Shown: positions 1 to 64,000 of the stretch, one piece after another | Numbering within the stretch: position 1 is the first letter of the stretch | Layout: each line of letters begins with the position of its first letter | Source of the DNA: Erythrobacter litoralis | Lineage (GTDB): Bacteria; Pseudomonadota; Alphaproteobacteria; Sphingomonadales; Sphingomonadaceae | Reading direction: 5' to 3' | DNA length: 64,000 bases | Assembly: GCF_001719165.1 (NCBI RefSeq) | Contig: NZ_CP017057.1 | Coordinates: 2,170,001-2,234,000, forward strand | Made by a program: the position numbers and the translations under genes | The notes under the pieces: generated by a model | The model's database searches: none | The model's input: only the letters and a program-made list of their open reading frames with translations | Told to the model about the DNA's origin: nothing

Positions 1-1535
1 AGTCGACCCTTATGAAGATCATGGCCGGGATCGACACCGATTTCAGCGGCGAAGCGTGGCCGGGTGAGAACATCACGGTCGGCTATCTCCCGCAGGAACC
101 CGAACTCGATCCGACCAAGACCGTGCTCGAAAATGTCCGCGACGGCGCGCGCGAGACCGCCGAACTGGTCGAGGAATTCAACGCCGTTTCCGCGCAGATG
201 GCCGAACCCGACGCCGATTTCGACGTGCTCGGCGACAAGATGGCCGAGCTTCAGGCGAAGATCGACGCGGTCGACGGGTGGACGCTTGACAACCAGCTCG
301 AGATCGCGATGGAGGCGCTGCGCTGCCCGCCCTCCGATGCCAGCGTCGAAAACCTGTCGGGCGGCGAGAAGCGCCGCGTTGCGCTCACCCGCCTGCTGAT
401 CCAGAAGCCCTCGATCCTGCTGCTGGACGAGCCGACCAACCACCTCGATGCCGAAAGCGTCGAATGGCTCGAAAACCATCTGAAAGAATATGCCGGCGCG
501 GTGCTGATGATCACCCACGACCGCTACTTCCTCGACAATGTGGTGGGCTGGATCCTCGAACTCGACCGCGGGTCCTACTACCCCTACGAAGGCAATTATT
601 CGACCTATCTCGAAAAGAAGGCGAAGCGCCTCGAACAGGAAAGCCGCGAGGAATCGGGCCGCCAGAAGCAGCTCAGCCGCGAGCTCGAATGGATCCGCCA
701 GACGCCGAGCGCGCGCCAGACCAAGTCCAAGGCCCGCATCCGCAAGTTCGAGGAGCTCCAGAACTCGCAGGACGGGCGCAAGCCGGGCAAGGCGCAGATC
801 GTCATCCAGGTCCCCGAACGGCTCGGCGGCAAGGTGATCGAGGCGCACAACATCTCCAAGGCCTATGGCGACAAGCTGCTCTTCGAAAACCTGTCCTTCA
901 TGCTGCCGCCGGGCGGCATCGTCGGCGTGATCGGGCCCAATGGGGCGGGCAAATCGACCCTGTTCCGCATCATCACGGGACAGGAAAAGCCCGACAGCGG
1001 CACGATCGAGATCGGCGACACGGTGCGCCTCGGCTATGTCGACCAGAGCCGCGACGACCTCAATCCCAAGAACAACGTCTGGGAGGAGATCTCCGATGGG
1101 CTCGACTACATGAAGGTGAACGGCCACGACGTCTCCACGCGGGCTTACGTGGGCGCGTTCAATTTCAAGGGGCAGGACCAGCAGAAGAACGTCGGCAAGC
1201 TGTCCGGGGGCGAGCGCAACCGCGTCCACATGGCCAAGATGCTGAAACAGGGTGGCAACGTGCTGCTGCTGGACGAGCCGACCAACGATCTCGACGTCGA
1301 GACGTTGGGCGCGCTCGAAGAGGCTATCGAGAACTTCGCGGGCTGCGCCGTGGTGATCAGCCACGACCGCTTCTTCCTCGACCGCCTCGCGACCCACATT
1401 CTCGCCTTTGAGGGCAACAGCCACGTCGAATGGTTCGAAGGGAATTTCGAGGCCTATGAAGAGGACAAGCGACGTCGTCTGGGCGATGCGGCGGATCGGC
1501 CGACGCGGCTCGCGTACAAGAAGCTGACGCGGTGA
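1..1535 (+). CDS. ettA: EttA, energy-dependent translational throttle ABC-F ATPase (5' truncated by window edge)
   Basis: ABC-F protein that binds the ribosomal E site and gates elongation according to ATP/ADP. The frame is open to base 1; the codons just before the first ATG (12) read STL, the end of a Walker A 'GKST', so roughly 40-50 N-terminal residues lie outside the window and ATG 12 is internal. The first cassette keeps its signature (LSGGEKRR) and Walker B (LLLDEPTNHLD). A basic, charged linker follows, the P-site-tRNA-interaction region of ABC-F proteins. The second cassette has GPNGAGKST, LSGGERNR and LLDEPTNDLD. Cytoplasmic, non-transporting. A hairpin terminator candidate lies directly behind it. 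EttA rather than another ABC-F is judged from the linker and overall similarity. Confidence 0.93.
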   Translation, partial: STLMKIMAGIDTDFSGEAWPGENITVGYLPQEPELDPTKTVLENVRDGARETAELVEEFNAVSAQMAEPDADFDVLGDKMAELQAKIDAVDGWTLDNQLEIAMEALRCPPSDASVENLSGGEKRRVALTRLLIQKPSILLLDEPTNHLDAESVEWLENHLKEYAGAVLMITHDRYFLDNVVGWILELDRGSYYPYEGNYSTYLEKKAKRLEQESREESGRQKQLSRELEWIRQTPSARQTKSKARIRKFEELQNSQDGRKPGKAQIVIQVPERLGGKVIEAHNISKAYGDKLLFENLSFMLPPGGIVGVIGPNGAGKSTLFRIITGQEKPDSGTIEIGDTVRLGYVDQSRDDLNPKNNVWEEISDGLDYMKVNGHDVSTRAYVGAFNFKGQDQQKNVGKLSGGERNRVHMAKMLKQGGNVLLLDEPTNDLDVETLGALEEAIENFAGCAVVISHDRFFLDRLATHILAFEGNSHVEWFEGNFEAYEEDKRRRLGDAADRPTRLAYKKLTR

Positions 1536-1541
1536 GACATG

Positions 1542-1570
1542 GGCTGGCGCCCTGACCGGGCGTCGGCTTT
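1542..1570 (+). terminator. Rho-independent terminator candidate after ettA
   Basis: An 11-bp stem with three G-U pairs (arms 1542-1552 and 1558-1568) and a 5-nt loop starts 6 bases past the ettA stop codon and runs into a short T tract (1568-1570). The T tract is weak, so termination efficiency is uncertain. Confidence 0.5.
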
Positions 1571-1578
1571 CATGCCTG

Positions 1579-2139
1579 TCAGCCGCGCATCTTGCGCAGC
1601 AGCATGGTGTTGATCGTATCGAGGTCGTCTTCGCAGACCACCGGCTCGATCCTCCCGAGAAAGCCGGCGACGGCAGCGGCCTTGTTGAAAAGGAATTCAT
1701 CCTTCTCGCCGCGCAGTACCGTCTGCTAATTGAGCTGCAGGTTCATCTGGATCCAGCCAGCCTTGCATTCGACATACTTCACCGCAAGGAAATAGCTCGC
1801 GTCGTCATCGTCCTTGATGTCGTCGAGCCCGCTTTTCATGCGTTCGGCCTGATCCAGCAGATGGTCGCGAATGGCGGCTTTCTGCGCATCGTCGATCGTG
1901 TCGGTGAAGTGGATGTCTGCGACCAGACGGCCTGCATCGAGGATGGATCTGGCTTGGTCGAGCTTGGACAAGGGGCCTCTCCTGAAGATATCGCGATCTT
2001 CCTTCTGCATCTGAAGCGCTGAACACGCAGCCATCAGCGCACTCTCGTATTGTTCCGTAATCGATAGCGCTCCGGCGTTTCCGGTCGGTGCGAGCGCGGC
2101 CAGCGCGCGCCGTTCTCGCTTCGCAGCGGGGGCGCCCAA
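1579..2139 (-). pseudogene. Hypothetical acidic protein gene interrupted by an in-frame amber codon
   Basis: Not a family I recognise. From a TTG at 2139 (no closer ATG; first internal Met at 2034) the frame reads 137 residues, mostly helical and charged with an Asp run (DDIKDDDD), and reaches TAG at 1726-1728. Directly after this amber codon the same frame stays open for another 48 residues, ending KMRG at a TGA (1579-1581). The tail has the same amino-acid style and GC-rich third positions as the upstream part and fills the space up to the ettA terminator. Read together it would be about 185 aa. The simplest explanation is a nonsense mutation (for example Gln CAG to TAG) or a base-call error. 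Convergent with ettA, divergent from acyP. Confidence 0.55.
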
Positions 2140-2154
2140 TGCTAGGCCTCACAC

Positions 2155-2418
2155 ATGGCAATCAACCTCATCGTCCACGGGCGTGTCCAGGGCGTCTTCT
2201 ACCGCGACTGGACGGTGCGGACCGCCCGGGCGCTCGGCCTTGCAGGCTGGGTGCGCAATCTCGCCGACGGCACGGTCGAGGCGCATCTCGAAGGTGATGC
2301 CGGTGCAACCCGCACGATGATCGCAAGAATGCGTGACGGCCCGCCGCGGGCTGAAGTCACGCGGATCGACCAAAGCCCCGCCGAACCGCAAGACCTTTCC
2401 GCCTTCGGACGGCGCTGA
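2155..2418 (+). CDS. acyP: Acylphosphatase
   Basis: Small cytosolic enzyme (87 aa, usual family length 85-100) hydrolysing the carboxyl-phosphate bond of acyl phosphates. The family motif is intact near the N terminus: HGRVQGVFYRDW supplies the phosphate-binding loop and the catalytic Arg, and GWVRN supplies the catalytic Asn. The stretch after it (DGTVEAHLEG) matches the second family signature. Begins at ATG 2155; the upstream hypothetical gene is divergent, leaving only about 15 bp between the two starts. Followed by a BLUF gene on the same strand after 82 bp. Confidence 0.93.
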   Translation: MAINLIVHGRVQGVFYRDWTVRTARALGLAGWVRNLADGTVEAHLEGDAGATRTMIARMRDGPPRAEVTRIDQSPAEPQDLSAFGRR

Positions 2419-2500
2419 CCCCGGCTCGCGCCGCCGATGCCGCTGGCGCTCCCCGCCCCGCAGGTGCTACACGCCCGAGGCACGCAGCAGGAGCGCCGCC

Positions 2501-2911
2501 ATGAAGCAGCTTATCTATCGCTCGCAGCCTTTCGGCTTCGACCACGCCATGCTCGACGGCATCCTCATGGCCGCGCGGCGCAACAACCGCGAAAACGACA
2601 TCACCGGCGCGCTGATCTGCCGGCAGGACATGTATATTCAGCTGGTCGAGGGTCCGGACGACGCGATCGACGCGCTCTATGAACGCATTCTCGCCGATGA
2701 CCGCCACACCGATGTGAAGCTCGAAATGTCGACCGCGATCGAGGAGCGCATGTTCCCCGGATGGGCGATGCTCGACGACACCAATCCGTCGATGACCTTT
2801 TCCAAGGACGAGGTCGAGGACGGTTCGATCGACCGCGCCAGTCCCGAAGCCCTGCGGACCCTGTTCCGCCGGATCGCCGAAAAGGCCGCCGCCGCGCGCA
2901 CGCCGACCTAG
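2501..2911 (+). CDS. Stand-alone BLUF-domain blue-light photoreceptor
   Basis: 136 aa, essentially one BLUF domain with a short tail; no EAL, GGDEF or other output module. FAD-binding and photocycle residues can be placed: Tyr6 (LIYRS), the RRNN pair at 26-29, Gln47 (YIQLVEGP) and the Trp88/Met90 pair (PGWAM). The Tyr-Asn spacing is one residue shorter than I recall for AppA/Slr1694. Known family role: light-induced hydrogen-bond switching around FAD. The partner is unknown; acylphosphatase and a membrane protein flank it. The frame continues upstream, but ATG 2501 has an AGGAG at 2488-2492 and starts exactly at the domain boundary. Confidence 0.85.
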   Translation: MKQLIYRSQPFGFDHAMLDGILMAARRNNRENDITGALICRQDMYIQLVEGPDDAIDALYERILADDRHTDVKLEMSTAIEERMFPGWAMLDDTNPSMTFSKDEVEDGSIDRASPEALRTLFRRIAEKAAAARTPT

Positions 2912-3014
2912 GCGCGCCCCCTTCCCGCCGCTGCCCCGCTCCTCGTCCCGCTGACGCCCCGTCCTGCCCCGCGCAAGCTGGTATGCGAGAAATGCAAGTC
3001 CTAGTTCGCGGCCC

Positions 3015-3530
3015 ATGCCCGACCTGCCCCGGCAATTGCGCAAGAACCGGCTCTGGCCGCTCGCCGCCTTTCTCGTAGTCGCGGCGCTGGGCTGGGGCGC
3101 GCATGCGGCGATCGGCGGGGTCTATTCCGGGGCCGAAGCACGCGACCTGCTCGAGGCGCTGAGCCGCGCGGGCCTCTATCTCGGATCGGCCATCGTCACC
3201 GGGTCCGCCACCACCCTTGCCCTGATGCTGACCATGGTCGGAATGATCGACCGGCTCGAAACCGAATTCAACCGCGAGGCCTACGAGAACGTCAACATGG
3301 TGGCGAAACTGGCAACCGGATCGCTGCTGCTGGCGCTGATCGTGCTGCTCGCCTTCACTCTGCCCGTCGGCGAGTTCGAGGACATGCCCGATCAATGGTT
3401 CGAGATCCTCTACGATGCGCTATTCGCCGGGGCCGTGGCGATGGTCGGCCTGATGGCGGCGACCGTGGTGATGATCTACCTCACGCTGCGCCGCGTGCTG
3501 GCCGCGGTAACCCCAGGCGATGCGTTCTGA
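3015..3530 (+). CDS. Hypothetical integral membrane protein
   Basis: 171 aa of unknown function. After a basic N terminus (RQLRKNRLW) there is a hydrophobic segment (residues ~14-36), two more in the middle (~55-77 and ~97-116) and one near the C terminus (~135-160), giving about four membrane helices. The loop between helices 2 and 3 is acidic and polar (DRLETEFNREAYENVN). No catalytic motif is evident. It stands alone between the BLUF gene and the GGDEF-like gene, all on the plus strand. Confidence 0.7.
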   Translation: MPDLPRQLRKNRLWPLAAFLVVAALGWGAHAAIGGVYSGAEARDLLEALSRAGLYLGSAIVTGSATTLALMLTMVGMIDRLETEFNREAYENVNMVAKLATGSLLLALIVLLAFTLPVGEFEDMPDQWFEILYDALFAGAVAMVGLMAATVVMIYLTLRRVLAAVTPGDAF

Positions 3531-3635
3531 GCAAACCGGGCACGCACCCGCTCCCGCCCCCTTCCGAAGCTTTACGCGTCTTTAACCAAACAAACGGCAT
3601 CCTGCCCCAGCAGGGAGCAATACAGGGGCAGTGAC

Positions 3636-4343
3636 ATGGCAGGGGGCCATTTCGGCGGCGACGCGGTGGCGCTCGCGCTCGACCCGGCAACGGGGCTCAT
3701 CGCCGCAATGGCGCTGGCGATGGTCGTGACTGCCTTCGCGCTGACCCGCCGCCCGCCCACCAAGGCATCGGTGACGCGAGCGCGAGCCGGGCAAGGAGCG
3801 CTGGAGGGCCTGTTCGGGACCGATCGCTTCGAACGCGAACTGCGCCGCGCCGCACGCAGGCCTCAGCGTCCCTATTCCGGGGAAAGCGTGGTCATGGCGC
3901 GGATCGACCACCTGCACTGCGTCGAACGCATCCGGGGCGAGGATATGCGGCGCGAGGCTGCCGCGCGGGTGGCACGGATCATGCGAGCCGGACTGCGCCG
4001 GACCGATAAGTTTCACACGATACCCGGCGATGGTTTCGTGATCGTCATCGAGGGCGCGCGAGAGGCCGAAGCCGCCGGCATTGCCGGGCGGCTGCGACGT
4101 GTGCTCGCCCGCACGACCCATTCCGGCCACGTCGATGCGATGCGCGTAACGGCGAGTTTCGGCGTAGCGGAGAGGCGCGCGGGTGAGAGTTTCGACACGG
4201 CGCAGACAAAGGCGCAAGACGCGCTCGATGCGGCCATGCACTGCGGTGAGGACTGCGTCGTCATGGCCAGCGAGAGCGAGGAAATCCTGTGCCTTCCGCC
4301 GCCCGCCCCGTCGCAGGATGGCATCGCGGCGAAGGGGGCCTGA
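3636..4343 (+). CDS. Membrane-anchored degenerate GGDEF-domain protein
   Basis: 235 aa. One N-terminal membrane helix (~19-37) is followed by a GGDEF-type domain (about 55-215): an LFGTDRFERELRRA start, a substrate-site helix, and the SFGVAER strand typical of the end of the fold. The active-site motif reads GDGF (131-134) instead of GG(D/E)EF, so the metal-binding acidic pair is broken and diguanylate cyclase activity is unlikely. It may act as a GTP or c-di-GMP sensor, or be non-catalytic (inference). An AGGGG lies a few bases before ATG 3636. Convergent with the PPOX gene. Confidence 0.72.
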   Translation: MAGGHFGGDAVALALDPATGLIAAMALAMVVTAFALTRRPPTKASVTRARAGQGALEGLFGTDRFERELRRAARRPQRPYSGESVVMARIDHLHCVERIRGEDMRREAAARVARIMRAGLRRTDKFHTIPGDGFVIVIEGAREAEAAGIAGRLRRVLARTTHSGHVDAMRVTASFGVAERRAGESFDTAQTKAQDALDAAMHCGEDCVVMASESEEILCLPPPAPSQDGIAAKGA

Positions 4344-4352
4344 CCCGGCATT

Positions 4353-4937
4353 CTACGGCGAGAGCCACCGTCCCCTCCACTCTCCGCGCCCATCGCGTTC
4401 GAATCCGGCGCGAACATGGCCGGTATGGGCGAGGTAGAGCCAGTCGAGGCTTGCGAGCTCGACCATCAGGACCGCGAAATTGGGACGACCCGCGACCAGT
4501 TGATCGTCGGTCGGCTCGACCCCTTCGAAAGCGCTCGGAAGGCCGGAAGTCGGCGCCTCGCTGGGCGTGCCGGGGCCATCGCCGAGATAGCAGCGCCGTG
4601 CGAAATTGGTTCCTTTCGCCCATGCCTCGTCGGCGATCGAGGCATCGGTGTGGACGCTCGCCTTGCCGCGGGCGCGGATCTGGATCTTCGAACCCTTGTC
4701 ATAGAACAGCACCGCCGCGCGCGGATCGGCAGCGAAAGCATCGGTCTTGGGCGCCCGGGTATCGGTGTGGAAGCGCAGCGTGAAGGCCGTGCTGTCGAAG
4801 GCGCGAAGCACCATGATGCGGGCATCGACATCGCCGGAGACGACAGCGGGGGTGTGCATTGGCGACTTGCGATCGCGCGCGGCACGGACGAGACGGTTGG
4901 TGAGGTCCTGAAGGACATCGTCGAGTTGGTCGAACAT
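4353..4937 (-). CDS. Pyridoxamine 5'-phosphate oxidase-family flavoprotein (PPOX)
   Basis: 194 aa from ATG 4937, preceded by AAGGGAG; the longer open frame upstream is rejected because the PPOX fold begins at MFDQLDDVL. Split-barrel FMN protein: RIMVLRAFD and LRFHTDTRAPK match the FMN-binding strands, and AAVLFYDKGSKIQIRARG the next. The C terminus ends in a WRGRWLSP-type motif reminiscent of the PNPOx tail, but the PLP-site residues of true PdxH are not clearly present. I therefore call it PPOX family rather than PdxH; substrate unknown. Divergent from the RcnB-like gene across 180 bp. Confidence 0.78.
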   Translation of the reverse strand: MFDQLDDVLQDLTNRLVRAARDRKSPMHTPAVVSGDVDARIMVLRAFDSTAFTLRFHTDTRAPKTDAFAADPRAAVLFYDKGSKIQIRARGKASVHTDASIADEAWAKGTNFARRCYLGDGPGTPSEAPTSGLPSAFEGVEPTDDQLVAGRPNFAVLMVELASLDWLYLAHTGHVRAGFERDGRGEWRGRWLSP

Positions 4938-5117
4938 GCCCGCTCCCTTGCGCGCTCGACCGGACGGGATCAAGGCGCGCTCTGTTTGTTCATTCTTGAC
5001 CCCGGCAACATGAACGTCGACCTGCCGCCCCGGTTCAGGCCGGGGACAGGGCGCGGCCGCTAGACGGGCATCATCACTCAAGCCGTGTGTGGTGGGGCGG
5101 CGACATTGGAGGCACAC

Positions 5118-6236
5118 ATGGACATTACCCGATTGATGCGAGGCAGCGCGCTCTCGGCACTCGCTCTTGCCCTCGCCGCGATCGCCGCACCCGATCCGGC
5201 CGTAGCGGCAAACGCTGTTGCGGACGCATCAGCCTCGGCCGAAATCCAACCGCGCGGAGAGCGCCGTGCGACCCGCAGCGAAGCCCGCTCGCAGCGCCGC
5301 GCAGCCCGTCAGCAAGCACGCAGCCAGCGCCGCGAAGCTCGCCAGCAGGTTCGCCGCGAACGCCCGGCAGTGGTCCGTTCAGGACGCGCCGTGGAGCGGC
5401 GCGAGCGCGCGCAACCCCGCCTCGAACGCTCCGCCCGACCCGCGCGCGAACGATCGGTCAGGACTGCTCGCGAGCGGCCCGACCGGCTCGAACAGCGCGC
5501 AGAGCGCAGCGCTCGGCAGGCCGAACGCCGGCTCGAGCGGCGCGCGGAACGCCTCGAAAGCCGCGCGGATCGCCGCGCGGACCGCGTTGACCGGCGTGGT
5601 GAACGCAGGGCCGACCGGTTCGATCGCCGCGCGGATCGCAGGGAAGATCGCCGTGCGGATCGCAGGGCCGATCGCAGGGAAGATCGCCGCGCGGATCGCA
5701 GGGCCGATCGGCGCAGGGATCGGGGCTTCGACGACCGGATCGCGCGCGGCGTCGGCCGTGCGGACCGTGCCGTCGATCGCCGGGCCGACCGTAGAGCCGA
5801 ACGCAGGGCCGAGCGTCGTCGGGAAATCCGCCGCGACCGGCGGCGCGACTTCAGGCGTGAAATCCGTCGCGAAAGGCGCGACGGCTTCCGCGACGGGGTC
5901 CGGGCCGAGCGGCGTGCGAATTTCCGCCGCTGGGACCGGCGCTGGCGCGACAATGGCCGCTTTGGCTGGCGCGACTATCGGCGCGCGCACCGCCAACACT
6001 TCCGGCTCGGTCGCTATTTCGCCCCTTTCCGCGCGCACCGTTACAGCCGGATCGGGATCGGCTGGCATCTCGACAGCCTGTTCTTCCAGCCGCGCTTCTT
6101 CATCAACGATCCCTGGGCCTTCCGCCTGCCGCCGGCCTACGAACCCTATCGCTGGGTTCGCTATTACGACGACGTGCTGCTGGTCGATGTCTACACCGGT
6201 GAGGTCGTCGACGTGATCTACGATTTCTTCTGGTAG
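5118..6236 (+). CDS. Secreted Arg-rich protein with RcnB-like C-terminal domain
   Basis: 372 aa. ATG 5118 is preceded by GGAGG at 5108-5112. A signal peptide (hydrophobic ~10-30, ending AVAAN) leads into a roughly 240-residue region dominated by Arg, Ala, Asp and Glu in RADRR/REDRR-type short repeats; part of it is an exact 36-bp DNA duplication. The last ~90 residues are aromatic-rich and resemble the RcnB family (periplasmic Ni/Co homeostasis in E. coli): RWVRYYDDVLLVDVYTGEV then a terminal FFW. The Arg-rich linker is far longer than in ordinary RcnB proteins and would be strongly positively charged. Metal function is inference. A strong terminator follows at 6257-6292. Confidence 0.75.
   Translation: MDITRLMRGSALSALALALAAIAAPDPAVAANAVADASASAEIQPRGERRATRSEARSQRRAARQQARSQRREARQQVRRERPAVVRSGRAVERRERAQPRLERSARPARERSVRTARERPDRLEQRAERSARQAERRLERRAERLESRADRRADRVDRRGERRADRFDRRADRREDRRADRRADRREDRRADRRADRRRDRGFDDRIARGVGRADRAVDRRADRRAERRAERRREIRRDRRRDFRREIRRERRDGFRDGVRAERRANFRRWDRRWRDNGRFGWRDYRRAHRQHFRLGRYFAPFRAHRYSRIGIGWHLDSLFFQPRFFINDPWAFRLPPAYEPYRWVRYYDDVLLVDVYTGEVVDVIYDFFW
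5634..5705 (+). repeat. 36-bp direct tandem duplication inside the Arg-rich gene
   Basis: Two adjacent copies (5634-5669 and 5670-5705) differ at one base. They are in frame and each encodes the 12-residue unit DRREDRRADRRA. This shows the Arg-rich region has grown by in-frame tandem duplication. Confidence 0.85.
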
Positions 6237-6256
6237 GTCCTTTCACAAGGCGAACC

Positions 6257-6292
6257 GCCCCCGTCCGCGCCTGCGGCCGGGGGCCCTTTTTT
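6257..6292 (+). terminator. Strong rho-independent terminator after the RcnB-like gene
   Basis: Outer stem 6257-6263 with 6278-6284 (7 bp, all G-C), one unpaired base on each side, inner stem 6265-6268 with 6273-6276 (4 bp), tetraloop, then two C and six T (6287-6292). It starts about 20 bp after the stop codon. Confidence 0.85.
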
Positions 6293-6379
6293 CTCGCCCT
6301 CGCCCGTTGCCCCCGTCATCGCCTGCATCGGCCCATCCCTTCTTGCGCCCGAGCGTGCGCCTGTTAGAGAGGCGCCCCC

Positions 6380-7048
6380 ATGCCCAAGGCCCCAGCCATT
6401 CCCGATCAGGACGCGCTGCGCCGCATAGGCGGTCAGGTGACGAAGCGCCTCGATGACGATCCCGGCGTGTACCGGATCGACACCGACAAGGCCGACCTGT
6501 TCGCGGTCGGAGACTTCCTCACCCCTGCCGAATGCCAACGGCTGTGCCTCATGATCGACGAGGTCGCGCGTCCCTCCAGCCTTCACGAACAGGGCTATGA
6601 AAGCGGCTTTCGCACTTCCTATTCGGGCGACCTCGACCCGCATAACAGCTTCGTGATGGGCATTTCGCGCCGGATCGACGATTTGCTCGGACTGAATCCC
6701 GCCACCGGCGAAGCGATCCAGGGCCAGCGTTATCTGCCGGGGCAGGAATTCAAGCCGCACAATGACTGGTTCTACACCTCCGAGGGCTACTGGCCGCTCG
6801 AACGCAAGCGCGGCGGGCAGCGAAGCTGGACCGCGATGGCCTTCCTCAACGAGGTCGAGGAAGGGGGACACACCCATTTCACCGAGATCGGCGTCTCGAT
6901 CGAGCCCAAGCCGGGCGTGCTCCTGATCTGGAACAATGCCGACAGGGACGGCGCACCCAACGAACTGACAAAGCATGCCGGCACCCCGGTGGGCAAGGGC
7001 GTGAAATACATCATAACCAAGTGGTATCGCACCCGGCGCTGGCGCTAG
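6380..7048 (+). CDS. 2OG-Fe(II) oxygenase, prolyl 4-hydroxylase type
   Basis: 222 aa, soluble. The double-stranded beta-helix iron site is complete: His127 and Asp129 (FKPHNDW), distal His199 (TKHAGTPV) and the 2-oxoglutarate-binding Lys209 (GVKYIITKW). The QRYLPGQEFKPH strand and the FLNEVEEGGHTHF strand match the P4H alpha-subunit catalytic domain family. Bacterial members hydroxylate Pro in proteins or small substrates; the target here is unknown. It stands alone, convergent with lysS, with the RcnB-gene terminator upstream. Confidence 0.85.
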   Translation: MPKAPAIPDQDALRRIGGQVTKRLDDDPGVYRIDTDKADLFAVGDFLTPAECQRLCLMIDEVARPSSLHEQGYESGFRTSYSGDLDPHNSFVMGISRRIDDLLGLNPATGEAIQGQRYLPGQEFKPHNDWFYTSEGYWPLERKRGGQRSWTAMAFLNEVEEGGHTHFTEIGVSIEPKPGVLLIWNNADRDGAPNELTKHAGTPVGKGVKYIITKWYRTRRWR

Positions 7049-7081
7049 GTCGGGGCGTTTTGTCGCTTGCGCTTAGCCAAC

Positions 7082-8695
7082 CTAACGTGACAGCGCCTCG
7101 GCGATCAGTTTCCTCGTCGGCTCGATCCCGTAAAGCGCGATGAAGCTGCCCATCCGCGGCCCCTGCGCGGAGCCCAGCAGCGTCTGGTAGAGCGCCTGGA
7201 ACCAGTCGCGCAGCGAGCCGAAGCCGAATTCCTCGCGCTTGCCGATTTCGTAGACGATGGTCTGGAGATCCTCCGCCGCCATGTCGGCCGGCACCGCGCC
7301 AAGTTCCGCATCGAGAGCGCGCAGCGCCTCGGCCTCGGCAGGCGTCGGCGCGCGCTTGACCAGCGTGGGCGCGACGAAATCGCGGTTGTAGGCAAGTGCC
7401 TTGTCGACGAGGAGATCGAGCGCCGGGTGCGCGGCCGGGTCCGCGTCCTCGATGTAGTTCGCAAGATAGGACCACACCGCCTCGCGGCTGCCTTCGGCCC
7501 CCAGCACGCCGACGAGATTGAGCAGCAGGCTGAATGGCACAGGCAGCTTGTCGCCCGCGCCGGGCGCATCGGGCCCGTCCACCGCCGCGTTCGCGCGCAG
7601 GAGGTGCCAGACGGGGTTGCCAAGCTGCTTGTCGAGTTCCTGTTCGGGCAGCTTCTCGCGGAATTGCCAGTAATCGTCGATCGCCTTGGGGATAACGCCC
7701 GCGTGGAGCTGTTTCGCGCTCTTGGGATTGGCGAAGATGTAATAGCCGAGGCTCTCCTCGCTGCCATATTGCAGCCATTCCTCGATCGACAGGCCATTGC
7801 CCTTCGACTTCGAGATCTTCTCGCCCTTCGCATCGAGGAACAGCTCGTAGATCAGCCCTTCCGGCTTGTTCCCGCCGAGCACGCGGGCGATCTTGCCCGA
7901 CTGCACGCCGCTGTCGGTCAGGTCCTTGCCGTACATCTCGTAATCGACGCCGAGTTCGACCCAGCGCATCGCCCAGTCGACCTTCCACTGGCACTTGGCC
8001 TTGCCGCCCAATGCGCTCTGTTCGACTTGCGTGCCGTCTTCGTCGGTGAAGCGGATCAGGCCCGCATCGGCATCGACCACCTCGATCGGCACCTGCAGGA
8101 CCGCGCCGGAGGTCGGGCTGATCGGCATGAGCGGGGAATAGGTCCTGCGCCGTTCCTCGCCCAATGTCGGCAGCATGATGTCCATGATCGCGTCGAAGCC
8201 GCGCAGCACCTTGCGGATGCCCTCGTCAAAGCCGCCTGCATTGTAGCGGTCGGAGGAACTGACGAATTCGTAGTCGAAACCGAACCGGTCGAGAAATTCG
8301 CGCAGGCGGGCATTGTTGTGGTGGGCAAAGCTTTCATGCGTGCCGAAGGGATCGGGGATGCGCGACAGGGGCTTGCCGAGATGTTCGGCCAGCATCTCGC
8401 GGTTCGGCACGTTGTCGGGCACCTTGCGCAGCCCGTCGAGATCGTCGCTGAACGCCACCAGCCGCGTCGGCGCGCCGCCGGTCAGCGCCTCGTAGGCGCG
8501 GCGCACCAGCGTCGTCCTCAGCACTTCCTGGAAGGTGCCGATATGCGGCAGGCCCGACGGGCCGTATCCGGTCTCGAACAGCACCGGCTCGCCTCCGGGC
8601 TTGCCGTCCCTCAACCGTTTCGCGAGGCGCTGTGCCTCCTGGAACGGCCAGGCCTTGGAACTTTGCGCTGCGGCTATGAAGGTGCTGTCACTCAT
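7082..8695 (-). CDS. lysS: Lysyl-tRNA synthetase, class I
   Basis: Charges tRNA-Lys with lysine. 537 aa from ATG 8695 (an extra 22 upstream residues in the same frame look unconserved). This is the class I, archaeal-type LysRS, unrelated to the class II LysS of E. coli: HIGT at 51-54 within GPSGLPHIGTF, and KISKS at 293-297 for the KMSKS loop, followed by SIEEWLQYGS typical of the family. Class I LysRS is the usual form in Alphaproteobacteria. Divergent from the helicase gene over about 120 bp, convergent with the P4H gene. Confidence 0.95.
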   Translation of the reverse strand: MSDSTFIAAAQSSKAWPFQEAQRLAKRLRDGKPGGEPVLFETGYGPSGLPHIGTFQEVLRTTLVRRAYEALTGGAPTRLVAFSDDLDGLRKVPDNVPNREMLAEHLGKPLSRIPDPFGTHESFAHHNNARLREFLDRFGFDYEFVSSSDRYNAGGFDEGIRKVLRGFDAIMDIMLPTLGEERRRTYSPLMPISPTSGAVLQVPIEVVDADAGLIRFTDEDGTQVEQSALGGKAKCQWKVDWAMRWVELGVDYEMYGKDLTDSGVQSGKIARVLGGNKPEGLIYELFLDAKGEKISKSKGNGLSIEEWLQYGSEESLGYYIFANPKSAKQLHAGVIPKAIDDYWQFREKLPEQELDKQLGNPVWHLLRANAAVDGPDAPGAGDKLPVPFSLLLNLVGVLGAEGSREAVWSYLANYIEDADPAAHPALDLLVDKALAYNRDFVAPTLVKRAPTPAEAEALRALDAELGAVPADMAAEDLQTIVYEIGKREEFGFGSLRDWFQALYQTLLGSAQGPRMGSFIALYGIEPTRKLIAEALSR

Positions 8696-8814
8696 GGCGA
8701 GCCGCATATGCACCTCGCCTGCGATTGTGCAAGCGCGAAGCGGCCGCAGGGCTTCGTGCAAAGCGGCGCGGGCGCGCGTTTACTTTCGCGCGGCGCTGCC
8801 CCATCTTGGCGATC

Positions 8815-11610
8815 GTGACGGTTCCCTCCACCGCCCCCGCCCCGCTGCCTCTGCCCGCGCTCCATGCCAGCCATGGGGGCAATTGGCTGCGCGCAGCGAA
8901 TGGCGGAACCGAGGCGGTGTCCAAGGGCGATGCGATCATGGCCGCCGCCGATACGCCTGTCCTCATTCTCAACGCGCCGCTGGTCGCCAACCGGCTCGGC
9001 TATCCGGACCTTTCCGGTCTCGACCTGCTCGAAGCCTTCGCCTTCGTCCATCCTGCGCGCTTTTGCGTACCCACCGCGCGCGGCCTCGCCGAGGCGCTCG
9101 GCATGGAACCGCCGGAAGGCGATTCGGACGTGCCGGAATTCCTGCAGCGGGCGGCAGGTGCGCTGTGCGCGGCATGCGAGGAGCCCGAATGGTTCGAACG
9201 CGCCGGGGCGTGGAGCGCGCTGCAATCACTGGAACGGCTGCGCTGGCCGTGGGCACAGGTGCTGCGGCCACATATCGCGCGGCCGGAACGGGCGGAAAAA
9301 TGGCTCTTTTCCGCGCTCCCCGAATGGGAGGAAGCGGCCGAGCGCGCCCCGCCCCGCCAGGTCGACCTTCCCGCCGAAGCGGTCCTTGCCCGGCTCGACC
9401 ATCTGACCGGCGAAGGCGCGGAAAGGCGCGAGGGCCAGCGCGCCTATGCGCAGGACGCGGCGCGCATCTTCGCCCCCAGGACGAAGCGCGAAGTGCCGCA
9501 TGTCGCGCTCGCCCAGGCGGGGACCGGGATCGGCAAGACGCTGGGCTATCTTGCCCCCGCCTCGGCCTGGGCGGAGGCATCCGGCGGGACCGTGTGGGTA
9601 TCGACCTATACCAAGAACCTGCAACGCCAGCTGCGCAGCGAAAGCCGCCGCGCATGGCCGCTCAAACGCCCCGACGGATCGCCGCCCGTTGTCGTGCGCA
9701 AGGGGCGTGAGAACTATCTGTGCCTGCTCAATCTAGAGGACGCGCTGCAAGGCGGTTTTGCCGGCCGGCCGGCAATCCTCGCGCAACTGGTCGCGCGCTG
9801 GGCCGCCTTCACCCGCGACGGCGACATGATCGGCGGCGATCTGCCCGGCTGGCTGGGCACGCTGTTTCGCAGGCGCGGGATCGCCGCCCTCACCGACCAG
9901 CGCGGCGAATGCGTCTATGCGGGCTGCCCGCATTACCGCAAATGCTTCATCGAACGCGTCGGGCGCGAAAGCGCGAATGCCGACCTCGTCATTGCCAATC
10001 ACGCGCTCGTGATGATCAACGCCGCCCGGGGCAGGGACCACGCCCAGCGCCCGACCCGCATCGTCTTCGACGAAGGTCACCACGTCTTCGAAGCCGCCGA
10101 TTCCACCTTCGCCGCGACGCTTTCGGGGCAGGAGGCGATCGAACTGCGCCGCTGGATCATCGGGCCGGAAAAGAAGGCACGCGGGCGCAGGCGCGGTCTC
10201 TCCGCGCGGCTGGCGGACGTCGCCAGCTATGACGAGGCCGGCGGCGAGGCGATCGATGCGGCGAGCGAAGCGGGCAAGCTGCTCCCCTCCGACGGATGGC
10301 TGCAAAGACTGGTCGAGGGCGAACCTTGGGGACCGCTGGAGAAACTGCTCTTCGCGGTCCGCATCATCACCTATGCCCGCGATGAAAGCGGCGGGCAGGA
10401 AGCGGGCTACGGCATTGAGACCGAGGCTTCGGTCCTGCCGGGCGAGGTGATCGAGGCGGCAGGCGCTGCAGCGGAGGCGCTCGCCGCGATCCGCGTGCCG
10501 CTGATCCGGCTCGGCGGCAGGCTGGAGGCGATCATCGCCGATCCGCCGGACTGGCTGGATGGTCAGGGCCGCGCCCGGATCGAGGGGGCGCGCCATTCGC
10601 TCTCGTGGCGGGTCGAACTGCTCGCCGCATGGGAGGCCCTGCTCGATCGGCTCGGCGGGCCGGCCGATCCCGAATTCGTCGACTGGCTCGCGGTAGACCG
10701 CAACGACGCGCGCGAATTCGACGTGGCGATCCATCGCCGCTGGCTCGACCCGATGAAGCCCTTTGCCCGCGTCGTGCTGGAACCCGCGCACGGAGTGATG
10801 CTGACAAGCGCCACTCTCACCGACCGGATAGGCAGCGCAACGGGCGATTCCCGGGGCGCGGAATGGGACAGCGCGATCGCGCGCTCGGGCGCGGCGCATG
10901 TCGACTGCGCGCCGATGCTGACCAGTGCGAGCAGCCCGTTCGACTATGCCAGCCGCGCCGAGGTCCTGATCGTCACCGATATCCGCAAGGGCGACCTGCC
11001 CGCCCTCGCCGGGGCCTATGCGCGGATCATCGAGGCGTCCGAAGGCGGCGTGCTCGGCCTGTTCACCGCGATCCGGCGGATGCGCGCGGTCCATGGGCGC
11101 ATCGCCGACCGGCTCGCCCGCGCAGGGCTCCCGCTCTACGCCCAGCATGTCGACCCGATCGACACCGGCACGCTGGTCGACATCTTCCGCGACGATCCCC
11201 GCGCGAGCCTGCTCGGCACCGATGCGCTGCGCGACGGGGTCGACGTGCCGGGACGGTCGCTGCGCTGCGTCGCCCTTGAATCGGTGCCCTGGCCGCGCCC
11301 GGACATCCTCCACAAGGCCCGCCGCGCCGCCGCTGCCGAGGCCGGGGGATCGGGCAGCCAGTACGACGATCGCATCATCCGCGCGAAACTCGCGCAAGGG
11401 TTCGGAAGGCTGATCCGGGGCAAGGAGGATGCGGGCCATTTCATCGTCCTTTCGCCGGCCTTCCCTTCGCGCCTGCTCTCGGCCTTTCCCGAAGGCACGG
11501 CGATCCGGCGAGTGACTCTCGACCAGGCGCTGGCGCGCATTTCGGCGGGCCTGATCGGCCCCGACGAGCCTGCGGAAGCGGGCATCGAAAACGAGGAGGC
11601 GCGGACATGA
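8815..11610 (+). CDS. DinG/XPD-family superfamily 2 ATP-dependent DNA helicase
   Basis: About 931 aa from a GTG at 8815; the same frame also offers ATG 8725, but that would leave almost no room for the divergent lysS promoter. Walker A (AGTGIGKT) is near residue 236 and the Walker B/DEAH box appears as DEGHH near 418. Four Cys at about 303, 366, 371 and 377 (LCLL; GECVYAGCPHYRKC) fit the 4Fe-4S cluster of XPD/DinG/YoaA helicases. The C-terminal half carries SATL, a GTDALRDGVDVPG motif V and a QGFGRLIR motif VI. Expected role: 5'-3' unwinding in repair or R-loop removal. The ~200-residue N-terminal extension before the helicase core has no motif I recognise. Confidence 0.88.
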   Translation: MTVPSTAPAPLPLPALHASHGGNWLRAANGGTEAVSKGDAIMAAADTPVLILNAPLVANRLGYPDLSGLDLLEAFAFVHPARFCVPTARGLAEALGMEPPEGDSDVPEFLQRAAGALCAACEEPEWFERAGAWSALQSLERLRWPWAQVLRPHIARPERAEKWLFSALPEWEEAAERAPPRQVDLPAEAVLARLDHLTGEGAERREGQRAYAQDAARIFAPRTKREVPHVALAQAGTGIGKTLGYLAPASAWAEASGGTVWVSTYTKNLQRQLRSESRRAWPLKRPDGSPPVVVRKGRENYLCLLNLEDALQGGFAGRPAILAQLVARWAAFTRDGDMIGGDLPGWLGTLFRRRGIAALTDQRGECVYAGCPHYRKCFIERVGRESANADLVIANHALVMINAARGRDHAQRPTRIVFDEGHHVFEAADSTFAATLSGQEAIELRRWIIGPEKKARGRRRGLSARLADVASYDEAGGEAIDAASEAGKLLPSDGWLQRLVEGEPWGPLEKLLFAVRIITYARDESGGQEAGYGIETEASVLPGEVIEAAGAAAEALAAIRVPLIRLGGRLEAIIADPPDWLDGQGRARIEGARHSLSWRVELLAAWEALLDRLGGPADPEFVDWLAVDRNDAREFDVAIHRRWLDPMKPFARVVLEPAHGVMLTSATLTDRIGSATGDSRGAEWDSAIARSGAAHVDCAPMLTSASSPFDYASRAEVLIVTDIRKGDLPALAGAYARIIEASEGGVLGLFTAIRRMRAVHGRIADRLARAGLPLYAQHVDPIDTGTLVDIFRDDPRASLLGTDALRDGVDVPGRSLRCVALESVPWPRPDILHKARRAAAAEAGGSGSQYDDRIIRAKLAQGFGRLIRGKEDAGHFIVLSPAFPSRLLSAFPEGTAIRRVTLDQALARISAGLIGPDEPAEAGIENEEART

Positions 11611-12239
11611 TAGGCGATCTCGACAGCGCGCTGAGGGCAGTCGCGATCGGCGCCTGGCTGCTCCTGCTCGCGCAATATGCGGGCGTTGCGATGCGGGGCG
11701 AACTGCGCCTGCCGCTCGCGCTCATCGTGCTCGCGAACATCGCCGCGATGCTGGCGGGCGGGGGCCTGCTGCTGGCGTCGAGCCCGGCCGAGTCCGTCAT
11801 CCTGATGCTCGCCGCGCTCGCGCCGTTCGCTGTCTGGCTTTCCGTCCTGCGACTGATCGGGCAGGGACCGGAGCCGCGCACCGCTCTTGTCGCGGCGCTG
11901 GCGGTGGGGGCTAGCTGGGCCGCGGTGCGCTATGCCGGACCTGCGGGCGAACCCGCCTTCTATGCGCTGCGGGTCCTGTCCTTTCTCTTCGCCGCCGACA
12001 TCGTCAGGGCGGCAATGGCGGGCCGCGCACGCGACACGGTCCCCGCCCGCCGCGCGCTGCGCAGCTGGCTCGCCCCGCTCGCCGCGCTGCAGGCCGGGCT
12101 TGCGCCTCTTGCCGGTATCATCCTCGGCCCGGGCGCGTTTCCCGCTCCGATCTCACTGGCCCATGCCGCGCTCACGCTGACGCTCGCGATCCTGCTCGCG
12201 CTCGCCCTGTTCGTTCCCGAGCGCGCCCTGCTCGACTGA
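11607..12239 (+). CDS. Hypothetical multi-pass membrane protein coupled to the helicase gene
   Basis: 210 aa, extremely Ala/Leu-rich, with about six predicted membrane helices and short loops (for example an Arg-rich loop GRARDTVPARRALRSW near 138-153). Its ATG overlaps the helicase stop codon (ATGA at 11607-11610), so it is translationally coupled. No motif reveals a function. It ends in PERALLD shortly after the last helix. Confidence 0.72.
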   Translation: MIGDLDSALRAVAIGAWLLLLAQYAGVAMRGELRLPLALIVLANIAAMLAGGGLLLASSPAESVILMLAALAPFAVWLSVLRLIGQGPEPRTALVAALAVGASWAAVRYAGPAGEPAFYALRVLSFLFAADIVRAAMAGRARDTVPARRALRSWLAPLAALQAGLAPLAGIILGPGAFPAPISLAHAALTLTLAILLALALFVPERALLD

Positions 12240-12327
12240 GGCTGCGCGCTTTCCCTTTACAGCACCGGCATGCTCGTGTTGGAGGAGCGTGTCGCCGGAA
12301 TGTTCGCGAGGGAGCGCGAGAGGGTTC

Positions 12328-12867
12328 ATGAAGCTGCTCGGATTGCTGCGCCACGCCAAGTCCGACTGGGGCGATGCCTCCTCACGCGATTTCGACCGCG
12401 GCCTGAACGAGCGCGGACGGCGCGGGGCAAAAGCGATCGGCGCGCATATCCGCGATCACGGGACGAAATGGGATATCCTGCTCGCCAGCCCGGCGGTGCG
12501 GGTCAAGGAGACGCTCGCCGTCGCGCTGCCCGAAATCGAGCCGGTTTTCGACACGCGGCTCTATCTCGCCGGTTACGAAACCATCCTCGAGGCGGTGCAG
12601 AATCATGCCGCCGACACCCCCAAGGAACCGGGCGCGATGCTCGTCTCGGGACACAATCCGGGCCTGCAGGAGCTGATCCTCGAACTCGTTTCACCGAGCC
12701 ATGAAAGCGACCTGTTCCGCGAGGCCGCGATCAAGTTCCCGACCGCCGCCTACGCCATCCTCGAATGCCCTGTCGATTCGTGGGCGGACCTGCGCCCGCG
12801 CACGGCGAAGCTCGCCCATTTCGCGCGGCCCCGCGATCTCGACCCCGAGCTGGGTCCGCAGCGCTAG
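12328..12867 (+). CDS. sixA: SixA-type histidine phosphatase
   Basis: 179 aa from ATG 12328 with GAGAGG upstream. Histidine phosphatase superfamily: the catalytic RH pair is in LLRHAKSDW at the N terminus, followed by RGLNERG, ASPAVRVKET and the second His in VSGHNPGL. This arrangement and length match SixA-like phosphohistidine phosphatases, known in E. coli to remove phosphate from histidine phosphotransfer domains. The real substrate here is not shown by context. Overlaps the convergent methyltransferase gene by 4 bp. Confidence 0.87.
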   Translation: MKLLGLLRHAKSDWGDASSRDFDRGLNERGRRGAKAIGAHIRDHGTKWDILLASPAVRVKETLAVALPEIEPVFDTRLYLAGYETILEAVQNHAADTPKEPGAMLVSGHNPGLQELILELVSPSHESDLFREAAIKFPTAAYAILECPVDSWADLRPRTAKLAHFARPRDLDPELGPQR

Positions 12868-13601
12868 GACGGGCGCGCGGTCAGGAATGCCATGTTGCCC
12901 TCGCGCCGCGCCGCGATCGGCCTTGCCAGCCTGGATGCCGAATCCTCCAGCCGCGCTACCAGTTCCGCCAGCCGCCGGGGTGCGGCGACCTCGCCAGCGC
13001 GGTGCAGCGCGCCGAGATAGAGCCGCCCGGGGCCGCGATCCGCGACGAGACTGCTCGCGAAAACCTGCCCGCCGGGGACGGTGACCCGCGCCAGTTCGCG
13101 CGCGCGCGCGGCGATGTCCTCGAACAGATGCAGCACGCCCTGAGCGAGGACCGCGCCGAACGCGCCGTCGATGAACGGCAGGTCGAACAGGTCGGCCTGG
13201 AGGAACAGCACATGGTCCGGCACGCCCCCGGCCACGCGTCCGATCCGCTCACGCGCCGCCGCCAGCATGTCGAGCGACAGGTCCACCAGCATGGTCGGCC
13301 GCCCGGAACGCGCATGAACCCCGGCGGTCGAGACGAGCGTCCCGCAGCCCGCATCGAGGAGCGCTCCGGTCCCGCTTTCCGACGCGGCGTGCGCGAATTC
13401 CTCGTAAGACGCAGGTGAGGTGCCCCAGGCGAGCCGGTTGTAGAGCGCATTTCCGATCAGCGCGTCGTAAAGCCGCGCGCGCCCGTCATAGGACTGTCCT
13501 TCGACAGGGCGGGAAAGCGCGGACCAGATCCCCGGCCTTGCCTCGATCGGCTCGATCCCCGGCGCGAAGAGGTCGCGCAAATCCTTCGCCCCGTCCGTCA
13601 T
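12864..13601 (-). CDS. Class I SAM-dependent methyltransferase
   Basis: 245 aa from ATG 13601 (the frame runs 52 residues further upstream but without family features). Rossmann methyltransferase core: motif I reads LLDAGCGTL (slightly diverged from DxGxGxG), motif II LVDLSLDML, motif III LQADLFDLPF, motif IV VLAQGVLHL, then the post-motif VPGGQVF. UbiE/MenG-like in style, but the substrate cannot be read from sequence. It lies 19 bp downstream of the SRAP gene on the same strand, and may share a transcript with ubiA-SRAP. Confidence 0.82.
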   Translation of the reverse strand: MTDGAKDLRDLFAPGIEPIEARPGIWSALSRPVEGQSYDGRARLYDALIGNALYNRLAWGTSPASYEEFAHAASESGTGALLDAGCGTLVSTAGVHARSGRPTMLVDLSLDMLAAARERIGRVAGGVPDHVLFLQADLFDLPFIDGAFGAVLAQGVLHLFEDIAARARELARVTVPGGQVFASSLVADRGPGRLYLGALHRAGEVAAPRRLAELVARLEDSASRLARPIAARREGNMAFLTARPS

Positions 13602-13620
13602 CGCCCTGCCCTTTCGCCCG

Positions 13621-14250
13621 TTACAGCAGGCTCTGCTGCGTCCCCCGGCCCTTGACCCAGCTTTCATCGGTGCGATCGAGCGCGATGTCGCCGCCCCACG
13701 GCCGGCAGAGCGCCTTCGCCTCCTCGGGCGAGCCCTGCACCCAGCCCGCATAGTCATCCGGCGCGAGGAGGACGGGCATGCGGGTATGCACGTCCTCGGC
13801 GGCAGAGCTGGCGCTTTCGGTCATCACCATCGAATAGCATGCGCCCCATTCCTCGCTTTCCCGCCACACGCCCGCCGCGGCGAAGATCGGTGCATCGGGC
13901 AGGGAAAGCCATGTCCGGGTCTTGGCGCCTTTCGGCCCTTCCGCCTCGGCCCAGCCGGTAAGCGGGATGAGGCAGCGCCGCTCCTCGAAGGAATATCGCC
14001 AGAAGAAGCTGTCCAGCTTGTCGGTGCGGCAATTGTTGACCGGCTTGGGCTTCAAGGGCTGGCCGCTCCTGCCCTTCATCACGAGCGGAAAGCCCCATAC
14101 CATCGCGCGCACCTGTCCTCCGGCAGCGACGAGGCCGGGATAGCCGGGATAGACCTCTTCGCCATGGTTCGCCCCGCCAGCCGCGTTCACCGCGTCGAAC
14201 CAGGCGGCGACCTCGTCCGCGTTCTTGGTCATGCGGTAGAGGTTGCACAT
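13621..14250 (-). CDS. SOS response-associated peptidase (SRAP, YedK/HMCES family)
   Basis: Cross-links covalently to abasic sites in single-stranded DNA, shielding them. 209 aa. Start fixed by the obligatory Cys2 after Met removal (MCNLYRMTKN). Other active-site residues: Asn72/73 (VNNCRTD, replacing the usual NAR), Glu102 (GWAEAEG) and His155 (HTRMPVLL). The fold strands AMVWGFPL and RCLIPLTGW match the family. Its ATG shares one base with the ubiA stop codon (TGATG), so it is co-transcribed with ubiA. A longer open frame upstream overlaps ubiA and is not coding. Confidence 0.92.
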   Translation of the reverse strand: MCNLYRMTKNADEVAAWFDAVNAAGGANHGEEVYPGYPGLVAAGGQVRAMVWGFPLVMKGRSGQPLKPKPVNNCRTDKLDSFFWRYSFEERRCLIPLTGWAEAEGPKGAKTRTWLSLPDAPIFAAAGVWRESEEWGACYSMVMTESASSAAEDVHTRMPVLLAPDDYAGWVQGSPEEAKALCRPWGGDIALDRTDESWVKGRGTQQSLL

Positions 14251-15164
14251 CAGGCGAACCCCACCACGAAACACGCCGCCGCCATCAGCGCGCCCGCCCA
14301 GCGGTTCGAACGGAAGCGCTCGAGCGGATTGGCGGGGTCCTCCGCATCGAGTGTTGCGACCTGCCATGCGAGGTGACCCGCGACCGGGAGCAGGGCGGCG
14401 AGCGCCAGCGGATCGGGCCTGAAAAGCCAGAAGCCGAGCGCCCACAGCCCGATCGTCGCGGCATAGAATCCCGCTATCCCCGCATGGACCCGGGCGCCCA
14501 TGGCAAGCGCGGAAGAGCGGATGCCGACCAGCGCATCGTCCTCGCGGTCCTGCAGGGCGTAGATCGTGTCGTATCCGATCACCCAGCAGATGCACCCGGC
14601 ATAGAGCGCGCCGATCGCGTCCCAGTGATCGAGCCTCAATTGCGTCCAGCTCACCAGCAGGCCCCAGTTGAACACCATTCCAAGCCATGCCTGCGGCCAC
14701 CAGGTAATCCGTTTCATGAAGGGATAGGCGGCAACAAGAGCAAGGCTGGCGAGCGCGACGGCTTGCGCCTCGATGCGCAATTGCAGCAGCACTCCAAGAC
14801 CCACCATGCTGAGACAGACGAGCCAGATCCACGCCGTGCGCTTTGACACGCGCCCGCTCGCAACCGGCCTCGCGGCGGTGCGCGCGACGCTGGCATCGAG
14901 CTTTGCATCGACGATATCGTTGTAGACGCAGCCCGCCCCGCGCATCGCGATGGCCCCTGCAAGATAGAGGCCGAGCAAAGCCCCGAGCGCCTCCCACGGC
15001 ACGCCGTATCCGCCCAGCAGCGTGCCGAAGGCGCAGGGCCAGAACAGCAGCCACCACCCGATCGGCCGGTCGAACCGGGCAAGCTGGGCAAGATCGCGCG
15101 GAAGCTGCGGCAGGCGCTCGACCAGCCCGCGATGTTCGGAATCGGGAACGACGTGCTCGCTCAT
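14250..15164 (-). CDS. ubiA: 4-hydroxybenzoate octaprenyltransferase
   Basis: Membrane enzyme of ubiquinone synthesis joining the polyprenyl chain to 4-hydroxybenzoate. 304 aa with about eight membrane helices. Two Mg-diphosphate-binding motifs: NDIVDAKLD (NDxxDxxxD) and YALQDREDD, characteristic of the UbiA superfamily; RFDRPIGWWLLFWP at the start is typical of UbiA itself. The 244 bp upstream (15165-15408), before the next minus-strand gene, shows no convincing gene or RNA to me. Followed directly by the SRAP gene with a one-base overlap. Confidence 0.93.
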   Translation of the reverse strand: MSEHVVPDSEHRGLVERLPQLPRDLAQLARFDRPIGWWLLFWPCAFGTLLGGYGVPWEALGALLGLYLAGAIAMRGAGCVYNDIVDAKLDASVARTAARPVASGRVSKRTAWIWLVCLSMVGLGVLLQLRIEAQAVALASLALVAAYPFMKRITWWPQAWLGMVFNWGLLVSWTQLRLDHWDAIGALYAGCICWVIGYDTIYALQDREDDALVGIRSSALAMGARVHAGIAGFYAATIGLWALGFWLFRPDPLALAALLPVAGHLAWQVATLDAEDPANPLERFRSNRWAGALMAAACFVVGFA

Positions 15165-15408
15165 GCCCCCTCCCTACACATCCGCGAGGCAGAGGCGAAG
15201 GCGGGAATGGGCCGCGGTGCCCTCGCTGGTTCGCGTAATGCAGACGGGGGTGACAGACTGGGAAGGTTCGCCCGTTGGATACGGCCTCGGCGAATCCTCC
15301 GCGCCTGCTTTGGCGTGCTGGATCTGCCTGCGCTCCCTTGCCAAGCCGCCTTTGCGCCCTTCCTGTAGGATCGGGTCCCGCGCGGCCGGCGGGGTGCGAC
15401 ACATCCGT

Positions 15409-15810
15409 TCAGGCGAAAGTCCGGGTTTTCGCGCGCTCTTCGGCGAGCGCCGCGCGCCAGCCGACGATCGCGGCGATGAACATCACGACATTGCCCGCGA
15501 AATCGAGCATCCCGATGGAGGTGAGCACAGGCACCTCGTAATGGAAATACCAGTTGAAGACGAAGAACGGGATCAGCAGCACGGCGTAGAGCGCGAAAGT
15601 CCGCGAAGTCCATTTCGACGCCAGCGCGACCAGTCCGAACAGCACCGCCTGCGCCCCGAAACAGGCGAGCGCGAAACGGGTGATGAAGGCATCGTCGCGG
15701 TAGGCCTCGGTCACGGCAAGTTCGATCACGCTGGCAGGCGCGACCAGCGCCCAGCCCCCCAGGACCAGGAATATTGCGGCGATGAGGAACTGGCAGAATC
15801 GGGCAATCAT
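15409..15810 (-). CDS. Hypothetical four-helix membrane protein
   Basis: 133 aa from ATG 15810. Four hydrophobic segments: ~5-25, ~48-66, ~73-93 and ~100-122. N terminus MIARFCQFLIA, polar C-terminal tail with RTFA. Function unknown. Divergent from rsmE with only 39 bp between the starts, so the two promoters overlap. The same frame stays open far upstream under rsmE, but that part is antisense to a conserved gene. Confidence 0.7.
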   Translation of the reverse strand: MIARFCQFLIAAIFLVLGGWALVAPASVIELAVTEAYRDDAFITRFALACFGAQAVLFGLVALASKWTSRTFALYAVLLIPFFVFNWYFHYEVPVLTSIGMLDFAGNVVMFIAAIVGWRAALAEERAKTRTFA

Positions 15811-15849
15811 GCCTTGCTCGATACCGTTTGCCGCGCCTAGTGGGAAGCC

Positions 15850-16605
15850 ATGCCCGCGACCCCCAACTGGCCTCCGAAAAGCGCCCCGCGCCTGTTCGTC
15901 GAACCCGAACTCGCCGCCGGGCAGCAGCGCGTGATCGAGGGCAATCCCGCCCATTACCTGGCCCGCGTCATGCGCGTCGCGCCGGGCGATGCCGTCATCC
16001 TGTGCGACGATGCGACCGGCGAATGGGCCGCGCGCGTGGTGGAGGCGGACAAGCGCAGCGTCACTCTCGAAGTGGCGGAACGCCTGCGCGAACGCGAAGA
16101 GGTGCCCGACCTCTGGCTGTGCCCGGCGCTGCTCAAGAAGGACCGCTTCGACCTCGTGCTCGAAAAGGCGACCGAACTGGGCGCCGCGCGCATCCAGCCC
16201 GTCCTCACCCGCCGCTGCGTCGCCGACAAGCTCAATGTCGGGCGCGCCAGCACGATCATCACCGAGGCGGCTGAGCAATGCGCCCGCACCGCGCTGCCGG
16301 AAATCGGCGATCCGGTGAAGCTCGACGCGCTGCTGGGCGACTGGCCCGAAACCCGCGCCCTGTTCTTCGCCGACGAGGATGGCGGTGAGCCTGTCGCCGA
16401 CGCCTTCTGCTACCATGACGGCCCGGCCGCGATCCTGATCGGCCCCGAAGGCGGTTTCGACGATGCGGAACGCGCCGCGATCCGCGCCCATCCTGCCGCC
16501 CGCCCGGTAAGCCTCGGCCCGCGCATCCTGCGCGGCGAGACGGCGGCGATCGCCGCGCTCGCGGTGTGGATGGCCGAAGCGGGCGACTGGCTGGACGACG
16601 AATGA
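15850..16605 (+). CDS. rsmE: 16S rRNA (uracil-1498-N3)-methyltransferase RsmE
   Basis: SPOUT methyltransferase modifying U1498 of 16S rRNA. 251 aa, normal length. N-terminal PUA-like part (RLFVEPEL; HYLARVMRVAPGD), then the knotted SPOUT domain with KKDRFDLVLEKATELGA, the SAM-binding loop LIGPEGGFDDAE and the C-terminal LGPRILRGETAAIAAL signature. Followed after 75 bp by gshA on the same strand. Confidence 0.95.
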   Translation: MPATPNWPPKSAPRLFVEPELAAGQQRVIEGNPAHYLARVMRVAPGDAVILCDDATGEWAARVVEADKRSVTLEVAERLREREEVPDLWLCPALLKKDRFDLVLEKATELGAARIQPVLTRRCVADKLNVGRASTIITEAAEQCARTALPEIGDPVKLDALLGDWPETRALFFADEDGGEPVADAFCYHDGPAAILIGPEGGFDDAERAAIRAHPAARPVSLGPRILRGETAAIAALAVWMAEAGDWLDDE

Positions 16606-16680
16606 GCCTGCACGGCCGCCGCAACTTTGCGCTTCCCACGCCGCGGTCGGTTTTCTAGGGCAACGCACCGGGAGACATCC

Positions 16681-18054
16681 ATGAGCACACGCGAGACCTC
16701 CAGCATCGACGAACCTGCCATCGAGGGGATGGAGGATCTCGTCGCACCGATGCTGCGCGGCGAAAAACCCGCATCCGACTGGCGCATCGGGACCGAGCAC
16801 GAAAAGCTCGTCTACAAGCGCAAGGACTTCCGCGCGCCGTCCTATGACGAACCCTGCGGCATCCACGACCTGCTCATGAACCTTCGCGAATTCGGCTGGG
16901 AGCCGGTCGAGGAAGGCGGAAAGGTCATCGCGATGCGCGGCGAAGACGGCACGGTCAGCCTCGAACCGGCGGGCCAGCTCGAACTGTCGGGCGCGCCGCT
17001 CGAAAACCTGCACCAGACCTGCGCGGAGACGGGGCGGCATCTTGAACAGGTCAAGAAGGTCGGCGAGGCCTGCGGCGTGTCCTATCTCGGCCTCGGCATG
17101 TGGCCGGACAAGACCCGCGATGAACTGCCCGTCATGCCCAAGGGCCGCTATGAGATCATGATGCGGCACATGCCCCGGGTCGGCAATCTCGGGCTCGACA
17201 TGATGCTGCGGACCTGCACCATCCAGGTCAATCTCGACTATTCATCCGAAGCCGACATGGTGAAGAAATTCCGCGTCGGCCTCGCGCTGCAACCGCTGGC
17301 GACCGCGCTGTTCGCCAATTCGCCCTTCACCGAAGGCAGGCCCAACGGCTATCTTTCCTATCGCAGCCACATCTGGTCCGACACCGATCCGCACCGCACC
17401 GGCATGCTGCCCTTCGTGTTCGAGGACGGCTTCGGCTATGAACGCTGGGCGCAGTACATGCTCGACGTGCCGATGTATTTCGTGTTTCGCGACGGGAAAT
17501 ACATCGATGCGGCGGGCCTGTCATTTCGCGATTTCCTCGAGGGCAGGCTTTCGGTCCTCCCGGGCGAGCGGCCCACGGCGAGCGATTGGTGGGACCACCT
17601 TTCCACGGCCTTTCCCGAAGTGCGGCTCAAGAGCTTTCTCGAAATGCGCGGTGCCGATGGCGGGCCGTGGAGCCGGATCTGCGCCCTGCCCGCTTTCTGG
17701 GTCGGCCTGCTCTACGATCAGGGCGCCCTCGATGCGGCGTGGGAACTGGTCAAGGACTGGTCGATGGAAGAGCGCGAGCGGCTGCGCAATGAAGTGCCGA
17801 GGCTCGCGCTCGACACGCGGCTTCCCGGCGGGACCGGGACGATGAAGGACCTGGGGCGCGAAGTGCTGGGGATCGCGCATGGCGGCCTTGCCGCGCGCTC
17901 CCGGCTCAATTCCAGCGGCGACAACGAAACCGGCTATCTCGAAACGCTCGACGAAATCGTCGCGACCGGCAAGGTCCCTGCCCAGCGCCTGCTCGACGCC
18001 TATCACGGCGAATGGAACGGCGACATTTCGCGGGTCTACAAATATTCGTTCTGA
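16681..18054 (+). CDS. gshA: Glutamate-cysteine ligase, plant/alphaproteobacterial type (GCS2)
   Basis: First step of glutathione synthesis: ATP-dependent coupling of Glu to Cys. 457 aa from ATG 16681 with GGGAG upstream. Belongs to the GCS2 branch (plant-like), unrelated in length and motifs to E. coli GshA: RIGTEHEKLVY near the start, GQLELSGAPL, MMLRTCTIQVNLDY, and the C-terminal ARSRLNSSGDNETGYL. Convergent with the ICMT-like gene. A GST and other thiol-linked genes occur elsewhere in the window, but not in this transcription unit. Confidence 0.94.
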   Translation: MSTRETSSIDEPAIEGMEDLVAPMLRGEKPASDWRIGTEHEKLVYKRKDFRAPSYDEPCGIHDLLMNLREFGWEPVEEGGKVIAMRGEDGTVSLEPAGQLELSGAPLENLHQTCAETGRHLEQVKKVGEACGVSYLGLGMWPDKTRDELPVMPKGRYEIMMRHMPRVGNLGLDMMLRTCTIQVNLDYSSEADMVKKFRVGLALQPLATALFANSPFTEGRPNGYLSYRSHIWSDTDPHRTGMLPFVFEDGFGYERWAQYMLDVPMYFVFRDGKYIDAAGLSFRDFLEGRLSVLPGERPTASDWWDHLSTAFPEVRLKSFLEMRGADGGPWSRICALPAFWVGLLYDQGALDAAWELVKDWSMEERERLRNEVPRLALDTRLPGGTGTMKDLGREVLGIAHGGLAARSRLNSSGDNETGYLETLDEIVATGKVPAQRLLDAYHGEWNGDISRVYKYSF

Positions 18055-18078
18055 TGCGGCGGGCGGCCAGCACGGCCG

Positions 18079-19482
18079 CTATTCGGCTGGCTCCGCAACC
18101 GCGCCGCGCGCGCTTCCCGGGCCGCGCCCGATCGCACGCACCAGCCGGGCAAGCGGCGCGGTGATGAGCCCGTGCTGATCCATCCACGCATGGTATTCGC
18201 GGTACTTCGCATCCTCGGCAAGGAGATGCGCCTCCTCGGTCCTGGCGCGCCAGTAATAGATCGCGTTGACGAGCAGCAGGAAGAAACAGTTGCGCACCGC
18301 GTCGGCGGCGGAATTGCTGGTGACGAGAAAGGGCATGACCGTAAGCCACCAGAACAGGTTCTTCGACAGATAGGCCGGGTGGCGGGTGAAGCGATACGGC
18401 CCGTTCGTCAGCACGCCGCGATAGGTGAGGTTTGAAAAGCGGATGCCGAAGGCAATCGTCGCCCAGGCATAGACAAGCGTCAGGAACACGATCATCCCCG
18501 CCCACAGCCACAAGAGCGCGGGCTGGCCTTCGAGCCAGTAGCCCCAGCCCGCGACATTGCGTTCATAGGACAGGATCTGGTTGCCGTTGCCGATGATCCC
18601 CCACACGAATGGCGGGTAACACAGCAGCGCCGCAATCCACCCGCCGAGGAAGGGATTGCCCGAACGGATATGCGCATCGAGCGGGCGCAGGGTGAGCAGA
18701 TATCCAACGGTCCCGATCTGCACGTCGATCACGAACAGCAGCGCAACGAGGAACATGGCAAGCTCGACCGGGTTGCCCAGCATCTGCGCGGGGCTCGCTT
18801 CGACCACCTGCGCGAAACCGCCGGGCAGGATGGAGATCATGAAGGCGCTGAAAAACCCCTTTATCAGCCAGGCGCGCCAGTGCTTTGCGAGCTGCGACTT
18901 CTCCCAGCCTTCGCGGCCCGCGATCATCGCGCCGAAGTGCCAGGTCGAATCCCTGGGCTCCACCATGAACCGGTCGAGCCACAGGACATAGGGCACCGAC
19001 AGCGCCATGAGCGGGATGAGCGCGGCGGCGAGAACCTCCATGGCGAACACATACGATCCGTCCCAGTACCACCGGCCAAGGCCGTAAAGCGCCGCGAGCC
19101 CGGCGAAGGTCGCCCACAGCCCAACGAGCTTGACGAGGCTGATGGGCCATGTCTCGGCGAACGGCCGCCGAAGCGTCCAGTCGATCCCGGTCGAGGGACG
19201 CAGATGCACCCGGTCCACCAGCACCGACCACGCCACCATCGGCCCTGCGGTGAAAACCATCGCGGCAAGCGCGGCATACGGCCCCGAAAGGACCCCGCGC
19301 GCGCCCGACAATGCGCCCGAAAGACCCAGCGTGTCGGCGATCAGGGGATAGGTGCGGCAGACGAGAATCCACACGAGCAGGCCGAGCAGGCCCGCAAGGC
19401 CCACGCCTGCCGACACGTCGCTTTCGGGCCTTCGACCTTCTGGCAGGCGCGCGGGCGCGCTCGGGAGGGATTCGGCGCTCAT
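18079..19482 (-). CDS. Multi-pass membrane protein with isoprenylcysteine methyltransferase-like (ICMT/PEMT) C-terminal domain
   Basis: 467 aa with about nine or ten membrane helices. The last third matches the ICMT/PEMT fold: NGPYRFTRHPAYLSKNLFWW (the RHPxY SAM-binding motif) and, near the end, the EE pair in TEEAHLLAEDAKYREY. The first two thirds are additional helices of unknown role, making it much longer than a plain ICMT-family protein (150-220 aa). Substrate unknown. Convergent with gshA; 65 bp separate it from bamB upstream on the same strand. Confidence 0.8.
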   Translation of the reverse strand: MSAESLPSAPARLPEGRRPESDVSAGVGLAGLLGLLVWILVCRTYPLIADTLGLSGALSGARGVLSGPYAALAAMVFTAGPMVAWSVLVDRVHLRPSTGIDWTLRRPFAETWPISLVKLVGLWATFAGLAALYGLGRWYWDGSYVFAMEVLAAALIPLMALSVPYVLWLDRFMVEPRDSTWHFGAMIAGREGWEKSQLAKHWRAWLIKGFFSAFMISILPGGFAQVVEASPAQMLGNPVELAMFLVALLFVIDVQIGTVGYLLTLRPLDAHIRSGNPFLGGWIAALLCYPPFVWGIIGNGNQILSYERNVAGWGYWLEGQPALLWLWAGMIVFLTLVYAWATIAFGIRFSNLTYRGVLTNGPYRFTRHPAYLSKNLFWWLTVMPFLVTSNSAADAVRNCFFLLLVNAIYYWRARTEEAHLLAEDAKYREYHAWMDQHGLITAPLARLVRAIGRGPGSARGAVAEPAE

Positions 19483-19547
19483 CAGGCGCTGAGCCTTAGC
19501 GCGAAGTGGTTAACGACCCGCTCAGACCTTGCGCCTTGCAAACAGGC

Positions 19548-20894
19548 CTATTTCCAGGCGTGGATCGTCCCGCTGTCGTCGAGCACGTAGAGGAACCCGT
19601 CGGCCACGATCGGCGGTAGGCTCACGGGCTGGTCGATGTCCGCGAACATCGCGGCCGAACCCTCGCCGACCGAAATCTTCCAGATTTCCCCGCGCGAGCT
19701 TGCCACCCACAGATTGTTGCCGGCAGGCACCGGGCCGGTCCAGAAGATCGGGCCCTTCTTGTCCTTCTCGTCGCGGAATTGCCGGAGCTGCGTGATCCAG
19801 CGCACCCGCCCGCTCGACCGGGCGATGGCGAGCAGGCGCGCATCGTCGGTGAGGGTGAAGATCCACTCGCCCGCGATCGCCGGGGTGGAAATGCCCGCAA
19901 GCGTCAGTTCCCAGATGCGCTGCCCGGTGACGAGTTCATAGGCCGCCATGCGCCCGCCCTGGCCCAGCGCGTAGACGCGCCCCGAATCGATGATCGGATC
20001 GGCGTCGATATCGGTGAGCGAGGACACCTGCGTCGAGATGTTGGTGCGCGCCAGCGCGTCGGCCCACAGCGGCCGCCCGTTCTCGTAACGATAGGCCGAC
20101 AGTTCGCCGGACGAATATCCCGCGATGACCGTGCCCTGACCCGCTGCCGGAGCGGCGACGCCGAACACGCCCGATTGCGTCGCCGAACCGGATTCGTCCC
20201 ACAGCAATTCACCGTTGGTCGCATCGAGGGCGAGGATCTGGTTGTCCTGCGTCATCACGTAGACCTGCCCGAAGGCGATGGTCGGCGATCCGCGCAGCGG
20301 CCCGGCCGGCTTGACCTTCCAAAGGAGCTTGCCGGTCTCCGCGTCCTTGGCCTTGACCTCGCCGATGCCGTTGGTGGCGTAGAGGATGCCGTTATCGTAG
20401 CTCACCCCGCCGCCAAAGGCCGAATTGCGCAGGTTTTCGGCCATCTCCTCCTCTTCGCGGGTCCAGGCGGTCGCGCCGGTCGCATGATCGAAGGCATGGA
20501 TCACGCCGTCGGTATCCTCGACATAGAGAAGCCCGCCGCCCACCACGGGCGCGGCGGCGAGCCGGCGGCGTTCGTTCGCGCCCGCGATCCGGGCACTCCA
20601 CCGCTTGGTCGGGTTGTTCGCAATCGCGAGATGGCCGTAGCTCTTGCTTGCCGATCCGCCGACCTGCGGCCAGCTGTCATTGCTGCGCGCGGGCGGCAGA
20701 ACGACACTGACCCCGGCGAGGTCGGGATCGACATTCGTCCCGCGTTCGATGCGCGAAAGGATCGGCGTGCGTTCGCCGATCGTGGGGGTGGTCTTCTTGT
20801 CGCCGCCGCCGAACAGGCCGCCGCTGCAGCCCACCAGGGCCGCTGCCAGCGTCCCGGCGACGAGCGCGCCTTTCCATGCCGTCTTGGTTATCAT
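19548..20894 (-). CDS. bamB: Outer membrane assembly lipoprotein BamB
   Basis: Lipoprotein subunit of the BAM complex for beta-barrel insertion. 448 aa from ATG 20894 (an ATG at 20909 would add 5 residues; 20894 has a better spaced GGACGGA). A type II signal peptide ends in the lipobox LVGC, lipidated Cys23. The rest is an eight-bladed PQQ-type beta-propeller: repeated blade motifs such as GLLYVEDTDGVIHAFD, DAETGKLLWK, ALDATNGELLWD and the final FLYVLDDSGTIHAWK. Preceded by a YfgM-like gene, the usual bacterial arrangement; der/engA, often next, is not in this place. Confidence 0.93.
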   Translation of the reverse strand: MITKTAWKGALVAGTLAAALVGCSGGLFGGGDKKTTPTIGERTPILSRIERGTNVDPDLAGVSVVLPPARSNDSWPQVGGSASKSYGHLAIANNPTKRWSARIAGANERRRLAAAPVVGGGLLYVEDTDGVIHAFDHATGATAWTREEEEMAENLRNSAFGGGVSYDNGILYATNGIGEVKAKDAETGKLLWKVKPAGPLRGSPTIAFGQVYVMTQDNQILALDATNGELLWDESGSATQSGVFGVAAPAAGQGTVIAGYSSGELSAYRYENGRPLWADALARTNISTQVSSLTDIDADPIIDSGRVYALGQGGRMAAYELVTGQRIWELTLAGISTPAIAGEWIFTLTDDARLLAIARSSGRVRWITQLRQFRDEKDKKGPIFWTGPVPAGNNLWVASSRGEIWKISVGEGSAAMFADIDQPVSLPPIVADGFLYVLDDSGTIHAWK

Positions 20895-21004
20895 TGTCCG
20901 TCCGTTCATTCCCTGGGCAAGAGGGCCTGTCGCCCTGTCGCCGTTCCTGCCGGTCGTGTCGCGGTCGATCCCCCTGCCGCGCAGCTTCCGGCGATTCGTT
21001 CAAC

Positions 21005-21829
21005 TCATCGCGGCGCGCCCGCTGCCTCTTCGCCCTCCTGCGGGAGCACGCCCTCTTCGCGCAGCAGCGCCTCGACATCCTCGATCGCATCGACCCCGAG
21101 CACGCCCGCAAGCTGCTGGGCGCGGCGAGTGAGCGTTTCGGGGAGCGTATCGTCCTTGGCGATGGCCGCGAAGATCGCGCCCGCTTCGTCGCGATTGCCC
21201 ATTTCGAGATGCGCGATCGCGGTCAGTTCCGCAGCGCTGCCGTAAAAAGTGCTGCCGGGCTGGGCGAGCGGTTCGAGCTTCGCGATCGCATCGGCGGGTT
21301 CGCGCTCGTCGAAATTGCTCGCCACTTCGCGCAGGCGCGCGAGATCGCGCAGGGCAGCCGGGATTTCCTCGTCGGCGGCGATCATCGCGTAGAGATCAAC
21401 CGCGCGCGCGGTTTCGCCCTGTTCGAGCGCCGCGCCGGCCTGCAGGAACAGCGCCGCCGCGCGCGCGCCCGGCATGCCCTGTGCGATCAGCGGCTGGACC
21501 TGCTCGCTCGCGCTTTCGTAATCGCCCGCCTCGACCGCGTCGAGCGCGGTGATGAGCGTTTCGGACTGCGCCTCGAGCTTGGATTCCTCAAGGTTCTGCC
21601 AATAGAGCCAGCCGCCGAAAGCGGCGAGGAAGAGGACGATGACCCCCGCCAGCGTGGGGCCGTATCTCTTCATGAAGGCGGCCGCATCGTCCTGCCGCAC
21701 CGCTTCGTCGATCTCGCGGATCAGGACCTCGTCCTCGGCCGAGGGGGCAGGCCCGCCGGGATCGCCCGAAGTCTTCGATTTGTCGGTCCTGTTCGGAATT
21801 AGCGCCACGGCTTGCCTGTTCCTTGTCAT
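21005..21829 (-). CDS. YfgM-like TPR periplasmic/ancillary translocon protein
   Basis: 274 aa. The cytosolic N terminus is acidic (SAEDEVLIREIDEAVRQDDA), then comes a single membrane anchor (~65-85, YGPTLAGVIVLFLAAF then GGWLYW), then a helical TPR-like region of Ala/Glu-rich repeats. This topology and the position directly upstream of bamB match the YfgM/TPR_21 family, which in E. coli works with PpiD at the Sec translocon. Start chosen at ATG 21829; the frame extends 38 residues upstream without family resemblance. Sequence outside the anchor is poorly conserved, so the family call rests partly on context. Confidence 0.78.
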   Translation of the reverse strand: MTRNRQAVALIPNRTDKSKTSGDPGGPAPSAEDEVLIREIDEAVRQDDAAAFMKRYGPTLAGVIVLFLAAFGGWLYWQNLEESKLEAQSETLITALDAVEAGDYESASEQVQPLIAQGMPGARAAALFLQAGAALEQGETARAVDLYAMIAADEEIPAALRDLARLREVASNFDEREPADAIAKLEPLAQPGSTFYGSAAELTAIAHLEMGNRDEAGAIFAAIAKDDTLPETLTRRAQQLAGVLGVDAIEDVEALLREEGVLPQEGEEAAGAPR

Positions 21830-21989
21830 CTCGCGCCGACCCTGCCGCGATGGGCAGGCGGCACCGACACTTGTTTCGCGTAATGGCGGCTCTTTAGGCA
21901 GGTGCGCCGCCTTCCGCAATGCCGGGGCCGCAGGGGACCCCAAACGCCTGAACCCGCGCGGTTGAACCGGCGATTAAGCCGGATCTGCG

Positions 21990-23129
21990 CTAGAGTTCGC
22001 GCCCCAGCGCCTCGCCATAGAGTTCGCGGTAGCGCGCCACCATCGCCGCCTCGTCATATTGCGCGCGCGCGCGGGCCCGGTTGGCCGCCCCGATCTCAGC
22101 GCAAAGATCCGGCTCTGCGGCAAGATCGCGCAGCATCTGGGCGAGCGCCTGCCAGTCATCGGCCACGCAGATGAAAGGCCGGTTGGCTTCGGCCACCATG
22201 GCGCAGATATCGCCCACGTCGGGCGCCGCGACGGGAAGCCCGGCGGCCATCGCCTCGACCACCGAGAGGGGGAATTGCTCCGACCGGCTCGACAGGGCGA
22301 AGATGTCGAACAGGCTGATGATCTTCGCCGGATCGGGATGCGGGCCCGGCAGGTGGACGCGGTGGCTCATGTCGAGTTCGTCCGCGACCGCGCGGATGCG
22401 GTCGCGCTCCGGACCCTCGCCGATGATGACGAGATGCCATTGTTCGCCCAGCGCGGACATGGCGCGGACGAGTTGGCCGAGCTGCTTGACCGGGCGCAGG
22501 CCGGCAAGCGTGCCGACCCAGCGCTCGCCTTCGCGCTTGACGACGCGGAACGGGCCCGGTTCGGGCGGCTTGGCGAAGCGGGCGGTATCGATCCCGTTGG
22601 GAATGCGGGCGAGGCGGGCAGGCGGCATCTTCCACACCTCGCGCGCGATCCGCTCCAGCCGCTCGCTCGGCACCACCAGCCGGTGGGTGCGGCCAAGCGC
22701 GACCCGGCGATACCAGTTGCGCCGCGTTTTCAGTTCGTCGACCTCGTCCTCGTTGAAGCCGTCTTCGTGGTGGATCAGCGGCGGCAGGCCGAAATGCGCG
22801 GCGAAGACGGTGTGCGCCATGACCGCGTCCATCGCCCCCCAATTGTAGGTGAGAACGAGGTCGTAGCCCTTCATCGCCTCGGCGATGGCGACCAGCCGCC
22901 CGGGCGAGGGAAAGCCCCTGAGCGCCGGGAAATCCTGCGGGAAACGGACCTTCACATCGCGCCCCAGATGCGCCCTCGCCCCGGTTTCGCCCGGATCGCC
23001 CGACACCACCGCATGGTCGAGCGCACCGCCCAGAGCGTTCATCAGTTTGACGCTGCGCAATTCCTTGCCCCCCGCCGCGAAGGTCGAGTGGCAATGGAGG
23101 ACGCGCGCGGGGCCGGGCTGCCTGCTCAC
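21990..23129 (-). CDS. Glycosyltransferase family 4 (GT-B fold)
   Basis: 379 aa from GTG 23129; the GTG overlaps the stop of the alpha/beta hydrolase gene (GTGA), giving translational coupling. Typical GT4: N-terminal VLHCHSTFAAGGKE, a linker with IPNGIDTARF, the second domain opening VGTLAGLRPVKQL, and the nucleotide-sugar E-x7-E motif in SRSEQFPLSVVEAMAAGLPVAA. Retaining transferase acting on an unknown acceptor, perhaps a surface polysaccharide or glycolipid. The long open frame upstream of the GTG is antisense/out of frame to the hydrolase gene. Confidence 0.87.
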   Translation of the reverse strand: MSRQPGPARVLHCHSTFAAGGKELRSVKLMNALGGALDHAVVSGDPGETGARAHLGRDVKVRFPQDFPALRGFPSPGRLVAIAEAMKGYDLVLTYNWGAMDAVMAHTVFAAHFGLPPLIHHEDGFNEDEVDELKTRRNWYRRVALGRTHRLVVPSERLERIAREVWKMPPARLARIPNGIDTARFAKPPEPGPFRVVKREGERWVGTLAGLRPVKQLGQLVRAMSALGEQWHLVIIGEGPERDRIRAVADELDMSHRVHLPGPHPDPAKIISLFDIFALSSRSEQFPLSVVEAMAAGLPVAAPDVGDICAMVAEANRPFICVADDWQALAQMLRDLAAEPDLCAEIGAANRARARAQYDEAAMVARYRELYGEALGREL

Positions 23130-24004
23130 TCTATCTCGGCCAGAAGCGCATCGATCGCGGCGCGCGCCTCGGGCTCGTCGAGCGTCGGGGCATGGCCGAC
23201 CCGCGGGACGGTGACGGTTTCCATCTGCGGATTGCTCTCTTTCATCCGCGCGATCGTCGCGGGCGAGATGAGGTCCGACAATTCGCCGATCACCAGCAGC
23301 ACCGGCATGCGCCCGAGCGCTTCGAACGCGCCCCACAGATCCGCGGGCGCCGCATTGCCGGGCTTTGCGAAGGGTTCGGCGATCGCCATGTCGTAATCGT
23401 AGCTGATCCGCCCGTTCTGGCTCACCACCATGATCCGCTTTGCCATGTCGAGCCAGTCCTCGAGATCGTAGTCGGGAAAGGCCTCGCCATGCACCTCGCC
23501 CAGCGAGCGCGCGGCATGGATCCAGGTGGGATAGCTGCGTCCCTGCCCGACATAGCCCGAAATCCGCTCGAGCCCGGCCGCCTCGATCTCTGGCCCGATA
23601 TCGTTGAGCACGACGCCCGCGATCCGCTGCGCTCCCGCCTGCGCATCCTTCTGCGCGAGCAGCATGGTCATCAGCCCGCCCATCGAGGTGCCGATCGACA
23701 CGAACCGGTCGATCCCCTGCTCGCCCAGCAGCTTGTCGACATCGGCGACATAGGTGAGCGGGTTGTAGGTCTGCGAATCGGGCGCGTAATCGCTCATCCC
23801 CCGCCCGCGCATGTCGGGCACGATGACGCGCCTTTCCGCCGCGATGTGATCGGCAAGATCGGAAAAGTCGCGCGCATTGCGGGTCAGGCCGTGGAGGCAC
23901 AATACCGGCGTCTTCGTGCCGCCATCGGGTCCCGGGTAATCGCGGTAATGCAGGGTCAACCCGTCCGGGCTGGTCCAGCTGCAATCGTCGTAAGATGCGG
24001 CCAT
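23126..24004 (-). CDS. Alpha/beta hydrolase
   Basis: 292 aa from ATG 24004. Oxyanion region LCLHGLTRNARDF, conserved DMRGRGMSDY, nucleophile elbow GTSMGG with Ser107, a likely acid in ELSD, and catalytic His in RVGHAPTL near the C terminus: a complete Ser-Asp-His triad. Small cap domain with Tyr- and Trp-rich segment (~150-200). Esterase/lipase or C-C hydrolase activity is possible; the substrate cannot be inferred. First gene of a two-gene unit with the GT4 gene; divergent from selO across 108 bp. Confidence 0.85.
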   Translation of the reverse strand: MAASYDDCSWTSPDGLTLHYRDYPGPDGGTKTPVLCLHGLTRNARDFSDLADHIAAERRVIVPDMRGRGMSDYAPDSQTYNPLTYVADVDKLLGEQGIDRFVSIGTSMGGLMTMLLAQKDAQAGAQRIAGVVLNDIGPEIEAAGLERISGYVGQGRSYPTWIHAARSLGEVHGEAFPDYDLEDWLDMAKRIMVVSQNGRISYDYDMAIAEPFAKPGNAAPADLWGAFEALGRMPVLLVIGELSDLISPATIARMKESNPQMETVTVPRVGHAPTLDEPEARAAIDALLAEIE

Positions 24005-24112
24005 GGGGGCGGATTGTCCTTCGATTCTCGTCGCGTCGCGCATGCGTGCTGTCGCGAATAGGCCGCCCAGCCGTGCTTGCAAGAGCCTGGCCGCATCGCC
24101 ACTATCGCGCGG

Positions 24113-25555
24113 ATGAACGACGACAGGCAACAGGCGGCTGCGCGCAGCGACCCGGCGATCCTCGAAATCGCCGACTGGATCGCCGATCCGGTCGCACCGG
24201 GGGACTTTCCGAAAGCCCAAATCCGGTTCCGCAACGACCGCGCGGCGCGCGAGGTCGGTCTTGCCGGCCTTTCGGACGAACGATGGGCGGCGCATTTCGG
24301 CCGCTTCGAACCGCTCGAGGGAAACCTCCCGCAGCCGCTCGCGCTCAGATATCACGGCCACCAGTTCCGCGTGTACAATCCCGAAATCGGCGACGGGCGC
24401 GGCTTTCTCTTCGCCCAGTTGCGCAGCCGCGATGGACGACTGCTCGATCTGGGGACAAAGGGTTCGGGGACCACGCCCTATTCGCGCGCCGGCGACGGGC
24501 GACTGACGCTGAAGGGCGCGGTGCGCGAAATACTCGCCACCGAAATGCTCGAAGCGCTGGGCGTCAACACCTCGCGCACTTTCTCGGTGATCGAGACGGG
24601 TGAGCAGCTCTGGCGCAATGACGAGCCTTCGCCAACCCGTTCGGCGGTGATGGTGCGCCTGTCCCATTCGCATATCCGCATCGGCAGCTTCCAGCGCCTG
24701 CTCGCGCATGAACAGGCGGACGAGATGGAGCAGCTGGTCGACTATTGCCTCAGGCACTTCCCCGGACCGCCGCCGCCCGAAGACGCGCCCGCGCGCGATG
24801 AACCCGCGATCAGGCTGATGCACCAGGTGACAGAGCGCATGGCCGACCTCGCCGCGAGCTACATGGTGGCCGGATTCGTCCACGGCGTGCTCAATACCGA
24901 CAACATGAACGTCACCGGGGAAAGCTTCGACTATGGCCCGTGGCGCTGGCTGCCGAGCTGGGACCCCGGTTTCACCGCGGCCTATTTCGACCATGCCGGG
25001 CTTTACGCCTTCGGTCGCCAGCCCGAGGCGATCCACTGGAATTGCGGCCAGTTGGCGGTCGCGCTGCGCCTGCTTGCCGAAAGCGACCCGCTGGTCGCCG
25101 CGCTGAACCGGTTTCCCGATCTCTACATGGCCGCGGTCGCCCGGCGCTGGTGCTGGAGGCTGGGGGTCAGCAGCCGTGGGGCCGAAGCCGACGGCGCGCT
25201 CGTCGCGGCGTGCGAAAAGGCGATGCGCGAAAGCGGCGAGGGGCCCGATGCGTTCTTCTTCCGCATGCGCGGGGGCATTGCGCGCGGCGACCTGCCCGCC
25301 GACATTGCGTCCGACCTTGCCGATGCGCTGGCGGACTACGAACCGGCGGACAGCAGCCACGCCTACTGGTCGGACGAAGCGCCCCAGAGCATGCTGATCG
25401 AAGAGGTCGAGGCGATCTGGTCCGCGATCGACGAGCGCGACGACTGGCAGCCGCTCGAAGGCAAGGTCGCCGCCCTTCGCCGCATGGGCGAGGCGCACGG
25501 GCCGGCCCCTGTCCCGGCCGGGCACGCGCTTATGCACGAACCCGCTGACCCCTAG
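24113..25555 (+). CDS. selO: Protein adenylyltransferase SelO (YdiU family)
   Basis: Pseudokinase-fold enzyme that AMPylates Ser/Thr/Tyr of target proteins in redox stress (established for bacterial and mitochondrial SelO). 480 aa from ATG 24113; an in-frame start 12 codons upstream is less likely. Motifs: YHGHQFRVYNPEIGDGR, LDLGTKGSGTTPYSR with the ATP-contacting Lys, RLSHSHIRIGSFQ, and the metal/catalytic segment HGVLNTDNMNVTGE followed by DYGP. Ends without the selenocysteine motif of eukaryotic SelO. Followed by astD after 75 bp. Confidence 0.93.
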   Translation: MNDDRQQAAARSDPAILEIADWIADPVAPGDFPKAQIRFRNDRAAREVGLAGLSDERWAAHFGRFEPLEGNLPQPLALRYHGHQFRVYNPEIGDGRGFLFAQLRSRDGRLLDLGTKGSGTTPYSRAGDGRLTLKGAVREILATEMLEALGVNTSRTFSVIETGEQLWRNDEPSPTRSAVMVRLSHSHIRIGSFQRLLAHEQADEMEQLVDYCLRHFPGPPPPEDAPARDEPAIRLMHQVTERMADLAASYMVAGFVHGVLNTDNMNVTGESFDYGPWRWLPSWDPGFTAAYFDHAGLYAFGRQPEAIHWNCGQLAVALRLLAESDPLVAALNRFPDLYMAAVARRWCWRLGVSSRGAEADGALVAACEKAMRESGEGPDAFFFRMRGGIARGDLPADIASDLADALADYEPADSSHAYWSDEAPQSMLIEEVEAIWSAIDERDDWQPLEGKVAALRRMGEAHGPAPVPAGHALMHEPADP

Positions 25556-25630
25556 CTTTCCCGGCCTGCACGCAGTACGCCCGGACCCGATGCATGGGGG
25601 CAAGACCACTCGCAAAGAGGGCAGGATACA

Positions 25631-27046
25631 GTGAGCGAACCGGCGACACTCATCTCGACCGCGCCGGCGACGGGCGAGGAATTATGGCGCGGCGAACACG
25701 GCGATGTGGACGCCGCGGTTAGCCGCGCGCGGCGCGCATGGCCCGAATGGGCCGCGCGCCCGCTCGGCGACCGGATCGAGGCGGCGCGGCGCTTTGCCCA
25801 TGCCGTGCGCGATCGTGCCGACGAATTCGCCGAACTGATCGCGCGCGAGGCGGGCAAGCCGCTGTGGGAAGCGCGCACCGAAATCGACGCGGTCATGGGC
25901 AAGGTCGACATCTCGGTCCAGGCCTATGCCGAGCGCACCGGCAAGAAGAAATTCGACAGCGGCATCCAGGGCACGGCCGCGCTGCGGCACAAGCCGCATG
26001 GCGTGATGGCGGTGCTGGGCCCCTACAATTTCCCCGCGCACCTGCCGAACGGCCACATCGTTCCCGCCCTGATCGCGGGTAATGCGGTCCTGTTCAAGCC
26101 GTCGGAAAAAACGCCCGCGGTGGGCGAGATGCTGGTGCGCTGCTTTCACGCGGCCGGCGTGCCCGAAACCGTCGTGCAACTGGTTGTCGGCGGGCCCGAT
26201 GAAGGCAAGGCGCTGGTCGCCCATCCGGGAATCGACGGCGTGCTTTTCACCGGATCGGCGCAGGCCGGGATCGCGATCAATCGCAGGCTCGCCGCCAATC
26301 CGGCCAAGATCGTCGCGCTGGAGATGGGCGGCAACAACCCGATCGTGGTGATCGACACACCCAAGCTCGCCGATGCGGCGGCCCTGATCGTGCAGAGCGC
26401 CTTCACCACCGCCGGCCAGCGCTGCACGGCCGCGCGGCGGCTGGTGGTCAAGGACAGCGTCTATGACGATCTCATGGCCGAACTCGTGCCGCTCGCCAAA
26501 CGGCTCGTCGTGGGCGATCCGATGGGCGATCCCCAGCCCTTCATGGGGCCGGTGATCGACAACGATGCCGCCTATCGGCTGGAGGAAAGCTTCGTCGAAC
26601 TGATGACCGCGGGGGGCAGGCCGCTGGTCCACCTGAAGCGGCTCCATCCCGACCGGCCGTTCCTGTCGCCCGCGATCATCGACACGACCGACATTCCCGA
26701 GAGGCCCGACGTCGAATTGTTCGGCCCCGTCCTGCAGGTCATCCGCGTGCCCGATCTCGATGCGGGGATCGCGGAGGCGAACAACACCCGTTTCGGCCTG
26801 TCCGCATCGCTGATCGGCGGCGCCCCGGAGGATTACGGGCGATTCTGGGCCAATGTCAGGGCCGGCATCATCAACTGGAACCGCCCGACCAACGGCGCTT
26901 CGTCGAAAGCGCCCTTCGGCGGGATCGGCCTGTCGGGCAATCACCGCCCGGCGGCCTATTACGCCGCCGATTACTGCGCCTATCCGGTCGCCAGCACCGA
27001 GATGGACCAGCCGCGCGCGAATATCGGGATCGGGCTCAAACCCTAA
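25631..27046 (+). CDS. astD: N-succinylglutamate 5-semialdehyde dehydrogenase
   Basis: NAD-dependent oxidation of succinylglutamate semialdehyde in the arginine succinyltransferase pathway. 471 aa from a GTG at 25631 with a GAGG upstream. ALDH superfamily: LGPYNFPAHLPNGH, GSAQAG, catalytic base Glu231 (ALEMGGNNP) and nucleophile Cys265 (AGQRCTAARR), 34 residues apart as usual. The ending QPRANIGIGLKP is typical of AstD. The other ast genes (astA, astB, astE) are not in this window, so either they lie elsewhere or the enzyme serves another semialdehyde. Convergent with a lipoprotein gene. Confidence 0.87.
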   Translation: MSEPATLISTAPATGEELWRGEHGDVDAAVSRARRAWPEWAARPLGDRIEAARRFAHAVRDRADEFAELIAREAGKPLWEARTEIDAVMGKVDISVQAYAERTGKKKFDSGIQGTAALRHKPHGVMAVLGPYNFPAHLPNGHIVPALIAGNAVLFKPSEKTPAVGEMLVRCFHAAGVPETVVQLVVGGPDEGKALVAHPGIDGVLFTGSAQAGIAINRRLAANPAKIVALEMGGNNPIVVIDTPKLADAAALIVQSAFTTAGQRCTAARRLVVKDSVYDDLMAELVPLAKRLVVGDPMGDPQPFMGPVIDNDAAYRLEESFVELMTAGGRPLVHLKRLHPDRPFLSPAIIDTTDIPERPDVELFGPVLQVIRVPDLDAGIAEANNTRFGLSASLIGGAPEDYGRFWANVRAGIINWNRPTNGASSKAPFGGIGLSGNHRPAAYYAADYCAYPVASTEMDQPRANIGIGLKP

Positions 27047-27050
27047 GGCG

Positions 27051-27818
27051 TCAGGGCCGCCACCAGACGAGATCGACGGCGGTCATCCCGCCCGGCCCCT
27101 TGCGCACCGCAAGGACGAGCCGTTCGCGATCGCCTTGCCCGACCAGCAGGCGTTCGGGCGCGTCGCGCAGGCGCGGCGACAATCCCGCGCGACCTGCGCG
27201 AACGAAATGATAGTGCAGCACGTCCTCGCCCGCCGCAGGGGTGAGGTAGCGCACGATGCGCGCGGCGCACGGCGATGCGCGCCCCTCCGCACCTTCGCTG
27301 CCCGCCCTTTCGCCGCCCGCTGCCTGCTGCACCATCGCATGCGGCATCAGCCGCGCGGCGGCCGGCAGGTCGGCGGCAAAGGCAAAGCCTTCTTCCAGTC
27401 CCTCGGCGCAGCGTTCCGGCGCACCTGCCGCCGCGAGCATGTCCGCGGCGGTGCGCGCTTCTCCGAGCCCGGCCGGGCCTGCGCCCAATGCGCGTTCCGG
27501 TGCGGCATCCGGCGCGGCATCCGGAAGGTCCGGCACGCGGCCCCCTTCGAGCAATTCGAGCCGCGCCGCCTCGCGCGCAGCGAGCGCGGCCTCGTCGGTG
27601 CGCGCGAACGGCGGCAGGGCATGGGCTGCGGGGATGGTGACGGCGGCATTGGCCTCGTTGCGATAGGCAAGGTCGGGATCGGCCATCAGCGGATCGTTGA
27701 GCGCCCGTGCGAGCAGCGGATCGGCAGCGAAAGGATCGTCGCGCAGGCCATCGCCGCGCTCCTCGGCGCAGGCGCCAAGAGCGGCAGCTAGAAGAAGAAG
27801 GGCAGCGCGGCGGACCAT
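27051..27818 (-). CDS. Hypothetical lipoprotein
   Basis: 255 aa from ATG 27818. Short basic N terminus (MVRRA), hydrophobic stretch and lipobox LGAC give a lipid-anchored envelope protein. The body is Ala/Asp/Glu/Pro-rich with DAAPDAAPE and two Cys late in the chain (near 160 and 205); the C-terminal part has strands ending DLVWWRP. No known domain recognised. The stop codons of this gene and astD nearly meet; upstream lies a 335-bp non-coding stretch shared with rarD. Confidence 0.72.
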   Translation of the reverse strand: MVRRAALLLLAAALGACAEERGDGLRDDPFAADPLLARALNDPLMADPDLAYRNEANAAVTIPAAHALPPFARTDEAALAAREAARLELLEGGRVPDLPDAAPDAAPERALGAGPAGLGEARTAADMLAAAGAPERCAEGLEEGFAFAADLPAAARLMPHAMVQQAAGGERAGSEGAEGRASPCAARIVRYLTPAAGEDVLHYHFVRAGRAGLSPRLRDAPERLLVGQGDRERLVLAVRKGPGGMTAVDLVWWRP

Positions 27819-28153
27819 TGCAGGCGCGCATCGCACGGCCCCGGTTAAGATCGTCCCAAGCCGCCGCCCGCGTGAAGGCGCCCCGTTCGAACACGCTAAT
27901 GCAAAGACGCCCCCGTCTCCCAGGGGGAAACGAGAGCGCCTTCCGCGGTTGGTGGGAACCGCGCCCGGACCACTGGTGGGATGGCCCAAGAGGGAGGCGG
28001 CGCCTGCTTCGAGACGCCCGCAACCTCATTTCGTTCATCTGTAAGGCCACTTGGCTGAACGAAACTGCATCCGGCGCGACAGGCAAGGTTCAGTTTGGCG
28101 GCAAGCCTTGCGCCTTGCGTGCGCGCATCTTCCGGCCTACCTGCTGCCGCTCC
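27819..28153 (-). other. 335-bp intergenic region between lipoprotein gene and rarD
   Basis: Divergent promoter region. I find no small gene, RNA or terminator with confidence. The only distinct structure is a 9-bp perfect inverted repeat at 28029-28064, listed separately. Composition is less codon-like than the flanking genes. Confidence 0.5.
28029..28064. promoter_or_regulatory. 9-bp perfect inverted repeat upstream of rarD
   Basis: TTTCGTTCA (28029-28037) and TGAACGAAA (28056-28064) are exact reverse complements separated by 18 bp, 90 bp before the rarD start. Arm length and spacing fit a dimeric regulator site or a transcript hairpin; no T tract follows, so a terminator is unlikely. Confidence 0.45.
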
Positions 28154-29083
28154 ATGACCGCACCCTCCTCCGATCCCGCCAGCAGCCAGCCCTCCGGCCT
28201 TCCCGCGGCGCTTGGCGCCTATACGATCTGGGGCTTCCTGCCGCTCTACCTGCTGCTGGTGCGGCATATCCCGCCCTTCGAATTCGTCGGCTGGCGGATC
28301 ATCTGGACGCTGCCGCTGTGCCTTGCCATCGTCGCCGCGCGGCACCAGTTCCCGGCCCTGCGGCAGGCGGTCACCAACCCGCGCATCCTCCTCGCCCTCC
28401 TGGCAAGCGCGACCCTGATCGGGATCAACTGGTTCGTCTATATCTGGGCGATCACCGAGAACGAGGTCTATGCGGCGAGCCTGGGCTATTATCTCAACCC
28501 CCTGCTCAACGTCCTGCTCGGAACGCTGGTGCTGGGCGAACGATTGTCCCGCCTGCAATGGCTCGCGGTCGCTGTTGCCGCGATCGCGGTCGCCATCCTC
28601 GCTGCGGGCGCGCTTACCACCTTGTGGATCAGCGTGACGCTCGCCCTGAGCTTCTGCCTTTATGGCCTTGTCAGGAAACAGGTTCCGGTCACCTCGCTTC
28701 CCGGCCTCACGGTCGAGAGCGCGTTGCTGCTGCTGCCGGCTGCGGGGATCGCATGGTATTACGCGCAAACGCCGGCAGGCCCCTCCTTCGGGACCGATCT
28801 CGGCCAGAGCCTGCTCATCGCGTTTTCGGGCGTGGTGACGGCCGTGCCCCTGCTGCTTTTCGCGATCGCGGCCAAGCGGATGGATTATTCGACTCTCGGC
28901 TTCATCCAGTATCTCGCGCCGACCATCGTCTTTCTTCTGGGCCTTACCGTGTTCGGGCAGGAATTGCGGCCGGTCCAGCTGTTCAGCTTCCTGCTGATCT
29001 GGACCGCGGTCGCGATCTTCGTCGCGGACATCTGGACGAAGAGCCGCCGGACGAAAGCCGCACGCAGCGTCGCGGCCAGATAG
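28154..29083 (+). CDS. rarD: RarD-family EamA/DMT-superfamily permease
   Basis: 309 aa inner-membrane protein with ten predicted helices in two five-helix halves. Start at ATG 28154, where the family begins (GLPAALGAYTIWGFLPLYLLL); the longer upstream frame covers non-coding DNA. Family-typical stretches: LIGINWFVYIWAI, SLGYYLNPLLNVLLG and LGFIQYLAPTIVFLLG. RarD was linked to chloramphenicol sensitivity in early work, but its substrate is not established. Convergent with pyrC (9 bp between the stops). Confidence 0.9.
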   Translation: MTAPSSDPASSQPSGLPAALGAYTIWGFLPLYLLLVRHIPPFEFVGWRIIWTLPLCLAIVAARHQFPALRQAVTNPRILLALLASATLIGINWFVYIWAITENEVYAASLGYYLNPLLNVLLGTLVLGERLSRLQWLAVAVAAIAVAILAAGALTTLWISVTLALSFCLYGLVRKQVPVTSLPGLTVESALLLLPAAGIAWYYAQTPAGPSFGTDLGQSLLIAFSGVVTAVPLLLFAIAAKRMDYSTLGFIQYLAPTIVFLLGLTVFGQELRPVQLFSFLLIWTAVAIFVADIWTKSRRTKAARSVAAR

Positions 29084-29092
29084 GAAAGGGCG

Positions 29093-30130
29093 TCAGGCCG
29101 CGATCCGCCAACCGAGCGTCTGCCCGGCATGGAACGGGACGATCTGCGCACCTGCAAGAGCGAGTTCCTCCGGCACCTCGATGGCCGCGCGTTCGAGCGT
29201 GATCGTCTCCTCGTTCACCGGCAGCCTGTAAAAGGCGGGGCCGTGAAGCGAGGCGAAGCCTTCGAACCGGCCCAGCGCGTTTTCTTCCTCGAAGACCTTG
29301 AGATAGCTCTCGATCGCATGCGGAGCGCCGAAAATCCCCGCGCAGCCGCAGGCGCTCTCCTTGTCGTGGCGGAAATGCGGGGCGCTGTCGGTGCCGAGAA
29401 AGAATTTCGGACTGCCCGAAATCGCCGCCGCGCGCAGGGCCACGCGGTGCGCCTCGCGCTTGGCCACGGGCAGGCAGTAATTGTGCGGCTGGATGCCGCC
29501 CACCAGCATGGCGTTCCTGTTGATGTGGAGATGCTGAGGGGTGATCGTCGCGGCGACATTCGGACCGCACCCGGTGACGAAGGCGACCGCATCGGCGGTG
29601 GTGATATGTTCGAACACGACACGCAGGCGCGGGAAATTCGCGACGATATCCTTCAGATGCCGCTCGATGAATTCCGCCTCGCGGTCGAACACGTCGACAT
29701 CGTGATCGGTCACCTCGCCGTGAATGCACAGCACGATATCCTCGGCCTCCATCCGTTCGAGCACCGGATAGATCCGTCTCACATCGGTGACGCCGGCGGC
29801 CGAATTGGTGGTGGCGTTGGCGGGATAGAGCTTCGCCGCCGTGAACACGCCCTCGGCTGCACCCCGCGCGAGATCGTCGGCGTCGGTCGTGTCGGTGAGA
29901 TAGCAGGTCATCAGCGGGGTGAAGGTCACGCCCTGCGGCACGGCGGCGAGGATGCGCTCCCTGTAGGCGGCGGCCATTGCGGTCGTGGTGATCGGCGGGG
30001 TGAGGTTCGGCATGACGATCGCCCGGGCGAATTGGCGCGCGGTATAGGGCACGACGGCTCGCATCACGTCGCCGTCGCGGAAATGGAGGTGCCAGTCGTC
30101 GGGCCGGCGGATCGTGAGGCTGTCGGTCAT
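29093..30130 (-). CDS. pyrC: Dihydroorotase (class II, PyrC)
   Basis: Third step of pyrimidine synthesis: reversible cyclisation of carbamoyl-aspartate. 345 aa, the standard length of the E. coli-type enzyme. Zinc ligands: HLHF near residue 14-17, carboxylated Lys in [26 protein letters not shown] and the catalytic Asp in [18 protein letters not shown] is a further signature. Start at ATG 30130. Divergent from the ATP-grasp gene over 68 bp. pyrE lies elsewhere in the window at 48840, in a different transcription unit. Confidence 0.95.
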
Positions 30131-30198
30131 GACGAGCGCTCTACGCCCGTGCGCGGGGTCTTTCCAGAGGCTTGAAGCGGTCCTAGAGCGCCCGTTGC

Positions 30199-31113
30199 AT
30201 GACGACGTCCACGCCCTTGATCGGTTTCCTCGCCTGCGAGACCACCCTGCCCGGCGCTGGCGACCGTCGCCGCGGCGATGCCTATGAGCACGACCTCACC
30301 CTCGCGGCGCTCGAACCCGCCTTCGCCGCCGAGGGGCTGGGCCTCAAGGTGCTGGACTGGGAAGCCCCGCTCGCCGACTTCGACCGGCTCGATGCGGTGC
30401 TGCTGGGGACCGCCTGGAACTACCAGGACAAGCCCAACGCCTTTCTTGCGAAGCTCGAGGCGCTGGAGCGCAGCGGTATCGCCGTCCACAATCCGCCCGC
30501 AATGGTGCGCTGGAACCTCACCAAGACCTATCTGCGCGAACTCGGGGCGGCGGGCGCGACGACGATCCCCACGCTCTGGCTGGACGATGTCACCGCCGAG
30601 GATGCGCGCGAGGCGTTCGGACATTTCGGCTGCGACAGGCTGGTCGTGAAACGGCAGATCGGCGCGGGCGCGCTGGGACAGGTCCTGCTGCGCGCGCACG
30701 AAATGCCCGGCCCCGACTGGCGCTTCGGCCACGCGGCCATGGTCCAGCCCTTCCTGCCCGCGATCGAACGCGAAGGCGAACTCGGCTTCGTCTTCATCGC
30801 GGGCGAGCTTTCCCATGCCCTGCGCAAGCGCGCGGCTAAGGGCGATTATCGCATCCAGTCGCTCTATGGCGGCGTCGAAAGCCGCCACGAGCCCGCCGAC
30901 GACGAGATCGAGGCCGCCCGCGCCGTGCTTTCGGCCCTGCCCTTCGACACGCCGCTCTATGCCCGGATCGACATGCTGCGCGGGGGCGAAGGAGGGGACG
31001 ATGGCCTGCTGCTGATGGAAGCGGAACTGATCGAACCCTATCTCTACCCCGAACAGGGCGAACGCGTGGGCGAACATCTCGCCCGCGCCATCGCCCGCCT
31101 GCACCTTGCCTAA
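30199..31113 (+). CDS. ATP-grasp-fold protein (glutathione synthetase-like)
   Basis: 304 aa. N-terminal Rossmann-like domain ([25 protein letters not shown]), then an ATP-grasp core: [15 protein letters not shown], the phosphate-binding Lys in [24 protein letters not shown] with the hinge acidic residue after it, and the metal-binding end [10 protein letters not shown] followed by [12 protein letters not shown] (Glu-x-Asn replaced by E-x-E). Members ligate a carboxylate to an amine; the substrate here is unknown. Followed by ygfZ after 11 bp, likely one transcript. Confidence 0.78.
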
Positions 31114-31124
31114 GGGAGCCCCAG

Positions 31125-31880
31125 ATGACTGCCACCCGTCTTGCCGACCGTGCCATCGTCCGCCTTTCCCCGCGCGACGGGACCGAAGATGTTCCCGCCT
31201 TTCTCCAGGGCCTCCTCACCAATGACGTACGCGCCGCACGGCTTGCCGAAGGCCCTGTCTATGCCGCACTGCTGACCGCGCAGGGCAAGGCGATGTTCGA
31301 TTTCCTCGTCTGGGGCGACGGCGCCCCCGGCGAAGGCGACGTGCTGATGGATTGCGAGGCGGCGGTGGCCGACGAACTTGCCAAACGCCTCGGCCTTTAC
31401 CGCCTGCGCCGCGCGATCGACATCGCGCGCGACGATGCGATCGCCGTCCATTGGAGCGTGGGCCCGCGCGAAGGCGCCGCCGCCGATCCGCGCCTTCCCG
31501 CGCTCGGTTATCGCTGGCTGGCCCCTGCTGTCGAGGGCGAGGCGGGCGCGGACGAGGCATGGCTAGCCCACCGTCTCGCCCACGGCGTGCCCGAAGGCCG
31601 TGACGAGCTTGGCGACATCCTCTGGCTCGAGACCAATGCGGTCGAACTGCACGGCGTCAGCTTCGAGAAGGGTTGCTATGTCGGGCAGGAGAACACCGCG
31701 CGGATGAACTGGCGGCAAAAGGTCAATCGGCGGCTGGTCGTCGTCGATCTGGCGGATTCGCAGGAAAAGCGGCGCAAGGCGGCCTATCCCGCGCTCGGCA
31801 AGGCGGTCGATCACCTTCGCGTCGACGATCTCGATCCGGCAGGCCTGCCCGACTGGCAGGCGGCGGGCGTTTCCACCTAG
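31125..31880 (+). CDS. ygfZ: YgfZ/IbaG-type folate-binding Fe-S cluster repair protein
   Basis: 251 aa GcvT-like protein. The diagnostic YgfZ motif is present as KGCYVGQENTARM (K-G-C-Y-x-G-Q-E) around residue 185. N terminus: FLQGLLTNDV and the AALLTAQGKAMFDFLVW strand that binds folate in GcvT relatives. E. coli YgfZ supports activity of certain Fe-S enzymes such as MiaB. Slightly shorter than E. coli YgfZ. Downstream it overlaps the convergent tetR-family gene by 4 bp. Confidence 0.88.
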   Translation: MTATRLADRAIVRLSPRDGTEDVPAFLQGLLTNDVRAARLAEGPVYAALLTAQGKAMFDFLVWGDGAPGEGDVLMDCEAAVADELAKRLGLYRLRRAIDIARDDAIAVHWSVGPREGAAADPRLPALGYRWLAPAVEGEAGADEAWLAHRLAHGVPEGRDELGDILWLETNAVELHGVSFEKGCYVGQENTARMNWRQKVNRRLVVVDLADSQEKRRKAAYPALGKAVDHLRVDDLDPAGLPDWQAAGVST

Positions 31881-32473
31881 CCGCGCTGGTAGCGCGCCAG
31901 CGAAGCCTCGAGCTGTTCGGCCGCCCGGACCCGCGCAGCATCGCGCGGCAGGCCAAGCGACTTCGCCAGTGCCGCCCCGATCAGCGCATCGCCCATGGCG
32001 AGCAGGACCAGGCTCAGCGTTTCGCGATGGACCTGCATGGGATCACCGCCATGCCCCGCTTCCTCCGGCGCGATCTCGTCGACCAATTCGTGGATCGTGC
32101 CGATGATCGGGTCCAGTGCGTCCTCGTTTCCGGTCAGCAGCATCCAGCTTGCCAGCGCGCCCGCCCCTTCGCGATCGAAGGCATCGAAGGCCAGATCCAC
32201 CACCTCGCGCGGATCGCCGAGGCCCGCCCGGCTGGCACGGACTGCCTCGATGATCGTTTCGCACACGGTCCGCGCCAGATGTTCGGCGAGCGCCTTCTGC
32301 AGGCCCGCAGCCGAACCAAAATGGTGCAGCAGATTGGCATGGGTCCGCCCGATCCGCCCCGCCACCGCCTTGAGAGTGACCGCCTGCGGCCCGGCCTCGA
32401 TCAGCAGGGCACGCGCCGCCTGCAGTGCGGAACTGCGTGATTCTTCGGGCGTTAACCGTTTGCGACCGGTCAT
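31877..32473 (-). CDS. TetR-family transcriptional regulator
   Basis: 198 aa from ATG 32473. N-terminal HTH: SALQAARALLIEAGPQAVTLKAVAGRI followed by the recognition-helix region GRTHANLLHHFGSAAGL, the standard TetR pattern (Y/LxxHFxxKxxL). The C-terminal ligand domain is helical and variable, ending LARYQRG. Divergent from a COG3687-type hydrolase gene with 53 bp between start codons, so it most likely controls that gene and itself. An inverted repeat lies in this spacer. Confidence 0.88.
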   Translation of the reverse strand: MTGRKRLTPEESRSSALQAARALLIEAGPQAVTLKAVAGRIGRTHANLLHHFGSAAGLQKALAEHLARTVCETIIEAVRASRAGLGDPREVVDLAFDAFDREGAGALASWMLLTGNEDALDPIIGTIHELVDEIAPEEAGHGGDPMQVHRETLSLVLLAMGDALIGAALAKSLGLPRDAARVRAAEQLEASLARYQRG

Positions 32474-32500
32474 GTGTTTGGGGTATGTGTTGCCATGACC
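32468..32500. promoter_or_regulatory. Inverted repeat between tetR-like gene and hydrolase, possible operator
   Basis: GGTCATG (32468-32474) and CATGACC (32494-32500) are exact reverse complements with a 19-bp spacer, spanning the start codon of the TetR gene. A candidate autoregulatory site; the spacer is longer than in most TetR operators. Confidence 0.35.
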
Positions 32501-32526
32501 TGTGGGGATTAACGGGGTTTGCGCAC

Positions 32527-33435
32527 ATGAACAAGCACACGGCACTTGCACACGGCGACGCTTTCGATGCGCCCGGCCGCCTTGAGGGCGAAGCGGGCGG
32601 AACGCCGGAGGATCACGAACTCACCGTCCGCAACGAACGTTTCGACCGAAAGGCGCTCGTCCCGCGGCACTGGCATTCGGGCGATCCGGTCGCGACCGCG
32701 TGGTACAATTCGGTTTCGGCCAGCCTGCCTCGCGGAGAGGCTTTCTTCATCGACACGCTGCGCGAATTCAGGGACCAAGTGCCGCCGAAACTCGCCGCCG
32801 AGATCAAGGCATTCTGCGCGCAGGAGATCAACCACACCCGCGAACACGTGGCCTTCAACCGGCTCGTATCGGACCATGGCTACAACGTCGAATCGATCGA
32901 CCAGGGCATCCAGGTCATGCTCGCCCTGACCGAGGGGCGGCCGATCGAATTCAACCTCGCCATCACCATCGCGCTGGAACATTTCGCCGCGATCATTTCG
33001 CGCCACCTTCTCACTCATCCCGAATATCTCGAGGGCGCCGACCCGGTCGCGGCCGAGATCTGGCGCTGGCACGCGACCGAGGAGGTCGAGCACAAGGGCC
33101 TGACCTACGACGTGTGGCTGCACGCGACGAAGGACTGGTCCGACTGGAAACGCTGGCGGGTGAAGACGCTGCTCGCGATCCTCATCACGCGCAAGTACTT
33201 CAAGAACCGCGTGCGCGACGCGCTCGGCCTGATGGAGCAGGATGGGATCCCGCGCTGGAAGGGCCGGCTCAAGCTCGCCTGGTTCCTGTGGGGACGCCCC
33301 GGCATGATGCGGCGCATGTTTGTCGAATGGGCGGCGATCCTGAAGCCCGGCTTTCACCCCTGGCAGCACGATGACCGCGCGCTCATCGCCAAGTGGCAGA
33401 GCCCCTATGCAGATGCGGTGATGCCGGCCGAATGA
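32527..33435 (+). CDS. Metal-dependent hydrolase, COG3687/PF10118 type
   Basis: 302 aa from ATG 32527. Helical protein with repeated acidic/His pairs suggestive of a ferritin-like di-metal site: FIDTLREF, QEINHTREH, ALEHFAAI and HATEEVEHKG (all within ~75-205). This pattern is that of the 'predicted metal-dependent hydrolase' family; no activity has been firmly assigned. The C-terminal part has a basic-aromatic segment (RRMFVEWAAILKPGFHPW) like other members. Divergently paired with a TetR regulator, suggesting induction by a hydrophobic compound (inference). Confidence 0.8.
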   Translation: MNKHTALAHGDAFDAPGRLEGEAGGTPEDHELTVRNERFDRKALVPRHWHSGDPVATAWYNSVSASLPRGEAFFIDTLREFRDQVPPKLAAEIKAFCAQEINHTREHVAFNRLVSDHGYNVESIDQGIQVMLALTEGRPIEFNLAITIALEHFAAIISRHLLTHPEYLEGADPVAAEIWRWHATEEVEHKGLTYDVWLHATKDWSDWKRWRVKTLLAILITRKYFKNRVRDALGLMEQDGIPRWKGRLKLAWFLWGRPGMMRRMFVEWAAILKPGFHPWQHDDRALIAKWQSPYADAVMPAE

Positions 33436-33461
33436 TCTGCAAGGGCGGCGACCGCCGGCCG

Positions 33462-34016
33462 TCAGGCGGCGCGCTGCCGCTCGCTTTGCACCCCGTCCAG
33501 CAACAGCCGGTATTGTGCCGCCTCGACCTCGTGACCGCGCGCGCAGGAGAGGTGCTTCGCGACCTGCCCGGTCGGCTCGAAGCCGAGCTTGCGCAGGACG
33601 CGGCCCGAGGCGGGATTGTCGAGGAAATGCGCGGAATGGATCTCTCGGCGGCCCAAGACGCGCGCAATCTCCAGCACGGCGCGGCCCGCTTCCGTGGCGT
33701 AGCCCTGCCCCCAATAGGGCCGCGCGATCCAATAGCCGAGCTCGGCCGCGCCCTTCGCCGCGACATCGCTTCCTTCGACCGGCCCCAGCCCGGCGCAGCC
33801 GATCACGGCCGCGTCCGCGGCGCGAGTGGCAAGGAATGTCGGCTGGAACGGATCGAATGGCCGCGCGGCGAATTCGCGCGCGTCAGTCTCGTCATAGGGC
33901 CACGGCGCGGATGCTAGGTTTCGCACCACGCCTTCGTCCGCGATGCCGCCCAGAACGCCTTGCCAGTCCTCGGGCCAGATCGGCCGCAGGAGCAGTCTTT
34001 CGCTGCGATGAAACAC
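33462..34016 (-). CDS. GNAT-family N-acetyltransferase (RimJ/RimL type)
   Basis: 184 aa. The start RSERLLLRPIWPEDW is typical of Acetyltransf_3 proteins. The acetyl-CoA loop is in ELGYWIARPYWGQGYATEAGRAVL (Q/R-x-x-G-x-G/A as RPYWGQGYAT), followed by HSAHFLDNPASGRVLRKLGF. Probably acetylates an amino group on a small molecule or protein N terminus; the substrate is unknown. The stop is 26 bp from that of the hydrolase gene (convergent). Confidence 0.85.
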   Translation of the reverse strand: MFHRSERLLLRPIWPEDWQGVLGGIADEGVVRNLASAPWPYDETDAREFAARPFDPFQPTFLATRAADAAVIGCAGLGPVEGSDVAAKGAAELGYWIARPYWGQGYATEAGRAVLEIARVLGRREIHSAHFLDNPASGRVLRKLGFEPTGQVAKHLSCARGHEVEAAQYRLLLDGVQSERQRAA

Positions 34017-34158
34017 GAGTTCTCCCTTCCTCGTCGCGCGCCGTCGCCTCTAGGCGGGGTGCGTGACAATTTGATGGCCGTGAAATTCCATGATTCCAAC
34101 GGCTTTGCGGCAGAGGGAGAAGTGCGGGCGTGAAAACGAGGACGCCCGAACGACAAGG

Positions 34159-34183
34159 GGGAGACGGGTCGGCCCCATCTCCC
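34159..34183 (-). terminator. Hairpin downstream of rpmA, probable terminator of rplU-rpmA
   Basis: Ten-base arms (34159-34168 and 34174-34183) pair with one mismatch around a 5-nt loop, about 70 bp past the rpmA stop. The minus-strand run after it is C/T-rich rather than pure T. A second, smaller hairpin (34224-34230 with 34242-34248) lies nearer to rpmA and lacks any T run. Confidence 0.45.
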
Positions 34184-34250
34184 TCCTGGTCGCCGGATGC
34201 TGACCGGCTGGGACCGTCCCGCTGGACGATCCCTTCAGCGAATCGTCCGA

Positions 34251-34520
34251 TTATTCGGCAGCTTCGGCCATGACGTCGACCGACACGTATTTGCGGCCGA
34301 GCTTGCCCTTGTGGAATCGCACCACGCCCGCGCCGAGCGCGAAGAGCGTGTGATCCTTACCCATGCCCACGTTCGAGCCGGGATAGAACTTGGTGCCGCG
34401 CTGGCGCACGATGATGTTGCCGCCGATCACGTCCTGACCGCCGAACTTCTTCACGCCAAGGCGCCGGCCTTCCGAATCGCGACCATTGCGCGAAGAGCCG
34501 CCTGCTTTCTTGTGTGCCAT
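34251..34520 (-). CDS. rpmA: 50S ribosomal protein L27
   Basis: 89 aa, normal length. [18 protein letters not shown] is the conserved N terminus reaching the peptidyl-transferase centre; RLGVKKFGG and [10 protein letters not shown] follow. No Firmicutes-type N-terminal extension. Lies 17 bp downstream of rplU, the universal L21-L27 pair. Confidence 0.97.
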
Positions 34521-34537
34521 GAGCCTGTACCCTTACC

Positions 34538-35194
34538 TTACTTGTCTTTGCCCGAGGCGGCCTCGGCCTGGTCGACCTTGGCGCGCGGCGGCTTGCCGTC
34601 GAGGAGTTCCTGCGCCTGAACGGCCCATTCGTCCTTGATCGGGCGATTGCCGAGCTTGAGCTCGTCGTTCCACTTGTTCGCGGTTTCCTCGTCCCAGCCG
34701 GCGATGTCTTCCCAGCTGTTGATGCCCGCCTTGCGCAGCTTCTTCTCGATGGTCGGGCCGATGCCCGAAATCAGCGAGAGGTTGCCGGTGTCGAGATCGC
34801 TCTTGGATTCGGCCGCCTTGGCCTTGGTCTCGGCCTTCGGAGCCGCTTCCTTCTTGGGAGCGGCTTCCTTCTTCGGCGCGGCCTTCTTCGCACCGCCGGC
34901 ACCGACATCGGTGATTCGCAGCAGCGTCATCTGCTGGCGATGACCGTTCTTGCGGCGGTAATTGTGGCGGCGACGCTTCTTGAAGACGACGACCTTCTCG
35001 CTCTTCGCCTGGGCGATGATTTCGGCCGAGACGGTGACCTTGGAGGCATCGGTGAGCGAATCGCCTTCACCGGCCAGCAGGACATCGCCCAGCGTGATCG
35101 TGTCGCCGGCCTCGCCCGCGAGCTTTTCAACGGCAATCTTGTCTCCGGCGGCAACCCGATATTGCTTGCCGCCCGTGCGCACTATCGCGAACAT
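34538..35194 (-). CDS. rplU: 50S ribosomal protein L21 with C-terminal Lys/Ala linker and helix-hairpin-helix extension
   Basis: 218 aa, about twice the usual ~103. Residues 1-97 are an ordinary L21 ([34 protein letters not shown]). Then comes a flexible Lys/Ala/Pro/Glu linker (~101-130, repeating KKEAAPK), then a compact helical domain with the HhH signature [18 protein letters not shown] followed by [10 protein letters not shown], ending in an acidic/basic tail. The frame is continuous and the stop is 17 bp from rpmA, so this is a genuine fusion, not readthrough. HhH domains of this kind are usually nucleic-acid binding or found in LSU-associated and 5'-nuclease-like proteins; the role on L21 is unknown. 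Confidence 0.93.
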
Positions 35195-35425
35195 GGCTTT
35201 ATACTCTCAATCTCTTGCTGTGCTGGCCATGGCGAAGTTTCCGCAAACGAAAGCCTCGCGCCGACCAAGCGGCAGTGGGCGCTGCGACGATGCAGCGCCG
35301 GAAAGAAGCGTGCCGTTAGGCGAATGGGCTCTCCAAGTCAACGCCGCTGCCTGCATAAAATGCGAGCGCGCAAGCATGTCTTGTGGCTTTGCGGCGCCAA
35401 TGTGTCATGATAACACGACACGCGC

Positions 35426-35965
35426 ATGATGACACCCCCCCCGCGTCTCTATCCGGCCCTCTTCGCGGGTGCCTGTCTTGTCGCCTCCCTTGCCGGTTGC
35501 GCGGGGGCAGGCGGCGACTACCCCTCGCTCGCGATCCGCGATGTCGAGCGGCAATATGGCCGTTTCCTGCCGACCGAGGGAAACACGCCGGAAGCTGCGC
35601 CCACCACCGAGCCGGTTGCGGCGGTCGCCACGCAGGACACAATCGCGGCGCTCGTCGCCGAAGCGCAGGGCTCTTTCGCAAGGTTCGAGACGCGTGAGGA
35701 CGGCGTCGCCGCGAGAGTCGGCGCAGCGCGCGGCAGCGCGAGCGACAGCGATGCGCGCGCCGCCGCGCTGACCGCCCTGTCGGACCTGTCCGCCCTGCGC
35801 AGTGCGACGGCCATCCCGCTGGGCGATCTGGACTTGCTTGCGGCGGAGGCCGCCACCACCTTCGCACCGACCGACGATATCGACACCGCGCGCGCGCTCG
35901 TGCTGGCGCTGGCCGAACGCCAGGACGCGGTGCTGGCAGAGCTTTGGGCGGAGATGGATCGATGA
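35426..35965 (+). CDS. Hypothetical lipoprotein coupled to an FNR-type regulator
   Basis: 179 aa starting with tandem ATGs (35426 and 35429). Signal peptide with lipobox LAGC gives a lipid-anchored envelope protein. The mature part is Ala-rich and helical (TQDTIAALVAEAQGSFARFE; LSALRSATAIPLGDLDLLAAE), possibly coiled; no known domain. Its stop codon overlaps the ATG of the FNR-like gene (ATGA), so the two are translationally coupled. Upstream 231 bp (35195-35425) are shared with the divergent rplU and show no gene. Confidence 0.72.
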   Translation: MMTPPPRLYPALFAGACLVASLAGCAGAGGDYPSLAIRDVERQYGRFLPTEGNTPEAAPTTEPVAAVATQDTIAALVAEAQGSFARFETREDGVAARVGAARGSASDSDARAAALTALSDLSALRSATAIPLGDLDLLAAEAATTFAPTDDIDTARALVLALAERQDAVLAELWAEMDR

Positions 35966-36651
35966 ACCTGCAATGCGAAACCTGCCCCGTGCGGGACAGT
36001 GCGGCCTGCGCCGTTCTGACGCCCGAGGAACGCGACGCGATGGCCGCCGCCGGGCGCACGCGGACGCTGCGGCGCGGGGAAATGCTGTTCGCCGCCGGAG
36101 ACGAGGACGCGGCCTGCGCGACGCTGGTTTCGGGCGCGCTCAAGGTCTCTGCGATCGATGCCGATGGGAACGAGCAGATCCTGGCCCTTGTCCACCCTTC
36201 GGGCTTCATTGGCGAACTGTTCGCCCCCTTTGCCCATCACGACGTGGTGGCGCTCACGGAAAGCAAGCTTTGCACTTTCGCACGCGGCGATTTCGAGCGC
36301 GCGATCGACGACCATCCCGCGCTCACCCGGGCGCTTCTGCGCCGCAGCCAGGAAGACCTGCTCGCCACCCGCGCCCTGCTCGAACTCACCGGCCATGCCA
36401 GCGCCGAGGCGCGGCTCGCGGCGCTGCTGCACGATTTCGCCGCCGCGGCGAGCCAGTCCTCGTGCCATCTCGCCGCCGAATTCGACCTGCCGCTGACGCG
36501 CGGGGAGATCGCCAACATGCTCGGCCTCACGATCGAGACGGTCAGCCGCAAGCTCGGCGACCTCGAGGATAGCGGCGCGATCGCACGCAAGGGCAAGCGC
36601 GGGATCGAAGTGCTCGACCCCGCGCTGCTGCACGACATTTCGGGGCGCTAG
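35962..36651 (+). CDS. FNR-type Crp-family transcriptional regulator with Fe-S cysteines
   Basis: 229 aa from ATG 35962. N-terminal cysteine cluster C5-x2-C8-x7-C16 plus Cys104 (ESKLCTFARGDFE), which aligns in context with the fourth ligand C122 of E. coli FNR; together these suit an oxygen-labile 4Fe-4S cluster. cNMP-type beta-barrel (~30-110), dimer helix, then HTH LTRGEIANMLGLTIETVSRKL. The recognition residues Glu192, Ser195 and Arg196 are those FNR uses to read TTGAT-N4-ATCAA. A site of this type occurs nearby at 37198-37211. Preceded by a coupled lipoprotein gene, convergent with its likely target gene. Confidence 0.88.
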   Translation: MNLQCETCPVRDSAACAVLTPEERDAMAAAGRTRTLRRGEMLFAAGDEDAACATLVSGALKVSAIDADGNEQILALVHPSGFIGELFAPFAHHDVVALTESKLCTFARGDFERAIDDHPALTRALLRRSQEDLLATRALLELTGHASAEARLAALLHDFAAAASQSSCHLAAEFDLPLTRGEIANMLGLTIETVSRKLGDLEDSGAIARKGKRGIEVLDPALLHDISGR

Positions 36652-36700
36652 GGGGAGAGGTCTGGCGCCCCCGGCAAAAGCGTGTCGCTCCTGCCGAAAC

Positions 36701-37150
36701 TCAGGACACCAGCGCGGCGATGATCGCCGCCGTCAGCCCCCAGAACAGCACCAGCACCGGCAGCAGCAGCACCTGCACCGCCGCATCGCGGGGCGCGAGC
36801 TTGCCGGTATGGGTGACGATGCCGAAGCTTTCGAACTGGCCCAGCGTCAGGGGCTTGCTGTCATTGCCCTTGAGCCGCGTGAACATCGCAGGAACACCGA
36901 ATCCGGCGACGATGAACAGCGCGAAGATCGTCATCGGGATCGCAAGGCCGGGATTGCCGAACGCCATCGCGGTGATGCCGATAAAGCCGAGATAGCACGC
37001 CACCGTTCCGCCATAGAGCGCGGCCGGCAGGCCGAAGCTGCGGTCGCGTGCAGGGTTTACGGCAGGGGTTGCCGCGGGTGCGATTGCGGGTGCATCGACG
37101 ATTCGCGCCTCGCCCCGTGCAATGATGTCCTAGACCTGTTTGCTCATCAT
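36701..37150 (-). pseudogene. Small membrane protein gene with amber stop at codon 7, behind a predicted FNR promoter
   Basis: A well-formed start (AAGGAG at 37155-37160, tandem ATGs at 37150 and 37147) opens a frame that reads MMSKQV, then TAG (37130-37132). In the same frame it continues without another stop as DIIARGEARIV... through two or three membrane helices to ALVS at 36701: a 149-codon frame in all. Read through, it is an N-terminal amphipathic/Pro-Ala segment, helices at ~50-70 and ~75-93, a polar loop (LKGNDSKPLTLGQFESFG) and a last helix. No ATG lies after the amber codon before the first helix; a GTG at 37003 is the earliest start. Recent nonsense mutation, base-call error or readthrough are all possible. 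Family not recognised. Confidence 0.6.
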
Positions 37151-37162
37151 GTCTCTCCTTCG

Positions 37163-37211
37163 ATGAGGAGAAATTAGCCCGCCCGGGCTGGGCTTCGTTG
37201 ACCGGGATCAA
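37163..37211 (-). promoter_or_regulatory. Predicted class II FNR-dependent promoter
   Basis: TTGAC-CGGG-ATCAA at 37198-37211 matches the FNR consensus TTGAT-N4-ATCAA at 9 of 10 positions. On the minus strand a -10-like TAATTT lies at 37176-37171. A transcription start at 37163, 7 nt after it, would place the box centre exactly at -41.5, the class II activation position, and leave a 12-13 nt leader carrying the AAGGAG of the small membrane protein gene. The box overlaps the moaE stop codon. Confidence 0.65.
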
Positions 37212-37699
37212 ACAGGCGAATTTTTTCGCGCGACCGTGCCTTCATCGCTCCATCGGGCGAGATCCGCGTGATCCTCGTCGCGTGGTTCGATCCAGCGCCA
37301 TTCGCCCCCGTTGACCGTGGCCCGTTTCTCGCGCTTCCAGAACCACGCCGCGCTTTTCAGGTGATCCATGCAGAAATCGGTCGCCTCGAAGGCGGCGCGG
37401 CGATGGCGCGCGGCGGCACTGACGCAGACGATCGGCTCGCCCGGGCGCATCAGGCCGACGCGGTGGACCATGATGAGGCCCATCAGGTCGAAGCGCGCAA
37501 AGGCCCGGTCGGCGAGGTTCTCCATGCCCGGCAGGGTGAGCGGTTCGTAATGGGTCAGTTCGAGAGCCTCGACGCCCTCTTCGCCGCGCACCTTTCCGAC
37601 GAACGTGCACGCGCCCCCGAGGCCCGGATGGGCCTGCGTGAAATCATCGACGAGAGCGTAAGGCGCGAACGGTTCGGCAAGCAGGCGGATGTCGCGCAT
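37208..37699 (-). CDS. moaE: Molybdopterin synthase catalytic subunit MoaE
   Basis: Large subunit of molybdopterin synthase, converting cPMP to MPT with sulfur from MoaD. 163 aa from ATG 37699. FVGKVRGEEGVEALELTHYEPL is the conserved opening (G-x-V-R), then MVHRVGLMRPGEPIVCV and HRRAAFEATDFCMDHLKSAAWFWKRE with the active-site Lys residues. Starts 2 bp after the moaD stop. Immediately downstream comes the FNR box. Confidence 0.93.
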   Translation of the reverse strand: MRDIRLLAEPFAPYALVDDFTQAHPGLGGACTFVGKVRGEEGVEALELTHYEPLTLPGMENLADRAFARFDLMGLIMVHRVGLMRPGEPIVCVSAAARHRRAAFEATDFCMDHLKSAAWFWKREKRATVNGGEWRWIEPRDEDHADLARWSDEGTVARKNSPV

Positions 37700-37701
37700 T
37701 G

Positions 37702-37974
37702 TCAGCCCCCCGATACCGGCGGTAGCAGCGCCACCTCGTCCCCGGCCCGCGCATCGAGCGCGGTCTTGTCGGCGAGCACCCGGCCTGCACACGCCACATG
37801 CACCCGCGCCCCCGCGACCTGCTGGGCCAGGGCCGGTTCGAGCGCGGACAGGAGCCCCGACCAGTCGAGCGGAGCGCAGACGAGCCTCCGCTCCGTCCCG
37901 GCCAGCTCGGCAAGCGGGCCGAGAAAGACGAGCGTGACGCTGCCGGCGTCGCTGTCGGTCTCGGGCGGTGGCAT
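37702..37974 (-). CDS. moaD: Molybdopterin synthase sulfur carrier subunit MoaD
   Basis: 90 aa ubiquitin-like sulfur carrier. It ends in SGG, the double Gly that is adenylated and thiocarboxylated. VTLVFLGPLAELAG matches the first beta-hairpin and ALLPPVSGG the C terminus. One base separates its ATG from the moaA stop region, and two bases separate it from moaE: a tight moaA-moaD-moaE set. Confidence 0.93.
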   Translation of the reverse strand: MPPPETDSDAGSVTLVFLGPLAELAGTERRLVCAPLDWSGLLSALEPALAQQVAGARVHVACAGRVLADKTALDARAGDEVALLPPVSGG

Positions 37975-37975
37975 C

Positions 37976-39046
37976 TCAGCCGCCCGTCAGCGACATGTGA
38001 CGGGGAAGGTGCGGTTTCGCACCGCGTTCGTCCATGCGGAAATGGTGCTTTTCGGGCTTGATCGCCATGGCCCGTTCGAGAGCGGCGGCAAGCTCTTCCT
38101 CGGGCCGTTCGGAACGCAGCGCGGCGCGCAGGTCGACCCGCTCCGCCCCGCCGAGGCAGGGGTAGAGCTGGCCCGTCGCGGTCACCCGCAGGCGGTTGCA
38201 GCCGGCGCAGAAATTGCCGGTATGCGGCGTGATGAGACCGAGCCTGCCGCCCGTCTCGGCCACGTCGACATAGCGCGCCGGGCCGCCGGTCGCATGGTCG
38301 CTTTCGGCAAGCGTCCAGCGCTGCTCCAGCCGCGCGCGAACGTCCGACAGCGGGAGATACTGGTCGAGCCGCTCCTCCTCGACATCGCCCAGCGGCATGA
38401 CCTCGATCAGCGTCACGTCATGGCCTTGCCCATGCGCCCATTCGATAAGGTCGGGCAGTTCGTCCTCGTTCACGCCTTTCAGCGCCACCGCGTTGAGCTT
38501 GACCTTCAGCCCCGCTTCGCGCGCCGCTGCAATCCCCTCGAGCACCTGTGGCAGCGCATCGCGCCGGGTCAGCGCCTCGAACCGGGCGCGCTCCAGCGTG
38601 TCGAGCGAGACATTGACCCGCCGCACCCCGGCCTTCGCCAGCGCCTCTGCATGCTGGGCGAGCTGCGTCCCGTTGGTGGTCAGCGTCAGCTCCTCCAACC
38701 CATGCCCGAGCCTGCGCCCGAGCATCTCGAACAGGTGCACGATGTCGCGCCGCACCAGCGGCTCGCCCCCGGTGATGCGGATCTTGGTCACGCCGCGCTC
38801 GATGAAGCCGCAGGCGAGCTCGTAGAGTTCCTCGAGGCTCAACACCTCGCGCCGGGGCAAAAAGGTCATGCGTTCGGGCATGCAATAGGTGCAGCGCAGA
38901 TCGCAGCGATCGGTGACCGACAGGCGCAGATAGGTGATCGCGCGCCGGAAGCCGTCGACCAGCGGGCGCGGTTCGTCGTTGACCGCGATCACGTCGCGCC
39001 GCCGCGTCAGGCTTTCGATGGCGGTGGCGGATGGCTCCTCACTCAT
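37976..39046 (-). CDS. moaA: GTP 3',8-cyclase MoaA
   Basis: Radical SAM enzyme beginning molybdopterin synthesis (GTP to 3',8-cH2GTP). 356 aa from ATG 39046. N-terminal 4Fe-4S site CDLRCTYCM (CxxxCxxC), GGEPLVRRD, and the C-terminal second cluster in FCAGCNRLRVTATGQLYPC. It ends in GG as MoaA proteins do, though with MSLTGG. ATG overlaps the stop of the preceding small gene (ATGA at 39043-39046). moaC and moaB are not adjacent. Confidence 0.95.
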   Translation of the reverse strand: MSEEPSATAIESLTRRRDVIAVNDEPRPLVDGFRRAITYLRLSVTDRCDLRCTYCMPERMTFLPRREVLSLEELYELACGFIERGVTKIRITGGEPLVRRDIVHLFEMLGRRLGHGLEELTLTTNGTQLAQHAEALAKAGVRRVNVSLDTLERARFEALTRRDALPQVLEGIAAAREAGLKVKLNAVALKGVNEDELPDLIEWAHGQGHDVTLIEVMPLGDVEEERLDQYLPLSDVRARLEQRWTLAESDHATGGPARYVDVAETGGRLGLITPHTGNFCAGCNRLRVTATGQLYPCLGGAERVDLRAALRSERPEEELAAALERAMAIKPEKHHFRMDERGAKPHLPRHMSLTGG

Positions 39047-39357
39047 GAGAGCGGGATATACTGGCCCGTGATCCCCGGCGCATCTGCCAAATATGCGAGC
39101 GCATCCTCGCGCGCGTCGCCGACCGCCCCGCCGACCACGTTGACGCGGCGCGGCGTCCACCTGCGGGCAAGGTCGCGGGCGAGAGCGAGGCGCCAGTCAT
39201 CGTGGTCCGTGTCCGCTGCAGGCAGGCAGATCGCGATCGCTTCGACCCCATCGCCGGCGAGCATCCGCTCCGCCGCGGCGAGGTGATCGGCATGGAAGGC
39301 CGCGCTTGCGGCGATCGGCTCTGCGGGAAGCGTTTCAACCGTCAGGACGACCTGCAA
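39043..39357 (-). CDS. Hypothetical Rossmann-like small protein in the moa cluster
   Basis: 104 aa, not recognised with confidence. Alternating beta/alpha pattern: QVVLTVETL, ADHLAAAERMLAGDGVEAIAICLP, LARRWTPRRVNVVGGAVGD, and a final APGITGQYIPLS. The ending resembles the C-terminal strand of short-chain dehydrogenases, so it may be a minimal Rossmann domain lacking the TGxxxGxG loop. Coupled to moaA by a 4-base overlap and 4 bp from folB, within the long minus-strand run. Confidence 0.7.
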   Translation of the reverse strand: MQVVLTVETLPAEPIAASAAFHADHLAAAERMLAGDGVEAIAICLPAADTDHDDWRLALARDLARRWTPRRVNVVGGAVGDAREDALAYLADAPGITGQYIPLS

Positions 39358-39361
39358 GGCC

Positions 39362-39754
39362 TTATCCCTCGCCCCGGGGGCGTTCGCGGTGAAGGGTGAT
39401 GCCGATTTTCTCGTCCGCTTCGGCGATGGCGAGCTTGACGATCTTGACCGTCACCGCCTCGACCCGGGCATCGCCGACGAACAGCGTCTCGCAGATATGG
39501 TCGGCAACCGCTTCGATCAGCTTGAAATGGACGCCCTCGGGCAGCCCCTCGGACGCAGCGAACTTCAGATCCATGTAATTCTTGGATGCATCGAGCGGCG
39601 TATCGGGATCGTAGCGATCGGCCACGGCATAGCGCGCCTGCACGGTGATCCTGAGCGGCTGCGGCTTGCCCGTTTCCTCGGAATAGATGCCGGTGAGGAC
39701 ATCGACTTCGAGATCGGCGACTTCGAGAGTGAGCGAATCGGTCATTCTGTTCAT
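39362..39754 (-). CDS. folB: Dihydroneopterin aldolase (FolB) family protein
   Basis: 130 aa from ATG 39754 (AAGGG five bases upstream; a second ATG three codons later at 39745). DHNA/T-fold enzyme of folate synthesis: LEVDVLTGIYSEETGKPQPLRI carries the conserved Gly-Ile/Glu start, followed by SKNYMDLKF, HFKLIEAVADHICETLF and the catalytic-Lys-containing VTVKIVKLAIAEADEKIGITL. Some alphaproteobacterial FolB relatives act on related pterins. Lies between an rRNA methyltransferase gene and the Rossmann-like gene. Confidence 0.87.
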   Translation of the reverse strand: MNRMTDSLTLEVADLEVDVLTGIYSEETGKPQPLRITVQARYAVADRYDPDTPLDASKNYMDLKFAASEGLPEGVHFKLIEAVADHICETLFVGDARVEAVTVKIVKLAIAEADEKIGITLHRERPRGEG

Positions 39755-39762
39755 GAGCGCCC

Positions 39763-40662
39763 TTAGCCCGGATTGCTCCAGCGCGCGAAGATCGCGGTCG
39801 GAAGGCGGCGGCGCGGCGCGTCCCCTGCGGGCTCCTCCAGCACCGCGAGGTCGCCGTGCTCGATGGTGCCGGGAAGATGCGCGAGCGCTTCCTCCATCAG
39901 CCCGGCAATCGCGATGCTGCTCATGCGCACGGCATAGACGGTGAGAAAGAGGAACCGGCTGTCGGCATCGAGCAGCTTGGCGCAGTCGTGGACGAGGGGC
40001 GCGAGGCCCTCTTCCAGTCGCCATGTCTCGTTCTTCGGCCCGCGCCCGAATTTCGGCGGATCGAGGATGATCCCGTCATAGCGCCTTTCGCGGCGCACCT
40101 CGCGAGCGGCGAATTTCGCGGCATCGTCGACCAGCCAGCGGATCGGGCGGTCCTCCATGCCCGACAGCGCGGCGTTGTCGCGCGCCTGCGCGACCGATTT
40201 TTTGCTCGCATCGACGTGCGTCACGCGGCCATGGCGCGACAGGGCGAGCGTGCCGAGCCCGGTATAGCCGAACAGGTTCAGCGTTTCGGCTTCGTCCATC
40301 CCCGAAAGCTGCGCGCGCATCCATTCCCACACCGGCGCCATGTCCGGGAAGAATTGCAGGTGGCGAAAGGGGGTCGGTTGGGCGGTGAAGCGGACTTCGT
40401 TCCAGCCAAGCTCCCAGCCTTCCTCCTGCAGGGCCTCGGCGAAATCCCAGCGCCCGCCGCCATCCTCGTCCGAGCCGGGGACGAATTCGCCCGCTGCGTG
40501 CCAATCGGCCAGTCGCGGCTGCCACAGCGCCTGCGGCTCCGGCCGGATGAAGGCATGCGGGCCGAATGCCTCGAGCTTGCGCCCCGCCCCGCTGTCGATC
40601 AGGCGATAGCCATCCCAGCCCTGGCATTCCATCACCAACGGGGCGGACGCGATCTGCGCCAT
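39763..40662 (-). CDS. RlmI/RlmK-like class I SAM-dependent RNA methyltransferase
   Basis: 299 aa from ATG 40662, sharing one base with the thrC stop (TGATG). Core methyltransferase motifs: LNLFGYTGLGTLAL (motif I), VTHVDASKKSVAQARDNA (motif II) and IILDPPKFGRGPKNETW (motif IV, the DPPKF of RlmI/RlmK 23S rRNA methylases). The N-terminal ~90 residues form a small beta domain but lack a clear PUA domain, so it is shorter than E. coli RlmI (396 aa). Target base uncertain. Confidence 0.82.
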   Translation of the reverse strand: MAQIASAPLVMECQGWDGYRLIDSGAGRKLEAFGPHAFIRPEPQALWQPRLADWHAAGEFVPGSDEDGGGRWDFAEALQEEGWELGWNEVRFTAQPTPFRHLQFFPDMAPVWEWMRAQLSGMDEAETLNLFGYTGLGTLALSRHGRVTHVDASKKSVAQARDNAALSGMEDRPIRWLVDDAAKFAAREVRRERRYDGIILDPPKFGRGPKNETWRLEEGLAPLVHDCAKLLDADSRFLFLTVYAVRMSSIAIAGLMEEALAHLPGTIEHGDLAVLEEPAGDAPRRRLPTAIFARWSNPG

Positions 40663-42098
40663 CAGGCCTCCGCCGAAGATCCGCGTGTCCCGGCAAGCGC
40701 GTGGGTGAGCACGAAATCGCGGCTCGCCTCGTAATCGCCGGGAAGCTCGGTGAAGCGTTCCTCGCGGGCGAACAGGTCGCCGACGCGCGCGGGCAGGTTC
40801 GGGCGCACGCCGATCGCGCGTTCCACCGCCTCGCGGAACTTGGCCGGATGCGCGGTGGCGAGCGTGACCAGCGGAACCGACGGATCGACCGCTTCCTCCT
40901 GCAGGGCGGTGCGCGCCGCGCTGAGCCCGACGGCCGTGTGCGGATCGATGACCTGCCCGGCTGCCTGGTGCGCCCATTGCATGGCGCGTGCGGTGGCGTC
41001 CTGGTCGGCGCTGAAACCGCGGAACAGCGCGCTTGCCCCCTCGCGCTGCGCATTGGTGAGCTGCATCGCCTTCGTTTCGGCGAAACCCGCCATCTGCGCC
41101 GCCATCGCCGCACCGTCGCGCCCGCCGCAATCGAACAGCAGCCGCTCGAAATTGGAACTGACCTGGATGTCCATCGAAGGCGTGATCGTCGGCGTCACGC
41201 CGCTGGCGGAATAATCGCCCCGGGCGAGCGCCCGCACGAGGATATCGTTGACATTGGTGGCGACGATCAGCCGTTCGATCGGCAGCCCCATGCGCTCTGC
41301 GACATAGCCGGCGAAGACATCGCCGAAATTTCCGGTCGGCACGCTGTAGGCGACCTTGCGGTCGGGCGCGCCGAGCTGGACGGCGGAATAGAAATAATAG
41401 ACGACCTGCGCCATCAGCCGTGCCCAGTTGATCGAGTTGACCGCGCCAAGCGAAAGCGGCCCGTTGATCGCCGGATCGCCGAACATCCGTTTCACATGGG
41501 CCTGCGCGTCGTCGAAGCTGCCTTCGATCGCGAGATTGTGCACATTGGGCGCACGCACGGTCGTCATCTGGCGGCGCTGGACCTCGCTCACCCGGCCCCG
41601 GGGGTGGAGCATGAATATCTCGACCCGGTCGAGCCCGGCGACCGCGTTGATCGCGGCCGAACCCGTGTCCCCGCTGGTCGCGCCGACGATGGTGAGCCGT
41701 TCGCCGCGGCGTTCGAGGAAGGTCTCGAACAAGCGCCCGAGCAATTGCAGCGCCACGTCCTTGAAAGCGAGCGTGGGGCCGTGGAACAGCTCGAGCAGCC
41801 AGTTGCGCGGGTCGAGCTGCACCAGCGGCGTCACCGCCTCATGGGCGAAGGCATTGCCATAGACCTCGTGGCAGATTGCGCCGAGTTCCCGCTCCGTCAG
41901 GCTGTCGCCCACGAAAGGCCGGATCACCTCTACCGCGAATTCCCAATAGGCAAGCCCGCGAAGCCCGCGGATCTGCGCCTCCGAAAAGCGCGGCCATTGG
42001 CGCGGCAGGTAAAGCCCACCGTCGCTGGCAAGGCCGGCCAGGGCCACCCCTTCGAAATCGAGCGCGGGCGCGCTACCCCTTGTGGAGACGTATTCCAT
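40662..42098 (-). CDS. thrC: Threonine synthase
   Basis: PLP enzyme converting O-phosphohomoserine to threonine. 478 aa, the long microbial form. N terminus YVSTRGSAPALDFEGVALAGLASDGGLYLP is diagnostic; PLP-binding Lys in HGPTLAFKDVALQ; phosphate loop SVPTGNFGDVFAGY; GATSGDTGSAA. Other thr genes are not nearby. It sits between surf1 (59 bp upstream, the only larger gap in this part of the run) and the RNA methyltransferase. Confidence 0.96.
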   Translation of the reverse strand: MEYVSTRGSAPALDFEGVALAGLASDGGLYLPRQWPRFSEAQIRGLRGLAYWEFAVEVIRPFVGDSLTERELGAICHEVYGNAFAHEAVTPLVQLDPRNWLLELFHGPTLAFKDVALQLLGRLFETFLERRGERLTIVGATSGDTGSAAINAVAGLDRVEIFMLHPRGRVSEVQRRQMTTVRAPNVHNLAIEGSFDDAQAHVKRMFGDPAINGPLSLGAVNSINWARLMAQVVYYFYSAVQLGAPDRKVAYSVPTGNFGDVFAGYVAERMGLPIERLIVATNVNDILVRALARGDYSASGVTPTITPSMDIQVSSNFERLLFDCGGRDGAAMAAQMAGFAETKAMQLTNAQREGASALFRGFSADQDATARAMQWAHQAAGQVIDPHTAVGLSAARTALQEEAVDPSVPLVTLATAHPAKFREAVERAIGVRPNLPARVGDLFAREERFTELPGDYEASRDFVLTHALAGTRGSSAEA

Positions 42099-42157
42099 GG
42101 GGAATGGCGGTTAGCGCCCCATGCGCCGTGCGGCAATGGCGCGGGAGGCAGCGCGTG

Positions 42158-42733
42158 TCATTTCCGTTCGCGCAGGCGGGAGCGCAGGGCAAAACCATAG
42201 ATGACGAGCGCCGTCAGCGCGAAGAAGAACCACTGCCCGGCATAGGCGAGGTGATTGTTGGGCAGGTCCGCAGGGTCGGGCGCGGCGAGCGGTTCGAGTC
42301 CCGCCTGCGGTTCGCTCGCGATGAGGCGCACATTGTCGCCATAGGGCGCCAGCCTTCCGGTGACGAGACCGCCCTGCCAGTCCGGCACCTCCGGCGCGCG
42401 CGACCAGCCGATCGTGACATCGGCCACACCCTGCCCGGAATGTTCGCAACGCGCGACATGGACCCAGCCCGACCGACCATTGGCCGATTTCCCGCCGATC
42501 GAATCGATGCCGCGAACCGTTTCGCAGTCGATCCGTGTCAGCCGGAAAAGGCTTTCCTCGTACTGCGCGGGCGAAGGCCAGCGCACCGTCTCTGTCTCGG
42601 CGAGCGCGGCTTCGTATTGCGCGATCAGCGCCGCCTTCTCGTCCATCCGGCCCAGTTGCCAGATGCCGAGGCCGATCATGGTGGCGACCGCTGCGAGGAC
42701 GAGGATCGTCGGAAGGACGGAGAGGCGTTTCAT
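42158..42733 (-). CDS. surf1: SURF1-family cytochrome c oxidase assembly protein
   Basis: Inner-membrane factor for heme a insertion into subunit I. 191 aa from ATG 42733, shorter than many SURF1 proteins (~230-250). N-terminal membrane helix (~5-25) running into GIWQLGRMDEKAALI, the SURF1 signature; middle part VTIGWSRAPEVPDWQG; C-terminal NNHLAYAGQWFFFALTALVIYGFALR, the second helix. ATG overlaps the stop of the DUF983 gene (ATGA). Confidence 0.92.
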   Translation of the reverse strand: MKRLSVLPTILVLAAVATMIGLGIWQLGRMDEKAALIAQYEAALAETETVRWPSPAQYEESLFRLTRIDCETVRGIDSIGGKSANGRSGWVHVARCEHSGQGVADVTIGWSRAPEVPDWQGGLVTGRLAPYGDNVRLIASEPQAGLEPLAAPDPADLPNNHLAYAGQWFFFALTALVIYGFALRSRLRERK

Positions 42734-43119
42734 GGCTGGGCGGGTTCCTTCGCGCGGGCGGCTTCGTATTGGCGATAGAGCAGCGTCGTGCGGTAGAACC
42801 GCAGGGCGAACACCACTGCGCCCACGGTCAGCGGCGCCCAGACCAGCGCCGACAGCCACAGCGGCGGCCTCAGCACCGCATCGACACCCAGCGCCGCGCC
42901 GATCAGGAACACCGCCAGCACCATCGTCAGCACCCCGGCAAGCCGCCCGCCCCGCTCCAGCGCGCCGAGGTCGAGCCCGCAAGCATCGCAGGAAAGCGCG
43001 ATGCGCGCCGGGGCCTCGAACAGTGTGCGCGCGCCGCAGCGGGGACACAAACCGAAAAGGGCAGCCCGGCCAAGGCCCGGCTGCCCCTTCTGCGCATCAG
43101 GGCCTAAGCCCTGCCCCAT
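42730..43119 (-). CDS. DUF983 membrane protein with zinc-ribbon
   Basis: 129 aa from ATG 43119, sharing one base with the ctaE stop. Near the N terminus two CxxC pairs (CPRCG and CDACG) form a likely zinc ribbon, with two membrane helices (~65-85 and ~90-110). DUF983 proteins are common between ctaE and surf1 in Alphaproteobacteria, implying a part in oxidase assembly, but the mechanism is not known. Confidence 0.88.
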   Translation of the reverse strand: MGQGLGPDAQKGQPGLGRAALFGLCPRCGARTLFEAPARIALSCDACGLDLGALERGGRLAGVLTMVLAVFLIGAALGVDAVLRPPLWLSALVWAPLTVGAVVFALRFYRTTLLYRQYEAARAKEPAQP

Positions 43120-43949
43120 CAGTGGTATTCGGCGCCCCAACCGCCCCAGACATAGACGGCGATGAACAGAAACAGCCACACCACGTCAACGAAGTGCCAG
43201 TACCACGCCGCCGCTTCGAAACCGAAATGCTGGCGAGGGGTGAAATGGCCGAGATAGGCGCGGTAGAGGCACACGGCGAGGAAGATCGTGCCGACGATCA
43301 CGTGAAAGCCGTGAAATCCCGTCGCCATGTAGAAGGCGCTCGAATAGGTGTTGCCGCCGAAGGAGAACGGCGCGACCGCATATTCATAGGCCTGGATGAA
43401 ACTGAACAGCACGCCGAGCGCGATGGTCGCCCACAGGCCCTGCTTGAGCCCCTGCCGGTCGCCGTGGATCAGCGAATGGTGCGCCCAGGTGACCGTGGTG
43501 CCCGAACACAGCAGGATCAGCGTGTTGAGCAGCGGCAGGCTGAACGGGTCGAGCACTTCCTCGATCGCCTTGGGCGGCCAGACGCCGCCGACCACTTCGG
43601 TCAGGGTCGAGGGGAACAGCGAGAAATCGAACCACGCCCAGAACCAGCCGACGAAGAACATGACTTCGGACGCGATGAACAGGATCATGCCGTAGCGCAT
43701 GTGCAGCTGCACAACCGGGGTGTGATCGCCGCGCTGCGCTTCGACGACGATGTTCTTGAACCACATGAAGAAGGTCGCGATCAGGCCGGCAAGGCCCGCC
43801 CACATGACGATAGCGGCCATGGTGCCGAACAGGTCGGGATACCAGCTCAGCACCATCCCCGTGGTGAAGGTCAACGCCGACATCGAGCCAACCAGCGGCC
43901 AGATGTCCGGTTCGAGGATGTGATAGTCGTGGTTTACATTGCCTGCCAT
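43119..43949 (-). CDS. ctaE: Cytochrome c oxidase subunit III (aa3-type)
   Basis: 276 aa, seven membrane helices. DYHILEPDIWPLVGSM at the N terminus; LFIASEVMFFVGWFWAWF with the conserved Glu; ATGFHGFHVIVGTIFL; and AWYWHFVDVVWLFLF before the end EYH. Structural subunit that supports proton uptake and lipid binding. Follows ctaG after 43 bp. Confidence 0.96.
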   Translation of the reverse strand: MAGNVNHDYHILEPDIWPLVGSMSALTFTTGMVLSWYPDLFGTMAAIVMWAGLAGLIATFFMWFKNIVVEAQRGDHTPVVQLHMRYGMILFIASEVMFFVGWFWAWFDFSLFPSTLTEVVGGVWPPKAIEEVLDPFSLPLLNTLILLCSGTTVTWAHHSLIHGDRQGLKQGLWATIALGVLFSFIQAYEYAVAPFSFGGNTYSSAFYMATGFHGFHVIVGTIFLAVCLYRAYLGHFTPRQHFGFEAAAWYWHFVDVVWLFLFIAVYVWGGWGAEYH

Positions 43950-43992
43950 GTTTCTCGTTCCCGTCCCTTAGGAATCCTGCGATGGTTTGGTG

Positions 43993-44583
43993 TTAGCGCG
44001 CGCGCCCGTTCGATACGGGCTGTTTCGCGCGGTGGAAAGTGTAGCTCAGCGTGATCTGTTCGACATCGGCCATGAACTCGTCCTCCTCGATCGCGGGATC
44101 GACGTAGAACAGGACCGGCATGCGCACTTCCTCGCCCGGCTGGAGCGTCTGCTCGGTAAAGCAGAAGCACTGCACCTTCTGGAAATAAAGCCCGGCCTGA
44201 GCGGGTTCGACATTGAAGGTGGCGGTGCCGGTGATCGGCGCATCCGAATTGTTGATCGCGGTATAGGTCGCGATGTCGCGCTCTCCGATGCGGACCGTCT
44301 CGGTCACCTGATCGGGCTTGAACGTCCAGGGCATCCCGCTCGCGGTGGAGGCGTCGAACCGGACCGAGATGGTGCGGTTGACGCCGGCGGCCGCGGCGCG
44401 CGCGGCATCGTCCTCGCTGGCGACCTGCGTCGTCCCGGCAAAGCCGGTAACGCGGCAGAACAGGTCGTAGAGCGGAACCGCCGCATAGCCGAGCCCGAGC
44501 ATGAACAACGCGAACAGCATCGCGTAAAGCCCGGTGCGCAGGTTCCTGCGCGAGGTGTCGGCGTCGATCGTGGAGGCGCTCAT
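43993..44583 (-). CDS. ctaG: Cytochrome c oxidase assembly protein CtaG (Cox11, CuB delivery)
   Basis: 196 aa. One N-terminal membrane helix (~18-38) ending in AAVPLYDLFCRVTGFAGTTQ, the Cox11 signature; periplasmic Ig-like domain with the copper-binding QCFCFTEQ and the end of the fold EITLSYTFHRA-like (QITLSYTFHRA). Delivers copper to the CuB site. Starts one base after the stop region of the 41-aa gene. Confidence 0.95.
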   Translation of the reverse strand: MSASTIDADTSRRNLRTGLYAMLFALFMLGLGYAAVPLYDLFCRVTGFAGTTQVASEDDAARAAAAGVNRTISVRFDASTASGMPWTFKPDQVTETVRIGERDIATYTAINNSDAPITGTATFNVEPAQAGLYFQKVQCFCFTEQTLQPGEEVRMPVLFYVDPAIEEDEFMADVEQITLSYTFHRAKQPVSNGRAR

Positions 44584-44584
44584 G

Positions 44585-44710
44585 TCAGTCCCCCATCCTC
44601 ACCACGGTGATCGCGTAGAACAGCACCACGAAAAACAGGAGCGTCCCGCCGAGCACCAGGTTGCGGCTTTTGCGGCGGCGCTTGAATTCCTCTTCCTCTT
44701 CGGGGGTCAT
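44585..44710 (-). CDS. 41-residue single-helix membrane protein between ctaB and ctaG
   Basis: Short gene easily missed. The ATG at 44710 overlaps the ctaB stop (ATGA) and the TGA ends one base before the ctaG ATG, so it fills the gap exactly. The protein has a Glu run ([10 protein letters not shown]), a basic patch RRRKSRN, one membrane helix (~19-37, [20 protein letters not shown]) and a short tail. A small unnamed protein at this place is common in alphaproteobacterial cta operons (CtaF-like); a role in oxidase assembly is inferred from position. Confidence 0.83.
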
Positions 44711-45663
44711 GCCAGCACGCCTTCGAGCATTCCGGGCCCGATCAGGCCGTTGGCGGCAAGCACCCGGTCGGCGACCAGCGCCGCGAACAGGGCGAAGAGA
44801 TAGTAGATCGAGAACTTGAAGAGCACCTTCTCCTCACGCATCGAATCCTCCTCGGCACGCTCGCGCAGGCCGACCGGGATGGCAAGGAGGACGAACAGCG
44901 CCGACAGGACGACCGCGACCGAACCGTAGACCCAGCTGGTCCCGCCGATCGCCCAAGGAGCGATCGCGATGGGGGCAAGGACGAAGGTGTAGACGAGTAT
45001 GTGCTGGCGCGTGGTCTTTTCGCCCGCGACCACGGGCAGCATCGGGATACCGACCTTGGCGTAGTCCGACTTCACGAACAGCGCTAGCGCCCAGAAATGC
45101 GGCGGGGTCCAGAAGAAGATGATCGCGAACAGCAGAACCGGCATGGCGGTGATCTCGCCCGTCACCGCGACCCAGCCGATCAGCGGCGGAAACGCGCCCG
45201 AGCCGCCGCCGATGACGATGTTCTGCGGCGTGCGCGGCTTCAGCCACATCGTGTAGACGACCGCGTAATAGACGATCGCGATGGCGAGCGTTGCGGCGGC
45301 GAGCCAGCCGATCGCAACCCCCATCAGCACCACCGATACCGCGGACAGGAACACGCCGAAATCGCGCGCATCCTCGCGCCGCATCCGGCCCGAGGGCAGC
45401 GGACGCTTGGCGGTGCGCTTCATCCCCTTGTCGAGATCGGCCTCCCACCAGTGATTGAGCGCCGCCGAACCGCCCGCACCCATCGAGATCGCGAGGATCG
45501 CGGTGAAGCCGAGCACGGGATGGATGCTGCCAGGCGCGGCGAGCAGGCCGCAGATCCCGGTGAAGATCACCAGCGTCATCACGCGCGGCTTGGTCAGCGT
45601 GAAGAAATCACGCCATTCGGCCGGCATCGTGGTGGTGGGTGTGGCTGCGTTCTGCATCGTCAT
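44707..45663 (-). CDS. ctaB: Protoheme IX farnesyltransferase (heme O synthase)
   Basis: UbiA-superfamily membrane enzyme farnesylating heme b to heme o for the aa3 oxidase. 318 aa, about nine helices. [20 protein letters not shown] at the start; [21 protein letters not shown] is the first Asp-rich site; [24 protein letters not shown] the second. Start ATG 45663. An 88-bp gap separates it from ctaD. Confidence 0.96.
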
Positions 45664-45751
45664 GATCTTCTATTCGAAGGAGAGCGCACCGCCCCGGCGC
45701 GCCCTCCCCCTGTTGTCCCTGTTTTCGGCGGGCCCCGAAAGGCCCCTCCCG

Positions 45752-47470
45752 TCAGGCGCCGGCCGGCTTTTCGCCGAGCGGACGGTGATCGTGGTAATTG
45801 TGATGATCCTCGATCACCGGCAGCGTTTCGAACTGGTGGAACGGCGGCGGGGAAGACAGCGTCCATTCGAGCGTCGTCGCACCTTCGCCCCACGGATTGG
45901 CCTCGGCCCGGCGGCCCGCGACGAAGGCATAGACGAGGTTGGCGAAGAAGAAGAGCATCGAAATCGCCATGATGTAGTAGCCGTAGGTACTCACCTGGTG
46001 CCACAGCGTGAACGCTTCGGTGTAGTCCGGATAGCGCCGCGGCATCCCCTGCATGCCCAGGAAGTGCTGCGGGAAGAAGATCACGTTCACGCCGATGAAG
46101 AACAGCCAGAAGTGAATGTGGCTGAGCAGTTCGGAGTGCATCCGCCCGCTCATCTTCGGGAACCAGTAGTAGAAGCCCGCGAACATCGAGAACACCGCAC
46201 CCATCGACAGCACGTAGTGGAAGTGCGCTACGACGTAATAGGTGTCGTGAAGGTTGTCGTCGATGCCGCCATTGGCGAGCACGACGCCGGTCACTCCGCC
46301 CACGGTGAACAGGAAGATGAAGCCCAGCGCCCAGACGAGCGGAGACTTGAATTCGAGGCTCCCGCCCCACATCGTCGCCACCCAGCTGAAGATCTTCACG
46401 CCGGTCGGGACCGCGATCACCATGGTGGCCGCGGTGAAATACATCTTCGTGTTCACGTCGAGGCCCACGGTATACATGTGGTGCGCCCACACGATGAAGC
46501 CGACGACGCCGATCGCGACCATGGCATAGGCCATGCCGAGATAGCCGAACACGGGCTTGCGGCTGAAGGTCGCGACGATCTGCGAGATCATGCCGAAGCC
46601 CGGCAGGATCATGATGTAGACTTCGGGGTGGCCGAAGAACCAGAACAGGTGCTGGTAGAGCACCGGATCGCCGCCGCCCGCCGGATCGAAGAAGGTCGTG
46701 CCGAAATTGCGGTCCGTCAGCAGCATGGTGATCGCAGCGGCCAGGACCGGCAGCGCAAGCAGCAGCAGGAAGGCGGTGACCAGCACCGACCACACGAACA
46801 GGGGCATCTTGTGCAGGGTCATGCCCGGCGCGCGCATATTGAAGATGGTGGTGATGAAGTTCGTCGCGCCCAGGATCGAACCCGCGCCCGCAAGGTGGAG
46901 CGAGAAGATCGCGAAATCGACCGCGGGACCGGGCGAACCGGTGGTCGAAAGCGGGGCATAGACCGTCCAGCCCACGCCTGCGCCATTGCCCGCGCCGCCC
47001 GGCACGAACATCGAGAACAGGAGCGAAAAGAAGCCCGCCACGGTCAGCCAGAAAGAGACGTTGTTCATGCGCGGGAACGCCATGTCCGGCGCGCCGATCA
47101 TCAGCGGCACGAACCAGTTGCCGAAGCCGCCGATCATCGCGGGCATCACCATGAAGAAGACCATGATGAGGCCGTGCGCGGTGATGAACACGTTCCACAT
47201 GTGGAGCGCGGTGTTGAGATCCGAGCTGCCGCCCATGAAACCGGCCCACCAGGTCAGGTACTGGATGCCCGGTTCGGCCAGTTCGAGCCGCATGATCCCC
47301 GAAATCGCGCCGCCGATGACCCCGGCGATGATCGCGAAGATCAGGTAGAGCGTCCCGATATCCTTGTGGTTGGTCGACATGAACCAGCGGGAAAAGAAGC
47401 CCGGCTTGTGATCCGCGTGGTCCGCGTGATCTTCCTGGTGGATGTCGAAGCCTTCAGCAGTGGTGGCCAT
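45752..47470 (-). CDS. ctaD: Cytochrome c oxidase subunit I (aa3-type)
   Basis: 572 aa, twelve membrane helices: catalytic subunit with heme a, heme a3 and Cu[16 protein letters not shown] at the first helix; [13 protein letters not shown]; the cross-linked His-Tyr motif [30 protein letters not shown] with the CuB His pair; the K-channel Lys in [21 protein letters not shown] with the heme ligands. Type A heme-copper oxidase. 49 bp downstream of ctaC. Confidence 0.97.
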
Positions 47471-47519
47471 CGTTTCGGTCTCTCAGGTTTCGTAACTAAT
47501 CAATCGGTTCGCAAGGAGC

Positions 47520-48593
47520 TCAGTCGGCGAGCGCCACTTCGGCCACTTCCCCGACCGGCGCCTCTTCCTCGGCAGCGGCTTCTTCGCCGGTGCCTCCTCC
47601 GGGCATGGTGCCGCCCTGCGAGCGGACCCATGCGGCGAATTGCTCGGGTGGAAGCGCTTCGATCGCGATCGGCATGTAGGCGTGGCGCGTGCCGCACAAT
47701 TCGCTGCACTGGCCATAATAGACGCCCGGCTCCTCGATGGTGAGCAGCTTTTCATTGAGGCGGCCCGGGACCGCATCCTGCTTGAACCAGAGCGAGGGGA
47801 TCGCGAAGGAGTGGATCACGTCCGCGCCGATCGTCTGGATGCGCAGCGGCACGCCGGCGGGCACGACCATGCGGTTGTCGACCGCGAGCTGCGGCGGCTC
47901 GCCGTTCTTGATGGCGTCGGCATCGGACAGCATGTTCGAGATCACCTCGATCTCGCCATGGTCGGGATAGGAATAACCCCAGTACCACTGATAGCCGGTC
48001 GCCTTGATCGTGACCGCGTCCTCGGGCGGCGTTTCATACTGGCGCGCAAGCAGGGTCAGGGACGGCACGGCGATCACGACGAGGATCGCGGCGGGAACGA
48101 TCGTCCAGACCACCTCGATCCAGGTGTTGTGCGTCGTGCGCGAAGGCTCGGGATTGGCGCGGCGGCTGTAGCGCACGACAACATAGAGCAGCAGGCCCAG
48201 CACGAACAGCGAGATCGCGGTGATCACCGGCAGCAGGAACCAGTTGTGCATCCACAGCGCGTATTCGCCGTCCTTGGAATACTGGTCCTGGAAGGTCAGC
48301 GACTTGGCCATCGCGCCCGGTTCCCCGCTGTTCGGGTCGGTCGGCATGCCCTTGTTCTTGGTCGGGGCCATCGGGCTGTAGGCGCCCACGGCCTGCGGAG
48401 GGGTCGTCTCGCTCGCCACGATTTCACCCGACGCCGCGCTCGCGGGCGCTTCGCCGAAGACTTCGCCGCTGCCGGGCGCTGCAGTGAGCGCGTCATCCTG
48501 CGCGAGGGCGACCTGCGGCGCGAACACGACGGAAAGCGCCGCGAGCAGCGACAGGGTAGCGATTTTGATACGGGCGTTCATATGACCCATCAT
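47520..48593 (-). CDS. ctaC: Cytochrome c oxidase subunit II (aa3-type)
   Basis: 357 aa from tandem ATGs at 48593/48590 (a third at 48581 begins MNARIK and would also serve). Signal peptide ending ALAQ, a ~60-residue Ala/Pro/Glu-rich periplasmic stretch, two membrane helices (~120-140, ~160-180), then the cupredoxin domain with YQWYWGYSYPDHGEI and the CuA site YYGQCSELCGTRHAYMPI. An acidic Glu/Ala tail follows. First gene of the oxidase run; its promoter lies in the 246 bp shared with pyrE, where I can identify no operator. Confidence 0.95.
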   Translation of the reverse strand: MMGHMNARIKIATLSLLAALSVVFAPQVALAQDDALTAAPGSGEVFGEAPASAASGEIVASETTPPQAVGAYSPMAPTKNKGMPTDPNSGEPGAMAKSLTFQDQYSKDGEYALWMHNWFLLPVITAISLFVLGLLLYVVVRYSRRANPEPSRTTHNTWIEVVWTIVPAAILVVIAVPSLTLLARQYETPPEDAVTIKATGYQWYWGYSYPDHGEIEVISNMLSDADAIKNGEPPQLAVDNRMVVPAGVPLRIQTIGADVIHSFAIPSLWFKQDAVPGRLNEKLLTIEEPGVYYGQCSELCGTRHAYMPIAIEALPPEQFAAWVRSQGGTMPGGGTGEEAAAEEEAPVGEVAEVALAD

Positions 48594-48839
48594 AGTGTGC
48601 CTAAATCGTTGTCCAGATCTGATCCCATGTCGCCCCGCCCGAAGCCCGTGTGAAGGGCAGGTGGGGCAACGCAATAACCGACAGCTTTGCCAGCGTTGGT
48701 GGTCCCTTAGCCGCGCTTGCCCGCACCCTCAAGCGCTACTAGGGAGATTTTTATGCAAGCTTCCATGCCGCGCGCGCAAGCCCGCGCAAATCCTTGGGTT
48801 TGGGAGCGCCCGCCCGCCATTTTCGACAGGCTTCCCTAG

Positions 48840-49442
48840 ATGAATCGACCCTCCCCCAAAGCCATGACCGAAGACGAAGTGCTCGCCGAATTCCGCAGCT
48901 GCGGCGCGCTGCTCGAAGGTCATTTCAAGCTGTCGTCGGGCAAGCATAGCGGCCATTACCTGCAATGCGCGCGCGTTCTGATGAATCCGGCGCGCGCCGC
49001 CCGCCTCGCCGAAGCGGTGGTGGCGGGCATCCCTGCCGAAGTGGTCGACGCGGTCGACACCGTCGTCTCGCCCGCAATGGGCGGCATCATCATCGGCCAT
49101 GAGGTCGGCCGGGCGCTGGGCAGGGACGCGCTGTTCCTGGAACGACCCGAAGGCACCTTTCACCTGCGCCGCGGCTTTGCGCTCGAAAAAGGGGCGAAGG
49201 TGCTGATGGTCGAAGATGTGGTGACCACCGGGCTTTCCAGCCGCGAGGCGATTGCAGCGGTCGCGCGCGAGGGCGGCGAGGTGATCGCCGAATGCGCGCT
49301 GATCGATCGGTCGATGGGTTCGGTCGATCTCGGCGTTCCCTTCTACCCGCTCGCCGCGTTCGATTTCCCGACCTATGCGCCCGGCGACATCCCGCCCGAT
49401 CTTGCCGCCGTAGCTGTGACCAAGCCGGGTAGCCGGAAATAG
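48840..49442 (+). CDS. pyrE: Orotate phosphoribosyltransferase
   Basis: Pyrimidine synthesis: orotate + PRPP to OMP. 200 aa. LLEGHFKLSSGKHSGHYLQCARVLMNP at the N terminus; PRPP-binding loop VLMVEDVVTTGLSSREAI; substrate loop GRDALFLERPEGTFHLRRGF. ATG 48840 taken as start; MTEDEV at codon 9 is an alternative. Opens a plus-strand run that continues with pdxJ, acpS and lepB; divergent from ctaC. Confidence 0.95.
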   Translation: MNRPSPKAMTEDEVLAEFRSCGALLEGHFKLSSGKHSGHYLQCARVLMNPARAARLAEAVVAGIPAEVVDAVDTVVSPAMGGIIIGHEVGRALGRDALFLERPEGTFHLRRGFALEKGAKVLMVEDVVTTGLSSREAIAAVAREGGEVIAECALIDRSMGSVDLGVPFYPLAAFDFPTYAPGDIPPDLAAVAVTKPGSRK

Positions 49443-49453
49443 GCCTTTCCCCT

Positions 49454-49459
49454 AGGAGG
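49454..49459 (+). promoter_or_regulatory. Shine-Dalgarno site that decides the pdxJ start
   Basis: A perfect AGGAGG lies one base before a GTG (49461) but ten bases before the ATG at 49470. Only the ATG has usable spacing. Confidence 0.75.
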
Positions 49460-49469
49460 CGTGAGCGCA

Positions 49470-50225
49470 ATGTCGAGGACACTCCATCCCAACCCGCTGC
49501 GGCTCGGCGTGAACATCGATCACGTCGCGACGATCCGCAATGCACGCGGCGGCGATCACCCGGACCCTGTTCGCGCGGCGGAAATCGTTGCCAAGGTCGG
49601 CGGGGACGGCATCACCGCTCACCTGCGCGAGGATCGCCGCCATATCCGTGACGAGGACCTGCGCCGCATCCAGCATGCGACCGACCTGCCGTTGAACCTC
49701 GAAATGGCGGCGACCCGCGAAATGCTGGAAATCGCGCTGCGTCACAAACCGCATGCCGCCTGCATCGTCCCCGAAAAGCGCGAGGAGCGCACCACCGAAG
49801 GCGGATTGGACGCGGCCGGGCTGCACAACCAGCTCGCCCCGATCGTCGAGGAACTGAAGGGGGCGGGCATCCGCGTCTCGCTTTTCATCGAGGCGAACGA
49901 GCGGCAATTGGACGCAGCGTTGCGGCTGGGCGCGCCGGTGGTCGAATTCCACACCGGCGAATATGCCCACGCGGTCCAGGACGGCGATTCCGAGCGGACG
50001 GCGGCGGAACTGAGGCGCATTTCCGACATGGCCGCGCTCGCCGCGAAGAACGGGATCGAGCCGCATGCCGGGCACGGCCTCACCTTCGACAACGTGACGC
50101 CGATCGCGGCCATTCCCCAGATCGCCGAGCTCAATATCGGCCACTACCTGATCGGCGAGGCGGTCTTCATCGGGCTCGAGGAGGCGATCCGGCGGATGCG
50201 CGAATTGATGGATGAGGCCAGATGA
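49470..50225 (+). CDS. pdxJ: Pyridoxine 5'-phosphate synthase
   Basis: Last step of DXP-dependent vitamin B6 synthesis. 251 aa TIM barrel from ATG 49470 (see the Shine-Dalgarno site). [19 protein letters not shown] and [30 protein letters not shown] are family hallmarks; [17 protein letters not shown] and FHTGEYA complete the active site. Follows pyrE after 27 bp. Confidence 0.96.
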
Positions 50226-50238
50226 GAGAGCACCTTTA

Positions 50239-50523
50239 GTGGCCGCACAAGCCCCGGATCTCACCGCCGAACAGAAACGCTGGGCCTTCTTCGGCTCAAC
50301 CCTGTTCCTGACCGCCGTTGGCTTTCTGGGCTATGCGGTGGCGAAAGGCGTCATGCTCGCCTTCGCGATCGGCTGGGTCATCCTCCAGGCGTTCGGCTAT
50401 GTCGGCTCGCTCTCCCGCGCGAAGGGCGATTTCGCCCACCCCCTGTTCAAGAGCCAGGTGATGATCCATTTCGTGGTCCTCGGCCTGTTGGTCGCCCTTA
50501 TCCTGAAAGGCCCACCGGCTTAG
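50239..50523 (+). CDS. Small two-helix membrane protein
   Basis: 94 aa from GTG 50239, which has a GAGAGAG 8 bp upstream; an ATG at 50212 inside pdxJ would add 9 residues but has no ribosome site. Two or three hydrophobic segments (~17-36, ~39-57 and ~73-90) separated by a basic loop (SLSRAKGDF). Function unknown. Small proteins in this place occur between pdxJ and acpS in relatives, by my recollection only. Confidence 0.68.
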
Positions 50524-50591
50524 TTCGCGTCAGCCATGCGGGGCAGATTTTCCGGAAAATTCCCGTAGGATTCACGAAAGGCATTTCCTTC

Positions 50592-51017
50592 ATGATCATC
50601 GGCCTTGGTTCGGACCTGTGCAATATCGAACGCATCGAAAACTCGCTCGAACGCTTCGGCGAGCGCTTCGAGAACCGCGTCTTCACCCCCACCGAACGCG
50701 CCAAGGCCCGCCGCCGCCCCTTCACCATCGCCGGCACCTACGCCAAGCGTTTCGCCGCCAAGGAAGCCTTTTCCAAGGCGATCGGCACAGGATTCAGGCG
50801 CGGCGTCTTCATGAAGGATATCGGCGTCGTCAACGCACCTTCGGGCGCGCCGACGCTCGCGCTTGCCGGCGGCGCGGCAAAGCGGCTTGAAGAAATGACG
50901 CCCCACGGGCATGAGGCGCGCATTCATCTGACCCTCACCGACGATCACCCATGGGCCTATGCGCTCGTGCTGATCGAGGCCCTTCCGCTGCCCGCGCCCA
51001 CCCCGGACCCGTCCTGA
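50592..51017 (+). CDS. acpS: Holo-[acyl-carrier-protein] synthase
   Basis: Transfers 4'-phosphopantetheine from CoA to ACP. 141 aa. [23 protein letters not shown] has the metal-binding Asp; [15 protein letters not shown] has the conserved Glu and Lys. The C-terminal ~12 residues (Pro-rich) extend past the usual end. 68 bp after the small membrane protein gene and 21 bp before lepB. Confidence 0.95.
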
Positions 51018-51038
51018 CCCCTTACGAGAACAATCCCA

Positions 51039-52031
51039 GTGACCGATCACGAATCCAAGCCCTCCGCGAGCGACAACCCGAACAATGCGGCGCCCGTTTC
51101 CGGCGATGCCGGGGGCAATGCGGGCGCGGCCGGCCCCGCACCTCTTCCGCAGGACGGCGGGCAGGAGAGCGAGAAGGTCAACTGGCTGGCCGAACTGCGC
51201 GGCCTTGCGCTGATGCTGCTCGCGGTGCTGGCCTTCCACAGCCTCGTCGCCAAGCCGTTCTACATCCCCTCGGCCTCGATGATGCCGACCCTGTGGGTGG
51301 GCGACCGGCTGATCGTCAGCAAATATCCCTATGGCTGGTCCTGGGCCTCGGCGAGCTTCCACCTGCTCCCGCGAGGCGACTGGCGCATCTGGCCCGACAC
51401 GCCCGAATATGGCGACATCGTCATCCCCGTGCACCCGATCAGGAACGAGGATTACATCAAGCGCGTCGTCGGCCTGCCCGGCGACATCGTCGAGGTCGAG
51501 GGCGGGCGCCTGATCCTGAACGGCACCCCGGTCGCGCGCGAACAGGTCGCATCGGTGCGCCTGCCGTTCGAACCCGAACTCTACTGCAACCGCATCGACG
51601 GGCTGGCGACGCCCTGCCTCGACGCGTTCGAGGATTACCGCGTCACCACGCCCGAGGGCACCTTTTTCGAGCCGCCGACCTTCCGCGAGACGCTGCCCAA
51701 TGGCGCGACCTATCTCATTATCGATCACGAACGCGTGCGCTTCGACGATCACGGCCCCGTCACCGTTCCCGAAGGCCACGTCTTCGTGATGGGCGACAAC
51801 CGCGACCATTCGGCCGACAGCCGCGCCAGCATCGCCGAAAGCGGCCTTGGCGGCCCGGTTCCGCTGGAAAATATCGGCGGGCGCGCGGAATTCATCACCT
51901 TCTCGCTCGACGGGTCGACCACCTGGAACCCGGCGAGCTGGTTTTCCAGCCTGCGCGGCGACCGGGCATGGACCACGCTGCGCCCCGCTCTGGCCGAGGG
52001 AACCGCGCCCCGTGCCGGGGCGAACGAATGA
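51039..52031 (+). CDS. lepB: Signal peptidase I
   Basis: Cleaves signal peptides of exported proteins on the outer face of the inner membrane. 330 aa from GTG 51039. A Ser/Ala/Gly-rich disordered N terminus of about 45 residues precedes one membrane helix (~52-72). Catalytic Ser80 (IPSASMMPTL) and Lys141 (EDYIKRVVGLPGD) form the dyad, and GDNRDHSADSR is box E. In many Alphaproteobacteria rnc and era follow lepB; here a DUF3089 gene follows instead. Confidence 0.94.
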   Translation: MTDHESKPSASDNPNNAAPVSGDAGGNAGAAGPAPLPQDGGQESEKVNWLAELRGLALMLLAVLAFHSLVAKPFYIPSASMMPTLWVGDRLIVSKYPYGWSWASASFHLLPRGDWRIWPDTPEYGDIVIPVHPIRNEDYIKRVVGLPGDIVEVEGGRLILNGTPVAREQVASVRLPFEPELYCNRIDGLATPCLDAFEDYRVTTPEGTFFEPPTFRETLPNGATYLIIDHERVRFDDHGPVTVPEGHVFVMGDNRDHSADSRASIAESGLGGPVPLENIGGRAEFITFSLDGSTTWNPASWFSSLRGDRAWTTLRPALAEGTAPRAGANE

Positions 52032-52048
52032 AGGGACGCGGATAGGCC

Positions 52049-53254
52049 ATGGCCAAGAAATTCCTCTATCTCGTCGCGACGATCATCGTCCTGATCCTTG
52101 CGGGCGCGCTCGCTCTCACCCTGTTCTCGGCCGAGATCACGCGCTTCGTGATGGTGCCCGACAGCGAATTCACGCCCCAGGAACCGCTCGAACGCAACGC
52201 CTATGAAGACCCCTCGCTGTGGTATTCGCGCCCGGGCATCGGCACTTCGGACCCGGCCCGCTGGCAACCCGCCTACGCGCCCGAAACCGCCGTCCCGAGC
52301 GGGGTGAGCGAGGACGCGAAGGCGCGCGTCGTGTCGACCACGGACCAGCCCGATTTCGCGGTCTTCTTCGTCCATCCCACCAGCTATCGCAGCACCGCCA
52401 ACTGGAATGCACCGCTGGGCGAGACCGACGATCCCGACGCGGCCGAGGCCGACAAATTCGCCCGCATCTTCCTGCGCGGCATGGCGAGCCCGTTCAACGC
52501 CGCGTCCGAAATCTGGGCGCCGCGCTATCGCCAGGCGACGATGGGCGCCTTTCTGACCAATGGCCCGGAAGGCGGACAGGCGCTCGATGCGGCCTATGCC
52601 GATGTGCGCGAGGCGTTCCGCTATTTCCTCGATTCGGTGGGAGAGGAAACGCCGATCGTGCTCGCCGGGCACAGCCAGGGCGCGCTCCACCTGATGCGCC
52701 TTCTGGCGGAAGAGGTGCAGGGATCGCCCGCCGCCGGACGGCTGGTCGCGGCCTATGTCATCGGCTGGCCGATCTCGCTCGAACATGACCTTCCGGCGAT
52801 GGGAGTTCCCGCCTGCGCGACCGCGAACCAGACGGGCTGCGTGCTGTCATGGTCGAGCTTTGCCGCGCCGGCCGATCCTTCCGCCGTGCTCGAAACCTAT
52901 GCCGCCTCGACCGGGCTCGACGGAGAGGTGCGCGGGACGAGCGAGATCCTGTGCACCAATCCCATCACCGGCCGGATCGGCGGCTCGGCCCCGGCGAACC
53001 GCAATCTCGGCACGCTCAAGCCCGACGAAAGCCTTGCCGACGGCGAACTGGTGCCGGGCGCCGTGCCTGCGACCTGCGAGGATCGCGGCCTGCTGATGAT
53101 CGGCCCGCCGCCGGAAATGGGCGCGCTGGTGCTCCCGGGGAACAATTACCACGTCTATGACATCCCGCTGTTCTGGGCGAACACCAAGGTCGACGCGGCG
53201 CGCCGGGTGCAGGCCTTTGCGGGTGAAAGCGCGGGCGGGGACACGGCGAACTGA
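52049..53254 (+). CDS. DUF3089 alpha/beta-hydrolase-like protein
   Basis: 401 aa with an N-terminal anchor or signal (~5-27). The DUF3089 family is an alpha/beta hydrolase branch: DFAVFFVHPTSY, a nucleophile elbow VLAGHSQGALHL (Ser in GHSQG), and the C-terminal NNYHVYDIPLFWANTKVDAARR with the putative catalytic Asp/His. Likely periplasmic esterase-type fold; activity unknown. 18 bp after lepB. Its stop codon overlaps the proposed start of ruvX. Confidence 0.85.
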   Translation: MAKKFLYLVATIIVLILAGALALTLFSAEITRFVMVPDSEFTPQEPLERNAYEDPSLWYSRPGIGTSDPARWQPAYAPETAVPSGVSEDAKARVVSTTDQPDFAVFFVHPTSYRSTANWNAPLGETDDPDAAEADKFARIFLRGMASPFNAASEIWAPRYRQATMGAFLTNGPEGGQALDAAYADVREAFRYFLDSVGEETPIVLAGHSQGALHLMRLLAEEVQGSPAAGRLVAAYVIGWPISLEHDLPAMGVPACATANQTGCVLSWSSFAAPADPSAVLETYAASTGLDGEVRGTSEILCTNPITGRIGGSAPANRNLGTLKPDESLADGELVPGAVPATCEDRGLLMIGPPPEMGALVLPGNNYHVYDIPLFWANTKVDAARRVQAFAGESAGGDTAN

Positions 53255-53721
53255 TTACCGAACACGCCCTCGATTTCGCCGAGGCCCTGCCCGATGGCGG
53301 CGCGCTGCTCGGGCTCGATCTCGGCACCAAGACCGTCGGCACCGCGACCTGCGATGCGGGCTGGCGCTTCGCCACCAATGGCAGGACGATCGCGCGCGGC
53401 AAATGGGGGCGCGACCGCGAGACGCTTGCCGCGCTGATCGCCGAACGGCAGGTCCGGGGCGTGGTGATCGGCCTGCCGCGCAACATGGACGGCTCCGAAG
53501 GCCCGCGCGCGCAGGCGAGCCGCGCCTATGCGAAAAATTGCGCCGAAGCCTTCGCGCTGCCCGTCCTGCTGTGGGACGAACGCTGGTCCACCAAAAGCGC
53601 CGAGGCGGCACTGATCGGCCAGGGCACAAGCCGGAAAAAACGCGCCCAGAGCATCGACAGCCACGCCGCCGCAATCATCCTGCAAGGCGCGATCGACCGG
53701 CTCGCCGGCGGGGTGCTGTGA
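53251..53721 (+). CDS. ruvX: Putative pre-16S rRNA nuclease / Holliday junction resolvase-like YqgF (RuvX), CTG start
   Basis: 156 aa RNase H-fold nuclease; E. coli YqgF matures the 5' end of 16S rRNA. Active-site Asp23 in LLGLDLGTKTVG, Glu in LLWDERWSTKSAEAAL, and terminal Asp in SIDSHAAAIIL are all present, so the N terminus must lie upstream of the first ATG/GTG codons, which fall inside the fold. The frame is closed by TGA at 53224. Between there and Asp23 no ATG, GTG or TTG exists; CTG 53251 overlaps the DUF3089 stop as CTGA and gives an N terminus (M)ITEHALDFAEALPDGG. I take CTG as the start (ATT 53254 is the alternative). Confidence 0.82.
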   Translation: MITEHALDFAEALPDGGALLGLDLGTKTVGTATCDAGWRFATNGRTIARGKWGRDRETLAALIAERQVRGVVIGLPRNMDGSEGPRAQASRAYAKNCAEAFALPVLLWDERWSTKSAEAALIGQGTSRKKRAQSIDSHAAAIILQGAIDRLAGGVL

Positions 53722-53760
53722 CATGGGGGATTGGATGCGCTCGCCGTCGGCCCTAGGGAC

Positions 53761-54261
53761 ATGGCGATGAGCAATCAGCCGAAATTCGACGCCGGCGAGG
53801 CGGGGAAATTCTTCTTTCGCGCCGGCCATACCGGATGGCTCGGCCTCGAATACGTGGCCCACGGGCAGAACTGGGTCGAATTGAAGCTGCCCTGGCGCGA
53901 GGACCTGATCGGCGAACCCGACCGCCACGTCCTCGCCTCCGGCCCGATCGTCAGCCTCATGGACATGGCGAGCGGGATGTCGATCTGGCAGACGACCGGC
54001 GTGTTCACCCCGGTCGCGACGCTCGACCTCAGGGTCGATTACCAGCGCCCCGCGCGCGAGAAGAGCGCGGTGTGGGGCCGGGTCGAATGCTACCGCACCA
54101 CCCGTTCGGCCGCCTTCGTGCGCGGCATCGCCCATGACGGGGACGAAGCCGACCCGGTGGCGCATGTCGCGGGGGTCTTCATGCAGGTTTCCTACGATCC
54201 GAAGAAACGCCTCGAAGCGCAGGCCGAGAGCGCGAAAACGGAAGGCCGCGACGATGACTGA
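53761..54261 (+). CDS. PaaI-family hotdog thioesterase (first of a pair)
   Basis: 166 aa from ATG 53761. Hotdog-fold acyl-CoA thioesterase: GHTGWLGLEYVAHGQNWVELKLPW, then HVLASGPIVSLMDMASGMSIW, the central helix with its active-site acidic residue (the usual HGG reads LASG), and PVATLDLRVDYQRPA. Substrate unknown, probably aromatic or medium-chain acyl-CoA. Coupled to the second thioesterase by an 8-bp overlap. Confidence 0.85.
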   Translation: MAMSNQPKFDAGEAGKFFFRAGHTGWLGLEYVAHGQNWVELKLPWREDLIGEPDRHVLASGPIVSLMDMASGMSIWQTTGVFTPVATLDLRVDYQRPAREKSAVWGRVECYRTTRSAAFVRGIAHDGDEADPVAHVAGVFMQVSYDPKKRLEAQAESAKTEGRDDD

Positions 54262-54652
54262 GGGCTCTTCGCTCGAACTCACCGCCTATGCCCGCTCGCT
54301 CGGCATCGAGGTCGAGCGCGAGGAGGACGGCCTCCCGGTGCTCGCGGTGGATTTCGGCCGCAATGTCGAGGGGCGGCCGGGCCATTTCCATGGCGGGGCG
54401 ACGGCGGGCCTGCTCGAGACGGCGGGCTATGCCGCGCTGCGCACCCGGCTGTTGGCCGAAGGGCGCGAGCCGCAATTGAAACCGATCAACATCACCGTGC
54501 AATACCTCTCCGCCGGACGGCAGAAACGCACCTTTGCGCTCGCCCGGATCACGCGGCTCGGCCGGCGCAATGCCAACCTGACGGTCGAGGCGTGGCAGGA
54601 CGACCGCACCCGCCCGATCGCAAGCGCGGTCATGAACATCCTGATGGCCTAG
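54254..54652 (+). CDS. PaaI-family hotdog thioesterase (second of a pair)
   Basis: 132 aa from ATG 54254, overlapping the first thioesterase gene. The motif GHFHGGATAGLLETAGYAAL keeps the HGG loop that the first copy has lost, and INITVQYLSAGRQ forms the next strand. Tandem, diverged hotdog genes like these may give a hetero-oligomer (inference). Overlaps the convergent PBP gene by 4 bp. Confidence 0.87.
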   Translation: MTEGSSLELTAYARSLGIEVEREEDGLPVLAVDFGRNVEGRPGHFHGGATAGLLETAGYAALRTRLLAEGREPQLKPINITVQYLSAGRQKRTFALARITRLGRRNANLTVEAWQDDRTRPIASAVMNILMA

Positions 54653-56832
54653 TTCGGCGGGTCCGCGCCTGCGGGGACGACCTCCAGCCCGTCCTCGCGC
54701 AGGCGAAATTCGACCGGGGCGCCGTCGATCTCGGTCGTGACCGTGACCGCGCCTTCCTCGATCCTGAGCGTCGAGCCGTTCTCGTCGAGCGGGATTTCGG
54801 CGCCCTCGGGCACGTCGAAGGGCTGGACCGGGCCTTCGGGATCGGGCGAGGCGGTGGGCACGGGCGCCGGGGCCGGCCCGCCAAGGCGCAGCGCGCCGCG
54901 CATGAAATCCTTCCAGATGCGCGCCGGCAGGCTCCCGCCCGTGACACCGGCAAGCGGCGAATTGTCGTCATTACCGATCCACACGCCCACCACCAGCCGG
55001 TTCTCGCCCTCCCCGGCATAGCCCACGAACAGCGCGTCGCGGTAATCCTGCGTCGTCCCGGTCTTGCCGTAATTGGCGACCGGCAGCATCGCCGCGCGCC
55101 CCGTGCCGCGATTGACGGCCGCGCGCAGCATCCGCTCGATCGCCTCGTGGTGGCGGCTCGAAAGGCTGTCCTCGCGCGTGGTCAGCCAGTCGAACCAGCC
55201 CTTCTCCTCGCGCTCGAACGCGCGCGGAGTGACCGGAAAGGCATTGCCCGCGACGCCCGCATAGGAGGCGGTGAGCTCGATCAGCGTCATGGTCGAGGTG
55301 CCGAGCGCGAGGCTCGGATCGCCTTCCGGCATTGCGGAGGCGACGCCCAGATCGCGCGCCATGCGGATCACCCGCTTTGAACCGACCTCGTTCATCAGCC
55401 GCACGGCGGCGACATTGCTCGACGAAGCGAGCGCCTGTTCAAGCGTGATCGTGTCCGAATAGTTCTCGCGCGCATTTTTCGGCTGATAGGACCCGCTTTC
55501 GAACGGCGTGTTGGCTATCGTGTCCTCCGGCTCCCACCCGGCGTCGAGCGCGGCGAGATAGACGAACAGCTTGAAGGTCGATCCCGGCTGGCGGCGGGCC
55601 TGCGTCGCCCGGTTGAAGGGCGAGGTCGCGTAATCCCTGCCGCCGACCATCGCGACCACCTCTCCGGTGGGCCGCATCGCGACCAGCGCGACCTGCGCAG
55701 TTCCCAGCGGCGCGCGCGCCACCACCCGGCTCGCCAGCGCCTGCAGGCGCGAATCGAGCGTGGTCGTGAGCACCTGCCTCGAATAGCTCGCCTCCATCCC
55801 CTCGCGCGCGATGGGAAGCGCCCAGTCGGCGAAATAGGTCCCCGTCGGAAGATCGTTGCGCGTGCGCACGTCGAGCCGGGGCGCGGGCAGCGCCGCGGCC
55901 TCTCCGGGCGTGAGATACCCCTCCTCCACCATCGCCGCGACGACGAGATCCATGCGCGCCTTCGCCCGGTCGTAATGCCGGGTCGGCGCATAGGCGGATG
56001 GCGCCTGGAGCAACCCGGCCAGCATCGCGGCCTGTTCGGGCTTCAGGTTTTCGGGCTGGCGGTAGAAATAGTGCAAGGAAGCCGCGCGAAGCCCGTACTG
56101 GTTGTCGCCGAAATAGGCGTTCGACAGGTAGCGTTCGAGGATCTCGTCCTTGGTCAGCCACGCCTCCAGCCACAGCGCGATCATCGCCTCGCGGGCCTTG
56201 CGGGTCAGGGTCTGTTCGGGCGTGAGGAAGGTGAACTTGGCCAGCTGCTGGGTGATGGTCGAACCACCGCCCCGCCCGGTCCATGCGGCGCGCGCGATAC
56301 CGCGCGGGTCGATCCCCCAATGCGAATAGAACCGCCGGTCCTCGATCGCCATGAAGGCCTGCGGAACGTGCGGCGGAAGCTTGGCGATCTCGACCGGCTC
56401 CGCCACCATCGCCCCGGAACGCGCGATCGGCGTCCCGTCGCTGGCGAGCAGCGTAACCTGCGGGGCGGCGATGGGCTCGAGGCTTTTCGAAAGCGGCGCC
56501 GTGACGGCGAGCCAGCCGATCAGCGCGAAGAAGGCGAGCAGCGCGGCGGCAATGCCCCGCACCGTCCACCACAGCTTGCCGCGAGAGCGCCAGTATTCGC
56601 GCTGCCACCACCTGAGGCGGCGGCGTTCCTCGATTTCGACCGCATCGTCGAGCCGGGCGAGACTTTCGTCCCACTTGGCGTAATCGGGGGCGGGAGCGGC
56701 GCGCGAGGGCGCATCCTCGTCGTCTACCGGGCGCTGCGATTCGTAGAGCGGGAAATAGCCGGGAGCGTCGGAATCAGCGCTACCGCGCGAATGCGCGCGC
56801 GCGCTCCTGCGGAATCGCTCGAAGAGGCCCAT
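54649..56832 (-). CDS. Class A penicillin-binding protein (PBP1A family transglycosylase/transpeptidase)
   Basis: 727 aa bifunctional peptidoglycan synthase. Cytosolic Arg-rich N terminus and one membrane helix (~90-112). GT51 domain: EDRRFYSHWGID with the catalytic Glu, GGSTITQQLAK, and LSNAYFGDNQYGL. Transpeptidase: SxxK in PGSTFKLFVY, SxN in ASSSNVAAV and KTG in YGKTGTTQD. Short C-terminal beta-like tail after ~650. Start ATG 56832. Upstream lie about 80 bp of ordinary sequence and then a 364-bp tandem repeat, so its promoter must lie near or within the array. Confidence 0.93.
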   Translation of the reverse strand: MGLFERFRRSARAHSRGSADSDAPGYFPLYESQRPVDDEDAPSRAAPAPDYAKWDESLARLDDAVEIEERRRLRWWQREYWRSRGKLWWTVRGIAAALLAFFALIGWLAVTAPLSKSLEPIAAPQVTLLASDGTPIARSGAMVAEPVEIAKLPPHVPQAFMAIEDRRFYSHWGIDPRGIARAAWTGRGGGSTITQQLAKFTFLTPEQTLTRKAREAMIALWLEAWLTKDEILERYLSNAYFGDNQYGLRAASLHYFYRQPENLKPEQAAMLAGLLQAPSAYAPTRHYDRAKARMDLVVAAMVEEGYLTPGEAAALPAPRLDVRTRNDLPTGTYFADWALPIAREGMEASYSRQVLTTTLDSRLQALASRVVARAPLGTAQVALVAMRPTGEVVAMVGGRDYATSPFNRATQARRQPGSTFKLFVYLAALDAGWEPEDTIANTPFESGSYQPKNARENYSDTITLEQALASSSNVAAVRLMNEVGSKRVIRMARDLGVASAMPEGDPSLALGTSTMTLIELTASYAGVAGNAFPVTPRAFEREEKGWFDWLTTREDSLSSRHHEAIERMLRAAVNRGTGRAAMLPVANYGKTGTTQDYRDALFVGYAGEGENRLVVGVWIGNDDNSPLAGVTGGSLPARIWKDFMRGALRLGGPAPAPVPTASPDPEGPVQPFDVPEGAEIPLDENGSTLRIEEGAVTVTTEIDGAPVEFRLREDGLEVVPAGADPPN

Positions 56833-56912
56833 GCGAACTGTATTAACAGGCTAATACGGCGCCCGGCAAGAAGGATCGCAGGAACCGATCAGCGCCCGCC
56901 GATCGGTGTGCG

Positions 56913-57276
56913 CCAATCACCGGCCTCCAATCACTGGCCTCCAATCACTGGCCTCCAATCACTGGCCTCCAATCACTGGCCTCCAATCACTGGCCTCCAA
57001 TCACTGGCCTCCAATCACTGGCCTCCAATCACTGGCCTCCAATCACTGGCCTCCAATCACTGGCCTCCAATCACTGGCCTCCAATCACTGGCCTCCAATC
57101 ACTGGCCTCCAATCACTGGCCTCCAATCACTGGCCTCCAATCACTGGCCTCCAATCACTGGCCTCCAATCACTGGCCTCCAATCACTGGCCTCCAATCAC
57201 TGGCCTCCAATCACTGGCCTCCAATCACTGGCCTCCAATCACTGGCCTCCAATCACTGGCCTCCAATCACTGGCCT
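56913..57276. repeat. Tandem repeat, 14-bp unit x 26 copies
   Basis: Unit CCAATCACTGGCCT on the plus strand (AGGCCAGTGATTGG on the minus), repeated head to tail at exactly 14-bp steps from 56913 to 57276. Copies 2-26 are identical; copy 1 has one change (C for T at 56921). The last copies overlap the 3' end of cobS, whose stop codon (57267-57269) is formed by the repeat. The rest fills the space upstream of the class A PBP gene. On the plus strand all three frames stay open through the array; on the minus strand TGA closes each frame in turn. Confidence 0.98.
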
Positions 57277-58271
57277 ACTGTCACCGTCCCATGCGCCGCG
57301 CCTTCGGGCAGGTCCTCGTTGAAGACGCGCTGGTAATATTCGCTCACCAGCATCCGTTCGGCCTCGTCGCACTTGTTGAGGAAGCTGAGGCGGAATGCGA
57401 AGCCGACCGATTTGAAGATCGCCGCGTTCTGCGCCCAGGTGATGACGGTGCGCGGGCTCATCACGGTCGAGATGTCGCCGTTCATGAAGCCCTGCCGGGT
57501 CAGTTCGGCGACCTTGATCATGTCGGCGATGGCCTTGTCCTCGGTGTCCGGCGTCTTCGACTTGACGATTGCCTGTTCGGTTTCGGCCGGGAGGTAATTG
57601 AGCGCCACCACGATGTTCCAGCGGTCCATCTGCGCCTGGTTGATCGCCTGCGTGCCGTGATAGAGCCCGCTGGTGTCGCCGAGGCCGACCGTGTTGGTCG
57701 TCGCGAACAGGCGGAACCACTTGTTCGGCGTGATGACGCGGTTCTGGTCGAGCAGGGTGAGACGGCCGTCGAATTCGAGCACGCGCTGGATCACGAACAT
57801 CACGTCCGGACGCCCCGCGTCGTATTCGTCGAAGGTCAGCGCGACCGGGTGCTGCAGCGCCCACGGAAGAATGCCTTCCTTGAACTCGGTGACCTGCAGC
57901 CCGTCCTTCAATACGATCGCGTCGCGCCCGACAAGGTCGATGCGGCTGATATGCGCGTCGAGGTTCACGCGCACGCTCGGCCAGTTAAGGCGCGCTGCGA
58001 CCTGTTCGATATGGGTCGATTTGCCCGTCCCGTGATAGCCCTGCACCATCACCCGCCGATTGTGCGCGAAGCCTGCGAGGATCGCGAGCGTCGTGTCCGG
58101 GTCGAACACGTAATCCCTGTCGAGCTCGGGCACGTGTTCGTCATTGGCGGAGAAGGCAGGGACCTGCCAGTCGACATCGATGCCGAACGTGTCCTTCACG
58201 TCGATGGTCGTGTCGGGCTGGGAGGGCATGGCTTCCTTGCCGGCGAATTCTTCTGAGGAATGGCTGTTCAT
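57267..58271 (-). CDS. cobS: Cobaltochelatase subunit CobS (AAA+ ATPase)
   Basis: MoxR-like AAA+ subunit of aerobic cobaltochelatase (CobNST). 334 aa. Walker [10 protein letters not shown] at 78-86; Walker B in [17 protein letters not shown]; sensor [23 protein letters not shown]. The last residues (about VTVGQ) and stop are encoded by sequence continuous with the tandem repeat, so the natural C terminus may have been altered. cobT, usually directly downstream, is absent here; cobN is not in the window. J-domain and bolA genes, common neighbours in Alphaproteobacteria, are 1.6-2.3 kb away. Confidence 0.94.
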
Positions 58272-58397
58272 CGCAAGGCCCGGTTAAAGGGCCTCGGCTA
58301 AAGCTGCAAGCCGCTCGGCCCTGCTAAATTTGCAAGTGCGCGCGGACGACGGCGAAGATGCTCGCAAATCGCGCCGACACGCATTACTTTGACACGC

Positions 58398-59231
58398 ATG
58401 GCGGACCCGCTCGAAACCCTGCGCCTGCGCCTTGTCGGGCAGGTGCGCGATCTCTTCAACGAGACCGGCCAGCAGCCCGTTCCGCCCTCCGACGAGGCGC
58501 TGTTCGCGCGCGATACGCCGATCCGCATGGTGCATGCCGATATCGTGGGCATGATGACCGGCGGGATCCGGGGGCTTTTGTTGCAGATGCTGCACCCGGC
58601 GGCGCTGCAGGGCGTGCTCGACCATTCCAATTTCCGCGCCGACATGCACGGCCGCCTGCGCCGCACCGCGCGCTTCATCGCCGTGACGACCTTCGGCCAC
58701 CGCGACGAGGCCATGAAGGCGATCGACCGCGTCAACCGCATCCACGCGAAGGTCGGCGGGACGCTGCCGGGGGGCGAACCCTATACCGCCGCCGATCCGC
58801 GCACGCTCGCCTGGGTCCACGTGGTCGAGGCGCAGAGCTTTCTTGCCGGGTACCTGCGCCATGTCCGGCCCGAAATGCCCTATGCCGAACAGGACGAATA
58901 TTATCGCCAGTTCGCGATCATCGCACGCGCCCTGGGCGCCGATCCCGTGCCCGAAAGCCGGCGCGAGGCCGAGGCGATCTTTCGCGAATTGCGGGCCGAT
59001 TTGAAAACGTCGCCCGAAGCGCGCGAAGTCGCCCAGCTCGTTCTCACATCCAGGCCCGAAGGCACGCCGCAGGCGCTCCAGGCCGTGGTCGCGGCCGAGG
59101 CGGTGGCGATGGTGCCAGACTGGGCGCGTTCGATGCTGCGGATCCAGCGCCCAGTCCTTACCGCGCTGCCCGCACGCGCGGCGACGTGGGGCGTTGGGCG
59201 GACGCTGCGCTGGGCCTTTCGCCAGACCTGA
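58398..59231 (+). CDS. Oxygenase MpaB-family protein (DUF2236)
   Basis: 277 aa from ATG 58398 (a TTG three codons earlier also opens the frame). Helical protein of the MpaB/latex-clearing family: ADIVGMMTGGIRGLLLQMLHPAALQGVLDHS, an RRTARFIAVTTFG segment, and WVHVVEAQSFLAGYLR with the conserved His and Glu. Family members are heme-b oxygenases such as rubber oxygenase; a proximal His is present in each motif, but the substrate here is not known. Divergent from cobS. Confidence 0.83.
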   Translation: MADPLETLRLRLVGQVRDLFNETGQQPVPPSDEALFARDTPIRMVHADIVGMMTGGIRGLLLQMLHPAALQGVLDHSNFRADMHGRLRRTARFIAVTTFGHRDEAMKAIDRVNRIHAKVGGTLPGGEPYTAADPRTLAWVHVVEAQSFLAGYLRHVRPEMPYAEQDEYYRQFAIIARALGADPVPESRREAEAIFRELRADLKTSPEAREVAQLVLTSRPEGTPQALQAVVAAEAVAMVPDWARSMLRIQRPVLTALPARAATWGVGRTLRWAFRQT

Positions 59232-59256
59232 AAGCCGTCCCCGGGGAGAGAGACAG

Positions 59257-59892
59257 ATGGCCGAATTCACCTTCTACACCGTGGCGATGAGCCGGGGACA
59301 GATATCCCGCTGGGCGCTGCACGAGGCGGGGGCGGACTACGATGACGTCGTGTTCAACTGGGACAGCAAGCCCGCGAACTACGCCGACATCAACCCGATG
59401 GGAAAGGTCCCGGCGCTTGTCCACCATCACGCCGACGACAGCGGGGGTCACGACCACACGGTGACGGAGTGCGCGGCGATCAACCATTACCTCGCCGAAA
59501 CGCATCCGGGTGCGGGCCTGCTTCCCGACACGCATGAACGCGCGGCCTATTATCGCTGGCTGTTCTTCGCGTCAGGCCCGCTCGAACAGGCGATCATGGC
59601 GCGGATGATGGGCTGGGAAGTGCCCGAGGGGAAGGACACGACGGCGGGTTTCGGCACGCTCGAACGCACGCTCGATGCGCTGGACGGCTGGCTTTCGGCG
59701 CATGATTTCGCCGCAGGCTCGCGCTTCACCATGGCCGACACCTATGTCGGCAGCCAGTTCGTCTGGGGCCTGCGCTTTGGCTCGATCCCTGAAAGACCTT
59801 CATTCAGGGCCTATGTCGAACGGGTCATCCAGCGGCCCGCCTATGCCCAGGCCAACGCCATTGATGCAAGGCTGATCGAGGCGACGCGCTAG
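59257..59892 (+). CDS. Glutathione S-transferase family protein
   Basis: 211 aa from ATG 59257 with GGGGAGAG upstream. Thioredoxin-like N domain: FTFYTVAMSRGQISRWALHEAG (Ser/Arg at the usual activation site), INPMGKVPALVHH with the cis-Pro, and VTECAAINHYLAE with the glutathione-binding Glu/Ser-like pair (TEC). Helical C domain with FTMADTYVGSQFVWGL (N-capping box). Substrate unknown. Same strand and 25 bp after the MpaB-like gene; ends 4 bp into the convergent J-domain gene. Confidence 0.88.
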   Translation: MAEFTFYTVAMSRGQISRWALHEAGADYDDVVFNWDSKPANYADINPMGKVPALVHHHADDSGGHDHTVTECAAINHYLAETHPGAGLLPDTHERAAYYRWLFFASGPLEQAIMARMMGWEVPEGKDTTAGFGTLERTLDALDGWLSAHDFAAGSRFTMADTYVGSQFVWGLRFGSIPERPSFRAYVERVIQRPAYAQANAIDARLIEATR

Positions 59893-60491
59893 CCGATCGC
59901 GGAGCTTTTCCGCAGCACTTGGTACGCCTCCACCACGCGCCCCAGCCGCTTTTCATGGGTCCGATCCCCGCCATTGCGGTCGGGGTGATAGCGCCGCACC
60001 AGTTCGGAATAGCGCCGCCGCAGCCGCCGCTTGTCCGTATCCGAACCGAGGCCCATCGTCTCCAGCGCCTCGGCCTCCTCCTTCGAAAAGCGCCCGTCCA
60101 TCGCCATGCGCGCGCTGCGTTCGGCGCGGCTGCGGATTCCCCCGGCGCGGGCCGAGATCGCGTCGAGCGGATCGTCGAAATCGGCCCAGCGCGGCATTCC
60201 GTCGACGCCTGCTCGCGGGCCGAAGGTGGGGCTTTCGGTGCGCCAGCCGGCCGCAGGGGCCTGCGCGGCGTAAATTTCCTCCGCGCTCATTCCTTCGAAC
60301 CAGTCATATCCGGCATTGAATTCGCGCACGTGTTCGAGGCAGAACCAGCGCCATTCGCCCGGCCCGTCAAAGCCGCTCGGGCGGTGGCCCGGCGCGCGGA
60401 ATTCGCCCGCCTCCTCGCAGCCGGGGGCTTCGCACAGGCGCTGCGTGTCCTCGTGGCGGCCATGGAATCGCGTGCTTCTTGTGCTGGACAT
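59889..60491 (-). CDS. C-terminal J-domain (DnaJ-like) protein
   Basis: 200 aa from ATG 60491. The J domain is at the C terminus (~145-198): RRRYSELVRRYHPDRNGGDRT with the HPD tripeptide that stimulates Hsp70 ATPase. The N-terminal part has a Cys pair (RLCEAPGCEEAGEFRAP) and WRWFCLEHVREFNAGYDWFEGM, a zinc-binding-like region. This architecture is the usual J-domain protein beside cobS and bolA in Alphaproteobacteria. Divergent from bolA over 66 bp. Confidence 0.88.
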   Translation of the reverse strand: MSSTRSTRFHGRHEDTQRLCEAPGCEEAGEFRAPGHRPSGFDGPGEWRWFCLEHVREFNAGYDWFEGMSAEEIYAAQAPAAGWRTESPTFGPRAGVDGMPRWADFDDPLDAISARAGGIRSRAERSARMAMDGRFSKEEAEALETMGLGSDTDKRRLRRRYSELVRRYHPDRNGGDRTHEKRLGRVVEAYQVLRKSSAIG

Positions 60492-60557
60492 AAGGGTTGA
60501 GAATGGCGACGGACGCGCCAGATTCCAAGCCAACCAGAGATGCAAAGAGGGAAACAC

Positions 60558-60830
60558 ATGGCCGGATCGGTTGCAGAAGAGATGGAAGCAAAGCTGCGCG
60601 GGGAATTCGCGCCCACCCGGCTCGAAATCGTCAATGACAGCGCCAAGCATTCGGGCCATTCGGGCGACGATGGCTCGGGCGAATCGCATTTCACCATTGT
60701 CATCGAAGCCCCCGCCTTCGCCGAGATGAACCGCCTCGCCCGCCAGCGCGCGGTAATCGCGGCTTTGGGCGACATCGTCGGCGAGCGGGTCCACGCGGTC
60801 GCGATCCAGGCCAGCGCGCCGACCGCATGA
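60558..60830 (+). CDS. bolA: BolA-family protein
   Basis: 90 aa from ATG 60558 with AGAGG upstream. BolA/IbaG fold: KLRGEFAPTRLEIVNDSAKHSGH, ESHFTIVIEAPAFAEMNRLARQRAV and the end VHAVAIQASAP. The conserved His in SHF can take part in Fe-S binding with a monothiol glutaredoxin. Coupled to the Nudix gene by an ATGA overlap. Confidence 0.93.
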   Translation: MAGSVAEEMEAKLRGEFAPTRLEIVNDSAKHSGHSGDDGSGESHFTIVIEAPAFAEMNRLARQRAVIAALGDIVGERVHAVAIQASAPTA

Positions 60831-61291
60831 CCAGCGGCGTGAGCGAAGCCGCGTCCGAAAAGCGCCTGCGCCGCTCGGCGCGGCTAATTGTGCTGGCGCC
60901 CGGACCCAGGGTGCTCATGTTCCGCTATGACATCCCGGGCCGCGCACCCTTCTGGGTCACGGCGGGCGGCGAATGCGAGCCGGGCGAAAGCTTCGAGGAC
61001 GCGGCTCGGCGCGAATTGTTCGAGGAAACCGGCATCGTGGCGGACCCCGGCGAACAGATCGCGCGCACCACGCCCGAATTCGTCACCCCCGAGGGCGAAC
61101 CGGTCCGTGCGGACGAGCGCTATTTCATCGTCCACGTGACCGAACCCGCAATCGACACGTCGCGTCACACCGCGCTCGAACAGGCATGGATGAACGAGCA
61201 TCGCTGGTTCGCGCTCGAGGAACTGGGCGACTGGCCCGAGGCGCTCTACCCCGAAACCCTGCGCAGCCTGATCAAGGAGAACTTGCCGTGA
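60827..61291 (+). CDS. Nudix hydrolase
   Basis: 154 aa. Complete Nudix box at ~47-69: G-x5-E-x7-RELFEETGI (GGECEPGESFEDAARRELFE...), giving the Mg-binding Glu residues. The following strand TTPEFVTPEGEPVRADERYFIVHV and WMNEHRWFALEEL are typical of NUDT-type pyrophosphatases. Substrate (nucleoside diphosphate derivative) unknown. Overlaps bolA upstream (ATGA) and the pirin gene downstream (GTGA). Confidence 0.92.
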   Translation: MTSGVSEAASEKRLRRSARLIVLAPGPRVLMFRYDIPGRAPFWVTAGGECEPGESFEDAARRELFEETGIVADPGEQIARTTPEFVTPEGEPVRADERYFIVHVTEPAIDTSRHTALEQAWMNEHRWFALEELGDWPEALYPETLRSLIKENLP

Positions 61292-62169
61292 TCACCCAGA
61301 CCATCACCCCCGTGACCCACGATCTCGGCCAGTTCGAGGTGCGCCGCGCGCTCCCCGCCCGCGAGCGGACCATGGTCGGCCCCTTCATCTTCGTCGACGA
61401 ATTCGGCCCCGCCGACCTCACCGGCGGCGAAGGCATGGCGGTGCGCCCGCACCCGCACATCAATCTCGCGACGGTCACATGGCTCTTCGAGGGCGCGATC
61501 GACCACCGCGACAGCCTCGGCACATTCGCCACGATCCGCCCAGGACAGGTCAACCTGATGACCGCCGGGCGCGGCATCGTCCATTCGGAACGCAGCCCCG
61601 AGGCGGAACTGGCGACCAATCCGAAATTGTTCGGGATGCAGACATGGCTTGCCCTCCCCGACGGGCGCGAGGAGATCGACCCCGCCTTCGAGGCGCAGAC
61701 GGACCTCCCATGGATCGAGGACGGCAATGCGCGTGCCTGCGTCATCATGGGCGAATTGTGGGGCGCGCGCGCGCCGACGACGACCCACGCGGCGACGATC
61801 TACGCCGAGATCGTGCTGGGCGCGGGCGGCGCTCTGCCGATCGACGCAGAGGCGGACGAGCGCGCGGTCATGCTGGTCGAGGGCGCGGCCACCATCGACG
61901 GCATCGCGCTCACGCCCTATGAACTCGCCGTGCTTGCTCCGGGCAAGGCTATGCGGCTCGCCAGCGACACCGGCGCGCGGGCGATGCTGCTGGGCGGCGA
62001 GGCTTTCGCGAGCCAGCGCCACGTGTTCTGGAATTTCGTCTCTTCCAGCCGCGAGCGGATCGAACAGGCGAAACAGGACTGGCGCGAAGGCTGCTTCCCC
62101 AAGGTTCCGGGCGATGAGGCGGAATTTATCCCCTTGCCTGACAGGCCCAAGACCGTCAGCTATCCGTAA
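61288..62169 (+). CDS. Pirin family protein
   Basis: 293 aa bicupin from GTG 61288, overlapping the Nudix stop. N-terminal cupin: GPFIFVDEFGPADL, RPHPHINLATVTWLFEGAIDHRDSLG (two metal His) and MTAGRGIVHSERSPE (third His and Glu). C-terminal cupin less conserved. Bacterial pirins can be quercetinases or regulators; no partner gene clarifies it here. Followed 25 bp later by an SDR gene on the same strand. Confidence 0.92.
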   Translation: MITQTITPVTHDLGQFEVRRALPARERTMVGPFIFVDEFGPADLTGGEGMAVRPHPHINLATVTWLFEGAIDHRDSLGTFATIRPGQVNLMTAGRGIVHSERSPEAELATNPKLFGMQTWLALPDGREEIDPAFEAQTDLPWIEDGNARACVIMGELWGARAPTTTHAATIYAEIVLGAGGALPIDAEADERAVMLVEGAATIDGIALTPYELAVLAPGKAMRLASDTGARAMLLGGEAFASQRHVFWNFVSSSRERIEQAKQDWREGCFPKVPGDEAEFIPLPDRPKTVSYP

Positions 62170-62194
62170 AACGAGAGCTTTCGGGAGGGATTTC

Positions 62195-63007
62195 ATGGAC
62201 TATGCGGGCAGGACCGCCTGGATCACGGGCGCGTCTTCGGGGATCGGCGCGGCTCTGGCACACGACATTGCGGGACGCGGCGCGAATGTCGTGCTGTCGG
62301 GCCGGGACGAGGCGCGGCTGGAGGCGGTGGCCAAGGATTGCGGCGAAGCGCTCGTCCTCCCCTTCGACGTGCGCGACGAGGCGGCTCTGGCCGATGCGAC
62401 CGCGAAGGCCATCGCGTGGAAGGGCGGCGTCGACCTCGCCTTTGCCAATGCGGGCGTTTCGCAGCGGAGCCGTGCGCTCAAGACCTCGATGCAGGTCTAT
62501 CGCGACATCATCGACATCGATTTGACCGCCCAGATCGCCTTTTCGCAGGGGCTGATCGGCCACATGACCGAGCGCGGGAGCGGCGCGCTCGCCTTCGTTT
62601 CCTCCATCGCAGGCAAAGTCGGCGTGCCGATGCGCACCGCTTATTGCGCGGTCAAGTTCGGCCTCGCGGGCTATGCCGACGCGCTGCGCGCCGAATTGTC
62701 GCAGACCGGCGTCAGCGTTCACGTGATCTATCCCGGATCGGTCGCGACCGATGTCGCGAAGAACGCGCTCGTCGCCGACGGATCGAAGCGCGGGCGCAGC
62801 GACCGGGCGATCGACGAGGGTATTCCCGCGCCCGACGCGGCGAAGACCATGCTCGATGAAATCGCCGCCGGCACGCGCGAGATCATCGTCGCGCAGGGCA
62901 TGGAAGCGGGCATGGGCGAAATGCGCCGCACGCCCGATCAACTCTTCGACCAGGTCGCGGCGATGGTGGCGAACGGCTACATGGAAAAACTCGAGGCGGA
63001 GGGCTGA
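62195..63007 (+). CDS. Short-chain dehydrogenase/reductase (SDR)
   Basis: 270 aa from ATG 62195 with GGGAGGG upstream. Rossmann nucleotide site TGASSGIG at 11-18, ANAG at 84-87, catalytic Ser136/137, Tyr150 and Lys154 (AYCAVKFG). SDR 'classical' family; the residue after beta2 (SGRDEARL) suggests NADP preference (inference). C-terminal extension beyond ~240 contains GMGEMRRTPDQLF. Starts 25 bp after the pirin gene and ends 1 bp before the epoxide hydrolase start. Confidence 0.9.
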   Translation: MDYAGRTAWITGASSGIGAALAHDIAGRGANVVLSGRDEARLEAVAKDCGEALVLPFDVRDEAALADATAKAIAWKGGVDLAFANAGVSQRSRALKTSMQVYRDIIDIDLTAQIAFSQGLIGHMTERGSGALAFVSSIAGKVGVPMRTAYCAVKFGLAGYADALRAELSQTGVSVHVIYPGSVATDVAKNALVADGSKRGRSDRAIDEGIPAPDAAKTMLDEIAAGTREIIVAQGMEAGMGEMRRTPDQLFDQVAAMVANGYMEKLEAEG

Positions 63008-63008
63008 A

Positions 63009-63896
63009 ATGGAGCAGAAGCGGGTAGAACTGGCGAACGGGATTCACCTCGACATCGTCGACGAGGGACCGACCGATGCGCCCGTGCTGATCTTCCTCCA
63101 CGGCTTTCCCGAAAGCCACAGGACGTGGCGCCACCAGATCCGGCATTTCTCGAAAAGCTTCCGCTGCATCGCGCCCGACCAGCGCGGCTATCGCGGTTCG
63201 TCCAAGCCGCAGGAGGTCGAGGCCTACACGCCCGACAAGCTGATCGGCGACGTCTTCCTGCTCGCGGACGCGCTCGGCATCGCGAAATTCACAATCGTCG
63301 GCCACGACTGGGGCGGCGCGATCGCGTGGGGCGTGGCGTTGGGAGGGCAGCACATGCGGGTCGAACGCGCGGTGATCGCCAACGCCCCGCACCCGCAGAT
63401 CTTCCAGCGCCTGCTCTACACCAACCCGCAGCAGCGCGAGGCGAGCCAGTATATCCGCGGCTTTCGCGATTCCGCCAACGATCCGCTGGTCAAGGAGCAC
63501 GGGCTGACCGGCCTGCTGCTGAAGGAGGTCAAGTGGGACCGCCCCGACGCGATGGAGGCGGAGGAACGGGACGCGCTGCTGCGCGACTGGCAGAACCGCG
63601 ACGCGGCGTTCGGGATGCTCAATTATTACCGCGCCTCGCCCATCGACGTGCCGGAAATGGACGCGCCCTACGAACTGCCCGAAGGCTACACGGCGCCCGA
63701 CCTGCCCAAACTGACCATCCCGACGCTCGTCATCTGGGCGCTCGATGACCTTGCCCTGCCCCCGGAGAATCTCGATGGGCTGGAGGAGATCGTCGATCCG
63801 CTGACGATCGTGCGGGTTCCCGATTGCGGGCATTTCGTGCCGTGGGAAGCGCCGGACGCGGTTAACCGGGCGATGGAGGAATTCCTCGGCGGCTAG
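63009..63896 (+). CDS. Alpha/beta hydrolase, epoxide hydrolase type
   Basis: 295 aa from ATG 63009. HGFPES oxyanion motif, nucleophile Asp100 in GHDWGGAIAWG (an Asp nucleophile, as in soluble epoxide hydrolases and haloalkane dehalogenases), acid in WALDDLALP, and His in DCGHFVPWE. The cap carries MLNYYRASP; a Tyr there could serve as the epoxide-polarising lid residue. Most like soluble epoxide hydrolase; dehalogenase is the main alternative. Probably co-transcribed with the SDR gene. Confidence 0.87.
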   Translation: MEQKRVELANGIHLDIVDEGPTDAPVLIFLHGFPESHRTWRHQIRHFSKSFRCIAPDQRGYRGSSKPQEVEAYTPDKLIGDVFLLADALGIAKFTIVGHDWGGAIAWGVALGGQHMRVERAVIANAPHPQIFQRLLYTNPQQREASQYIRGFRDSANDPLVKEHGLTGLLLKEVKWDRPDAMEAEERDALLRDWQNRDAAFGMLNYYRASPIDVPEMDAPYELPEGYTAPDLPKLTIPTLVIWALDDLALPPENLDGLEEIVDPLTIVRVPDCGHFVPWEAPDAVNRAMEEFLGG

Positions 63897-63962
63897 CCGG
63901 GCGCGCCCGCGGTCCCGCGCACCCGGCCAAGCGTTATTGCCCTTTCCCGGCCGAGTGCCTAG

Positions 63963-64000
63963 ATGCGCGGCTCCATGACAAGCCGACTGACTTTCGCCGT
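63963..64000 (+). CDS. Start of an unidentified gene cut by the window edge
   Basis: Two in-frame ATGs (63963 and 63975) open a frame reading MRGSMTSRLTFAV to the last base. Too short to identify; no clear ribosome site is visible. Confidence 0.3.
   Translation, partial: MRGSMTSRLTFA

Follow-up and report, generated by a model that had tools for sequence, protein, structure and literature searches.

A 14-bp minisatellite between cobS and a penicillin-binding protein gene in Erythrobacter litoralis: a likely case of recent, neutral expansion

Introduction

Bacterial minisatellites are runs of near-identical units of about 10–100 bp arranged head to tail, and at minisatellite and VNTR loci such units typically lie between genes and are specific to one lineage. 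In the phase-variation systems of Haemophilus influenzae hmwA and Neisseria meningitidis nadA, the repeats sit within or near the core promoter. MIRU-type repeats, in which homologous units are dispersed over many loci, sometimes carry the stop or start codons of neighbouring genes, and in CRISPR arrays the repeats are separated by unique spacers.

MIRUs of 40–100 bp are found in 41 places in H37Rv, according to the part of the published account drawn on here (PMC2734929). The same part describes what is, among the systems we found, the nearest studied parallel to the array reported below: the rnc–fpg1 gap of the Mycobacterium tuberculosis complex (ETR-F or VNTR3239), which measures 279–358 bp as against 6–54 bp in the other species tabulated (PMC2734929). 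Its units are compound (55 and 79 bp), and both variation between isolates and a correlation with fpg1 mRNA were measured, longer repeats going with higher fpg1 mRNA, as far as that part of the source reports (PMC2734929).

The array described here lies at the boundary between cobS, encoding a cobaltochelatase subunit, and the gene for a class A penicillin-binding protein (PBP) in Erythrobacter litoralis. With 26 near-identical units of 14 bp it is a bacterial minisatellite, and it resembles known minisatellites and VNTR loci in its perfect head-to-tail units between genes, its restriction to one lineage and the near-identity of its copies; it differs from both in that the unit array was found at a single locus in one genome and in none of the other genomes searched. 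It shares with the rnc–fpg1 region, as described in the part of the account cited above, a repeat-filled gap in one lineage between flanking genes on the same strand, whereas here the unit measures 14 bp and the gene is set apart from the array by a conserved promoter-like element. Like MIRUs it is a repeat between genes, and like some of them it carries a neighbour's stop codon, but its units are arrayed at one place only and are not dispersed. It is purely tandem, with no spacers of the CRISPR kind. As at hmwA and nadA, a tandem repeat lies upstream of an envelope-related gene; here, however, the predicted promoter and the PBP start codon both lie outside the array, which ends 43 bp above the predicted -35 box, and the spacer between the promoter boxes is 18 bp both here and in 25 of 28 relatives. 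A literature search, judged by titles, found no work about an array at the cobS–PBP locus.

Structure and setting of the array

The features discussed below are collected in Table 1; positions are those of the window, the whole 64,000-nucleotide stretch of DNA that was analysed.

Table 1. Features at the cobS–PBP boundary
Feature	Position	Strand	Description
Class A penicillin-binding protein (PBP) gene	54649-56832	-	727 aa; transglycosylase and transpeptidase domains
Predicted PBP promoter	56840-56869	-	-35 TTGCCG at 56869-56864, spacer 18, extended -10 TGT-TAATAC at 56845-56840; from conservation
Two degenerate 14-mers in register	56885-56912	.	CCGATCAGCGCCCG, 9/14, and CCGATCGGTGTGCG, 8/14 matches to the unit
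Minisatellite array	56913-57276	.	26 tandem copies of CCAATCACTGGCCT; minus-strand form AGGCCAGTGATTGG
cobS	57267-58271	-	cobaltochelatase subunit CobS, 334 aa; CobS_N and AAA_5 domains

The original prediction described 26 head-to-tail copies with one base difference in the outermost copy and an array end about 80 bp from the start of the PBP gene, and both descriptions hold. A pattern search of the organism's own genome counts 25 perfect copies and one with a single change, CCAATCACCGGCCT, at the PBP-side end of the array (56913-56926), and the distance from the array to the PBP ATG at 56832 is 80 bp. TRF (period 14, 26.0 copies, 99% matches) gives the array a score of 721. This is far above background, the next-best tandem array scoring 200 in a sample of twenty 20-kb stretches (400 kb) from this genome and the best other array in the window scoring 150; over the 464 kb that the window and this sample make up, no other array has a comparable score. 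Elsewhere in the window, TRF also reports a cluster of degenerate 12-, 24-, 33- and 36-bp repeats around GATCGCAGGG (5483-5722).

When the unit was sought elsewhere, as had been proposed, all 26 copies with at most one mismatch proved to lie at this single locus in the 3.25-Mb genome. With two mismatches allowed, nine further matches were found, each standing alone, a number at the background level set by a reversed control pattern, which gives 11. It had also been pointed out that three units make 42 bp, or four helical turns; the arithmetic is correct, and nothing was found that would give it a role.

cobS and the PBP gene are both encoded on the minus strand, cobS being first and the PBP gene second. 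GC skew is positive in nine of the first ten sampled stretches and negative in all ten that remain, a pattern which suggests that transcription of both genes runs with the replication fork.

The end of CobS

The cobS stop codon, a TGA at 57267-57269, had been placed in the last copies of the array. It does lie inside the array, in one copy only: the cobS-proximal one, which is the first to be met by the ribosome. Gain or loss of copies farther along would therefore leave the stop in place. The final 14 residues of the protein include a tail five residues longer than is usual. Among the best 120 of 3576 protein matches (E-value limit 1e-150; the protein of the window is one of them), 118 of the 119 other proteins have the usual short end, defined as nine residues from the leucine in the LPE region (113 scored by script and five by eye, the LPE letters varying), the remaining one ends two residues earlier, and none has a longer tail. 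At the locus itself the tail is of nine residues in 28 of 29 genus relatives and of ten in the other (L038). A TGA at the relatives' stop position is present in the window one base out of frame, so that translation continues until the TGA inside the first repeat is reached. The ending of CobS five residues late at this codon is the sole demonstrable consequence of the array.

One protein entry (P0003) is 100% identical to the window CobS, tail included, and is listed from a contig of at most 53,155 bases. The first copy at least may therefore be present in another assembly, conceivably a previous draft of this strain's genome.

Distribution among relatives

cobS is present in all 61 genomes compared, including that of E. 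litoralis itself, although in one (G017) only in pieces; the collections compared hold one genome per species. The nearest named CobS-bearing relatives found are Erythrobacter, Porphyrobacter and near kin. Among 36 further genomes from the genus, the locus was read in 29, and the PBP gene follows cobS in 28 of these, the stretch from the last (L039) containing no PBP match. In 20 of the 28 the gap between the genes is short, measuring 40–73 bp in the 16 in which it was measured; the other four (L037, L050, L059 and L060), in which the protein match starts late, were judged by eye. Other DNA occupies the gap in the remaining eight, where it is 537–913 bp long, and the gap thus seems tolerant of inserts. 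Two of these gaps (L034 and L053) contain ORFs of 277 and 238 aa that by eye have the look of the TonB C-terminal type; the ORFs in two others (L036 and L045) are different from these.

No array of at least three copies was detected by TRF at any of the 29 genus loci, and a two-unit pattern with up to three mismatches is absent from 113 other genus genomes and 396 other family genomes, sets that overlap, the family set having been drawn from a larger group. The exact 28-mer is likewise absent from genome_contigs and from viral contigs, collections that perhaps do not include the organism's own or a very near genome. A blastn comparison of the array and both short flanks with plasmids gave no match, though the BLAST repeat filter may have masked the array. 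The absence of the 28-mer from viral contigs and of a plasmid match led us to set aside a mobile origin.

Origin and probable history of the array

The idea that the expansion is recent is supported by the near-perfect units, the single locus and the absence of the array from the relatives searched. Possible traces of its beginnings are seen at the edges. On the PBP side, two degenerate 14-mers continue the register of the array (Table 1); a consecutive pair as good as this is found at 1.6e-5 of other window positions, by thresholds set after the values had been seen. On the cobS side, the next 14-mer has 8/14 matches, a level reached by 1% of window positions. The degenerate 14-mers may be older, decayed units or the seed of the array, and such flanking matches suggest growth in place. 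The sequence between the array and the PBP promoter includes an inverted repeat of 24 nt (56884-56907; stem of 10 bp), and since the PBP-side pair also forms this inverted repeat, its likeness to the unit may be accidental, making it weaker evidence of origin.

We consider it likely that the array is a recent, local and lineage-specific minisatellite that arose by a probably neutral slippage expansion at the cobS–PBP boundary, and that it is not a control device. On this reading, slippage during replication or unequal recombination would have multiplied a 14-bp stretch at the boundary to about 26 copies, too recently for differences between the copies to have built up. The array sits between almost the whole of cobS and a predicted PBP promoter that is conserved and intact, and CobS, in which the usual stop is out of frame, ends instead at the TGA supplied by the first repeat. 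Copy number would be expected to have little or no effect on either gene, and the array is probably neutral. It may also be unstable in copy number, which makes it a VNTR candidate, and it would serve as a marker for strain typing if copy number does vary. On this reading the locus offers a clean case of the birth of a bacterial minisatellite, with a possible decayed edge, relatives that lack the array and a side effect on the end of CobS, as well as an illustration that repeats can lie near a start codon and still leave the promoter untouched.

Folding of the array

A functional role for the array might be sought in the RNA, as an element of the cobS transcript whose rod-like fold protects the 3' end of the mRNA or limits read-through into the PBP gene. 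The minus-strand RNA (56833-57290) folds at -230 kcal/mol, mostly as one rod, with a z score of -12.9 against 100 dinucleotide shuffles, none of which folds as well. Moreover, 26 units of the minus (mRNA) strand fold much better than those of the plus strand (-191.5 against -101.6 kcal/mol), and no consensus terminator was found nearby. Dinucleotide shuffles, however, destroy the repetition, and a second null was therefore built from letter-permuted 14-mers in 26 tandem copies. On the mRNA strand 28 of 300 such arrays equal or surpass the real one in folding, which gives no notable sign of selection on the unit for pairing, and as single-stranded DNA the permuted units fold as well in 52% of cases for the minus strand and 57% for the plus strand. 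The fold of the array is largely a by-product of repetition with little bearing on selection, and RNA structure was dropped as a sign of function once a null that keeps the tandem repetition removed the signal. The GGCC that recurs every 14 bp can, as originally predicted, pair with its neighbours on paper, but permuted units often enough fold as well (28 of 300), and nothing was found that would give this spacing a role.

Given also that the array is absent from the 29 genus relatives read, we regard a functional RNA element as unlikely. More specifically, a rod of adjustable length might decouple cobS from the PBP gene, the number of copies setting the lifetime or read-through of the cobS mRNA whilst the PBP promoter acts independently; this we hold to be very doubtful. 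A search of Rfam with positions 56000-58500 gave only one match, below threshold (20.9 bits, with 59 as the gathering score), and this lies outside the array at 58090-58204.

The predicted PBP promoter

The array was originally said to fill the region upstream of the PBP gene, such that copy number could change the PBP leader or the promoter distance. The first statement is misleading, as the 80 bp next to the gene are free of the array and contain a predicted promoter, and the second finds no support, the promoter being conserved and lying between array and gene. Its -10 box is 7 bp from the PBP ATG, and the -35 box 43 bp from the array edge. The shared box was first noticed by eye in the gaps and then scanned for by script: CTGNTAAYAC adjoins the PBP start in 26 of the 28 genus relatives that have the PBP gene in the locus, and both boxes (TTG-N18-TAAYAC at the PBP ATG) are present in 25, in none of which was the array seen. 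The exceptions are L050, which lacks the TTG, and L059 and L060, which have TAACAC without the preceding CTG. Among 80 named loci, 13 have a PBP match and six of the 13 the motif, which is absent from the other seven (L077–L083, mostly of Qipengyuania type). Judged by length, three named loci (L074, L075 and L077) seem to duplicate the contigs of L054, L055 and L059, and the counts of 26 and 25 are therefore for the genus set only. In the organism's own genome the promoter motif with its upstream arm occurs once.

A scan of positions 56600-58400 with the plain sigma-70 consensus flagged no promoter-like site, neither the predicted boxes nor anything in the array interior, and the promoter claim thus rests on conservation, from which we infer that the boxes are the PBP promoter in use. 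With the -10 box so near the ATG, transcription is predicted to start at or next to the start codon, and on this geometry the PBP mRNA is probably leaderless. If the predicted promoter is used, both the PBP leader and the spacing of the -35 and -10 boxes are independent of copy number.

These observations bear directly on the idea that copy number tunes the PBP gene, whether through promoter spacing, the leader or the number of upstream protein-binding sites. The array does end just 80 bp from the ATG, the consensus scan flagged no promoter in those 80 bp, and the rnc–fpg1 correlation, as given in the part of the account cited above (PMC2734929), leaves room for an influence that does not require the array to overlap the promoter. 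Such an influence on the PBP gene might be exerted through distant upstream sites or through read-through. Against this, the conserved boxes should keep leader and spacing fixed, the array interior has no promoter-like match, and the relatives with the shortest gaps have cobS coding sequence at the position of the array: with the PBP ATG lying just 40 bp past the end of cobS in L044 and L046, nearly all the sequence above their -35 box belongs to the cobS reading frame. Tuning of the PBP gene by copy number is, we think, quite improbable.

In some species an inverted repeat, GTGTTA-N6-TAACAC, surrounds the promoter, the window version being GTATTA-N6-TAATAC; it could be an operator.

Candidates set aside

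Perfect tandem repeats are a classic site of assembly error, and the recorded copy number might in principle be inflated or wrong, but the genome is assembled as a single 3.25-Mb contig, 364 bp is little beside the usual length of long reads and the identical CobS with its tail is listed from a different, shorter contig, all of which makes an artefact hardly credible.

The unit has no stop codon on the plus strand, and the array is therefore open there in all frames. A 453-aa ORF that spans the array (55975-57336) runs antisense to the PBP gene and matches no Pfam family; we treated it as spurious. A search for relatives of the read-through peptide (7985 candidates scored) gave two weak matches, P0001 and P0002. 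The second (source ena; two contigs, the longest of 1,096 bases) has different flanks and was by judgement treated as a chance match; by eye, it seems to include a small number of 14-bp units, one base different from the unit described here.
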